Source of the DNA: Microscillaceae bacterium
GTDB lineage: Bacteria > Bacteroidota > Bacteroidia > Cytophagales > Microscillaceae
DNA length: 44,998 nt
Assembly: GCA_025054775.1 (NCBI GenBank)
Contig: JANWZA010000038.1
Coordinates: forward strand, 1-44,998
Direction: 5' to 3'
Shown here: in pieces, positions 1 to 44,998 of the stretch
How positions within the stretch are numbered: position 1 is the first letter of the stretch
How the letters are laid out: every line of letters starts with the position of its first letter
The notes under the pieces: generated by a model
What the model saw: the letters and a program-made list of their open reading frames with translations, nothing else
Databases searched by the model: none
What the model was told of the DNA's origin: nothing
Program-made: the position numbers and the translations under genes

Positions 1-59
1 GTTGGTGGAGCATCTTCCCCTTTATCTTTTATTCGTTCAGTCCAAATGGTAAAATGCAT
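1..59 (-). CDS. 5' end of an unidentified minus-strand gene (partial)
   Basis: An ATG read on the minus strand at 59 opens a frame that stays open to the window edge, giving about 19 codons beginning MHFTIWTERIKDKGED. It starts 12 bases after the stop codon of the next gene upstream (72-512), so the two are probably co-transcribed. The fragment is too short to assign a family, and chance cannot be excluded. Confidence 0.45.
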   Translation of the reverse strand, partial: MHFTIWTERIKDKGEDAPP

Positions 60-71
60 ATTTTTAACAAT

Positions 72-512
72 TTAAGGCAGAATTTCTATATCGAAAACAA
101 ATTCTTGCGCTGATTTTCCACTTTCATCTATTCGGCTACTATCATAAAGCCGTATGCGTGTTTTTCCTACTTTTTTAGCTTTGAAAGCATACAAAGTAAC
201 TGCCTCTCCCTGCCATACACCAGGTTGCAAACGAAAACTTCGTGTAAAGCCACGCTCTAACATATTTGTATCAAATTCGGCTTGAAATTGATTTTGAATA
301 CTGCTGTACGGATAGTTGATTTGAGCCACTAATTTCTCTCCTACCTTTACTTTGTTATCTTGAGTTAAGAAAACTTCCTTCAAACCACTTTTACTATAAT
401 TTAAGGACTGTTGAATAATCTTATGCTGAATTTCAGAACGGCACATTACTAAAAAGACAATAAGAATGATTACGATTAAGAAAAAGATCAAAATTCTTGG
501 GTGGGAACGCAT
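72..512 (-). CDS. membrane-anchored protein with a possible chagasin-like beta domain
   Basis: This gene encodes a 146-residue protein with one N-terminal membrane segment (MRSHPRILIFFLIVIILIVF, residues 1-20), followed by about 120 residues outside the cytoplasm. I chose the ATG at 512 because it places the hydrophobic segment at the N-terminus. The frame stays open to an ATG at 581, which would add a basic 23-residue tail. The C-terminal half reads KVGEKL, then GEAVTLYAFKAKKVGKTRIR and a LYDSSR-like end. That pattern resembles the I42 chagasin-type cysteine-protease inhibitors, but the NPTTG loop is not obvious, so the assignment is only a suggestion. An exact minus-strand -7 box lies at 595-602. 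Confidence 0.7.
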   Translation of the reverse strand: MRSHPRILIFFLIVIILIVFLVMCRSEIQHKIIQQSLNYSKSGLKEVFLTQDNKVKVGEKLVAQINYPYSSIQNQFQAEFDTNMLERGFTRSFRLQPGVWQGEAVTLYAFKAKKVGKTRIRLYDSSRIDESGKSAQEFVFDIEILP

Positions 513-594
513 GGTTAATTCAAAATAAAGTGGGTTTCGTAAAGTTTTTTTTAGAGTTCGTAAAGTTTTTAGGCTTCTCACTCAAAAAGCTACG

Positions 595-602
595 CAAAGA
601 TA
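595..602 (-). promoter_or_regulatory. Bacteroidota -7 box (TATCTTTG) for the 72-512 gene
   Basis: The minus strand reads TATCTTTG, an exact match to TAnnTTTG. I found no TTTG at the usual distance upstream. Transcription would begin near 588, leaving a leader of about 75 bases before the ATG at 512. That leader contains two copies of TTCGTAAAGTTTTT (plus-strand reading). Confidence 0.45.
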
Positions 603-695
603 TAAACTTTTGGCTAATATTGCACCACTAAATACAAAAGTGCTTATTTTTACAGCAATATAATTCATTAAAAAACTACATTTACACTTCTTGTT

Positions 696-1526
696 ATGAA
701 AAAAATACTATTCGGGCTATGGTTCTTTTTTTTATTAAGCGTTCACGGAGTACTTTTTGCCCAAGACGATAAATATGAAATTAGTACAGACCGCCCCAGT
801 ATTAGCTTTTCGGCATTTACCGTACCTAAGGGCATTTTTTTAGCAGAAACAGGCTACTATTGGCAAACAGATAAAACTGAACTCAGAGCAGATAGTACAT
901 TTCGCAACAATTTTAGCACTTTGCCTAATATCTCTCTGCGATATGGCTTGTTTGAAAATATAGAAATTCGCATAGGTTGGGATTACAGACGCTCAAACAA
1001 CATCACAGAGCAACGAATAGGCAACGTTACTCAACGCCTTGAAAGTGCAGTGCAAGGCGTCGGGGCTTTGACTTTGGGAACGAAAATTAAAATGTTAGAA
1101 AACAAAGGGGCTATCCCGCAAATGTCCTTCCTTGGGGCTATCCAACTACCTGCCATTGCCGATAAAAACTTCAAAACAGATTATATCGGACAATATTTTA
1201 GGTTCTTGTGCCAAAACCAACTCAACGACAAATTTTTCCTTTTTTACAACCTTGGGGCAGATTTTGGTGCCTCACCCAACGGCAAACCCCAAACTACAGG
1301 GGCTTACACTTTTGCCTTAGGCAGTTCTCTCGCTAGCGGATTAACAGGTTTTGTAGAATTGTTTGGCTTTTTGCCCGAACATAGTGCCGATTACCACAGC
1401 ATTGATGCAGGTTTGGTGTATATCATTAACAAACAATTTCAGTTTGATACTTCTTTTGGCTATGGGCTTACGCAATATGCCCCTGATTACTTTTTTAACG
1501 TAGGATTTTCGTTTTATGTAAAATAA
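696..1526 (+). CDS. outer-membrane beta-barrel protein, PF13557 (MetA-pathway / transporter) type
   Basis: The product is a 276-residue exported protein. A signal peptide of about 22 residues ends in VLFAQ. It is followed by the typical family opening EISTDRPSISFSAFTVPKG and then alternating aromatic and polar strands up to a C-terminal FSFYVK. The pattern (TDRP near the mature N-terminus, ETGYYW, NISLRYGLFENIEIR) is that of the Phenol_MetA_deg/transporter family of predicted outer-membrane barrels, whose substrates are mostly unknown. The length is normal for the family. The gene ends 22 bases before the ion-channel homologue at 1549, so the two probably form an operon closed by the hairpin at 2560-2603. 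Substrate and physiological role cannot be read from the sequence. Confidence 0.75.
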   Translation: MKKILFGLWFFFLLSVHGVLFAQDDKYEISTDRPSISFSAFTVPKGIFLAETGYYWQTDKTELRADSTFRNNFSTLPNISLRYGLFENIEIRIGWDYRRSNNITEQRIGNVTQRLESAVQGVGALTLGTKIKMLENKGAIPQMSFLGAIQLPAIADKNFKTDYIGQYFRFLCQNQLNDKFFLFYNLGADFGASPNGKPQTTGAYTFALGSSLASGLTGFVELFGFLPEHSADYHSIDAGLVYIINKQFQFDTSFGYGLTQYAPDYFFNVGFSFYVK

Positions 1527-1548
1527 TCAAACTTTACCAATTTTATTT

Positions 1549-2553
1549 ATGAAAAAATATCTACTCTTAATTTTGTTGTATGGTGCAGGCTTTTTTTGCC
1601 TAACAGCCCATGCACAAGACGAAAAGAAAACAGAAAAAACCGAAAAAGCAACGGTAGATTCGCCCAAACCCAACGTGCCTGACACCGTAAAAATTGGGGC
1701 TTTTGTGAACAATATTTACGATTTGAGCATGACCAACGGAGAATGCTCGGCTTCGGTATGGGTGTGGCTCGTTTACAAGAGCGATACACTTAAAATTTCA
1801 GAAAATTTTGAAGTAATCAATGCCAAAACTGCCCAAAGAGTAAGCACTACTACCGAAAGAGTAGATGGGCTAAACTGGATAACTACCAAAATCATGGGCA
1901 AGTTGCAACAAGATTGGTTTGTGCATAACTTCCCTTTTGATACCCAAAAAATTGTTATCAAATTAGAGTCATCTTTGTATGATATGCGAAGCATGGTCTT
2001 CAAAGCCGACGTAGAAGGCAGTAAAATAGATAAAAACTTCGCCTTGGCAGGCTGGGATATTAAAAAATTTGAAATCATAAACAATCCTTCGGAGTATGAC
2101 ACAAACTACGGAGACCCTTCTATCAAAGGCGAAAAATCCAGATATTCGGCAGTAGATATTGTAATTACGATTAAACGCCAAAGTTGGGGCTTGTTTTTCA
2201 AGGTGTTTTTGGGCTTGTATATTGCCCTCCTGATTTCCTCTTTGGTCTTTTTAGTGCCTTCTAACGATTTGAACTCCAAATTTGGATTAGCGATTGGGGG
2301 CTTATTTGCTGCCGTAGGTAATAAGTATATTGTAGACTCAGTACTGCCTGAAACCAATGTTTTCACACTTTGCGACCAAATACACGCCCTTACGTTTAGT
2401 TTTATTTTCTTTTATATCCTTATCTCAGCTATTTTTCACGAATTGGACAAGCGAGGCAAAACAGAATTAACTGTCAAATTAGAACGTATTTGTTTATTTG
2501 CAGGACCTCTTTTGTATGCTATTCTCAACTTTATTCTAATTACAAGAGCCTAA
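1549..2553 (+). CDS. pentameric ligand-gated ion channel homologue
   Basis: The 334-residue protein has a signal peptide ending near THAQ, a charged linker, an extracellular beta-sandwich domain (about residues 45-208) and four membrane segments (about 211-235, 243-262, 276-300 and 308-333). The extracellular domain contains NFPFDTQK (N127-K134), the FPFD turn typical of Cys-loop and prokaryotic pLGIC subunits. The second membrane segment and its exit read GLAIGGLFAAVGNKYIVDS, then a conserved LP and TLCDQIHAL at the start of segment three. The two cysteines of the eukaryotic Cys-loop are absent, as in bacterial members. Subunits of this family assemble as pentamers in the inner membrane, with the ligand domain in the periplasm. 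The ligand and ion selectivity are unknown. It lies directly behind a barrel-protein gene. Confidence 0.8.
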   Translation: MKKYLLLILLYGAGFFCLTAHAQDEKKTEKTEKATVDSPKPNVPDTVKIGAFVNNIYDLSMTNGECSASVWVWLVYKSDTLKISENFEVINAKTAQRVSTTTERVDGLNWITTKIMGKLQQDWFVHNFPFDTQKIVIKLESSLYDMRSMVFKADVEGSKIDKNFALAGWDIKKFEIINNPSEYDTNYGDPSIKGEKSRYSAVDIVITIKRQSWGLFFKVFLGLYIALLISSLVFLVPSNDLNSKFGLAIGGLFAAVGNKYIVDSVLPETNVFTLCDQIHALTFSFIFFYILISAIFHELDKRGKTELTVKLERICLFAGPLLYAILNFILITRA

Positions 2554-2559
2554 AAATTG

Positions 2560-2603
2560 AAAAGCCCTATAAAGTTTTGAAAATCAAAGTTTATAGGGCT
2601 TTT
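2560..2603. terminator. bidirectional terminator hairpin
   Basis: AAAAGCCCTATAAA at 2560-2573 pairs perfectly with TTTATAGGGCTTTT at 2590-2603. Part of the loop can pair further (TTTGA/TCAAA). A-runs and T-runs on the two sides make it a terminator in both directions. It sits between the converging channel gene and the secreted-protein gene ending at 2619. Confidence 0.85.
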
Positions 2604-2618
2604 AATAAGAAAGTAAAG

Positions 2619-3446
2619 CTAATTATTTTTTATGAAAATCCATCTCAAACTGGTGCGGTCAGAAGCCTCATAATCAAACCACGTAAGGTTGAAATTTCTT
2701 TGGGCATCTATTCGCCAAGACACATCAAATACCTTCCACTCTTCGTTCATTTGGCTTTTTATATGCAATTGGTTATAGCTCAATTGCCAAAAATATTTTC
2801 GCGTCCACTCTTTGGTTTCTACTATCATGTCGTTATTGTTGAAGGTTATTCGGTTTATTATACCTAAGAGTGGTTTTTGGGCTTGGGCTATGGGAATTAT
2901 CTTTTCAAGTTCCTCTTTTTCCTTCTCCACATCGTAGGTATTGCGAATATGATCAGGTTTACCTAACCAATCTACGTGTATCACTTGCCACGTACCTATG
3001 AGGTCTTGGCGAGTGTATAGGTTGGTATTATTTTCTGTACCCACAGGGCAGGTGATATTGCCTTTGGTAGTGTAGTTTGTAAAGCGTAAAAAGCCTTGCG
3101 AATTGTAGCCAAACTTAAAAATAGCTTCGCCTCCTTGGGGCGTAAGAATGGTAAAAGTATATTCTTGGGTGTCAGGATTGTATGTAAACTCATCGGCTTC
3201 TGAAACCATAACACCTCGCAAAATACAACGATTGGCTTGCCATTGGGCTACATAGTTGCTTATCATTACATTAGTGAGTTTGCTACTGCTCATTCGTAAA
3301 ATTTTTGTGCCATAGCCCCCTGTTACTCCATTTTTGAACTCTTGCCAAAATTGGTTCAAATCGGTATAGTTGAGGCTTTGAGCAACACTCACAAAATTGC
3401 TTAAAAACAAAAAAAACAAAGAAAATACAAAAACAGTTTTTTTCAT
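2619..3446 (-). CDS. secreted protein of unknown function, lipocalin-like C-terminal part
   Basis: This is a 275-residue exported protein. I chose the ATG at 3446 because it opens directly into a signal peptide (MKKTVFVFSLFFLFLSN, cleavage near SVAQ). The longer frame from 3500 would put 18 extra residues in front and overlap the upstream gene. After the signal come about 110 residues without a recognised motif. Then follows a segment starting DLIGTWQVIHVDW and running to the C-terminus with repeated aromatic beta strands. The GTW opening and strand pattern recall lipocalin-like domains, but this is a resemblance only. It starts 37 bases after the stop of the gene at 3484-4074 and is probably co-transcribed with it. 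Confidence 0.7.
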   Translation of the reverse strand: MKKTVFVFSLFFLFLSNFVSVAQSLNYTDLNQFWQEFKNGVTGGYGTKILRMSSSKLTNVMISNYVAQWQANRCILRGVMVSEADEFTYNPDTQEYTFTILTPQGGEAIFKFGYNSQGFLRFTNYTTKGNITCPVGTENNTNLYTRQDLIGTWQVIHVDWLGKPDHIRNTYDVEKEKEELEKIIPIAQAQKPLLGIINRITFNNNDMIVETKEWTRKYFWQLSYNQLHIKSQMNEEWKVFDVSWRIDAQRNFNLTWFDYEASDRTSLRWIFIKNN

Positions 3447-3483
3447 GAATTTGGAAAAATTGAAATAGAACATGAAATAAATA

Positions 3484-4074
3484 TTAGTTAATAGGTACAA
3501 TAGAAAATTTGCCTGTGCTAATATTGTAAACTAAATTAGCAAAATGTTTTTCACCGAGTAGAGGTACACCTTTTACCAACTTGATGGTCGTACCTATGCG
3601 TGGAATTTCTATGCGATAAACAGCCTCACTTCGCTCTAAATTGATTACTTTGCCCTGATAATCACGTACTTGGGTTCTTGAAGCTAACATTTCCAACTCA
3701 AACATATTTAGCACCTCATTAGTAACTTCATTCAGGTTGGCATCGTAGAAAATCAAATTTTCTAAACTAATGCACCAACAGCCACCAGCCCCACAGCCGT
3801 AACCACATACGCCAAAAATTTTTCTGCCCGTTTTAGATACCCACATCGCCATATCATACCTCTCAGAAGCACCAATACAATCTCCATCTTGCAGTACACA
3901 GCACGAGAGATAGCCGTTTTGCTTATCAAAAGTATTGAGTTTTATTTGCATACCCTTCAGAAAGAGCCGGCAGTATTTGTTGTAAAAATTCTCTAAATCA
4001 TTTTGAGCAGCTGACTGTGTAAAATTGAGCAAAATTGCTAAAAATGCAATAAAAGTAAGTATTATTTTTTTCAT
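3484..4074 (-). CDS. secreted cysteine-rich protein of unknown function
   Basis: The product has 196 residues. The signal peptide begins MKKIILTFIAFLAILLN and should be cut near SAAQ. The first 110 residues hold eight cysteines, including CC, GDC and the dense cluster CGYGCGAGGCWC. The second half has none and looks like an ordinary beta-rich domain. Such spacing suggests disulfide bonds or a metal site in the periplasm or on the surface, but I recognise no family. An exact minus-strand -7 box lies at 4139-4146, about 65 bases upstream. The gene at 2619-3446 follows closely, so the pair may act together. Confidence 0.7.
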   Translation of the reverse strand: MKKIILTFIAFLAILLNFTQSAAQNDLENFYNKYCRLFLKGMQIKLNTFDKQNGYLSCCVLQDGDCIGASERYDMAMWVSKTGRKIFGVCGYGCGAGGCWCISLENLIFYDANLNEVTNEVLNMFELEMLASRTQVRDYQGKVINLERSEAVYRIEIPRIGTTIKLVKGVPLLGEKHFANLVYNISTGKFSIVPIN

Positions 4075-4138
4075 AAAAATTGAATTAGAAATGGTAATTT
4101 TTGAAAAACGAATTCAACTTTTACTTTGTAAAACCATA

Positions 4139-4146
4139 CAAAAATA
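4139..4146 (-). promoter_or_regulatory. possible -7 box (TATTTTTG) for the secreted-protein pair
   Basis: The minus strand reads TATTTTTG, matching TAnnTTTG. No TTTG is visible about 19 bases upstream, and the region is AT-rich, so chance is a real possibility. The position, about 65 bases before the ATG at 4074, is suitable. Confidence 0.3.
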
Positions 4147-4273
4147 CGAAAAAAACTACTGTAAGTTACGTAAAACCACCCAACCTTTGACCAAACCAGC
4201 CCAAAAATTTACAAATATTCCCAAAAACTTTACGAAACTATGCTTTTCTCCTCCAAACTCAAAATGCTTTTGC

Positions 4274-4281
4274 TATCTTTG
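4274..4281 (+). promoter_or_regulatory. Bacteroidota -7 box (TATCTTTG) for gltX
   Basis: TATCTTTG exactly matches TAnnTTTG and lies 89 bases before the gltX ATG at 4370. A clear -33 TTTG is missing at the usual spacing. A second match, TAGATTTG, lies at 4343-4350 closer to the gene. Confidence 0.4.
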
Positions 4282-4369
4282 CAAAACATTTGATTTTAAT
4301 TTTTCATTATTCCTACAAACCTACATGTTTTTGCAACTTTTGTAGATTTGTCTTATTTTGATATTTTTT

Positions 4370-5911
4370 ATGAACCAACCCGAAATACGTGTGCGTTTTG
4401 CTCCCAGCCCCACAGGAGCCTTACATATTGGCGGTGTACGTACTGCTTTGTATAATTACTTGTTTGCTAAAAAACACAACGGCAAATTTTTACTTCGTAT
4501 AGAAGATACCGACCAAAACCGTTATGTAGATTTTGCTGAAAATTACATCAAAGAAAGTTTAGAATGGTTAGGCATCGTTCCTGACGAGTCGCCTTGGGCG
4601 GGTGGCTTATGTAGCCCTTACCGCCAATCAGAAAGGAAAGAAATTTACCAAGAATATGCCCACAAAATGGTTGCCGAAGGCAAAGCGTATTACGCCTTTG
4701 ATACTGCCGAAGAATTGGAGGCTATGCGGAAGCGGTTAGAAACCGAAGGTGTGTCTAACCCACAATACAATGCCCTTTCGCGTGAGCAAATGAAAAATTC
4801 ACTTACTTTGCCCAAAGAGGAAGTAGAGGCACGTTTGAAAGCAGGAGAGCCTTATACCATTCGTATCAAAGTACCACGCAAAGAGGAGATTCGGCTTAAT
4901 GATTTGGTACGTGGTTGGGTTGTGGTGCATAGTTCGCAAATTGATGATAAAGTGCTGCTCAAATCTGACGGAATGCCCACATACCATTTGGCAAATGTAG
5001 TAGATGATTATCTCATGGGCATCACCCACGTCATTAGAGGTGAGGAGTGGCTACCTTCTGCCCCGTTGCACGTACTTTTGTATCGGTTTTTAGGTTGGGA
5101 GGCTAAAATGCCACAATTTGCCCACTTGCCTCTTTTGCTCAAACCTGACGGCAACGGCAAATTAAGCAAACGCGACGGCGATATGCACGGTTTCCCTGTG
5201 TTTCCTTTGGCTTGGACAAACCCCGAAACCCAAGAAACAGTGCGCGGTTTTAGAGAAGAGGGCTACCTACCCGAGGCACTTATTAACTTTCTAGCGTTTT
5301 TAGGTTGGAATCCAGGCACTGAACAAGAAATTTTTAGTTTGGACGAATTAGTACAAGCCTTTTCTATTGAAAAAATTAGCAAAGCAGGGGCTAAATTTGA
5401 TATTAAAAAAGCTCAATGGTTTAATCAATACTATATTAAGCAAAAAGATAATGCTTTTTGGGTAAATTACCTGTTACAAAACTGTCCTTATCCCTTAGAA
5501 AAAATACAAGCTGAAGCCATAGTAGCTCTGCTTAAAGATCGTATTACTTTTCCAAAAGATTTTTGGGAGCAGGCTCCTTATTTATTTCAAACTCCCGAAA
5601 ATTACGATGAACAGACATTAGCCTCTAAATGGACAAATGAGGTGAGCCTCGTGCTAAAACAATGGAAAACCCTTATTCCAACAATAGATAACAAGGATTG
5701 GAATGCTGAAAATATAAAACACACTTTGCAACAAATTACTGAGAATCAAGGAATTAAATTAGGAAAGGTAATGCAACCCATTCGCATAGCCCTTACAGGT
5801 GTAGCCCAAGGAGCAGATTTAATGCTCATTGCCCAAATCATTGGAAAAGACGAAACCTTAAAACGTATTGAAAAAATATTAGCCAAAATGCTACAAAAAG
5901 AAAAAATATGA
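4370..5911 (+). CDS. gltX: glutamate--tRNA ligase
   Basis: This is the class I aminoacyl-tRNA synthetase that charges tRNA-Glu with glutamate in the cytoplasm. The 513-residue protein opens with the catalytic signature FAPSPTGALHIGG (the HIGH motif) and carries the second signature as KLSKRDG near residue 264. Between them are the family segments IRIEDTD-like LLRIEDTDQNR and RGEEWLPSAPLH. I chose the ATG at 4370 because MNQPEIRVRFAPSP is the normal start; an ATG four codons earlier is also in frame. Its length is normal. It lies alone, about 100 bases before the proline dehydrogenase gene. Whether it charges only tRNA-Glu or also tRNA-Gln cannot be decided from this window. Confidence 0.97.
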   Translation: MNQPEIRVRFAPSPTGALHIGGVRTALYNYLFAKKHNGKFLLRIEDTDQNRYVDFAENYIKESLEWLGIVPDESPWAGGLCSPYRQSERKEIYQEYAHKMVAEGKAYYAFDTAEELEAMRKRLETEGVSNPQYNALSREQMKNSLTLPKEEVEARLKAGEPYTIRIKVPRKEEIRLNDLVRGWVVVHSSQIDDKVLLKSDGMPTYHLANVVDDYLMGITHVIRGEEWLPSAPLHVLLYRFLGWEAKMPQFAHLPLLLKPDGNGKLSKRDGDMHGFPVFPLAWTNPETQETVRGFREEGYLPEALINFLAFLGWNPGTEQEIFSLDELVQAFSIEKISKAGAKFDIKKAQWFNQYYIKQKDNAFWVNYLLQNCPYPLEKIQAEAIVALLKDRITFPKDFWEQAPYLFQTPENYDEQTLASKWTNEVSLVLKQWKTLIPTIDNKDWNAENIKHTLQQITENQGIKLGKVMQPIRIALTGVAQGADLMLIAQIIGKDETLKRIEKILAKMLQKEKI

Positions 5912-6011
5912 ACTAACGAATTTCTTAACTTTCTCAACTATAAAAATTTTGATTTTTTTTGAGAATTTTGCTTGAAAATATAAGTCCACTTTTTAAGAAC
6001 ATAAAAACATT

Positions 6012-7223
6012 ATGCAAACTACCGAAACACTGCCTACTACCTCAACTTCACTTTCGTTTGAAGACACTTCTATTGCATTTAGTGCTAAATCAGATTGGGA
6101 ACTCAAAAAAACCTATTGGCTTTTTTCAATTATGAATCAAAATTGGCTTGTAAAAGTAGGTACAAGCCTTATTAAAACTGCTTTTAGTCTTCGCCTTCCT
6201 ATCACGTGGGTAGTAAAGCAAACCATTTTTGAACAGTTTTGCGGCGGTGAAAGCATTGAAGATTGCCAAAAAACCATAGATAAATTGCATCAGTATGGCA
6301 TAGGCACAATTTTAGACTATTCAGTAGAAGGGGAAAAAAATGAAGCAAGTTTTGAGGCTACTACCCAAGAAATCTTACGTACTATTGAAAAAGCCGCCCA
6401 ACAACCCAACTCTATTCCTTTTTGTGTATTCAAAGTTACAGGAATCGCCCCGTTCAATTTGTTAGAAAAAATACAAGCCCAACAACCGCTCAACCCAGAC
6501 GAGGAAACGGCATGGCAAAAAGTAAAACAACGCGTGAACACCCTCTGCCAAACAGCTTACCAAAAAAATGTCCGTATCTTTATGGATGCCGAAGAAAGTT
6601 GGATACAAAAAACCATTGATAGCCTCGCTTACGATATGATGCGATTATACAACAAAGAGAAAGCCATTGTCTATAACACCTACCAATTTTATTGCCATGC
6701 TACTCTACAAAATTACAAACAAGCTATAGAAATGGCTCAAAAAGAAGGATTCTGGCTCGGAGCCAAATTAGTACGCGGAGCTTACATGGAAAAAGAACGT
6801 AAACGCGCCAAAGAAAAAGGTTATTCAGATCCAATCCAACCTAATAAAATTTCTACCGATACCGATTTTGATGAAGCCTTGCACTGGAGCATAAGCCACC
6901 TTGACCACGTAGCTATTTGTGCAGGCACGCACAACGAGTACAGCTCTAAATTACTTACGCAACTTATGCAAAAAAAAGGTATTTCACCTAACGACAAGCG
7001 TGTATTTTTTGCCCAACTTTTAGGTATGAGCGACCATATTTCGTACAATTTAGCAAAAGCAGGCTATAACGTGGCCAAATATGTTCCTTATGGACCCGTG
7101 AAAGCCGTCATGCCATATCTATTCCGTAGAGCTGAGGAAAATACTTCGGTAGCAGGGCAAGCTAGCCGTGAGTATCTACTCGTAAAAGCCGAAGTGAAAC
7201 GGAGAAAAATGCAAGTAAAATGA
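6012..7223 (+). CDS. proline dehydrogenase (monofunctional)
   Basis: This FAD enzyme oxidises proline to pyrroline-5-carboxylate, the first step of proline breakdown to glutamate. The 403-residue protein has the PRODH barrel. The FAD and substrate motif GAKLVRGAYMEKERKRA sits near residue 250, a TDTDFDEAL segment follows, and the C-terminal signature YVPYGPVKAVMPYLFRRAEEN lies at about 357-377. The RRxxE arginines that bind the proline carboxylate are intact. There is no aldehyde dehydrogenase domain, so the second step must be encoded elsewhere, unlike bifunctional PutA. The start ATG at 6012 follows an AT-rich leader in which I see no convincing promoter. The protein should be cytoplasmic or peripheral to the membrane. 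Confidence 0.93.
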   Translation: MQTTETLPTTSTSLSFEDTSIAFSAKSDWELKKTYWLFSIMNQNWLVKVGTSLIKTAFSLRLPITWVVKQTIFEQFCGGESIEDCQKTIDKLHQYGIGTILDYSVEGEKNEASFEATTQEILRTIEKAAQQPNSIPFCVFKVTGIAPFNLLEKIQAQQPLNPDEETAWQKVKQRVNTLCQTAYQKNVRIFMDAEESWIQKTIDSLAYDMMRLYNKEKAIVYNTYQFYCHATLQNYKQAIEMAQKEGFWLGAKLVRGAYMEKERKRAKEKGYSDPIQPNKISTDTDFDEALHWSISHLDHVAICAGTHNEYSSKLLTQLMQKKGISPNDKRVFFAQLLGMSDHISYNLAKAGYNVAKYVPYGPVKAVMPYLFRRAEENTSVAGQASREYLLVKAEVKRRKMQVK

Positions 7224-7323
7224 AATCATTATGCTAAGTTTATGAATTTTATCAAATTTAAGACACGGATACTCGCAAAATTTATGAATGTAAAAACTCC
7301 TAATTTTAATTGCTAACTTGCTA

Positions 7324-8607
7324 ATGACCATAAAGCAGTTATATGAACTTTACCTAAAATACCCAAAAGTAAGTACCGATACTCGCAAAATTGAGGTTAA
7401 TAGTCTTTTTTTTGCTCTGAAAGGAGAACGGTTTAATGGCAATATCTTTGCCCAGGAAGCTCTTGCCAAAGGAGCCGCTTATGCCATCATCGACGAGCCT
7501 AATTACCAAACAAAACATACTATTCTGGTAAAAAATGTTTTGCAAACACTACAAGATTTGGCAAAATATAAGCGTTCTCAATTCTCAATTCCTGTTATTG
7601 CCGTAGGTGGCTCAAATGGTAAAACTACTACCAAAGAACTGACCTATAAAGTACTAGCTAAAAAATATAAAGCCTTTGCCACACAAGGAAATCTCAATAA
7701 CCATATCGGCGTACCACTTACTTTGTTAGATATGCCTCACGATACAGAAATAGCAGTAATTGAACTCGGGGCAAATCATTTAGAAGAGACCTATGCACTT
7801 TGCCAAATTGCCCAACCTACGCATGGCATTGTTACTAATATAGGACTTGACCATTTAGAAGGTTTCGGCAGCATAGAGGGTGTAATGCGCGCCAATGCTG
7901 AATTGTACGAATATTTAGCACAAAACAATGGAATTGCTTTTGTCAATACTTCCGAAAAATTACTATTAGAAGCCCTAAAAAACTTCCCAAATTTGCAAAA
8001 AATTACTTACCCACAAGCCAATGATTATTTTTCAGCTACCTTGCTTGAAAATGATTTTTTTATCAAAATTCAAGTGAAAGAGCAGGAGATAAGTACGCAA
8101 CTTTTTGGGGCATACAATTTTGCCAATGCAGCTGCTGCCTTGTGCATAGGGCAATTTTTTGAAGTAGAGCCAAGTCTAGCTTATCAAGCCATAGCCGAGT
8201 ACGTGCCACAAAATATGCGTTCGCAAGTGATTCAGCAAGGCACAAATACAATTATTTTAGATGCTTACAATGCAAATCCAAGTTCCATGGAGCAGGCAAT
8301 TCGGCAATTTGCCAAAATAAAAGGTGAAAAAAAAGTATTGATTTTAGGCATGATGAACGAACTTGGAGCGACAAGCCCACAGGAACATGAAAAATTAGGA
8401 AAATTGATTGCTCAATACAATTTTTCTACCATTATTCTTTTTGGAGAGGATATGAAGTATGCTCTCTCGCATTTGCCACAAGCTTACTATTTTACGGACA
8501 AATTCTCACTGCATAATTGGTTACAAGACCATAAAATCAATGAAAGTCAAGTACTTATCAAAGGCTCACGAAGTATGCAGTTGGAAACTGTTGTGCAGTT
8601 TTTGTAA
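7324..8607 (+). CDS. murF: UDP-N-acetylmuramoyl-tripeptide--D-alanyl-D-alanine ligase
   Basis: MurF adds D-Ala-D-Ala to the UDP-MurNAc tripeptide, the last cytoplasmic step of peptidoglycan precursor synthesis. The 427-residue protein has the N-terminal substrate domain (STDTRKIEVNSLFFALKGER), the ATP loop GGSNGKTTTKE near residue 97, the GNLNNHIGVPLTLL segment and IELGANHLEE. The C-terminal domain follows, with LDAYNANPSSMEQA, ILGMMNELG and LIKGSRSMQLE. The ATG at 7324 is preferred over a TTG two codons earlier. The 3' end overlaps the convergent histidine phosphatase gene by 42 bases, so no terminator separates them. Confidence 0.96.
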   Translation: MTIKQLYELYLKYPKVSTDTRKIEVNSLFFALKGERFNGNIFAQEALAKGAAYAIIDEPNYQTKHTILVKNVLQTLQDLAKYKRSQFSIPVIAVGGSNGKTTTKELTYKVLAKKYKAFATQGNLNNHIGVPLTLLDMPHDTEIAVIELGANHLEETYALCQIAQPTHGIVTNIGLDHLEGFGSIEGVMRANAELYEYLAQNNGIAFVNTSEKLLLEALKNFPNLQKITYPQANDYFSATLLENDFFIKIQVKEQEISTQLFGAYNFANAAAALCIGQFFEVEPSLAYQAIAEYVPQNMRSQVIQQGTNTIILDAYNANPSSMEQAIRQFAKIKGEKKVLILGMMNELGATSPQEHEKLGKLIAQYNFSTIILFGEDMKYALSHLPQAYYFTDKFSLHNWLQDHKINESQVLIKGSRSMQLETVVQFL

Positions 8608-9207
8608 GTGCGTAGTATCATTAGCTAATTCCACAGTAAACATAGAACCCGTGTAGTGTAACTTGTAGAGGCAAGTGTTAGTATGTTCAAAGGTATCCAT
8701 TTCACTTAAAGGATAGTTCAACAAGGTAGCTAGAAGGATACGTAAGGCTCTGCCGTGAGTGCAAATGAGAATGGTACGCTCTTCGGGGCGTTGCAAAATC
8801 AGGTCAATAAAATGTTGTTGTCTTGCTTGCACTTGTAGTGGAGTTTCTCCCCCCTCAATTCCAATATTTAGGTTACCTTTTTTCCATTCTGCTATCATAT
8901 ATTGAAAAAAAGCATCTCGTTCTGGGCTAATAGGTAACCCTTCATTAATCCCCCAGCTAATTTCATTCAAGTAGGTGCATTTTTCAACGGGTATCTTTTT
9001 GGCTAAAAATGGCTCTATGGTTTGAGCGGTGCGTTTGAGTGTGGAGATGTAAATCTTGTCAAAATGTACATGTTGGTAGTATTCAAAAAAGGCTTGGGCT
9101 TGGGCTTTGCCCACCTCGTTTATGTCAGTATCTACGCCACTGCCTTGTACAATGGATTGTTTGTTAAAATCGGTTTCGCCATGCCGAATGATGTAAAGTG
9201 TTTTCAT
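8566..9207 (-). CDS. histidine phosphatase family protein (phosphoglycerate mutase-like)
   Basis: The 213-residue cytoplasmic protein belongs to the branch-1 histidine phosphatases. The phosphohistidine motif is YIIRHGETDFN (H9). The second catalytic histidine is in ICTHGRALRIL, and a conserved glutamate lies in LNEISWGINEG. Members include phosphoglycerate mutases, alpha-ribazole phosphatase and many broad-range phosphatases, and the sequence does not show which substrate this one uses. I chose the ATG at 9207 because it starts right before the RHG strand. A -7 box at 9235-9242 also places the transcription start close upstream, leaving no room for the longer frame from 9237. Its last 42 bases run through the end of murF on the other strand. 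Confidence 0.88.
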   Translation of the reverse strand: MKTLYIIRHGETDFNKQSIVQGSGVDTDINEVGKAQAQAFFEYYQHVHFDKIYISTLKRTAQTIEPFLAKKIPVEKCTYLNEISWGINEGLPISPERDAFFQYMIAEWKKGNLNIGIEGGETPLQVQARQQHFIDLILQRPEERTILICTHGRALRILLATLLNYPLSEMDTFEHTNTCLYKLHYTGSMFTVELANDTTHLQKLHNSFQLHTS

Positions 9208-9234
9208 TAGTAATGGTTGGGTTGATTTTGGGTG

Positions 9235-9242
9235 CAAAGGTA
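9235..9242 (-). promoter_or_regulatory. Bacteroidota -7 box (TACCTTTG) for the histidine phosphatase gene
   Basis: The minus strand reads TACCTTTG, an exact TAnnTTTG match 28 bases before the ATG at 9207. It implies a leader of about 20 bases and supports that start codon. No clear -33 TTTG is seen. Confidence 0.5.
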
Positions 9243-9517
9243 GTAATTTTTCTAATATTGTTTATTTGGGCTATAATCAAGCATGGTTCCCTTTGATTGT
9301 TAATGTTCTTTTTTTGTGGAACATGTAAAGGTAAAATACAAAATACCAAACGATTAATTAGAATAAACCTCCTAATAATAAGCTATTAAAACTAAATACA
9401 TTAAAATAAAATTATTTTTTTGTTAAAAAAATAGAAAAAAATTTGCACAAGAATAAAAAATATCATAATTTGCTTTGGTAAAGCCTGAATTACCCAATTT
9501 CTCGAAAAAATACAATT

Positions 9518-12500
9518 TTGTCTTACCTAAAAGCTAAATTTCCTGTGCAAACCCTACGCGGATACGAAAAATCGGCTTGTGGAGTAGGTTTTATTGCAAG
9601 CCGAAAGCAAGTTTCTGATCACCAAATTTTACAACATGCTTTGCAAGCCTTAGCTTGTGTAGAGCATCGCGGCGCCTGCAGTATTGACCAACTTAGCAGC
9701 GATGGGGCAGGTGTTATGACAGATATTCCTTTTGAACTCCTAGGCTACAAGAAAGGAGAAGTTGCTGTGGCTATGCTTTTTGCCCCACAAAATAAAGAGC
9801 AACGCAGAAAGTCGCTTGCTATTTTTGAACAAGTTTTTGACTATGAAGACCTTGAGATTTTAGCCTACCGCGAAGTACCGATACAAGTTAGTGTTCTTGG
9901 CAAAACGGCACTAGCTACAATGCCTTATATCTTACAAGCCATTATTAAACGCCCCGCTTATTGCCGTACTGATGCCTCCTTTGAAAAAAAATTGTACCTT
10001 GCTAAACAACTTACCCGCAAAAAGCAAAAGCAAAAAGGTATTCCCGAAATTTTCTATGCCTCCGTTTCTACTAACACCATAGTCTATAAAGCCATGTCCC
10101 TAGGTAAAGATTTGGCAAATTTCTATTTAGACCTGCAAAATCCTGCCTACAAAACCCGCTTTGCCCTCTTTCACCGAAGATTTAGCACTAATACCACCTC
10201 TACCTGGGACAAGGCGCAACCTTTTCGTATCATAGCTCACAACGGAGAATTTAATACCATTGCAGGCAATCGTTCTTGGGCTGTCTCACGTGAAAATGCC
10301 ATGGGCTTATACGAAGGCGAATTACTTACTGAAAAAGGCATATCTGACTCAGGAAGTTTGAATGAAATGGTAGAAGCCCTCCTTCACCGCAGTAGTATTC
10401 CATACATAGATGAAATTTTGGCCATCCTTATGCCTACTGCAGAAGATGACAATCCCTTCTATAAATTTTGGGGACGCGCCATGGAGCCTTGGGACGGACC
10501 TGCCTTGATTACTTTTGCCGATGGTATTAATATTGGAGCAAGACTTGACCGTAACGGCTTTAGACCTTGCCGTTGGGCAATAACTGAAGACTTTTTTTAT
10601 CTCAATTCCGAAGCAGGTTCTTTTCAACTTGACGAGTCAAAAATCTTACAAAAAGGTACTTTGCATGCAGGTAAAGGGATTCGCATGAGTTTACTTTCAG
10701 GGAGAATCTACTTTGAAGACCCTAGCCAAAACCGCTACAACTATGATGCTCAATTTGATAGTCGTACTTTCGTATTACACTATTTAGATCCCAAAGCACA
10801 AGGTGGAGCACATTTGCACAAAAAATTACTATTTGACTATACTGAAGAAGACCTAAATAAAATTATCTATCCGATGATAGAAACTGCCAAAGAACCTATT
10901 GGCTCTATGGGCGATACAGCTCGTTTGGCTATCTTTTCGGAAGAACCTCGTAGTTTTTTTGATTATTTTTATCATAATTTTGCCCAAGTTACTAATCCCC
11001 CTTTGGATTATTTACGTGAAAAATGGGTAACAGACCTTTCTACTTATATAGGTAAAAAACCTAATATTTTTGCAAAAAAAGACCTCTTACCTTTACCCGT
11101 CAATATTGAGCTTCCTAGTCCAATTATTAGTTTAGGGCAAATGGAATATTTACAAGTACTTACACAAAAAACTATCCAAGAAGGGCGAATTATAGCACGT
11201 GAATATGATATTATTTTCCCTAAAGAACTGGGTTTGGTAGGCTTCAAGCAACAAATTCGTAATATCATAGAGCAAGTGCGCAAAGACGTAAGTGAAGGTG
11301 TATCTATTATTATTTTAACTGACAAAAATGCCTCTTACGAAAAGCCTGCTATGCCTTGCTTGTTGGCTATGCGTATGGTAATTCAAGAATTACAAAATGC
11401 AGGGCAGAGGCTCAAATTTAGTATGATTGTTCACTCAGCACAAATTCGTACTACGCATCATGTAGCCTTAATGATTGGCATGGGAGCAGCGGCAGTTTGT
11501 CCTTATTTGGCTCTTGAAATTGCCCGATATGAACCTACCAAAGAAACGCAACACCTTACTGAAAGCCAACGCGAAAAGAATTTGATAAAAGCCTATGAAG
11601 GGGGGTTGCTCAAAATTATGTCTAAAATGGGGATTTCTGTAGTCAGAAGTTACCAAAGTTCGCAACTTTTTACAGCTATCGGCATCAATGAAAATTTAGC
11701 TCAAAAATATTTTGAGCGAACCGTTTGTCTGCTTGGAGGTATTGATTTGCCTGAAATCGTAGAAAACACACTTAAAAATTTGCAAAAAGCCCAAGAACAA
11801 GAAGAGATAAAAAAACTGCTCCATACCTATCAATACAAAGAACACAACAAAGGGCTAATAGGAGAGAAGCACTCCATGACAAACAGCCGCTCTAAAATTA
11901 TTCACGAATTAGTACGAACCTCCGGCATAGGTTTAGACAAAATGGAACTCTATGAAGCGTACCTCAAAGCAGGTGCTGACGATGAACCCGTGAATGTCAG
12001 ACACTTGTTTGCACTCAAAAATGCACCGAAAGCCCTCAACATGGAGCAGGTGCAACCTATGGCTGAAATTTTACAAACTTTTGGTTCGGGAGCAATGTCT
12101 TTTGGGGCAATCTCTGCCGAAGCACAGCGAGATATTATTTTGGCAATGAAAGAAATCGGAGGGCGTAGTAATTCAGGCGAAGGGGGCGAGAACCCATACT
12201 ACTATACCGAAGGCATTACAGCAAGCGTGAAACAGATTGCCTCAGGACGATTTGGTGTAAATGCACTTTACCTAGTTACTGGTAATGAAATTCAAATTAA
12301 AATTGCACAAGGAGCTAAACCCGGCGAGGGAGGACAGCTCATGGCGGTAAAAGTAGATGAGCATATTGCTAAAGCACGCAACTCCATGGTAGGGGTAGAT
12401 TTGATTTCACCACCCCCTATGCATGACATTTACAGCATTGAGGATTTGAAAGAGTTAATTTATGAACTGAAACAACTTAAACCGACAGCAAGAGTAAGTG

Positions 12501-13942
12501 TAAAACTTGTTTCAGGAGCAGGAATTGGCACGATTGCCGTAGGAGTTGCCAAGGCAGGTGCCGATATTATTCACATCTCAGGAGGTGATGGAGGAACAGG
12601 CGCTGCACCGCTCTCATCTATGAAGGGTGCAGGTTTACCTTGGGAATTTGGCTTATGGGAAGTACACCAGGCCCTATTAGAAAATGGTCTAAGGCATGTC
12701 GTAACTTTGCGTACTGATGGTGGATTGCATACAGGCAAAGATATTGTGATGGCAGCTATCCTTGGGGCAGAGGAGTTTGAATTTGGCAAATTACTTCTAG
12801 TAGCACAAGGTTGTGTTATGGCACGTATTTGTGAGAAAAATACCTGTCCTACAGGAATTGCCACACACGACCAGCGATTTAAGGCAAAATACAAAGGTAC
12901 AAAAGATCACATTGTAAAAATGATGCAGTACCTTGCCGAAGATGTGCGTAGAAATTTAGCTCAACTTGGCGAAACTTCGCTAAAAAATATTATTGGAAGA
13001 ACCGATTTATTAGAAATCAACCCTAAGCACTTGCCGTTAATCCAAAAAAGAAAAATCAATTTGAGCTATTTTTTACAAGCGACTGCTCCTTATCAGCCTA
13101 ATAATCAAGAATCTAATCCTTTTAGTGAACCTGTAAATTCGCTTAATCAACAACTAGTAAACGATTGCTTACCTGCTTTAGAATGTAAAAAATCTGTAGA
13201 CTTGAGCTATAAAATTCGCTCCACGGACAGAGCCATTTTTGCGACTCTGTGTGGTGAAATTGCTCAAAGACAACACCAAGCCGCATTACAAAAAACTACT
13301 TTTCAACCCGATATTCAACTTACCTTCTATGGTTCGGCAGGACAAGGCTTCGGGGTTTTCCTTACTGAGGGAGTAAAGGTAAAACTTTATGGCGAGGCAA
13401 ATGACTCAGTATGCAAAAGCATGTCAGGAGGGAAAGTGGTTATTGTTCCTCCTAAAGAAGCAAAATTTGAAGCAAGCAAAAACGTGATCATCGGAAATTG
13501 TGCTTTATATGGTGCTACAGGAGGTACACTTTATGTGTGTGGTTTGGCAGGTGATAGATTTGCTGTGCGAAATAGTGGTGCGTTGGCAATCGTAGAAGGT
13601 GTAGGCTTGCACGCTTGCGAGTATATGACCAAAGGTAGGGTAATTATTTTAGGGGAAACCTCTTACAACATCGGTGGCGGTATGACGGGTGGAGAGGTAA
13701 TTACTTTTGGTGATAAAAGCCGTTTTGTGAATACAGAATACCTGCAAATGGTTACTTTGCAAGAAGAGGAGTTAGCTGATATTCAATTACTTTTGCAAGA
13801 TTATGTTCAACAAACGCAAAGCGAATTAGCCCAAAGTATTTTGCAAAATTGGCATAATACCAAACGATGTTTCGTTAGGTATTTACCTATCAGCTTAGCA
13901 AAAAAGATTTTGGAAAAACAAAACATACTAGAAAAGGTATAA
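9518..13942 (+). CDS. gltB: glutamate synthase, large (alpha) subunit
   Basis: The enzyme makes two glutamates from glutamine and 2-oxoglutarate. The 1,474-residue chain has all large-subunit domains: glutaminase with catalytic Cys21 in ACGVGFIA (about 21-430), central domain (about 480-760), FMN barrel (about 800-1180) and GXGXG helix domain (about 1220-1420). The 3Fe-4S cysteines are C1099, C1105 and C1110 in GCVMARICEKNTC. Family members are processed to expose the catalytic cysteine, so about 20 residues form a propeptide. The only suitable start is TTG at 9518, since the next in-frame ATG lies after the cysteine. TTTG at 9442 and a partial -7 box near 9465 may be its promoter. No gltD is adjacent, so it may use a distant small subunit or ferredoxin. 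Confidence 0.96.
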   Translation: MSYLKAKFPVQTLRGYEKSACGVGFIASRKQVSDHQILQHALQALACVEHRGACSIDQLSSDGAGVMTDIPFELLGYKKGEVAVAMLFAPQNKEQRRKSLAIFEQVFDYEDLEILAYREVPIQVSVLGKTALATMPYILQAIIKRPAYCRTDASFEKKLYLAKQLTRKKQKQKGIPEIFYASVSTNTIVYKAMSLGKDLANFYLDLQNPAYKTRFALFHRRFSTNTTSTWDKAQPFRIIAHNGEFNTIAGNRSWAVSRENAMGLYEGELLTEKGISDSGSLNEMVEALLHRSSIPYIDEILAILMPTAEDDNPFYKFWGRAMEPWDGPALITFADGINIGARLDRNGFRPCRWAITEDFFYLNSEAGSFQLDESKILQKGTLHAGKGIRMSLLSGRIYFEDPSQNRYNYDAQFDSRTFVLHYLDPKAQGGAHLHKKLLFDYTEEDLNKIIYPMIETAKEPIGSMGDTARLAIFSEEPRSFFDYFYHNFAQVTNPPLDYLREKWVTDLSTYIGKKPNIFAKKDLLPLPVNIELPSPIISLGQMEYLQVLTQKTIQEGRIIAREYDIIFPKELGLVGFKQQIRNIIEQVRKDVSEGVSIIILTDKNASYEKPAMPCLLAMRMVIQELQNAGQRLKFSMIVHSAQIRTTHHVALMIGMGAAAVCPYLALEIARYEPTKETQHLTESQREKNLIKAYEGGLLKIMSKMGISVVRSYQSSQLFTAIGINENLAQKYFERTVCLLGGIDLPEIVENTLKNLQKAQEQEEIKKLLHTYQYKEHNKGLIGEKHSMTNSRSKIIHELVRTSGIGLDKMELYEAYLKAGADDEPVNVRHLFALKNAPKALNMEQVQPMAEILQTFGSGAMSFGAISAEAQRDIILAMKEIGGRSNSGEGGENPYYYTEGITASVKQIASGRFGVNALYLVTGNEIQIKIAQGAKPGEGGQLMAVKVDEHIAKARNSMVGVDLISPPPMHDIYSIEDLKELIYELKQLKPTARVSVKLVSGAGIGTIAVGVAKAGADIIHISGGDGGTGAAPLSSMKGAGLPWEFGLWEVHQALLENGLRHVVTLRTDGGLHTGKDIVMAAILGAEEFEFGKLLLVAQGCVMARICEKNTCPTGIATHDQRFKAKYKGTKDHIVKMMQYLAEDVRRNLAQLGETSLKNIIGRTDLLEINPKHLPLIQKRKINLSYFLQATAPYQPNNQESNPFSEPVNSLNQQLVNDCLPALECKKSVDLSYKIRSTDRAIFATLCGEIAQRQHQAALQKTTFQPDIQLTFYGSAGQGFGVFLTEGVKVKLYGEANDSVCKSMSGGKVVIVPPKEAKFEASKNVIIGNCALYGATGGTLYVCGLAGDRFAVRNSGALAIVEGVGLHACEYMTKGRVIILGETSYNIGGGMTGGEVITFGDKSRFVNTEYLQMVTLQEEELADIQLLLQDYVQQTQSELAQSILQNWHNTKRCFVRYLPISLAKKILEKQNILEKV

Positions 13943-13958
13943 CCTCTTTTTCAAGAGC

Positions 13959-13993
13959 AAGGGCGACTATTAAGAAGTTGCCCTTACTTTTTT
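13959..13993 (+). terminator. terminator after gltB
   Basis: AAGGGCGAC at 13959-13967 pairs with GTTGCCCTT at 13977-13985 (one G-T pair) around a nine-base loop. A run of six T follows. It lies 17 bases after the gltB stop. Confidence 0.85.
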
Positions 13994-14019
13994 ATGTACT
14001 TTTGTTATGAGACCAAACA

Positions 14020-14601
14020 CTACTTTTTATTTTGAAATTGATTATCTCCGAGCATTTCTGTTAATTTGTCTTCTAACTCTCTTTGCTTACTTGCCGTGTA
14101 AGTACCAGAGGTAGTGTAAACGATTTTACCATTTTTATCCAATAAAAAGAAATAAGGCAGATCTTTATTTTTTAGCCCTAACTCTTCGCTATAAGGTTCA
14201 AGCGAACCTCTGTAGAGTATGATGTAAGGTTTCCAACGCTCTTCGGCTTTTTCTTTGAGCTTAGTTTCAATTTTACCTGAAGCCACACGATTAATTCCTG
14301 TAACCATTGCGACGAAATACAGATTAGCATCATATGGCTCGAACTGAAAAAGGTCAGTACCGGGAGCTTTAATGAACAAATTAAACAAGGGTTGTCTCCA
14401 TGTTTGCAAGGCTTCGTCAGACTTGGCAGAGTATGCAATACCTATGAGGGTAACTTTTCCTTTCCCTGCTTGTGGCAGAGAAACGCTTTTATCCAGCAAA
14501 TTCTCTCCTGAAAGCGCGGGGAACATTTTTCCTACGACTTGGGCTTGAACTATGTTTGCTAGCATTAAAACCAAGGCTAAAAATTGGGTTTTTAGTTGCA
14601 T
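14020..14601 (-). CDS. exported thioredoxin-fold protein without CXXC
   Basis: The 193-residue protein has a signal peptide (MQLKTQFLALVLMLANIVQAQ). The rest shows a thioredoxin/peroxiredoxin-like layout: GKMFPALSGENL near the mature N-terminus, the strand GKVTLIGIAYSAKSDE where a redox motif would normally lie, and LPYFFLLDKNGKIVYTTSGTY near the end. No cysteine pair is present, so a thiol redox role is unlikely. The layout also recalls ATP10/YtfJ-type proteins, whose roles are in assembly or are unknown. It follows the thioredoxin-TPR gene at 14662-15828 by 60 bases on the same strand and may be co-transcribed with it. The exact function is open. Confidence 0.75.
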   Translation of the reverse strand: MQLKTQFLALVLMLANIVQAQVVGKMFPALSGENLLDKSVSLPQAGKGKVTLIGIAYSAKSDEALQTWRQPLFNLFIKAPGTDLFQFEPYDANLYFVAMVTGINRVASGKIETKLKEKAEERWKPYIILYRGSLEPYSEELGLKNKDLPYFFLLDKNGKIVYTTSGTYTASKQRELEDKLTEMLGDNQFQNKK

Positions 14602-14661
14602 AAAAGTAATAACCGGGTTTAAGGTTGGAAATTGAAAATTAATGATTTATCAATAAATTAT

Positions 14662-15828
14662 TTATCTTTGTTCTAGTTGTTTCAAAAGTACTTCACTTTT
14701 GCTATAATCCTCTATTTGATTAGCTTTGGCATAGCTAATAGCTTTTTTGCATTCTTTAATAGCTTCGGCTTTTTTACCCGCTTTGGCTAAAATTTCAGCT
14801 AAAAAATGTAATACTTCGTAGCTATCACCTGCTTGCAAAGCCCGCCTTGTCCATTTTTCAGCGAGTTCTAAATCCTCTTTTTTATCACTCATGGTGTAAA
14901 AATCGTAAGCCACTCCCACTAAAGTCTCCTCGTCAAATTGCGCATATTTTTCTACGTAACTACGAGCTAGTTCCATGTATTTACCATATTGTTTTATCTG
15001 CTTATAAAAATCCATGTAGGTGCGTTGTACGATACTTTCGGCTTTGGCTTTGTCAATAATAGGAAAGGCATTGTTCACGAGGCTACTAATTTGTTTCACA
15101 TAGTCAATTTCCTGATTTTCAATGGCTTTCTTGTAGAGTGTTTGGTATGCGTTGATAATAATAGCTTGGCTATTTTCTCCATATTTTTCATAAAAGGCTG
15201 ATTTATGGCTATAAAAATACCTAAACTCGCGTGATTCTACCTCGTGAGTGTAGATGGTCATAAGTTCAAAATTCTCTTTTTCTAGTAATTCTTCGTCTTG
15301 CAAGGTGGCAAAATATTCCTTAGCGGCTTTCAATACCTGTTCAGTTTTGTTCTCTTGCATAATTTTTAGATATTCCATCATAAAAGCCTTTCCACGTTCT
15401 CCTTTTTCGTAGCGGGCTTGCATAGCAGGAATCTGGCACACCTCACGCCCTAGTTGCAAAAACTCTTCAGCTTCGGTCATACCTACTTTTTTACGCAGTA
15501 TATTCTCTTGGGTATCTACAAACAAAAGTGTAGGCATCGCCTCTACTCCAAACCGTTGGGCAAGTGCCGTTTCTACATCTACGTCAAGTTTATAACATAC
15601 AAAGTTTTTGTTGTAATAATCAGCCACTTCCTTTTGAGAAAATACTTTTTTTTCCATAAACTTACATGGTCCGCACCATACCGCATAAGCATCTACAAAA
15701 ATAACTTTTTTCTCTTTTTGGGCAAATGCCAAAGCCTCTTTCCATGTGCCTTTGAAAAACTGAATACCCTCAGCCCAAATTTGACTATAAGCACACGCAA
15801 AGAATACGAAAAGAAATCTTTTTTTCAT
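14662..15828 (-). CDS. exported thioredoxin-domain protein with helical (TPR-like) C-terminal region
   Basis: The product has 388 residues from the ATG at 15828, which opens directly into a signal peptide (MKKRFLFVFFACAYSQIWA). The frame stays open 17 codons further up, but that would bury the signal. A thioredoxin domain follows with the active site WCGPC (C52, C55), the FVDAYAVWCGPCKFMEKKVF context of DsbD-gamma/thioredoxin_7 proteins and the cis-proline segment VEAMPTLLFVD. From about residue 140 the protein is all helix, ending in repeats such as LELAEKWTRRALQAGDSYE that look like TPR units. It is probably a periplasmic thiol reductase with a protein-binding tail. Its partner is unknown. 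Confidence 0.85.
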   Translation of the reverse strand: MKKRFLFVFFACAYSQIWAEGIQFFKGTWKEALAFAQKEKKVIFVDAYAVWCGPCKFMEKKVFSQKEVADYYNKNFVCYKLDVDVETALAQRFGVEAMPTLLFVDTQENILRKKVGMTEAEEFLQLGREVCQIPAMQARYEKGERGKAFMMEYLKIMQENKTEQVLKAAKEYFATLQDEELLEKENFELMTIYTHEVESREFRYFYSHKSAFYEKYGENSQAIIINAYQTLYKKAIENQEIDYVKQISSLVNNAFPIIDKAKAESIVQRTYMDFYKQIKQYGKYMELARSYVEKYAQFDEETLVGVAYDFYTMSDKKEDLELAEKWTRRALQAGDSYEVLHFLAEILAKAGKKAEAIKECKKAISYAKANQIEDYSKSEVLLKQLEQR

Positions 15829-16080
15829 AGAAAGAATAAGAGAAATTATGAAAGAAAATAGTACTTGAAAAAAAAACAAACAACAAGTGCTTAATTAGGC
15901 TAATTTCTCGCAAAATAAAAAAATAGACAAATTTGATTACTTTCTGTTGCATTTTTACGTATAAAGGTTCAAGAAGTTAATCTTAAATTAAAAAGAAAAC
16001 TTACATAAAATTTTCTCTTCTTTTCTTTTGGAATACGAATTAACGTTATTTTCTACCTTAAAAATATCTGTTCTAATATT

Positions 16081-19000
16081 ATGAAGGCAAAATATTACTT
16101 TTTATTATTTTTTTGTCTGTTGTTACATATACACAGTTTTGCTCAAATTTGTTCTACTTGCAACTCTACAAGTAGCGGAAATTGGGATAGTCCAGCTACG
16201 TGGGGAGGCTATACACCTGCTAATAACGCCATAATTACCATTAATCCAGGCCATACCGTAACTTCTACCTCTGCATTAGATCTGTTGGATGGTCAAGATA
16301 TTACAGTAAGTGCGGGGGGAAACCTTATTTTGAAAGCAGGAAATACCTTTCCTCGTTTTATAGACATCACCGTGAATGGTATGTTAATATTAGAAGGCGG
16401 AAGCATTAGCGCAACCACGTCAATTACCGTAAACGGTACATTGAGGTTAGAAGGGGGATCTATTAACACAACTATCCTTAGTTTCAATAATGCCTCAGTT
16501 TACGAACATGCCCGCGATGGAGGTATGATTCCCTTTGCTAGCTGGAATATCAATTCTACCTGTCGGGTTGTAGGAATAGTAAGTAGCCCAATCACTGGGG
16601 GGGTGCATCAAACTTTTGGAAATTTTGAGTGGAACTGCCCCTCTCAAAATATTATACAAAACGTTCCTGCTGGTCCGAATGTCAACATCAAAAAAGATTT
16701 TAGAATTATTCATACAGGTACAGCCTCTTTTAATTTAGGTGCTGGTTTCTTTTTTGTAGATGGGCTGACTACAGTTGGAACTAACGGATTCTTACAAGAC
16801 ACTGACTCTAATGGAGGCAACTTCTTCCGAGGAGACGTCGTAGTAGATGGGAAATGGGATACGAGTACACTACTTGTTAATGTACACCTTGGAAATGGAA
16901 TTTCAGGAGGGAATATTACACACAACAATCCTACGCCTAACTCTTTTCTTGCTTATGAGTTAGTATTTACTACACCAGGAAGAAGTTTGAATGGTGCTCC
17001 TAATGCTGCAGAGTTTAAATTGGAATTTTTAACTATCGGTAATTTTACACCAGGTATTACCAACAACCACAAGGTGAATATAAAGAATTTAATTCTAAAT
17101 CCATCTAACGGTTCTTTCATTCAAGGCAACGGAAGTATTTTGCGGTTTAGAGATGCAAGCCAAATCCTTCCTATTCCTAATCCCTCTCTTACTGATTTTC
17201 ATACCAACCCCAATCTTGTAGAATACATAGGTGAAAATGGTGATATATTTCCAGATGATTACCATAGCTTGGGCATAAATACTAACAATTCTAGTAATAC
17301 TAAAATTTTGACAGGTGGTAACATTTTAGTAAATCACAGCCTTTCACTTACGAATGGCAAAATAACTTTGAATAATAATAATCTGATTTATGGTGGTAGT
17401 GAAGCAAACCTCACACGCACCAACGGCTGGGTAGAAACAAATGGTACAGGTGCTTTTGTGCGAAGTACAGGAGGAGCTAACCTTACTTTTCCAGTGGGTA
17501 ATGCCTCACATTATCAGCCTGTACGTTTACTTAATGCAGCTGCCAATGCCTCAGTACGTTATGGCGCACCTTCGGTATCTGTCCCTATGGGAGGTCCGGG
17601 TTCATGGTACATTTTTAATACAGCTTCTTCTCAAATCTCCTTTATCAGTCCTTCAGGGTCTTTTTTGTATCATACCTCTACAATTCACAGGCTTATTTCT
17701 GGCATATGGTCTGCTGAATCTACTACCTTCTCTACAGGTACTTATACTACTAACAATTTGTTCTTTCTTCTCGTAGAAACAGAATTTTCAATCTATTCAA
17801 GAGACTTTTATACACTTGATGATTTTGCTGCTTGGAATAGTAATTCTAGCTGGTCGCTTGATGGCACTACTCTCTGCGTTTGTAATCCTAACAATATACC
17901 TAATGCACGTGTAATTATTAGACATAATACTTCTATTCCCGCAGGAGCCTTAGTGGGGACGCAAGCCATTATCGATATACAAGAGCCTGTTACTCTAACT
18001 TCCGACATAACTTTCTCTGCCGCTCAACTTTTGGGAGTTTCAGGAGCGAGACTTCGTATGATTATCAACGCTTTGCCTACCATAACCAATAATACCTTTG
18101 TTACTACCTCAGGCACCATAGTAGAGTTTGCAGGAGGTGGAGGTACTATTCCTAACCAATTTGGTACATACTATTACAAGAATCTAGTTATTGCAGGAAC
18201 GGGTACTAAAACACCTAGTGGGATTATTATCATACAAGAAAACCTTAATATAAATTCAGGTATATTTTCTTCTCCTTTAACAGGATTAGATAGTTTAAGT
18301 GTAGCAGGAACTACTACCATTGCAAGCGGTGCTACCTTCTCTGATGGTGTAAACCAAAATGCTAATAGTTTCGGTACGATTATCAATTATGGTACATTCA
18401 CCGCTTTGGGAGGAGGTAGTAATTTTTCTACTTTCAATTTTAGAGGAAATATAATTAATCATGTAGGAGCTACATTCAATACTAATTGCAACTGCGTGCA
18501 TATCTTCAACAAGTCCTTTGCACCGCCACTTATTATAACTCCAAACAGTCCTATAACTTTCGGAGCTACGAACTTAGGAAGTGCTTTCTTCTATTCTGAT
18601 GCCATAATTGCTGATGGAAGCCAAGTTACTTTTAATATAGCTGATAACTCTTCCCTAACAATCGCAAACAACAGAACAGTAATCAACAATAATACCAACG
18701 TACAAATCAATGGAGATGGGCAACTGAACGGTGCGGATAGCAATAGCAAATGGCTACAAGGTTCAGGTGCTGTTTTGAACTATGCTTCTGACAAAGTACC
18801 TATGAGCATAGGTATACTTGATGCGAGTACGAACGATAATACCGTTAATTACAACCGTGTGGGCAATCAATCATTAAAAGCCACTATTTACCGTACTTTG
18901 CAACTCACTAACAATAGCGTCAAAACTATTCCTGCAGGGACAGGAAATATCACTATCCAGAATGCTTTTACTATACCTGCAGGTGTTACTTTCCAAGTAA

Positions 19001-22000
19001 ATGATGGCAATTTTACAGCTAACGCGGATATGGTAATTAATGGTACTTGGCAGGATGCAACAAGTGGTGGAACAAGTACCTTCAATACTTTAACCGTTGA
19101 AACAGGTGGTACGCTTACGGTCGTTGGAACAAATACTTCCTCTTATATTTTTACAGGTAATATTACTAACAAGGGAAATTTCAACTTAAGAAGTAATTCT
19201 CAATGGCGTTTTAACGCTAATTTAAGTATTCAAAACCAAAGTCCCACACAAATGAACTTTGCTGAGTCTAATTCAGGTACGGGGCAGATTAATGGCGATG
19301 TTACTATTCTTGATGGCGGAGCAGGGGCAGGAAATGTAGCCCTTTATACTAACATAGGTATACCTATTTCTGGTTCAGGTACACTTACTAATGAATTGGG
19401 TAATGGTACAGCCACAGGGCGAAGGCTTATCTTAGAAGTATGTCAAGTACCCTTTACCAATGCTAGCAATGCCGTAGTGGAATACAATGCAAGCACAGAC
19501 ATTCCTACCAAAACCTGTGCAGCAGTAGATAATATATTTGTGTATAGACAAAATGTTAGTAGTGTTACACCTACTACCTACTATCATATTCATTTTACTA
19601 ATAATTCGTCTTATGGTTTAGGAGGCAATATTACCGTGAATGGTAATCTACTAATTGAATCGAGTGCTACCTTAAATGGTGGAGCAAATACTATCAATAT
19701 TAGAGGAGATTGGATAGGTAATGGCATCTTTAATAGTGGCACGAGTACCGTTATTTTTGATGGTACTGCAGCGCAAACTATCACAACTAACCCAACATCA
19801 CCTTTTTATAATTTGAACATCAACAATACTGCCTCGCTAGCCACAAATAGGACAGTCACCCTAAATAATACTATTTTCATACAAAATGCCCTAATCCTTA
19901 CTCAAGGTAGGCTTGTAGCAGGTAATCATAATATAAACTATTTTGGAACTGCCTTAAATCTTACTCGCACTAACGGTTGGGTAGAAACCAATGGTACAGG
20001 GCTTCTTGTTCGTAATAGCATTGCTACATTAGGTATTTTTGATTACCCTGTAGGTGATGCTACCTCTGCTAAGAACATCCGTCTTTCAGCTATTCAGAAT
20101 ACAGGCGTGCGATATGTTTCTCCTTCGGCTTTTCCTGTACCTACTTTTTTGCAAACTAATTGGCTTGATGGCTCTTGGCACATTGTAAGCACAAATAATT
20201 TTTCTACTGTACTGCGTGTAGAAAATCCAGGAGGTACCACTAACACTAATTCTGCTATTTGGCAGTGGAATGCCATAGGCAATCAATGGGGCCTGGTAGC
20301 TACTACTTTTACTTCTCCTAATAATTTCCAAACAATTAGCTCTGTGGCTTTAGGTACTAACGAATATTTTGCAGTACTTTCAGGAGTAGCCCTTGAACCT
20401 ACGGTCCAAGCTACCAATATTTCATTTAGTAGCATTACTGCCTTCCAGATACAAGTGAGTTGGACTAATGGCAATGGTGCTAAACGCCTTGTAGTAGCTA
20501 AGCAAGGTGGTCCCGTTACTTTTGTACCTACTGATGGAACTACCTACACTAGCATAAGCAGTAACTTCGGTACAAGTACTCCTGTAGCTTCAGGTGAATT
20601 TGTGGTGTACAATGGGAATGCGAATACTTTTTTGCTTACAGGGTTACTTCCCAACCAAACCTATCACTTCCGTATATTTGAATATAATGATAATGGCTTT
20701 GCAGGATTAGAAAATTACAACACAAGTACAGCCATAGGTAATCCTAATAGTGCTACAACATTCAACATTATTTTACTTAATAATATTACTCCCACTACGT
20801 ATTGTGCGGGGGCAACCACTAATGTAAGTTTCTCTTGCACAGGTATATTCACAAGTAATACCTTTATAGCCCAACTTTCTGATGCGGGTGGTAGTTTTAG
20901 CAGTCCAATTGATATTGGTGCTTTGAATACTAATGTTAATGGAACTAACGTTTTAATTAATTTTAATGTAACTTTTCCAAGCAATCTACCTACGGGTAAT
21001 AACTATCTCATCCGTATTGTAGCCACTGATGGTACGCAAAGTAATATTAGTAATTCGTTAACTATCAATGCTTTACCTACTATTACAACTCACCCTGCTA
21101 ATATTAGTTCATATGCAGGTGAAACCGTTACTTTTAGTATCGTGGCTACTGGCACGGGGCTAACCTACCAATGGCAAGTGAGTACCGATAATGGAATTAA
21201 CTTTAACAATTTAATAGGACAGACTAATGCAACGCTTTCTTTGGTAATTACTCAAGCTATGAATAGCTATCAATATCGCTGTCGGGTGCAAAATGCTGAA
21301 GGTTGTCAAATCATAAGCAACTCTGCCATACTTTTAGTAGGACCTGCCTTATATCCTATTCCTGATGCTAATTTTAGGGCTTGGTTAGTGAGCAATTATC
21401 CTGCTTGCATGGTAACTAGTAAAATAGATAATTTACCAAGACTAAACACTAACTGCAATGCAGTACAAAATGCGGTAAGTGTAAATATTACTGGTCAAAA
21501 TATTAGTAACTTAGATGGTATTCAATTCTTTACGAGCTTGCAAACGCTTAATGCCTCAAATAATAATTTGAATACTCTACCTATGTTGAGCAATACCTTG
21601 CAAACACTCAATATTTCTCAAAACCAGTTTACTACTTTACCCGTATTGCCGAGTGGGTTGTTGAATTTGAATTTGGCTAACAACGCGATAGGTTTTACTT
21701 TACCTAATAATTTTGCTACGCAACTACCTGTCCTACAAACACTCAATTTGGCTAATTTGGCTCTAACTGCTTTGCCACCTTTGCCAAGTACAATTATCAT
21801 AGGTGGGCTAAATGTAGAGAATAATGCTTTAGATTTCTTTGATTTAGAACCACTTGTTAATAAGTTTACTAGTCCTTCACAATATAGTCCGCAGGCTAAA
21901 TTTGTGTTGCAAGCGAGCATTAGTGTTATTCAAGGGGCGCCGCTCAATTTAGCAGGTTTGGCAATTGGTAGTAATAACATCACTTTATACCAGTGGTTCA

Positions 22001-22743
22001 AAGATGGACAACCCATAACCCACCCCAGCAATAGCTCTGCTTTGACTATCCCTGTGATAGATTTGGCAGATAATAACAAGGTGTTAGAATGCCGTGTAAC
22101 AAGTACTTTGTCAGGTTTATCAGGGCTAACGATTAGCAGTACAGGAGTAGTAATAGAAGTTATACCTGAAAATGTACCAAATACTCCTACAAACCTACGT
22201 GTAGAGCGAGATGCGCAAAACCGTGCTGTTATAAGTTGGGATTGGCAAAATAATGTGTTGTTTACACGTTGGTTCAAAATAGAGCGTTCAGAGGGAAATG
22301 CAGAAAACTTCGTAGAAATTGTAAGTGCAAATAATAACACAACCTACATAGATGCTAACCTAACCCCTAACGTAACCTATTTCTACCGTGTGCGTGCTGC
22401 TAATATTGCAGGAAATTCAGATTATACGGAAGCCATAGGAATTTCGCTTGCACCTACTACGGCTACTGCCTTGGAGCAGAATTGGCGTCAAAAGGTACAG
22501 ATTTATCCTAATCCAACTATACACAATTATATTCAAATTGGAATAGGAGAGGGCTTACAAGGGAAAATAAGCATTGATTTGATAAATACACAAGGTACGA
22601 TACTGAAAACTACGGAGTTCTTACTTGATGGTAGTACTCAAAGTCTCAATATTGAACTAAATGACTTGCCCGTTGGGACATACAATCTACTTATTACCAA
22701 AGGAAAACAACGAATTTTAAGGCAGTTTGTGAAAACAAACTAA
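16081..22743 (+). CDS. giant modular cell-surface protein with T9SS sorting domain
   Basis: This 2,220-residue protein has a Sec signal (MKAKYYFLLFFCLLLHIHSF, cut near AQ) and a C-terminal type A sorting domain from about 2135 (VQIYPNPT, then LPVGTYNLLITKGKQ). The type IX system would export it and anchor or release it. A SGNWDSPATW opening and long Asn/Thr/Gly-rich beta-helix-like tracts come first. A repeated module containing LTRTNGWVETNGTG occurs at about 428-540 and 1278-1390. Fibronectin III domains lie at about 1440-1550 and 2033-2123 and an Ig-like domain at 1664-1755. A leucine-rich block is at about 1800-1920 (LQTLNISQNQFTTLP). No enzyme motif is visible, so adhesion or surface-matrix function is the likeliest role. 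It is not in an operon and is followed by a bidirectional terminator. Confidence 0.92.
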   Translation: MKAKYYFLLFFCLLLHIHSFAQICSTCNSTSSGNWDSPATWGGYTPANNAIITINPGHTVTSTSALDLLDGQDITVSAGGNLILKAGNTFPRFIDITVNGMLILEGGSISATTSITVNGTLRLEGGSINTTILSFNNASVYEHARDGGMIPFASWNINSTCRVVGIVSSPITGGVHQTFGNFEWNCPSQNIIQNVPAGPNVNIKKDFRIIHTGTASFNLGAGFFFVDGLTTVGTNGFLQDTDSNGGNFFRGDVVVDGKWDTSTLLVNVHLGNGISGGNITHNNPTPNSFLAYELVFTTPGRSLNGAPNAAEFKLEFLTIGNFTPGITNNHKVNIKNLILNPSNGSFIQGNGSILRFRDASQILPIPNPSLTDFHTNPNLVEYIGENGDIFPDDYHSLGINTNNSSNTKILTGGNILVNHSLSLTNGKITLNNNNLIYGGSEANLTRTNGWVETNGTGAFVRSTGGANLTFPVGNASHYQPVRLLNAAANASVRYGAPSVSVPMGGPGSWYIFNTASSQISFISPSGSFLYHTSTIHRLISGIWSAESTTFSTGTYTTNNLFFLLVETEFSIYSRDFYTLDDFAAWNSNSSWSLDGTTLCVCNPNNIPNARVIIRHNTSIPAGALVGTQAIIDIQEPVTLTSDITFSAAQLLGVSGARLRMIINALPTITNNTFVTTSGTIVEFAGGGGTIPNQFGTYYYKNLVIAGTGTKTPSGIIIIQENLNINSGIFSSPLTGLDSLSVAGTTTIASGATFSDGVNQNANSFGTIINYGTFTALGGGSNFSTFNFRGNIINHVGATFNTNCNCVHIFNKSFAPPLIITPNSPITFGATNLGSAFFYSDAIIADGSQVTFNIADNSSLTIANNRTVINNNTNVQINGDGQLNGADSNSKWLQGSGAVLNYASDKVPMSIGILDASTNDNTVNYNRVGNQSLKATIYRTLQLTNNSVKTIPAGTGNITIQNAFTIPAGVTFQVNDGNFTANADMVINGTWQDATSGGTSTFNTLTVETGGTLTVVGTNTSSYIFTGNITNKGNFNLRSNSQWRFNANLSIQNQSPTQMNFAESNSGTGQINGDVTILDGGAGAGNVALYTNIGIPISGSGTLTNELGNGTATGRRLILEVCQVPFTNASNAVVEYNASTDIPTKTCAAVDNIFVYRQNVSSVTPTTYYHIHFTNNSSYGLGGNITVNGNLLIESSATLNGGANTINIRGDWIGNGIFNSGTSTVIFDGTAAQTITTNPTSPFYNLNINNTASLATNRTVTLNNTIFIQNALILTQGRLVAGNHNINYFGTALNLTRTNGWVETNGTGLLVRNSIATLGIFDYPVGDATSAKNIRLSAIQNTGVRYVSPSAFPVPTFLQTNWLDGSWHIVSTNNFSTVLRVENPGGTTNTNSAIWQWNAIGNQWGLVATTFTSPNNFQTISSVALGTNEYFAVLSGVALEPTVQATNISFSSITAFQIQVSWTNGNGAKRLVVAKQGGPVTFVPTDGTTYTSISSNFGTSTPVASGEFVVYNGNANTFLLTGLLPNQTYHFRIFEYNDNGFAGLENYNTSTAIGNPNSATTFNIILLNNITPTTYCAGATTNVSFSCTGIFTSNTFIAQLSDAGGSFSSPIDIGALNTNVNGTNVLINFNVTFPSNLPTGNNYLIRIVATDGTQSNISNSLTINALPTITTHPANISSYAGETVTFSIVATGTGLTYQWQVSTDNGINFNNLIGQTNATLSLVITQAMNSYQYRCRVQNAEGCQIISNSAILLVGPALYPIPDANFRAWLVSNYPACMVTSKIDNLPRLNTNCNAVQNAVSVNITGQNISNLDGIQFFTSLQTLNASNNNLNTLPMLSNTLQTLNISQNQFTTLPVLPSGLLNLNLANNAIGFTLPNNFATQLPVLQTLNLANLALTALPPLPSTIIIGGLNVENNALDFFDLEPLVNKFTSPSQYSPQAKFVLQASISVIQGAPLNLAGLAIGSNNITLYQWFKDGQPITHPSNSSALTIPVIDLADNNKVLECRVTSTLSGLSGLTISSTGVVIEVIPENVPNTPTNLRVERDAQNRAVISWDWQNNVLFTRWFKIERSEGNAENFVEIVSANNNTTYIDANLTPNVTYFYRVRAANIAGNSDYTEAIGISLAPTTATALEQNWRQKVQIYPNPTIHNYIQIGIGEGLQGKISIDLINTQGTILKTTEFLLDGSTQSLNIELNDLPVGTYNLLITKGKQRILRQFVKTN

Positions 22744-22784
22744 ACTCTGAAAAGGTATAAGAACTATTGAGTAATTTTAAGTTC

Positions 22785-22826
22785 GTGTATTCGTGGTTAA
22801 AAAAAAACTAAAAACCACGAATGCAC
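22785..22826. terminator. bidirectional terminator between the T9SS substrate and the FKBP genes
   Basis: ATTCGTGGTT at 22789-22798 pairs perfectly with AACCACGAAT at 22813-22822. The stem extends about four pairs further with one G-T pair. The A-rich loop serves both converging genes. Confidence 0.75.
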
Positions 22827-22828
22827 AA

Positions 22829-23749
22829 TTACGGTGTAATGATATCTACCATTTCAATATCAAAAACAAGAGGTGTAAAAGGGGGAATGTTGGTTGTACC
22901 ATTAGCACCATAAGCAGTTTCTGAAGGGCAAATGATAGTTACTTTATCTCCTTTTTCTAAATTAGGCACTACTTCATCCCAAGCCTTGATGATTCTCCCT
23001 GTGAGTTTTCCATCACGTACTGTAAGTTCAAAATTATTAACTTGGTCAAAAATACGATCGTCTAGAAATCTACCTACATAATTTACACGCACTTTATTGT
23101 TATTTTCAGGCTTCTTACCCGTGTTTCCTAGTAGGCGTTCAATAACATATACCCCACTCTCTGTTCTACGGTTTACGGTCAGCCCTTTTTCTCTGATGTA
23201 ATCCTCAATCAATTCAGTTTCGCTCTTAATACTCAAAAAAGTAATATCATACAAAAGTGGGGCGAAAGGTGGTACAATAGATATTAAATCGCGAGGAACA
23301 CCACCTTGAACACTAGCAAACCCTAAATGTGAGGGTAAAAGTAGTAGCACTCTATCTCCTGTTCCAATCAATTTTAGCCCTTCACGTACACCAAGCGGGA
23401 AAAGTGCCAAATTATTAGAATAAGCAAAGGTAAGTGGTTTATTGTTAGCTACTGAGGTACTATCAAAAATGCGTCCACTTAACAGACTTGCTATGTAGTG
23501 CATCGTTATTTGCTCACCCACTTCTACACGTCTGGGGTTACCTGCATTTTGTTTGACTACATAGTACAACCCCGAGCTGGTACGCTGAGCTATAAGGTTT
23601 CGCTCGCGCAAATATTGTTCTATTTCACGTTCACTAATGACTCGGTTACGATCTAATTCACTTTTTTCAGGTAGATAGCAAGCTGAGAAGCTAATAAGTC
23701 CAATAAAAGTGATGAGAATAGTACTTTTTTTAAGTATATTCATGTTCAT
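22829..23749 (-). CDS. lipoprotein with two FKBP-type domains
   Basis: The 306-residue protein starts at the ATG at 23749; the frame opens two codons earlier with TTG. The signal ends in the lipobox ISFSAC, so the mature protein should be lipid-anchored in the envelope. Two FKBP-like units follow. In the first (about 55-175) the motifs are GEQITMHYIASLLSGRIFDST and LLLPSHLGFAS. In the second (about 195-305) they are NNKVRVNYVGRFLDDRIFD and ICPSETAYGANGTTNIPPFTPLVFDIEM. Each unit begins with a short helical lead (YLRERNLIAQRTSSGLYYV; YIREKGLTVNRRTESGVYV). FKBP domains catalyse prolyl isomerisation or act as chaperones. Several aromatic pocket residues are replaced here, so activity is uncertain. 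It is the last gene of the DHH-FKBP-FKBP series. Confidence 0.85.
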   Translation of the reverse strand: MNMNILKKSTILITFIGLISFSACYLPEKSELDRNRVISEREIEQYLRERNLIAQRTSSGLYYVVKQNAGNPRRVEVGEQITMHYIASLLSGRIFDSTSVANNKPLTFAYSNNLALFPLGVREGLKLIGTGDRVLLLLPSHLGFASVQGGVPRDLISIVPPFAPLLYDITFLSIKSETELIEDYIREKGLTVNRRTESGVYVIERLLGNTGKKPENNNKVRVNYVGRFLDDRIFDQVNNFELTVRDGKLTGRIIKAWDEVVPNLEKGDKVTIICPSETAYGANGTTNIPPFTPLVFDIEMVDIITP

Positions 23750-23823
23750 GCTCAATTCAAAAATATTTTTTGAATTTTTTAGAATTTTTATATTTTCTAG
23801 ATTTGGAACGTAAAGTAATTTTT

Positions 23824-24789
23824 TTATTGTATGGGTGAGTTGTTACTTTTTTTATCTACTTTATCTGCTTTGGGTACTTCTTCTACCTTTACTAATTCAA
23901 TATCAAAGACCAAACATTGATATGGTTGAATCACACCACCTGCTCCTTGCCCACCATACGCTAAATGCGAAGGGATAAGTAATTTCCCTTTACCTCCTTC
24001 CTTAAACAGTGGGATGCCCTCGTCCCAGCCTTGAATTACCATGCCTCTGCCAATCAAAAGTTCGAAAGGTTGCCCTCTATCTACTGAGCTATCAAATTTA
24101 TTTCCTTGCAAGGTGTAGCCTGTATAATGTACTTTTACTTTATCTCCTGGTTTAGGTTGTTTTCCTGTGCCTTGTTTTTCAATTACATAGTACAAACCTG
24201 ACTGGGTTCTCTCGGCTTTCAAGCCCTTTTCCTTGATATACTTTTGTAGTTCTTCTTCATTTTTTTTCTTATTTTTCGCTTCTAGTTCTGCATTCTCTCT
24301 CTTAATTTCTTCTTGAGTTTGTACTTTGATTAGCTTAACGGTATGCAACAAGTCGGTTCCTTTTTTAAGGAAGGGAGGCATTTCCTGCCCTTTGGTGATG
24401 AGCGAGTCTGCTTTAATCCAAATATTTACACTATCCCCTTCAGCCATAAAGGCAAAAACCTCGCGCATGGGTTTAGGAATATACATTTCTTGAAAAGGCA
24501 CTTGCTTAATCATGCCATTAAAATCTTTGTAAGTATTTCTAATAATAGAGTCTTTATGATTTTTAATAATAAGGTGAAAACTTAATAAATCACCTACTTT
24601 CACTTTACGCGCCCCTTTGCCTCCACGGGACAGAATCTTATATTTTACACCTGACTTGGTAGTCCCTTCATACGAAGCTGAAGCGGGGTTAGACTCATCA
24701 CAAGAAAAAGCAAGAGGTACTATGAAGAATAGTATCAAGAGATGTTTAGGTGTGCTTATTCTACTAATAATTTGCATTGCTTGAAACAT
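23824..24789 (-). CDS. FKBP-type peptidyl-prolyl isomerase lipoprotein (GldI-like)
   Basis: This gene encodes a 321-residue lipoprotein with lipobox LAFSC (C30). The N-terminal half (about 40-160) is a degenerate FKBP-like unit, joined by a highly charged helical linker (EEIKRENAELEAKNKKKNEE) to a canonical FKBP domain (about 205-305). The canonical domain has KPGDKVKVHYTGYTLQGNKF, VIQGWDEGIPLFKEGGKGKL and LAYGGQGAGGVIQPYQCLVFDIEL, so prolyl isomerase activity is likely. GldI of Flavobacterium johnsoniae, required for gliding and T9SS function, is an FKBP-type lipoprotein. Whether this gene is its orthologue cannot be settled here. It lies 106 bases after the DHH gene and 74 bases before the second FKBP gene. 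Confidence 0.87.
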   Translation of the reverse strand: MFQAMQIISRISTPKHLLILFFIVPLAFSCDESNPASASYEGTTKSGVKYKILSRGGKGARKVKVGDLLSFHLIIKNHKDSIIRNTYKDFNGMIKQVPFQEMYIPKPMREVFAFMAEGDSVNIWIKADSLITKGQEMPPFLKKGTDLLHTVKLIKVQTQEEIKRENAELEAKNKKKNEEELQKYIKEKGLKAERTQSGLYYVIEKQGTGKQPKPGDKVKVHYTGYTLQGNKFDSSVDRGQPFELLIGRGMVIQGWDEGIPLFKEGGKGKLLIPSHLAYGGQGAGGVIQPYQCLVFDIELVKVEEVPKADKVDKKSNNSPIQ

Positions 24790-24895
24790 ATGAATTAGTT
24801 TCTGTAAAAGTTAAAAGTTAGAAAAGTTAAAAAATTATTTGTTTATTTTTGTAAATTCTTGTAATTTCAAGACAATCAATAAACTAACAAAATAT

Positions 24896-25924
24896 TTAAT
24901 ATGTAGGAATTTCTACTTTGTGCATTTGTTCTTGGTAAAGAGGTATAAGTTCTAGTAATTTCTTTTCAGTAGCTTCTAAGGATAGACTAGACCTACCGCC
25001 TGCGGCATTTTTATGCCCACCGCCTTCAAAATGAGCTTTCGCTAATTTATTCACGGCAAAATCACCGATTGAACGAAATGAGAGGCGAATTTCGTTTTCT
25101 TTTTCTATAAGAGTTGCTGCCATAACAATTCCTTTGATGGAGAGAGCATAATTAACAAGTCCTTCCGTATCACCTGTTTGGGTTTGGAAGCGCTTCTGCT
25201 CCTCTTGCGAAATAGTGAAATAAGCAAATTTATATTCAGGCAAAACTTTAAGCTTATTGGCTAACATGTAGCCTGTAAAACGGAGTTTATTTTCGGTATT
25301 AGTATCATAAATAAGTTTTTGTACTTTGTTTGTATTGATACCAATATCCATAAGCTCAGCCACAATAAGGTGAACTTTTTTACTTGTAGTAGGGTGCTTG
25401 AAAGAGGAGGTATCGGTAACTATACCTGCATAGATGCATTCTCCGATTACTTCGTCAATTAAAGATTTATCGCCGAGTAATGAAATAAAATCAAAAATTA
25501 GTTCGGCAGTAGAAGAAGCCTCTGGTCGCCAGAGGGAAAAATCCCATCTAATATTAGGTTCTAAATGATGGTCAATAACACAAATTTTAGCTTGGCTTTT
25601 CCTAAAAAAGCCCTCAATATCTTGCAAGCGGTTGTAGCTTGAGAAGTCTAAACAGAAAATAATTTCAGCACTTTCAAAAAGTTCTTCGCAAAGGTTTTTT
25701 GTTTGTGGGCTATATGCTACGATTTGCTTTTCGCCTCGCATCCAGTCTAGGAAGTCAGGATAATCGCTAGGGGTAACTACGGTTACCTCATGATTTTTTT
25801 TACGCAAGTAATGGTATAAGGCTAAACTTGAACCTATGGCATCAGCATCGGGATTGTAGTGTGTGGTAATAACTACTTTGCGCGGTGTAGAAATAAATTC
25901 TCTAAACGAATCTATGTTATCCAT
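24896..25924 (-). CDS. DHH/DHHA1 phosphoesterase (NrnA-like)
   Basis: The 342-residue cytoplasmic protein has all motifs of the NrnA-type DHH subfamily. H22 with D26 and D28 in THYNPDADAIGSS comes first. CLDFSSYNR, the DHH signature in CVIDHHLEPN, and AGIVTDTSSFKH follow, and the C-terminal DHHA1 signature is EGGGHKNAAGG. Family members use two manganese ions to degrade short oligoribonucleotides or dephosphorylate pAp, and others act on cyclic dinucleotides. The sequence does not separate these. It is the first gene of a minus-strand series with two FKBP lipoproteins, and a near-perfect promoter lies about 95 bases upstream. Confidence 0.92.
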   Translation of the reverse strand: MDNIDSFREFISTPRKVVITTHYNPDADAIGSSLALYHYLRKKNHEVTVVTPSDYPDFLDWMRGEKQIVAYSPQTKNLCEELFESAEIIFCLDFSSYNRLQDIEGFFRKSQAKICVIDHHLEPNIRWDFSLWRPEASSTAELIFDFISLLGDKSLIDEVIGECIYAGIVTDTSSFKHPTTSKKVHLIVAELMDIGINTNKVQKLIYDTNTENKLRFTGYMLANKLKVLPEYKFAYFTISQEEQKRFQTQTGDTEGLVNYALSIKGIVMAATLIEKENEIRLSFRSIGDFAVNKLAKAHFEGGGHKNAAGGRSSLSLEATEKKLLELIPLYQEQMHKVEIPTY

Positions 25925-26017
25925 ACAAAAGATGAAACATTGTTAAGAATTACAGAGGCAAAATATCTTAACTCACGAAAATGAGCTTCATAAATGATAC
26001 TTCACAAAAAAACGTAA

Positions 26018-26048
26018 CAAAGGTAGTTTTTTTTGGTGAATATACAAA
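26018..26048 (-). promoter_or_regulatory. full Bacteroidota promoter (TTTG-N19-TACCTTTG) for the DHH-FKBP operon
   Basis: On the minus strand TTTG (26048-26045) is followed after 19 bases by TACCTTTG (26025-26018). This matches the consensus TTTG-N19-TAnnTTTG at both boxes and in spacing. Transcription would start near 26011, giving a leader of about 85 bases before the ATG at 25924. The rest of the 351-base gap 25925-26275 shows no convincing gene. Confidence 0.75.
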
Positions 26049-26256
26049 ATTTAGACAATAAACTAACAACAAGCAAGTAAAATTTGGGGAAAAATACGGA
26101 TTGAATACGTTTATCAGAATTTTTTTGTTCACTCTGCGTACGAAAGTGGAGAAATATAAACAGAATACTATCTTTGCTTAAGATTTCCATATGAAGGCTA
26201 GGTTCTTTTAGATTAGATACCTAAAAATAAACCTTTGGTTGAACATCTTTTACAAT

Positions 26257-26284
26257 CCTAAATAAATTCTTTGATTTATTTAGG
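26257..26284 (-). other. perfect hairpin overlapping the fur-family stop codon
   Basis: CCTAAATAAAT at 26257-26267 pairs with ATTTATTTAGG at 26274-26284 around a six-base loop. It includes the stop codon of the Fur-family gene (26276-26278). In the direction of that gene no T-run follows directly, so it may protect the mRNA end or act as a weak terminator. Confidence 0.6.
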
Positions 26285-26716
26285 AGTATTGCACTGTTTG
26301 CAAAGCCCACTTATCAAAAAATAAGTCTCTTGCAACAAATATCCTTGCGGTATAGTTAGTTTAGGAATTTGCAATTCATACAGGCAATTCGTTTGTCCAC
26401 AATGAAGGCATTTGAAATGCACGTGGGTATCATTATGTTTGTATTTATACTCGTAGCATTCGGCTGGGCAAAGAGCATATTTGGGAGTAGATACATCGTC
26501 TAGAACTTTGTGAATAATTCCTTTCTCTTGGAAAGTTTTGAGAGTACGGTAAATGGTTACTCGGTCAAATTCTGCTCCAATGCTATTCTCAATATCAGCC
26601 TGCGAGAGGGCAAAATTTTTTGTTTGGAACAGATTTATCATAGCTAGACGGCAGGCAGTAGTACGTAAGCCATATTTGCTCAAAAATAATTCACTTTGCT
26701 TGTGGTTGTCTATCAT
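26276..26716 (-). CDS. Fur-family metal-responsive transcriptional regulator
   Basis: The 146-residue protein has the N-terminal winged helix of the family (GLRTTACRLAMINLF, then FDRVTIYRTLKTFQEKGIIHK). The C-terminal dimer domain carries a metal-binding cluster, HNDTHVHFKCLHCGQTNC. Two cysteine pairs, CLHC and CKQC near the end, form the structural zinc site known from Fur, Zur and PerR. The typical HHDH motif of iron-type Fur is changed to HNDTHVH. Which metal or signal it senses cannot be assigned; Zur and Fur are both possible. The gene is monocistronic with its own promoter at 26775-26804, divergent from dnaA. Confidence 0.9.
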   Translation of the reverse strand: MIDNHKQSELFLSKYGLRTTACRLAMINLFQTKNFALSQADIENSIGAEFDRVTIYRTLKTFQEKGIIHKVLDDVSTPKYALCPAECYEYKYKHNDTHVHFKCLHCGQTNCLYELQIPKLTIPQGYLLQETYFLISGLCKQCNTPK

Positions 26717-26774
26717 TTCTCAAACTTTTTAAGATAAATTCTTGAACTCACTTTAATAACAAAACAAATTTACT

Positions 26775-26804
26775 CAAATGTAACAATAAGTCTTAAACTT
26801 CAAA
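26775..26804 (-). promoter_or_regulatory. Bacteroidota promoter (TTTG-N18-TACATTTG) for the fur-family gene
   Basis: The minus strand shows TTTG (26804-26801), an 18-base spacer and TACATTTG (26782-26775), one base from the optimal spacing. The leader to the ATG at 26716 would be about 50 bases. I see no clear operator palindrome over it. Confidence 0.65.
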
Positions 26805-27055
26805 ATTTCATACTATACCTGCTTTGGAGAAAGAATACTCTGAAATAGTATTACAGAATAGCATTCAAACTCATCTTAAATGACGTAAATTATGAGGTAA
26901 GTAATCGATTGATTATCAATATATGAGAAAATTTTACTTTTTTGAGTAAAAAACGTGTTTCCCATACAAAAAAGACATATTTTTGAACATTTTTTTACTA
27001 AGATATTCAAGCAATTACAAAAATGGAACAAAAATAAAGTTTAAAGATCATAAAG

Positions 27056-27080
27056 TTATCCATAAAAATACTTACATTTG
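27056..27080 (+). promoter_or_regulatory. dnaA promoter -7 box with a DnaA-box-like site just upstream
   Basis: TACATTTG at 27073-27080 is an exact -7 box, placing the transcription start about 25 bases before the dnaA ATG at 27112. TTATCCATA at 27056-27064 differs by one base from the DnaA box TTATCCACA and lies in the promoter spacer. This suggests autoregulation by DnaA. The rest of the 395-base gap (26717-27111) is AT-rich, holds the fur-family promoter and a small hairpin (TTTTACT 26932-26938 with AGTAAAA 26945-26951), and has no gene that I can support. Confidence 0.55.
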
Positions 27081-27111
27081 TCTCCCGTTGTTGTAAAAGA
27101 TACCAAAAAAA

Positions 27112-28851
27112 ATGTTAGATAGCTCTGCAAGTGAGCATAGGACATCACCTAGTACCTACTCACAACCGACTTCTGTGAATAATCATGAGGATAACAACTT
27201 TCCAAGTCAATCTGCTGACAAAGAGGAAAGAGATACCACTTTGCCCGAGACCTCGCAGAAGTCCCCCACTGTTATGCATGAACATGAGGAGATAAATGAA
27301 AACCTATTCTTGTTTGAATTTACCGCTGACGTAAACACATTACCTGATACTGAACTGACAACCGAAGCAAATACCCATAACGGAGATAACGAAGAAGCAA
27401 AGCCAACAAATTTAGAGAATGAAACAGCTCAATTACAAACCATAGAACTAGACCATGCCACAGTATGGGAGCGATGTTTACGCTACATTCGCAAGCACAT
27501 CTCTAACAAAGACTATAACTTGTGGCTTGAACCTGTAAAATCTTTTCGTTTAGATAACGCTTGCCTTATAGTAACCATCCCGAACCGAGCTTTTTATGAC
27601 TGGATTGAGGAGAACTGTTCCCAATTTATTCGCGAAGCCTTAGACCTTATCATTGGAGAACATGCAAAACTTAGATACCGCATTGAGAAACCTATCTCTA
27701 CTGAGCTACCAATTAATAAATACCCTTACAATAAAAACCTATTGCAAATTCCCTATCAAAGTAGCAAAGAAGCAGCTATTTTGATAGAAAAAAACGAGTA
27801 TTGGAAACATTTACAAGGTGATTTTCAACTTAATCCTGACTATACATTTGAGAATTTTATCGAAGGTGATTGCAACCGCATGGCTCGTAACGCCGCCTAC
27901 GCCATAGTGGAAAAACCAGGAAAAACCTCTTTCAATCCGTTTATGATTTACGGGGGAGTGGGGCTAGGTAAAACTCATCTCTTGCATGCCATCGGCAATG
28001 CCGTGCAAAGGTATATGGAAGATAAACGTGTTATATACATCTCTATTGACAAATTTACTAATCAATTTATTGATGCCCTCAAAAACAACAAATTACATTT
28101 ATTTAGCGAATTTTATACGCAAATAGATATCCTACTTTTAGACGATATACAATATCTTGCAGGCAAAGATAAAATGCAAGAGATGTTTTTTAATATTTTC
28201 AATACTCTCAAGCAATGTTCTAAGCAAATTGTAATGACTAGCGATCGCCCTCCCGCCGAGCTAGAAGGGCTACAAGATAGACTTATCTCGCGCTTCAAAT
28301 CAGGACTAATTACAGACCTACAACAACCTGACCTTGAAACGCGACTAGCTATTCTACGAAAAAAAATTCAAAATGAAAACATCTTTATCCCTGACGAGGT
28401 AATAGAATACCTAGCAAATGCGATTGATACAAATATACGCGAACTAGAAGGTGCTATGATTACTCTTATGGCTCAAACCTCGCTCACAGGGCAAGTCCCT
28501 ACTCTTGCTATGGCAAAAAAAGTTGCTCAAGAGATAGTACAAACCTCACAGGATAGTAAAAGGATAAGCATAGATGATATACAACTTATTGTAAGTGAAC
28601 ACTTTAACCTTACTATACAAGAACTTAAAGACAAAACACGCAAAAAGGAAATTGTAACAGCAAGGCAAATAGCTATGTATTTGGCTAAAAAATATACCGA
28701 ATTTTCGCTCAAATCTATTGGCTATCATTTCGGAGGACGCGACCATAGCACCGTTATCCACGCTATCCAATGCGTAGAGGAGATGCTCGCACAAAGTCGC
28801 GAAATGAGAGCTCACATAGAACACTTATCTAAAATTCTGGCAGAGAAGTAA
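27112..28851 (+). CDS. dnaA: chromosomal replication initiator protein DnaA, with long N-terminal extension
   Basis: DnaA binds 9-base boxes at the replication origin and opens the duplex with ATP. The 579-residue protein has domain I from about residue 120 (WERCLRYIRKHISNKDYNLW) and the AAA+ domain with Walker A GGVGLGKTH near 281-289 and Walker B LLLDDIQYLAG near 341. The arginine-containing segment is SRFKSGLI. The C-terminal helix-turn-helix ends in the signature GGRDHSTVIHAI. In front of domain I are about 118 acidic, Ser/Thr/Asn-rich residues of low complexity, which usual DnaA proteins of about 450-480 residues lack. The promoter position supports the ATG at 27112. Domain II is short. 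No dnaN follows. Confidence 0.96.
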   Translation: MLDSSASEHRTSPSTYSQPTSVNNHEDNNFPSQSADKEERDTTLPETSQKSPTVMHEHEEINENLFLFEFTADVNTLPDTELTTEANTHNGDNEEAKPTNLENETAQLQTIELDHATVWERCLRYIRKHISNKDYNLWLEPVKSFRLDNACLIVTIPNRAFYDWIEENCSQFIREALDLIIGEHAKLRYRIEKPISTELPINKYPYNKNLLQIPYQSSKEAAILIEKNEYWKHLQGDFQLNPDYTFENFIEGDCNRMARNAAYAIVEKPGKTSFNPFMIYGGVGLGKTHLLHAIGNAVQRYMEDKRVIYISIDKFTNQFIDALKNNKLHLFSEFYTQIDILLLDDIQYLAGKDKMQEMFFNIFNTLKQCSKQIVMTSDRPPAELEGLQDRLISRFKSGLITDLQQPDLETRLAILRKKIQNENIFIPDEVIEYLANAIDTNIRELEGAMITLMAQTSLTGQVPTLAMAKKVAQEIVQTSQDSKRISIDDIQLIVSEHFNLTIQELKDKTRKKEIVTARQIAMYLAKKYTEFSLKSIGYHFGGRDHSTVIHAIQCVEEMLAQSREMRAHIEHLSKILAEK

Positions 28852-28966
28852 ACCTAACTCTCTTTTAATAAAAATTGCCTTCTTAGGAAAGATTAAATCA
28901 TTGATTTGCAGGTTTTTATAAGTAATAAAAACTTTAAAAAACTTAATTGACTAGCGTATAACGCTT

Positions 28967-29383
28967 ATGGAGCATTTGGTAAATAAAGTAATAAAACAAG
29001 CGCGCTCTTTCCTAGGCGTTAGATATCAGTGGGGTGGAAACTCATACATGGGAATTGATTGTTCAGGCTTAATACAAGAGGCTTTCAAAGCAATAGGAGT
29101 AATGCTACCTCGTATAGCAGGCGACCAAGCCAAAACAGGCTCCTTTGTAGAAATAGATGAACTGCAACCTGGTGATTTGGTATTTTTTACTGATCAACCA
29201 GGAAATACTACCATTACCCACGTGGGTATGGTTACAAAACCTGACTATGACAAAAATTCAGTGATTTTTATTCATGCTAGTACTGCCCAAGGCGTAGTAG
29301 AAGATGACCTGTTGAAACCTTGGTGGCAAGAGTTATATCTTACGGCTTCGCGCCCTCATATTTTTAAGCCTATAGCTTCATAA
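28967..29383 (+). CDS. NlpC/P60 cysteine peptidase without a signal peptide
   Basis: The 138-residue protein is an almost bare NlpC/P60 domain. The catalytic triad is visible as C32 in GIDCSGLIQ, H85 in ITHVGMV and H103 in FIHAST. It also has the usual QWGGNS segment before the cysteine. Members cut bonds of the peptidoglycan stem peptide, usually outside the cytoplasm. Here the N-terminus (MEHLVNKVIKQARSFLG) has no signal or membrane segment, and the upstream frame meets a stop five codons earlier. It is therefore either cytoplasmic, perhaps acting on recycled peptides, or exported by another route. The acyltransferase gene follows after seven bases, which points to an operon. Confidence 0.88.
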   Translation: MEHLVNKVIKQARSFLGVRYQWGGNSYMGIDCSGLIQEAFKAIGVMLPRIAGDQAKTGSFVEIDELQPGDLVFFTDQPGNTTITHVGMVTKPDYDKNSVIFIHASTAQGVVEDDLLKPWWQELYLTASRPHIFKPIAS

Positions 29384-29390
29384 TGGTGCT

Positions 29391-30272
29391 ATGAAAGCCC
29401 TACTATATAAAATTTTATTTACTTTTCTATACTTACTTTCTTTACTACCTTTTTGGTGCTTGCACCGTTTAGCTGACTTTCTATTTTTATTTATTTTTTA
29501 TCTAATTAACTACCGAAAAGAAGTAGTTGAGGCTAATTTAGCACGTGCCTTCCCCGAAAAAAGCCCTGCAGAACGCAAAAAAATAATGCGTACTTATTAC
29601 TTACACCTTTGCGATTTAATAGTAGAAACTATAAAAACCCAAACCATTTCGCAAAAAGCTTTAGCCCAACGCCTACATACACCCAACATTGATTTTTTGC
29701 TCGCTAAAATAGCCCAAGGCGAAAGCATAATGGTTTTGACCTCTCACGTAGGAAACTGGGAATGGCATCTTGCCCTCGTGCCAATACTCAAACTACATAC
29801 ATTTGCTATTTATCAGCCTTTAAGTAATCCTTACTTTGATGCATATATTCGCAAAATGCGCAGCCGCTTTCAGGCACAAATGGTATCTATGCAACAAATT
29901 CCTAAACTCTTGCTAGAAGCGCACCAAAGCCAAAAGCAACATATAAGTTGGTTTGCCGCAGACCAAGCCCCCAAACCTAAAACCGCTTTTTGGACCACTT
30001 TTTTGCACCAAGATACACCTTTTCATACAGGTTATGAAAAATTGGCAATGCGTTTGAACTGTGCAGTAGTATATTTTTATCTACGAAAAACAGGACGAAG
30101 TCGGTATAAATTAGAGATTTTACCTATGCGTGAGCCAAACCAACCACTTCAAGAAGGGCAACTCGTGAGCCAATACGTTAAGATTTTAGAAAAACAAATA
30201 CAAGAAAATGCCCCGTACTGGCTGTGGTCGCACAAGCGATGGAAATATGCACGCCCTAACAATAAAAATTGA
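29391..30272 (+). CDS. lipid A biosynthesis (LpxL/HtrB-type) acyltransferase
   Basis: This is a 293-residue inner-membrane acyltransferase of the LpxL/LpxM family, which moves an acyl chain from acyl-ACP to the lipid A precursor. An N-terminal membrane anchor (about 8-38) is followed by the family segment EVVEANLARAFPEKS. The catalytic H(X4)E motif is SHVGNWEW (H119, E124). A DQAPKPK segment and a C-terminal WLWSHKRWKY are typical. It begins seven bases after the NlpC/P60 gene, and its stop codon overlaps the next start (TGATG), so the three genes are translationally coupled. Some relatives in this phylum may acylate other lipids such as ornithine or sulfonolipids, so the substrate is inferred. 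Confidence 0.9.
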   Translation: MKALLYKILFTFLYLLSLLPFWCLHRLADFLFLFIFYLINYRKEVVEANLARAFPEKSPAERKKIMRTYYLHLCDLIVETIKTQTISQKALAQRLHTPNIDFLLAKIAQGESIMVLTSHVGNWEWHLALVPILKLHTFAIYQPLSNPYFDAYIRKMRSRFQAQMVSMQQIPKLLLEAHQSQKQHISWFAADQAPKPKTAFWTTFLHQDTPFHTGYEKLAMRLNCAVVYFYLRKTGRSRYKLEILPMREPNQPLQEGQLVSQYVKILEKQIQENAPYWLWSHKRWKYARPNNKN

Positions 30273-31036
30273 TGAAGAGTATGCTTTTTTGGAAGTACGG
30301 TCTCTTGTTTATTTTTAGTATCTTAGCAGGCTTTATCAATACTTTGGTAGGAAGTGGTAGCCTTATTATGTTGCCCTTGCTTATTTTTGTAGGACTTAGC
30401 CCGCAAGTAGCCAACGGTACTAACCGAGTAGCTATTTTGGTGCAAAGTGTGGTAGCTTTGCATACTTATTTCCAACATAGTACGCTTTCTTTGAAAGGCA
30501 GTTATGCACTAATTGTGTCAGCATGTGGAGGGGCTTTGCTTGGGGCATGGTTAGCCACACAAATTAGCCCTAAACTTTTTGAGTATTTTTTGGGTTTTCT
30601 TATGTTAGCTATGTTTTTTGTAGTATTGCTTAAACCTGAAAAATGGTTCAAAAATGCCCCTAATCTATTCAATAAGCAAAATAACATCACAAGTTGGATT
30701 GTTTTGTTTGCGGTAGGAATTTATGGCGGTTTTGTGCAAGGAGGGGTAGGAGTTTTTTTGATGGCTTCGCTCATAATGCAAGTGGGTTACGATTTACACA
30801 AAACTAATGCCCTCAAATTATTGATTATAAGCTTGTATGCTTTACCTGTTTTACTAATTTTTGCTTATTATGGACAGGTAAACTGGGGGATAGGCGGAAT
30901 TACCGCAATAGGGCAAGGAATAGGTGCCTATTTAGGAGCAAAATTTGCATTAACTAATGTTAATATCCACCTTTGGACCTATCGGCTTTTATTGATTATC
31001 TTACTCGTATCAGCGTTTCATTTTTGGTTTAGCTAA
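30272..31036 (+). CDS. TauE/SafE family membrane transporter
   Basis: The 254-residue integral membrane protein has about eight hydrophobic segments in two related halves. The first half opens with AGFINTLVGSGSLIMLPLL and NGTNRVAILVQS. The second opens with GIYGGFVQGGVGVFLMASL and KTNALKLLI. This duplicated Gly-rich pattern is that of the TauE/SafE (DUF81) family, which exports sulfite, sulfoacetate or other anions, with many members of unknown substrate. I chose the ATG at 30272, which overlaps the acyltransferase stop by one base, over an in-frame TTG one codon earlier. No sulfur-metabolism gene is nearby to suggest the substrate. Confidence 0.85.
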   Translation: MKSMLFWKYGLLFIFSILAGFINTLVGSGSLIMLPLLIFVGLSPQVANGTNRVAILVQSVVALHTYFQHSTLSLKGSYALIVSACGGALLGAWLATQISPKLFEYFLGFLMLAMFFVVLLKPEKWFKNAPNLFNKQNNITSWIVLFAVGIYGGFVQGGVGVFLMASLIMQVGYDLHKTNALKLLIISLYALPVLLIFAYYGQVNWGIGGITAIGQGIGAYLGAKFALTNVNIHLWTYRLLLIILLVSAFHFWFS

Positions 31037-31073
31037 TTTTTTTATCAACTATTATTCTAATTTTTACTGAATT

Positions 31074-31946
31074 ATGCTAAAAAAATATCTATTCTCTTTG
31101 ATAATATTTTTCTTTTCTACAAATTTTACAATCCTAAAACCTGCATATCAAATTTTTGATCTTAAAGGTAAAGCTACTACTTACGAAAAATTAAAAGAAA
31201 CCGCACAAAAAGCCGATGTAGTGCTTTTTGGTGAACTACACAACAATCCCATTTGCCACTGGTTACAACTGCAATTGCTTAAAGATTTACATAAAGAACT
31301 GAAAAACAGCCTTATCCTTGGAGCAGAAATGTTCGAAGCAGACGACCAAATAGTGCTAAATGAATACTTGCAAACGCTTATTACAGAAAAACATTTGGAA
31401 AAAGAAGCCAAACTTTGGGATAACTATAAAACGGATTACAAACCACTTTTAGATTATGCTCTACAAAATAAAATTCCTTTCATTGCTACTAACATACCTC
31501 GCCGCTATGCAAGTATCGTATCTAAAAAAGGATTAGAGTTTTTGGAAAAAAACATCCCAGAGGAAGCTAAAAAATACATCGCTCCCTTACCCATTCAGGT
31601 TGATGTAACTTTGCCTAACTATACCAAAATGCTTGAAATGATGCCCTCAGCACACCCCGAAGTAGGGCAAAACTTTATCAGAGCCCAAGCCATCAAAGAT
31701 GCTACAATGGCACATTTCATTCTCAAAAACTGGCAACCTAAATATTGCTTTTTGCATTTCAATGGTACATATCACTCTAATAACTTTGAAGGCATAGTTT
31801 GGTATTTGAAAAAAGCAAATCCTACGCTCAAAATTTGTACCATTGCCTCAGTAGAGCAAACTAACATTAGCCAACTGACCCAAGAAAACCTTAACCTTGC
31901 TGACTTTACCATAGCTATCCCTGAAGATATGACTAAAACCTACTAA
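31074..31946 (+). CDS. ChaN-family exported protein
   Basis: The 290-residue protein opens with a hydrophobic export signal (MLKKYLFSLIIFFFSTNF). The ChaN/PF04187 domain follows with VVLFGELHNNPICHWLQ, LGAEMFEADDQ, a FIATNIPRRYA segment and YCFLHFNGTYHSNNFEGIVWYL. In Campylobacter ChaN is a haem-binding surface lipoprotein. Other members are distant relatives of the erythromycin-esterase/TraB fold, and the conserved GE.H and H.NG.YH segments are what I use for the call. No lipobox is visible, so it should be periplasmic or held by its uncleaved signal. It lies 37 bases after the TauE/SafE gene and may belong to the same operon. Haem binding is inferred, not shown. Confidence 0.82.
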   Translation: MLKKYLFSLIIFFFSTNFTILKPAYQIFDLKGKATTYEKLKETAQKADVVLFGELHNNPICHWLQLQLLKDLHKELKNSLILGAEMFEADDQIVLNEYLQTLITEKHLEKEAKLWDNYKTDYKPLLDYALQNKIPFIATNIPRRYASIVSKKGLEFLEKNIPEEAKKYIAPLPIQVDVTLPNYTKMLEMMPSAHPEVGQNFIRAQAIKDATMAHFILKNWQPKYCFLHFNGTYHSNNFEGIVWYLKKANPTLKICTIASVEQTNISQLTQENLNLADFTIAIPEDMTKTY

Positions 31947-32113
31947 ATGTACTGCCAAGAAATGTTACACAGAGAAAAACACGACACTGAATAAAAATAC
32001 TTATATTTCTTGCCACGAATCCATAAATTTAAGCTAATTTTATTCTCAAATTATGTGTTTATTACTTACTTCTTAGTCTTGTTCGCAAGTTAAATTTTTG
32101 ATAACATTTACTA

Positions 32114-32497
32114 ATGGATTTTCTCAAAGGTTTAGTATTTTTGCTCATTCCATTGAGCATTTTATTGATTTTACTTTGCGTTGATACCTTTGTATTTTCG
32201 CTCAATCTGCATCCTTTTAAGTGGGCAATTACTTTGTTCTTTTTTATGCTTTCGTTCTCTGTCAAATTATTTTTAGATTATGCTTATCATTATCAACCTA
32301 ATAAATTTCAATTTTATTTTTTAGCAACTTCCATTGTACGTCTTTTATTAAGTGCTTTCTTTTTTACTATCCTCCTTTTGATAGGAATTGACCACCAAAG
32401 TTTGATAAGTTTTGTAATTACATTTTTAATTCATTATTTTTTGTATCTATTTTTTGAGATTTACTTTTTGTTGCTTAAATTGCGAACCAAAAACTAA
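32114..32497 (+). CDS. four-helix membrane protein upstream of atpB, AtpI-like by position
   Basis: The 127-residue protein is almost entirely hydrophobic, with four predicted membrane helices (about 5-28, 36-55, 66-90 and 98-122) and a basic C-terminus. It ends 16 bases before atpB on the same strand. In many bacteria a small membrane protein (AtpI or AtpI-like) occupies this place and helps c-ring assembly. I see no sequence motif that proves the family, so the call rests on position, topology and size. The 167-base gap before it shows no clear promoter. Confidence 0.7.
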   Translation: MDFLKGLVFLLIPLSILLILLCVDTFVFSLNLHPFKWAITLFFFMLSFSVKLFLDYAYHYQPNKFQFYFLATSIVRLLLSAFFFTILLLIGIDHQSLISFVITFLIHYFLYLFFEIYFLLLKLRTKN

Positions 32498-32513
32498 ACT
32501 ATCATTATAGTAT

Positions 32514-33674
32514 ATGTGTAAAAGTTTTACCAAGCGCGCACGTAAAGCCCTAACAACTAGCTTATTAGCTACCTTTTTTGTTTTTTTTACTATACCCACC
32601 CAAGCAAGTGGTGAAGAAGGCAAGGAGTTTAGCCCCGGAGAAATGATTTTACACCATATAGCCGACTCGCATGAATGGCATTTTTTCAGCATCGGTAATC
32701 TTCACATTTCTTTACCTTTACCTGTAATCTTGATTGTTGATGGTAAAATAGATATTTTCCTCTCCAGCGAATTTCACCACGCAAAGATAGTGGAGATTAC
32801 ACACGAAGGTGAAAAAGTAAAAGCTAAAAAACTAGTGCGAGGGGAAAACACATATTTACTTATCCACGATAAGATTAAAGTAGAAGGCGACAAGATGCTA
32901 ATAGATTTGTCTATCACCAAAAATGTAACTTCTTTGTTTTTGAGTGTAATTCTAATGTTTTGGGTATTTACCAGTGTGGCAAAAGGGTATAAGGTGAATG
33001 CAGGTAAACCTCCTAAGGGTATTCAGGCATTTTTTGAGCCGATTATTGTTTACATTCGTGATGAAATTGCTATACCTGCCTTAGGTGATAAGCATGAAAA
33101 ATATTTGCCTTATTTGCTTACCTTGTTCTTTTTTATTTGGTTCAATAACCTTTTGGGCTTAATGCCTGGAGGAGCAAATCTCACAGGAAATATAGCTGTA
33201 ACTATGACTTTGGCAGTGCTTACATTTCTTATCACTACATTTACTGCTAAAAAAGCCTACTGGTCGCATATTTTTACCCCACCCGTACCTTTGCCCTTGT
33301 ATATTATCATGATACCTGTAGAAATTATTGGTATTTTTACCAAGCCTTTTTCTTTAATGGTGCGTCTTTTTGCTAACATTACCGCAGGGCATACTATTAT
33401 TTTGAGTTTGTTAGCCCTCATTTTTATCTTTGGGCAAATGAATGTAGCTTTGGGCTTTGGCGTGGGTATCTTTAGCGTGGCTTTTGCCGTAGCAATGAAT
33501 ATGTTAGAATTATTTGTAGCAATTTTGCAAGCTTATGTATTTACTTTGCTCTCAGCTATGTATTTTGCTAATGCCATAGAAGAGCATCATCATGAAGGGC
33601 ATGAGCACGAACATCACCATGCTCACAACGAAGAGGTGAAAGAATACGTAAAGACACCTATTCATAATTATTGA
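32514..33674 (+). CDS. atpB: ATP synthase F0 subunit a
   Basis: Subunit a forms the two proton half-channels next to the c-ring. The 386-residue protein has a cleavable-looking signal at the N-terminus (TTSLLATFFVFFTIPTQASG) and a periplasmic domain of about 100 residues. The conserved membrane part follows: LTLFFFIWFNNLLGLMPGG, then the essential arginine in SLMVRLFANITAGHTI, and LELFVAILQAYVFTLLSAMYF. The long N-terminal part is common in this phylum. The C-terminus carries a tail with nine histidines (EEHHHEGHEHEHHHAHNEE). The gene is followed by 118 AT-rich bases before atpE. Confidence 0.95.
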   Translation: MCKSFTKRARKALTTSLLATFFVFFTIPTQASGEEGKEFSPGEMILHHIADSHEWHFFSIGNLHISLPLPVILIVDGKIDIFLSSEFHHAKIVEITHEGEKVKAKKLVRGENTYLLIHDKIKVEGDKMLIDLSITKNVTSLFLSVILMFWVFTSVAKGYKVNAGKPPKGIQAFFEPIIVYIRDEIAIPALGDKHEKYLPYLLTLFFFIWFNNLLGLMPGGANLTGNIAVTMTLAVLTFLITTFTAKKAYWSHIFTPPVPLPLYIIMIPVEIIGIFTKPFSLMVRLFANITAGHTIILSLLALIFIFGQMNVALGFGVGIFSVAFAVAMNMLELFVAILQAYVFTLLSAMYFANAIEEHHHEGHEHEHHHAHNEEVKEYVKTPIHNY

Positions 33675-33774
33675 AAAATGGTAAGCAATTGATACAAAAT
33701 TGATATAAATGATATAAATTGCAATAAAAAACTTCAAACTATTTTTACTTTTATCTTTTTTAATTTTTCTTTAA

Positions 33775-34062
<288 letters not shown>

Positions 34063-34069
34063 AGCAAAC

Positions 34070-34105
34070 ACACATTCTAAGGCTTGCTTAGAATGTGTTG
34101 CTTTT
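34070..34105 (+). terminator. intercistronic hairpin with T-run between atpE and atpF
   Basis: ACACATTCTAAG (34070-34081) and CTTAGAATGTGT (34087-34098) form a perfect 12-pair stem with a five-base loop, followed by TGCTTTT. This has the form of an intrinsic terminator, although both flanking genes belong to the ATP synthase. It could lower transcription past atpE or stabilise the 3' end of the upstream mRNA. Confidence 0.8.
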
Positions 34106-34142
34106 CAATAACAAAATCAATCGTCTCTTCAAACTTTTACTA

Positions 34143-34150
34143 TATCTTTG
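34143..34150 (+). promoter_or_regulatory. Bacteroidota -7 box (TATCTTTG) in front of atpF
   Basis: TATCTTTG is an exact TAnnTTTG match 30 bases before the atpF ATG and 38 bases after the T-run of the preceding hairpin. No matching TTTG is seen 19 bases upstream. It suggests that atpF onward has its own transcription start. Confidence 0.5.
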
Positions 34151-34179
34151 TAGTGTTCTATCATTTTAGCAGTATACAT

Positions 34180-34674
34180 ATGGATTTAATTAAACCTGAA
34201 TTTGGACTTATTTTTTGGCAAACCGTTACCTTTTTAGTGGTAGTGTTTGTCCTTTCACGCGTAGCCTGGAAACCAATTATTAATGGTTTGAAAGAGCGTG
34301 AAAAAAGCATAGCAGAAGCCTTAGAAAAGGCCGAACAAGCCCGTAAAGAAGTTGCTTTGAGCCAAGCTAATAACGAAAAGCTATTAGAAGAGGCTCGCAT
34401 AGAACGTGATAAGATTATAAGATTAGCTCAGAAAGCCGCTGATGATTTTCGCAATGAAGCTTGTAATAAAGCCTCTGCCGAAGCTGCTAAAATTATTGAA
34501 GAAGCTAAAAAAGCCATAGAAACAGAAAAGCAACAAGCTTTAGCACAAATTAAAACTCAGATTGCTACACTCTCTATTGAAATTGCCGAAAAACTTTTGA
34601 AACAACAACTAGAAAATCCCGAGAAGCAAAAGCAATTAGTAGAGAACCTCATCAAAAACTTAGAACTTAATTAA
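34180..34674 (+). CDS. atpF: ATP synthase F0 subunit b
   Basis: The 164-residue subunit b forms the peripheral stalk. It has one N-terminal membrane helix (LIFWQTVTFLVVVFVLSRVAW) and then a long charged alanine/glutamate-rich helix that dimerises and reaches up to delta. I chose the ATG at 34180 because MDLIKPEFGLIFWQ is the normal start in this phylum. The longer frame from 34084 would begin inside the hairpin and add an unusual cysteine-containing stretch. It ends 17 bases before atpH. Its length is normal. Confidence 0.94.
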   Translation: MDLIKPEFGLIFWQTVTFLVVVFVLSRVAWKPIINGLKEREKSIAEALEKAEQARKEVALSQANNEKLLEEARIERDKIIRLAQKAADDFRNEACNKASAEAAKIIEEAKKAIETEKQQALAQIKTQIATLSIEIAEKLLKQQLENPEKQKQLVENLIKNLELN

Positions 34675-34691
34675 TGAGCTAACCAAAAACT

Positions 34692-35231
34692 ATGACCGAA
34701 CAAGCCGTTTCACGCAGGTATGCCAAATCCTTGATGAGTGCCGCCATAGCAAGTAACAAAGTAGAAGAGGTATATAGAGATATGAATACCATTCTACAAA
34801 CATTACGGCAGAGTCCACAACTAAAGGCTGTCCTGAAAAATCCTGTTATTAGAGGTACTAAAAAATTAAATATCCTCAGAGGAATTTTCAAGCCTCACGT
34901 AGACCCACTTACTATGTCTGAATTAGAACTCCTAGCAAAGAAAAGCCGTGAGGAACTCCTCTATAATGTCTGTGAAAATTTTAATGCCTTATACTTTGAG
35001 CAAAAGAATATAGTTTTTGGAGAGGTTATATCCGCAATTGCCCTAGATAGAAAAATCCTGGAAACCTTAGAAGCAAAGTTTTCAGCAAAACTTAATAAAA
35101 AGGTGATATTCCAAACTAAAGTAGACTCCAGCATTATCGGAGGACTAATAATCAATATTGAAGGCAAACAAATAGATAGTTCTATTAAAAGTCAATTACA
35201 AAAACTAAAACTGCAATTTATTCAAAAGTAA
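34692..35231 (+). CDS. atpH: ATP synthase F1 subunit delta
   Basis: Subunit delta joins the peripheral stalk to the top of the alpha-beta hexamer. The 179-residue protein has the helical N-terminal domain starting AVSRRYAKSLMSAA and the conserved C-terminal part FQTKVDSSIIGGLIINIEGKQIDSSI. It sits 17 bases after atpF and 16 before atpA, in the usual order and in the same transcript. Its length is normal. Confidence 0.94.
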   Translation: MTEQAVSRRYAKSLMSAAIASNKVEEVYRDMNTILQTLRQSPQLKAVLKNPVIRGTKKLNILRGIFKPHVDPLTMSELELLAKKSREELLYNVCENFNALYFEQKNIVFGEVISAIALDRKILETLEAKFSAKLNKKVIFQTKVDSSIIGGLIINIEGKQIDSSIKSQLQKLKLQFIQK

Positions 35232-35247
35232 GTAATTTTATTAAACT

Positions 35248-36831
35248 ATGGTAAAAATACGACCTGACGAAATTTCCGCAATCCTACGAGAGCAACTCTC
35301 TAACTTCAAAACCGAAGCTGAACTAGAAGAAGTTGGTACAGTATTACAAGTAGGCGATGGTGTAGCACGTATCTATGGGTTAGGAAAAGCCCAAGCGGGA
35401 GAGTTGGTAGAGTTTAGCTCTGGTACAAAAGGCTTAGTTTTCAATTTAGAAGAGGATAACGTAGGAGTAGTTATTTTCGGAGAATCAAGTAGCGTAAAAG
35501 AAGGAGATAATGTAAAGCGAACTTCGCAAATTGCATATATAAAAGTAGGGGAAGGCATGTTAGGGCGGGTAGTAGATACCTTGGGCAATCCTATTGATCG
35601 TGATGAGCCCATCCCAGGTAAACTTTACGAAATGCCCCTAGAACGAAAAGCTCCTGGGGTGATTTATCGCCAACCCGTAAACGAACCTCTGCAAACAGGT
35701 ATCAAAGCCATTGACGCTATGATCCCTATAGGTAGAGGACAACGCGAATTGATAATCGGAGACCGTCAAACAGGTAAAACTACGGTCGCTCTTGATACTA
35801 TCATTAATCAAAAAGAATTTTATGAAAAAGGAGAACCTGTGTACTGCGTATATGTAGCGGTAGGACAAAAGAACTCCACCATTGCCCAAGTGTATGATAC
35901 CTTAAAAAAAGCAGGTGCTATGGCATATACAATTATTGTAGCTGCTCCTGCCTCCTCACCCGCCCCTATGCAGTTCTTCGCTCCTTTTGCAGGAGCTGCT
36001 ATCGGTGAATACTTTAGGGATACAGGGCGCCCTGCTTTGGTAGTTTATGATGACCTTTCTAAACAAGCAGTTGCCTATCGAGAGGTTTCGCTCCTATTAC
36101 GCAGACCTCCAGGACGTGAGGCTTACCCTGGAGATATATTCTACTTGCACAGCCGTTTGTTAGAACGTGCCGCCAAAATCAACTCTTCTGACGAAGTAGC
36201 GCGAGCTATGAATGATATTCCCGAGTCCATTCGGCACTTGGTAAAGGGAGGCGGTTCTCTTACAGCTCTACCTATCATTGAAACACAAGCAGGTGATGTT
36301 TCAGCATATATTCCTACTAACGTAATCTCTATTACTGACGGACAAATTTTCTTAGAAACTAATCTCTATAACGCAGGTATTCGCCCTGCTATCAATGTAG
36401 GTATTTCAGTTTCACGTGTAGGCGGTGCAGCACAAATCAAATCCATGAAAAAAGTAGCAGGTACACTCAAACTTGACCAGGCTCAGTTCCGCGAGTTGGA
36501 AGCCTTCGCTAAATTCGGTTCTGACCTCGATGCCGCTACTAAACTTACTATTGAGCGAGGCAGACGAAACCAAGAAGTCTTAAAACAAAATAAATACTCC
36601 CCACTTGCCGTAGAGCAACAAGTAGCTATCTTGTATGTTTCTACTAGTGGATTGTTAGATGATGTTCCTTTGGCACGTGTGAAAGAGTTCGAACACGAGT
36701 TCCTGAAAACAGTGGCTATTGAAGCCCCAGACACCCTAAAATCTATTAAAGCAGGCAAAATAGATGATGCTGAAAAGCAAGCCCTTGAAGCAGTGGCTAA
36801 AAGCTTGAAACCTAAATACGTAAAAAAATAA
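35248..36831 (+). CDS. atpA: ATP synthase F1 subunit alpha
   Basis: The 527-residue alpha subunit forms half of the catalytic hexamer and carries the non-catalytic nucleotide sites. The P-loop is [15 protein letters not shown] near residue 170. [36 protein letters not shown]-type segments are intact, including the arginine finger region [12 protein letters not shown]. The start [17 protein letters not shown] is normal. The beta and epsilon genes are not in this window, which agrees with their separate locus in most Bacteroidota. A perfect hairpin separates atpA from atpG. Confidence 0.97.
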
Positions 36832-36857
36832 TTTGTATTAGTTTACTTATTTGCAAT

Positions 36858-36892
36858 CTACCTTTGTAATTTTTACTACAAAGGTAGTTTCT
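36858..36892 (+). terminator. intercistronic hairpin between atpA and atpG
   Basis: CTACCTTTGTA (36858-36868) pairs perfectly with TACAAAGGTAG (36877-36887) around eight bases and is followed by TTTCTTT. It looks like a terminator or attenuator inside the atp cluster. The left arm also contains TACCTTTG, an exact -7 box that could start transcription about 40 bases before atpG, so the element may have either role. Confidence 0.7.
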
Positions 36893-36913
36893 TTAACCTA
36901 ATCTAATAATGTT

Positions 36914-37804
36914 ATGCCAAGTTTGAAGGAAGTACGCAACCGCATAAAGTCGGTAGAATCTACACAACAAATAACCAAAGCCATGAAAATGGTATCGGCT
37001 GCAAAATTACGCAAAGCCCAGGAAAATATTTTACACATGCGTCCTTACAGCCAAATGTTGACCAAAATTATTGCAAATCTATCAGCAAATATAAGTCAAG
37101 AGGATTTACAAAGTCCTTATACTCAAGTGCGTAGCCCTGAAAATGTACTCATCATTATCATCACCTCTGATAGAGGATTATGTGGAGCATTCAATTCTAA
37201 TATTGTAAAAGCTTCTATTGCCTTAGCACAAGAGAAGTATGCAAGCCAATGGGCAAACCAGAAAGTTAGCTTTCTGTGCGTAGGTAAAAAAGGATATGAA
37301 GCCATGGCACGCAGGCAATATAAAGTAAATAAAGAATTTCTAAACTTATTCACTAAACTTAATTTTGATGCCGTACGTAAAGCTGCTGAATATATTTTAG
37401 ACTCTTATGCACAAAAAATTTACGATAGAGTGGAGATAGTTTACAATGAATTTAAGAATGTAGCTACACAAATTATACGACAAAAACAATTCCTGCCTAT
37501 CGTGGCCGAACAGGATAACCTAACCAAAACTAAAATACAGTATGATTATATTCTTGAACCTTCTAGAGAAGAAATTATACAAGAACTTATACCCAAAGCT
37601 CTAAAAATAGAATTCTATAAGGCATTGTTAGACTCTAACGCCGCAGAACACGGGGCAAGAATGACCGCCATGGATAAGGCTACTGAAAATGCAGGTGAAT
37701 TATTGAAAATTCTTAGGTTAGTATACAACCGTACTCGACAAGATGCAATTACTAAAGAAATCCTAGAAATTGTAGGTGGTGCTGAAGCTTTGAAACATAC
37801 TTAA
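36914..37804 (+). CDS. atpG: ATP synthase F1 subunit gamma
   Basis: Gamma is the central rotating shaft of F1. The 296-residue protein begins with the typical helix MPSLKEVRNRIKSVESTQQITKAM and MVSAAKLRKAQ. It has the middle segment IIITSDRGLCGAFNSNIVK and the C-terminal helix AEHGARMTAMDKATENAGELL. All conserved blocks are present and its length is normal. It is the last gene of the cluster, and a 15-pair terminator follows 17 bases after the stop. Confidence 0.96.
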   Translation: MPSLKEVRNRIKSVESTQQITKAMKMVSAAKLRKAQENILHMRPYSQMLTKIIANLSANISQEDLQSPYTQVRSPENVLIIIITSDRGLCGAFNSNIVKASIALAQEKYASQWANQKVSFLCVGKKGYEAMARRQYKVNKEFLNLFTKLNFDAVRKAAEYILDSYAQKIYDRVEIVYNEFKNVATQIIRQKQFLPIVAEQDNLTKTKIQYDYILEPSREEIIQELIPKALKIEFYKALLDSNAAEHGARMTAMDKATENAGELLKILRLVYNRTRQDAITKEILEIVGGAEALKHT

Positions 37805-37821
37805 AAGAAATACCTTGTCTA

Positions 37822-37880
37822 AAAAACACTTACAAAGATGCACTACCTCATTTGTAAGTGTTTTTGTTTTTTCTTTTTTT
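37822..37880 (+). terminator. strong terminator closing the atp cluster
   Basis: AAAAACACTTACAAA (37822-37836) pairs perfectly over 15 bases with TTTGTAAGTGTTTTT (37851-37865), followed by GTTTTTTCTTTTTTT. The next gene starts only 11 bases after the T-run, so its own promoter must overlap this hairpin unless it is read through. Confidence 0.92.
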
Positions 37881-37890
37881 ATACAAAACT

Positions 37891-39336
37891 ATGCGACTCA
37901 CTTTCTGGGGTGCAGCTCGTCAAGTTACGGGCAGCATGTACCTGTTGCAAACTGAGGATGAGCTGAACATTTTGATAGACTGCGGGTTAGACCTGCAGAA
38001 AACTCAAGAAAATAGCCATATCATACAACAAGGCTATCATTCTATCTTCCCTTTTGAAGCTTCACAAATTCATGCCGTACTCCTTACCCATGCTCATATT
38101 GACCACTCAGGCTACATTCCTAACCTTATTCGTGAAGGCTTTGAAGGCACTATTTTTTGCACTAAACCTACTCGCGAACTTACTAAAATCCTTCTAGAAG
38201 ACTCTGCCTCGATTAATCAACCTAAACTAAAAAAACTGCTAAATATTCGTAACCACAAACGTAAAACTGCCAAAGAAATTGAAATTTTAGAAAAGTATCG
38301 AGATTTGTACAGCTTTGCACACGTAGAGCAATCTATGCCTCTGTTTAGAACAATTGACTTTAAGCAAAGAATACAACTTACTAAAAATTTCTCATTTTAT
38401 TTTAATCCTACAGGGCATCTCTTAGGCGCAGCGAATATCATTATTGAGGTAAAAGAGAACGGCAAAAAGAAAAAAATTTGCTTCTCAGGGGATATTGGAC
38501 GAAAAAATTACCCACTCTTGCAAGACCCCGAGCCCGTAGAGCAGGTAGATTATTTGATATGCGAATCAACCTACGGCAACCGCAAACACAAAAACAAAGA
38601 AAATGTCGAAGAAATGCTTCTAAATATCATACAAACCACTTGTGTAGATAAACCAGGAAGACTTATTATTCCTTCGTTTAGTATTGGCAGAACGCAAAGT
38701 CTACTCTATGTAATGAATAAATTATGTAAGCAAAATGCCTTCCCACCTGTAAAAGTTTTTTCTGATAGTCCTCTTGCTTTGCAAAGCACTCGCATTTATG
38801 AAAAATATCTCTCCTACATGAACGAAGAGGCAAAACAATTTTATTATGAACATCAAAACCTATTTGATTTTAAGTATTTGATGTATGTAGAAGACCTAAA
38901 GCACAGTCAAATGATTGCTAATTACCATGAACCATGTGTAATTATCTCCTCTTCAGGTATGCTACAAGGTGGAAGAATAGAACATCACATAAAACAAAAT
39001 TTACAAAATATATATGCCACCATCCTTATGGTTGGGTTTGCCGCAGAAGGTACCCTAGGCTATGACCTGCTCCATAATAATGGGCAACTCCATATCAAAA
39101 ATACACAAAAAACCATTCCTATACTGGCACGCATCGAAAGTATTGATGTTTTTAGTGGGCACGGAGACATGGAAGACCTGCTAAATTTCGTAAAGTATCA
39201 AGATTCAGAAAGATTACAAAAAATTTTTTTAGTACACGGCGAACTGCAATCAATGTATGATTTTAAGGAAACTCTACGACAACAGGGCTACCCACAAGTA
39301 GAAATTCCAAGCAAAGGACAAAGTTTTGAACTTTGA
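37891..39336 (+). CDS. metallo-beta-lactamase/beta-CASP nuclease (CPSF73-like)
   Basis: The 481-residue cytoplasmic protein combines a metallo-beta-lactamase core with a beta-CASP domain and C-terminal RMMBL motif, as in CPSF73- and Ysh1-like RNA nucleases. Visible motifs are the zinc site THAHIDHSGY near residue 67, FSGDIGRKNYP, IPSFSIGRTQSLLY near 262, ISSSGMLQGGR near 354, FSGHGDMEDL near 423 and VHGE near 448. All metal ligands appear intact, so RNA cleavage is likely but the targets are unknown. I chose the ATG at 37891 (MRLTFWGAARQVTGSM). The frame stays open 11 codons upstream into the atp terminator, which is unlikely to be translated. A transposase remnant begins two bases after its stop. 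Confidence 0.9.
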   Translation: MRLTFWGAARQVTGSMYLLQTEDELNILIDCGLDLQKTQENSHIIQQGYHSIFPFEASQIHAVLLTHAHIDHSGYIPNLIREGFEGTIFCTKPTRELTKILLEDSASINQPKLKKLLNIRNHKRKTAKEIEILEKYRDLYSFAHVEQSMPLFRTIDFKQRIQLTKNFSFYFNPTGHLLGAANIIIEVKENGKKKKICFSGDIGRKNYPLLQDPEPVEQVDYLICESTYGNRKHKNKENVEEMLLNIIQTTCVDKPGRLIIPSFSIGRTQSLLYVMNKLCKQNAFPPVKVFSDSPLALQSTRIYEKYLSYMNEEAKQFYYEHQNLFDFKYLMYVEDLKHSQMIANYHEPCVIISSSGMLQGGRIEHHIKQNLQNIYATILMVGFAAEGTLGYDLLHNNGQLHIKNTQKTIPILARIESIDVFSGHGDMEDLLNFVKYQDSERLQKIFLVHGELQSMYDFKETLRQQGYPQVEIPSKGQSFEL

Positions 39337-39337
39337 A

Positions 39338-39650
39338 TTATATATACACAACATGAATTATGCATCCAAATCTTGGATAAGTAAAATATTTTTTACATAA
39401 AGTTTCAGGTTGATACTCCTGCACACAGGTTTTCTTGTCCGAGAACCTATAGGCAATAAGTCCTGCCTACAAATTTACTATAGAGTTTCTAAGACTTCTA
39501 TGTCTCGTGTGAGCAATTTGACACCGATTTTTAAGTTTATCTATCACTGCTTCCATAACCCCTCTTTTGTAGAGGGAATATTTCTCTTTTTCACTCAATT
39601 TTTCAGGTTTCATATTATAGCTTTGTTAAGTAATCTTTGATTATTATCAG
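39338..39650 (-). pseudogene. degraded C-terminal end of an IS982-family transposase
   Basis: Read on the minus strand from about 39650, the frame gives YNMKPEKLSEKEKYSLYKRG, then VMEAVIDKLKNRCQIAHTRH, RSLRNSIVNL, a TAG stop, AGLIAYRFSDKK and a further stop at 39338. IS982-family transposases end with a closely similar block (a K/R-rich KRG, then DxLKNxCQIEHTRHRS, then NxLVNLxAGLIAY). The TAG most simply replaces a tryptophan codon. Upstream of YNMKP the frame is broken (KIT then stop), and no N-terminal catalytic part is recognisable. The approximate upper limit is where the similarity fades. The element is dead, and I could not define its ends. Confidence 0.75.
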
Positions 39651-39693
39651 CTTAGTTGCCTGTCAAAAATCGTATACTAGTTCATCCTACTGA

Positions 39694-40113
39694 TTACAAA
39701 TTAGATATAACTTGAACTCCATAGTTTGTATCTATATAGAGATTTTTGTTTTCTAATTTCAAAAAGCAACAAGAGAATGCGTTGGTTACACAGCCAAAGA
39801 TTTGCTTTTTATTTGCCTTGACGCTCGTTAAAAATTTGTGCCGCATACATCTCTACCGCGCATTAGGCTAATCCACGTTCTATTTCGGCATTTTTCGCTT
39901 CTACTAGGCAAAATACAGGGGTCGTTATTTCTAAAACATGGGCTTCTAACGAAAGAAGAAAATTGCAATAGCTGTGACCCTTGTGCCTCATCTACCCTGA
40001 ACTCAAAGCCCGAAAAATACGTGATTTTTTCACTATTTTTCCTCAGCAACTCTTTGAGTATTGGTATAATAAGTTGCTAATTGACTCAAAATTTTGAACT
40101 TATTGTATGCCAT
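39694..40113 (-). pseudogene. frameshifted pseudogene of a restriction-endonuclease-like (VEAKN) family protein
   Basis: Pieces of one protein can be followed on the minus strand in changing frames. MAYNKFKILSQLATYY starts at 40113. LIIPILKELLRKNSEKITYF and SGFEFRVDEAQG follow. After a frameshift come GHSYCNFLLSLEAHVLEITT and PVFCLVEAKNAEIERGLA, a TAA, and CAVEMYAAQIFNERQGK. After another shift come IFGCVTNAF and FLKLENKNLYIDTNYGVQVI. I know this order (MAYN start, VEAKN, QC..EM.AA..FNE, IYG.VT, FLKLE, IDT) from an uncharacterised family found in Bacteroidota and cyanobacteria, which looks like a PD-(D/E)XK nuclease fold. At about 420 bases against 600 or more expected, part of the N-terminal half is deleted. 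It cannot make a product. Confidence 0.65.
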
Positions 40114-40443
40114 AGTTTGATATTTTAGAAAATAAGGATTTATTAACTTGCATCAAAATAGCTATTTCTTGGACGTTCCTTTTGCCTTTTTTGCTCTCGC
40201 TCAAAGGGAAAAACGCAACAAGTAGAATTTGATTTACTAAAACATAATAAAGATTTACCTACAAAAGTAACACATTTCCAAATCATTTGCCAAGAACTTG
40301 GTTTGGTATTTGAGAAATAAAATAAAAAAGTTATATTTGCATTTCTACAAAAAATCAAGCCAAAAACTTCGTTTTATAGCAGATAAGTGATTGTTTTTGA
40401 GAAATAAAACATTTATCTCTGCATTCTATCTTTTGATAATTTT
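40114..40443. other. non-coding remainder of the decaying region before the OmpA-family gene
   Basis: No intact gene is supported here. A plus-strand open stretch at 40174-40320 reads SKGKTQQVEFDLLKHNK and LPTKVTHFQIICQELGLVFE before its stop. It has protein-like composition and could be the tail of another lost gene, but I cannot name a family. The last 80 bases should hold the promoter of the gene at 40444. TATCTTTTG at 40427-40435 is close to a -7 box but sits only nine bases before the ATG. Confidence 0.35.
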
Positions 40444-42501
40444 ATGCAAAAGCTAATCTATTTAACATTATTTTTTACATCATTTGCCTACATTCAGATA
40501 TATGCCCAAGAGATAAAAGTACAATGGGCATCCAAAGTATTAGGCTTCTCTTCCCAATACATCACCCCTGATGGGGATACACTCAACCCACAATATAAAG
40601 CCATACAAGTTTTAGGCAAACCTAACAAGCTTCCTGCTGCTGGCGACAGCCCTTGTGCTTGGCGACCCGCCCAAGATGACAGCCCTACTGAAGAATGGAT
40701 AAAGGTAGGTTTTGACGAGCCTATGAAAATCATGCAAGTAGCTATTGCTGAAAATTTCAATCCAGGAGCAGTCTCCGCAGTCTATGTTTATGACCGCAGC
40801 GATAGAGAGGAACTGATTTACAGAAATACAAATGTTATTCCTATTGGGCAAAAAAGCCGAATCTTTTCAGTATTCAAAAAAACAGATTATGAGGTGGCAG
40901 CCGTGAAAATTATGCTTGCCACCAACCGAATTAGCGGCTCTAACCAAATAGATGCTATTGCTATCTCTAATGGACTAGAACCCATAGAAGCAAAAATTAA
41001 CCTAGCTGACAAAGGCAAACTAAACATTAAAGCTAAACCCGAAAATTTAGGTAGAAATATCAATTCAGAATATGTAGAAGTAGCTCCTGTAATTGCTCCC
41101 GATGGAAAGACTATTTACTTTACACGCGAACACCCCGAAAACATGGGAGAAATTGACCCACGTACAGGTAATAAAAAACAAGATGTTTGGTATGCTGAAC
41201 TCCTTCCCGATGGTAGCTTTGATGTAGCAAAAAATATTGGCAAACCTATTAACACTCCTGAACATAATGCAGTCTTTTCTATTACCGCCGATGGAACAAA
41301 AATGCTCTTAAACAACATCTATACAGACGAAGGACTAAAAAAAGGACTTTCCATTTCCACACGCCGTTCTGATGGCTCTTGGAGCAAGCCTGAACCACTT
41401 AATATTAAAGATTACTATAATTCTAATGATAACTCCGAAGTTTGCCTCTCACCTGACGGCAAAGTACTAATTATGGCAGTAGAACGCCTTGACGGTCAAG
41501 GTGGTAAAGATCTGTACGTTTCCTTCAATGAAGGGGGCTATAATTATTCACGTCCTAAATCCTTGGGGAAAGTAGTGAATACTGCCGCTAACGAAGTTTC
41601 ACCCTTTCTAGCTGCCGACGGCGTTACCCTTTACTTTGCTACTAGCGGTTTGAGTGGCTATGGAGAAACTGATATTTTTGTTACTCGCAGGTTAGATGAT
41701 ACCTGGCAAAATTGGTCTGAACCTGAAAATTTAGGTCCTGAAATCAATACTCCACGCGGAGATGGCTATTTTAGCATACCTGCCTCTGGCGATTTCGCTT
41801 ACTTTACAAGTTTCGCTAATTCCATAGGGAGTTATGATATTTTTAGAGTACCTCTTTCTGATAAAACCAAGCCTAAACCTGTGGTATTGCTCAGAGGAAA
41901 AGTTTTGAACGACAAAGACAAACTACCCATAGAAGCGAATTTAAGTTTTGAGATTGATATTGAAAATAAAAGTATAGGAACTACCCAATCTGATAAAGCA
42001 GGAGGTAATTACAAAATCGTACTTCAACCCGAGAAAAAATATATTATTACCGTTGAAGCTAAAGGCTTTTTGCCCGTAGTAGAAGATTTAGATTGTACTG
42101 ACATAAAAGAGTATAAAGAAATTGTAAAAGATTTTACACTCGTTCCAATTGAAAAAGGGCAAACTGTCCGCCTCAATCATGTATTTTTTGCTACAAGTAC
42201 TGCTAACTTATTAGCAAGTTCTAAACCTGAATTGGATAAAATGGTAAAAACCATGCGCGAAAACCCAAATATGGTCATTCGTTTAGAAGGGCATACAAAC
42301 ATCTTTGGTAAACGAAAAGACCAATACAAGTTAGGGTTGGAACGAGTAAAAGCTGTTCGTAATTATTTTATTGATAGCGGTATAGAACCTCAACGTATCA
42401 AAATAGAGTCTTACGGAGCAGATAGACCACTTACGCTTGATAAAAACCCTCAAGAACAAATGAAAAACCAACGAGTAGAAATCAAAATATTGAAGAACTA
42501 G
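40444..42501 (+). CDS. OmpA-family envelope protein with PD40 repeats
   Basis: The 685-residue protein has a signal peptide ending in IYAQ. About 165 residues then resemble a discoidin/galactose-binding beta-sandwich (EEWIKVGFDEPMKIMQVAIA). PD40/WD40-like blades at about 205-475 follow (APVIAPDGKTIYFTREHPE, SPFLAADGVTLYFATSGL, GYFSIPASGDFAYFTS). A carboxypeptidase-regulatory-like unit at about 485-570 precedes a C-terminal OmpA domain (RLNHVFFATSTANLL, RLEGHTN, GLERVKAVRNYFI, ESYGADRP, NQRVEIKI) that binds peptidoglycan. PorE/SprE-type T9SS accessory proteins share the PD40, regulatory and OmpA order but begin with TPRs, so this is a relative with a different front domain. A structural or surface-anchoring role is likely. 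The MaoC-like gene follows after eight bases. Confidence 0.87.
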   Translation: MQKLIYLTLFFTSFAYIQIYAQEIKVQWASKVLGFSSQYITPDGDTLNPQYKAIQVLGKPNKLPAAGDSPCAWRPAQDDSPTEEWIKVGFDEPMKIMQVAIAENFNPGAVSAVYVYDRSDREELIYRNTNVIPIGQKSRIFSVFKKTDYEVAAVKIMLATNRISGSNQIDAIAISNGLEPIEAKINLADKGKLNIKAKPENLGRNINSEYVEVAPVIAPDGKTIYFTREHPENMGEIDPRTGNKKQDVWYAELLPDGSFDVAKNIGKPINTPEHNAVFSITADGTKMLLNNIYTDEGLKKGLSISTRRSDGSWSKPEPLNIKDYYNSNDNSEVCLSPDGKVLIMAVERLDGQGGKDLYVSFNEGGYNYSRPKSLGKVVNTAANEVSPFLAADGVTLYFATSGLSGYGETDIFVTRRLDDTWQNWSEPENLGPEINTPRGDGYFSIPASGDFAYFTSFANSIGSYDIFRVPLSDKTKPKPVVLLRGKVLNDKDKLPIEANLSFEIDIENKSIGTTQSDKAGGNYKIVLQPEKKYIITVEAKGFLPVVEDLDCTDIKEYKEIVKDFTLVPIEKGQTVRLNHVFFATSTANLLASSKPELDKMVKTMRENPNMVIRLEGHTNIFGKRKDQYKLGLERVKAVRNYFIDSGIEPQRIKIESYGADRPLTLDKNPQEQMKNQRVEIKILKN

Positions 42502-42509
42502 TTAGCTAT

Positions 42510-43391
42510 ATGTTCATTCCTAGAGATATTTTACAAGTCAAATTACCAGTTTATCAACATGTTTTGACTTACCGACAGGTAAGCAATTTTGCAGCAGCTA
42601 CACAAACGCATTTAGAATGTTATTTTGACGACACCCAAGGTTTGGATAAATTGCAAATTCACCCCGTATTTCCTGTAGTGCTTTCTTGGAAGGCTAAGCA
42701 AAGTTGTGAGCAGGCTCTAAAACAACACCTACCCCAAGGAGCATTAGCAAAAATGATACATCAACAACTACAACTTACTTATTTCCAACCTATCAAAGCG
42801 ACGGATAGCCTACAAGTAGAAACGCAACTGATAGCTCTAGAACCGCACAACAAAGGAGCCTTGTTGTATGTAAAATATGACATTTATAACCAACATAAAC
42901 AACTTTTGGTAACTGAATTGAGCACTGTACTGCTACAAAACACCTCCTGCGAAGCCGCAAAAAGTAAAAATTGGCAAACTATCCAACTTGAACAAGAATG
43001 GGAATTTGATAATAACTTCTCAGTTATTTTTGAAAAACAAATAACCATTCCCAAAAACTTACCCTATCAATACGATGCAGGAGCTGATATTCATTACCCT
43101 GTGCATACCTCTCCTACTTTGGCTCAAAAATTAGGTTTCAAAGGCATCATTTTACAAGGAAGTTGTGCCTTAGCTCTAATCACTAACCAAGTGATTTATC
43201 ATTGCCTGTTCCAAAACCCAAGCAAAGTAAAAAAATTGCAAGCATTTTTCAAATCAGTCATCTTACCACCACAAACCATTTTGTTGAAAATTTATCAGCA
43301 AAAGAATCATCCTAAAAGTTACTATTTCCAAACTTTCGCTGAAGACCAAGAAGAAACCTTACTCCTCAAGGGCAAAATTGAAACTTATTGA
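42510..43391 (+). CDS. double-hotdog MaoC-like dehydratase-family protein
   Basis: The 293-residue cytoplasmic protein shows two hotdog-like halves. The second carries AGADIHYPVHTSPTLAQKLG followed by FKGIILQGSCALAL. This matches the hydratase-2/MaoC pattern (G-D-x-N-P-I-H, then A and G-x-x-HG) with the aspartate and final histidine kept. The asparagine position is altered and the later HG is QG. The first half lacks the motif, as is usual when one half only supports the fold. It may hydrate enoyl thioesters or merely bind them; the changed residues make activity uncertain. It begins eight bases after the OmpA-family gene and lies 94 bases before purA. Neither neighbour suggests a pathway. 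Confidence 0.72.
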   Translation: MFIPRDILQVKLPVYQHVLTYRQVSNFAAATQTHLECYFDDTQGLDKLQIHPVFPVVLSWKAKQSCEQALKQHLPQGALAKMIHQQLQLTYFQPIKATDSLQVETQLIALEPHNKGALLYVKYDIYNQHKQLLVTELSTVLLQNTSCEAAKSKNWQTIQLEQEWEFDNNFSVIFEKQITIPKNLPYQYDAGADIHYPVHTSPTLAQKLGFKGIILQGSCALALITNQVIYHCLFQNPSKVKKLQAFFKSVILPPQTILLKIYQQKNHPKSYYFQTFAEDQEETLLLKGKIETY

Positions 43392-43485
43392 GTTTAAGGA
43401 GAAGTTGTGAAATACACATTAGAAAAACTCAAATCTTTTTTCAAATATTTCGCTAACGCTAAACACATTACACCCACACCAAAAC

Positions 43486-44754
43486 ATGGCAGTAGACGTA
43501 CTTTTAGGCTTGCAATGGGGCGACGAGGGCAAGGGAAAAATCGTTGATTACCTCGCACCTAACTATCACGTAGTAGCACGGTTTCAAGGCGGACCTAATG
43601 CAGGGCATACCTTAGAATTTGAAGGGAAAAAACACGTTTTGCATCAAATCCCCTCGGGAATTTTTAGAGAAAACATACAAAATATTATAGGAAATGGTTT
43701 AGTGATTGATGCTATTGTGTTTCAAAAAGAAGTTCTTTCTTTGGATAAATATGCTATTAATTACCGTAAAAATCTGTTCATTTCTAAAAAAGCCCATCTC
43801 ATTTTGCCTTCTCACAAGCTATTAGATGCAGCCTTAGAACAAGCCAAAGGTAACCAAAAAATTGGCTCTACTTTGCGTGGCATTGGTCCCAGTTATCAAG
43901 ACAAAATTGGACGCATGGGCTTACGTGTAGGTGATATCCTTTCTCCTTATTTTCAACAAAAATATAACCAATTAGTCCAAAATCATAAAATTTGGCTAGA
44001 TTATCTACAATATGATAGCAGTTCATTGCAACAAACAGAACCTCTATTCTGGGAAGCCATAGATTTCCTAAAAACCTTAAATATTGTCGATTCTGAATAC
44101 CTAATTAACCAAGCTATAAATCAAAATAAAAAAATATTAGCCGAAGGTGCGCAAGGCTCACTCTTAGATATTGACTTTGGTTCTTACCCCTACGTTACAA
44201 GCTCTAATACTATCGTAGCAGGTGCTCTTACAGGGCTGGGATTTGCCCCAAGGCATGTAAGAGAAGTTTTTGGTATTTTCAAAGCCTATTGCACACGCGT
44301 AGGGGAAGGACCTTTCCCTACCGAATTGAAAGACGAAACAGGTGAAAAACTACGCAAAATAGGTAATGAATTTGGGGCAACCACAGGTAGAAAACGCCGT
44401 TGCGGGTGGTTAGACCTGCCTGCCCTCAAATATGCTATCATGCTCAACGGTGTTACTCAGCTTTTTATGATGAAAGTGGATGTATTGAATACTTTTGAGC
44501 AAATAAAAATTTGCACACATTATAAGTTACCTAATGGAGAAATCACTGACCAAATACCTTACGACATACATTTAGCCATAGAACCTGTTTATCAAACCTT
44601 TGAGGGTTGGTACACCGAAATAAAACATATTCGCCAATTTGAGCAGTTACCCACACAACTGCTGACTTTTGTGCAATTTATTGAGCAACACGTAGGCATA
44701 CCTATTACGCTCATCTCAGTAGGAGCAGACAGGGCAGAGACGATTTTTAGATAA
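43486..44754 (+). CDS. purA: adenylosuccinate synthetase
   Basis: PurA joins IMP and aspartate using GTP, the first committed step from IMP to AMP, in the cytoplasm. The 422-residue protein has the N-terminal signature LGLQWGDEGKGKIVDYLA with the catalytic aspartate, then FQGGPNAGHTL with the catalytic histidine. The IMP-binding part is IGSTLRGIGPSYQDKIGRMG, followed by AEGAQGSLLDIDFGSYPYVT, then GEGPFPTEL and TGRKRRCGWLDL. The GTP-site lysine context FMMKVDVLN and the C-terminal SVGADRAETI complete the family. Its length is normal. It has its own 94-base leader, without a clear -7 box. Confidence 0.97.
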   Translation: MAVDVLLGLQWGDEGKGKIVDYLAPNYHVVARFQGGPNAGHTLEFEGKKHVLHQIPSGIFRENIQNIIGNGLVIDAIVFQKEVLSLDKYAINYRKNLFISKKAHLILPSHKLLDAALEQAKGNQKIGSTLRGIGPSYQDKIGRMGLRVGDILSPYFQQKYNQLVQNHKIWLDYLQYDSSSLQQTEPLFWEAIDFLKTLNIVDSEYLINQAINQNKKILAEGAQGSLLDIDFGSYPYVTSSNTIVAGALTGLGFAPRHVREVFGIFKAYCTRVGEGPFPTELKDETGEKLRKIGNEFGATTGRKRRCGWLDLPALKYAIMLNGVTQLFMMKVDVLNTFEQIKICTHYKLPNGEITDQIPYDIHLAIEPVYQTFEGWYTEIKHIRQFEQLPTQLLTFVQFIEQHVGIPITLISVGADRAETIFR

Positions 44755-44808
44755 TTTTCTAACTTGTAAAACAACTTTGCCTTAATTGTAACAGGTTAAA
44801 TAACTTTC

Positions 44809-44935
44809 AGGGCACTCCCTTTACCCTTTCACATATCTCAAAAGGCAAAGGGGTATGGGCGCTGTAGGGTTCTATTGTGTTTGGGTGCCTTGCACCGAGC
44901 CTTTACAGGGCTTACCCTCTCAATCCTAATGCCAC
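44809..44935. other. GC-richer non-coding block with nested hairpins after purA
   Basis: This block is visibly richer in G and C than the surrounding DNA and contains no supportable gene. GGTGC (44884-44888) pairs with GCACC (44892-44896) across a three-base loop. GCGCTGTA (44859-44866) pairs around it with TACAGGGC (44904-44911), one mismatch. An imperfect stem of about 13 pairs joins 44817-44830 with 44840-44853. It may be a structured RNA, a repeat family member or the end of a mobile element. Its right-hand continuation is outside the window. Confidence 0.45.
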
Positions 44936-44998
44936 AAGACAAACAAAATTCATTCGCTTTCACAACTTTGTTGTATCTTGCAACGTAATTCGCTTGTA

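Follow-up and report, generated by a model that had tools for sequence, protein, structure and literature searches.

A predicted cis-acting RNA hairpin with a conserved pentaloop follows atpE through much of the class Bacteroidia

Introduction

Subunit c of the ATP synthase is needed in about 8-15 copies. That a single operon yields many c for each b, delta and gamma is commonly attributed to translation initiation. Shine-Dalgarno pairing plays a small part in Bacteroidia. Conserved RNA structures are known inside an ATP synthase operon (the cyanobacterial ATPC RNA, Rfam RF01067) and after a highly expressed gene (the L17 downstream element). The former lies at another junction and in another phylum than the hairpin described here, which follows atpE in Bacteroidota; the latter belongs to another gene and to other taxa. 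The L17 downstream element appears in the text of PMC2864571.

The nearest described mechanism is that of the selective RNA processing and stabilization (SRPS) operons, for example in Clostridium cellulolyticum, where a hairpin after one operon gene is thought to set transcript and protein ratios (PMC8219983). These hairpins are graded there by U content into stabilizers, stabilizer-terminators and terminators, and ATP synthases are among the predicted cases. The atpE hairpin is alike in being an intra-operon hairpin after one gene, but it occurs in another phylum, and the terms 'conserved' and 'loop sequence' are absent from the main text of PMC8219983. In Methanococcus maripaludis, partial termination inside operons (ioTTS) likewise sets uneven subunit levels; the mechanism is archaeal, however, and the ATP synthase operon of this organism is reported there to be without such a terminator (PMC10450193). 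Programmed operon mRNA decay in E. coli also uses RNA structures to protect one mRNA segment, but the protecting structures lie inside downstream coding sequence, and ATP synthase is unmentioned in the main text (PMC5927463). In chloroplasts, BFA2 (atpF-atpA) and PPR10 (atpI-atpH) are described as blocking exonucleases so that subunit-c mRNA is kept, although by a bound protein instead of a hairpin and at other junctions (PMC6474325). Literature searches among open-licence papers found no report of a conserved hairpin after atpE.

Results

The analysis started from a contig stretch of 44,998 nucleotides of a Microscillaceae bacterium, here called the window. The gene order read in it is atpB-atpE-atpF-atpH-atpA-atpG. 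The stop codon of atpE occupies 34060-34062 and the start ATG of atpF lies at 34180, which leaves a gap of 117 nt. The genes and the parts of the hairpin are as follows.

33793..34062, + strand: atpE, ATP synthase subunit c, 89 aa (TIGR01260, 55.6 bits, cut-off 43.95)
34180..34674, + strand: atpF, ATP synthase subunit b, 164 aa (open reading frame and profile match)
34692..37804, + strand: atpH (34692), atpA (35248) and atpG (36914), downstream of atpF (open reading frames and profile matches)
34061..34104, + strand: whole hairpin, 18 pairs with a 3-nt bulge (MFE structure)
34070..34081, + strand: 5' arm of the perfect 12-pair core (inverted-repeat search, MFE structure)
34082..34086, + strand: pentaloop GCUUG, a member of the R-N-U-D-G loop class (MFE structure, loop-class comparison)
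34087..34098, + strand: 3' arm of the perfect core (inverted-repeat search, MFE structure)
34102..34105, + strand: short U-tract, T4 (TGCTTTTCAA) (sequence; terminator score of the window hairpin)

The perfect 12-pair stem with a 5-nt loop that the original prediction had placed after atpE was confirmed at 34070-34098. The T-run said to follow it is present, but it is short, with four T only. Six outer pairs extend the predicted stem (34061-34066 with 34099-34104, beyond the 3-nt bulge), and the whole hairpin thereby takes in the final two bases of the atpE stop codon. The fold of 34060-34190 had a z of -5.04, and 0 of 200 dinucleotide shuffles folded as well. Between 30000 and 42000 the hairpin ranked top of the terminator-like list. 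This range held 13 terminator-like sites compared to 8.5 (sd 3.1) in shuffles, so terminator-like sites, as a class, are not rare here.

The absence of the hairpin from close relatives would have spoken against the prediction. An atpE search found the locus in 54 of 57 related genomes; three members of the same family gave no atpE locus. A pentaloop hairpin was present at 10 of 12 same-family junctions, the window included, with stems quite different in sequence. Of the other two, one had a hairpin with a different loop and one a gap of only 15 nt. The same motif was found in loci of named genomes (80 loci), among them Cytophagales, Flavobacteriales and Sphingobacteriales. The loop class was defined first and then tested on additional genomes, sampled evenly over phylum and class. 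Each set of identical junctions entered the counts as one, and the class of named loci was taken from record names, three of which (L062, L094 and L110) say only Bacteroidetes. In this way 206 of 207 Bacteroidia loci were analyzed, one being too short. The motif was seen in 132 of them, 58 had another hairpin of -12 kcal/mol or better and 16 had neither. Among loci with an atpE-atpF gap of 40-200 nt the R-N-U-D-G hairpin occurred in 128 of 182, compared to 7 of 910 shuffles. Loci unused in defining the motif gave a similar picture at gaps of at least 40 nt (70 of 103), and 37 of 61 holdout family groups had at least one case. The 70 nt after the stop codon folded with a z below -3 in 165 of 188 Bacteroidia loci with a gap of at least 40 nt (median -4.64). 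The distance from stop codon to loop was narrow (median 26.5 nt, IQR 23-31). Thus, the terminator-like or 3'-stabilizing hairpin that had been proposed after atpE is supported by its conservation in relatives.

The motif was rare in other classes of Bacteroidota (1/37) and absent from the 10 loci of other phyla; one of four loci of unassigned class, counted apart, carried it. At gaps below 40 nt no hairpin was found (18 Bacteroidia loci, motif 0/18), and the motif was absent from all 14 named loci of Bacteroides, Phocaeicola, Prevotella-type, Muribaculaceae and Dysgonamonadaceae. The element is therefore dispensable. Several families retain a hairpin with a different loop, and in five Hymenobacter loci a long G+C-rich hairpin takes the place of the motif. 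In two loci of one family group (L250, L251) the gene after atpE is not atpF but presumably encodes an MlaD-type protein; both have hairpins with other loops.

The loop was then counted free of any choice of motif. The most stable hairpin had a five-base loop in 140 of 182 loci, with R at position 1 in 137, U at position 3 in 128 and G at position 5 in 134 of the 140. Hence the loop is conserved where the stem is not. A C-G pair closed 117 of the 140 loops; a G-C pair closed 11, and closes the loop in the window. GGUUG is the commonest member of the class. Across the same loci, 24 of 27 terminator-like hairpins at atpE-atpF had a loop of this class, and none of the 320 other terminator-like hairpins did. 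A looser scan of all stems with a 5-nt loop gave 27 of 38 at atpE-atpF and 40 of 1423 elsewhere. No support was obtained for pairing of the loop with the spacer or with the CAACC of Gln-Pro codons in atpE: complements of the own loop were no commoner than with permuted loops, neither in atpE (49/124 versus a mean of 46.7) nor in the spacer (9 versus 9.4). Mimicry of 23S rRNA was also dismissed, as two 23S loci gave just 3-4 bp look-alikes. A small stem-loop in these 23S rRNA sequences (L373, L374), CAC-GAAUG-GUG, resembles the GAAUG loops found downstream of atpE in L185, L190 and L191.

Further support for a structured RNA is provided by the stem. In an alignment of 52 gapless cores the covariation score was 0.904, a value that 0 of 500 shuffles reached (shuffled mean 0.236); with the partner arm slid, the score was at most 0.344. 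These cores represent 52 of 62 motif hairpins and were motif-selected, so that the invariant loop columns are partly a matter of construction. A second set, restricted to GGUUG (70 cores from 73 such loops), scored 0.916 compared to 0.232 when shuffled. Here the second pair from the loop was always purine-pyrimidine (42 A-U, 27 G-C, 1 G-U). The number of pairs changed on both sides did not discriminate in the 52-core set (13 versus 12.5 in shuffles). G-U pairs outnumbered A-C mismatches in the Bacteroidia hairpins (83 versus 25), which identifies the paired strand as coding-strand RNA. Covariation and G-U excess together point to an RNA of the coding strand.

The motif was largely confined to one junction. 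It followed atpE in 33 of 68 loci, compared to atpB 2/71, atpF 0/71, atpH 0/66, atpA 1/70 and atpG 0/67 (3/345 pooled). After atpA, the fold z was below -3 in 30 of 70 loci, often owing to long repeats without conserved loop or U-tract. In the atpA-atpG gap of many Bacteroidia (L036, L052, L064, L069, L079) long imperfect palindromes of short tandem repeats were seen, without a conserved loop. In the window, a hairpin at 36858-36887 between these two genes carries in each arm a TACCTTTG -7-like box, in opposite directions. The idea that a hairpin punctuates the operon after every high-copy subunit was rejected. At atpD-atpC a z below -3 was found in 7 of 30 loci and the motif loop in 0 of 30, and a general link of hairpins to high-copy subunits is not borne out.

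Genome scans were carried out with two models, and their counts are to be read knowing that many of the atpE loci also built the models. Model R1 (E up to 1) gave a single match in each of 17 of 22 named genomes, 11 of these at atpE; the other six (E 0.01-0.99) were all elsewhere. With stricter filters it matched 7 of 57 relatives, only one of them (G045) at its own atpE by place, and most of the relatives' atpE hairpins, that of the window among them, escaped it. Its second-best match in the window was a terminator-like inverted repeat at 2560-2603. Model R2 (E up to 1e-3) placed 13 of 15 matches at atpE by coordinates in 40 genomes and 13 of 13 in a second set of 21 genomes, most R2-scanned genomes being scored on 150 first-pass candidates only. 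The two matches away from atpE were ordinary terminators with a GGUU tetraloop. Ordinary terminators with a motif-like C-GGUU-G tetraloop were noted in L330, L343 and L342, the last from the window's own genome. These scans cover genome-wide uniqueness of the motif only in part.

No Rfam 15 family reached its gathering score in the window. Between 33600 and 34400 (E up to 10) all matches were sub-threshold, the best being mir-9457 with 25 bits against 90. ATPC RNA (RF01067) had no match in either search. In seven loci only Flavo-1 was detected, twice in a Flavobacterium locus (L052, at 4860-4949 and 16117-16261) and both times away from atpE.

Terminator character was scored on the d'Aubenton-Carafa scale. 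A positive score was obtained for 120 of the 132 motif hairpins after atpE; elsewhere this was the case for atpG 39/56, atpA 9/57, atpB 3/51, atpF 0/57 and atpH 3/54. The window hairpin, with its T4, was marginal (2.8). Counted from the last G-C pair, the U fraction at the five following places was 0.73, 0.77, 0.74, 0.67 and 0.62, and it was at background by about place 8. The enrichment hence spans about five to seven places, which is shorter than at the operon end. Indeed, T-runs of at least five were found in 47 of 128 hairpins at atpE-atpF, compared to 33 of 56 at the operon end. In the window, that end holds a good terminator candidate.

37822..37865: terminator candidate downstream of atpG, with a 15-pair stem and a long T-run behind it (score 16.5)

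A stable stem directly followed by a U-tract, which characterizes an intrinsic (Rho-independent) terminator, is hence present in the 120 of 132 positive cases and marginally in the window. The hairpin also has the arrangement of an SRPS-type intra-operon stabilizer, that is, a stable hairpin between co-directional operon genes, after a subunit needed in excess.

The original prediction further invoked an exact -7 box about 30 bases before atpF and separate transcription from atpF onward. The box exists and is separated from the ATG by 29 bases.

34143..34150, + strand: TAnnTTTG match (TATCTTTG), unsupported as a promoter (pattern match)

TAnnTTTG occurs 120 times on both strands of the window (69.5 expected from shuffles), and at this density about 0.16 copies would fall by chance on the right strand of the 117-nt gap. 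The sigma-A consensus of Bacteroidota has TTG/TTTG at -33. Reading by eye found no TTG at the usual spacing upstream of the box. Between hairpin and atpF the box was not conserved in Bacteroidia (3 of 158 loci, 3.9 expected from shuffles). Separate transcription of the downstream genes is therefore unsupported.

Discussion

Comparison between loci established the position of the predicted atpE hairpin, its covarying stem and coding-strand orientation, a conserved pentaloop for which C-G is the usual closing pair, a short tract of U and a strong bias towards the junction of atpE and atpF. As far as sequence comparison can tell, the hairpin acts in cis as an RNA structure at the 3' end of atpE and has been kept by much of the class Bacteroidia. 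Termination, stabilization and an effect on the subunit ratio we infer. The short U-tract and the positive terminator scores in 120 of 132 hairpins favor a leaky intrinsic terminator that is also a 3' stabilizer, and we consider it rather probable that such a terminator, guarding the 3' end of the atpBE mRNA, raises c over b, delta, alpha and gamma. Some atpBE transcripts would end at the hairpin, and the hairpin left at their 3' end would shield them from 3'-5' exonucleases. The remaining transcripts would read through into atpF-H-A-G. Both effects would yield more subunit c than b, delta, alpha and gamma, and the pentaloop might add a further function beyond termination and shielding. An excess of c over a cannot be explained in this way, because atpB is located upstream of atpE in the same orientation.

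A pure 3' stabilizer would dispense with termination. Read-through would be full, an endonuclease would cut in the AU-rich spacer ahead of atpF, and exonucleases would degrade the new 3' end as far as the hairpin, so that a stable atpBE mRNA would remain. Stem-loops of this kind are described in SRPS operons, with ATP synthases among the predicted ones (PMC8219983), and a U-tract that is short, and marginal in the window, would suit them. However, a pure stabilizer has no need of U enrichment at the stem end or of scores above 0 in 120 of 132 hairpins, and we regard it as unlikely. The loop raises another question, because it is conserved where the stem varies (R in 137, U in 128 and G in 134 of 140, C-G closing 117) and is absent from the 320 other terminator-like hairpins found in these loci. 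A protein, a small RNA or a part of the ribosome or RNA polymerase might bind it and so tune termination or atpE mRNA decay. We put this forward tentatively, as a possibility, for complements of the own loop stay at the permuted-loop level in atpE (49/124 versus 46.7) and spacer (9 versus 9.4), the two 23S loci offer 3-4 bp look-alikes only, and several families retain the hairpin with a different loop.

The full model of the original prediction, a terminator plus a new promoter for atpF-H-A-G, has the exact TAnnTTTG at 34143-34150 in its favor, but the missing -33 element, the 3 of 158 boxes against 3.9 expected and the 0.16 expected by chance in the gap make it very improbable. That the perfect inverted repeat acts as a DNA palindrome (operator, recombination site or dispersed repeat) and not as RNA is hardly credible: the stem sequence varies while pairing is kept, G-U pairs outnumber A-C mismatches, the loop is asymmetric on the coding strand and the place is fixed relative to the atpE stop codon (median 26.5 nt, IQR 23-31).

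New is that a single junction carries a conserved loop across much of the class, without an Rfam family among those searched. This loop points to a candidate RNA family that the searched Rfam copy does not contain, and may lead to a binding factor. The R-N-U-D-G pentaloop could conceivably, though we remain doubtful, be a recognition site by which a Bacteroidia factor switches read-through of the ATP synthase operon or decay of atpE mRNA; ring-subunit supply would then be under a dedicated single-locus RNA switch. The leaky terminator and stabilizer favored here probably helps the cell to make more ring subunit than its downstream neighbors. A class-wide hairpin exactly after atpE would be an answer to c-subunit excess at the transcript level, and one that is directly testable.
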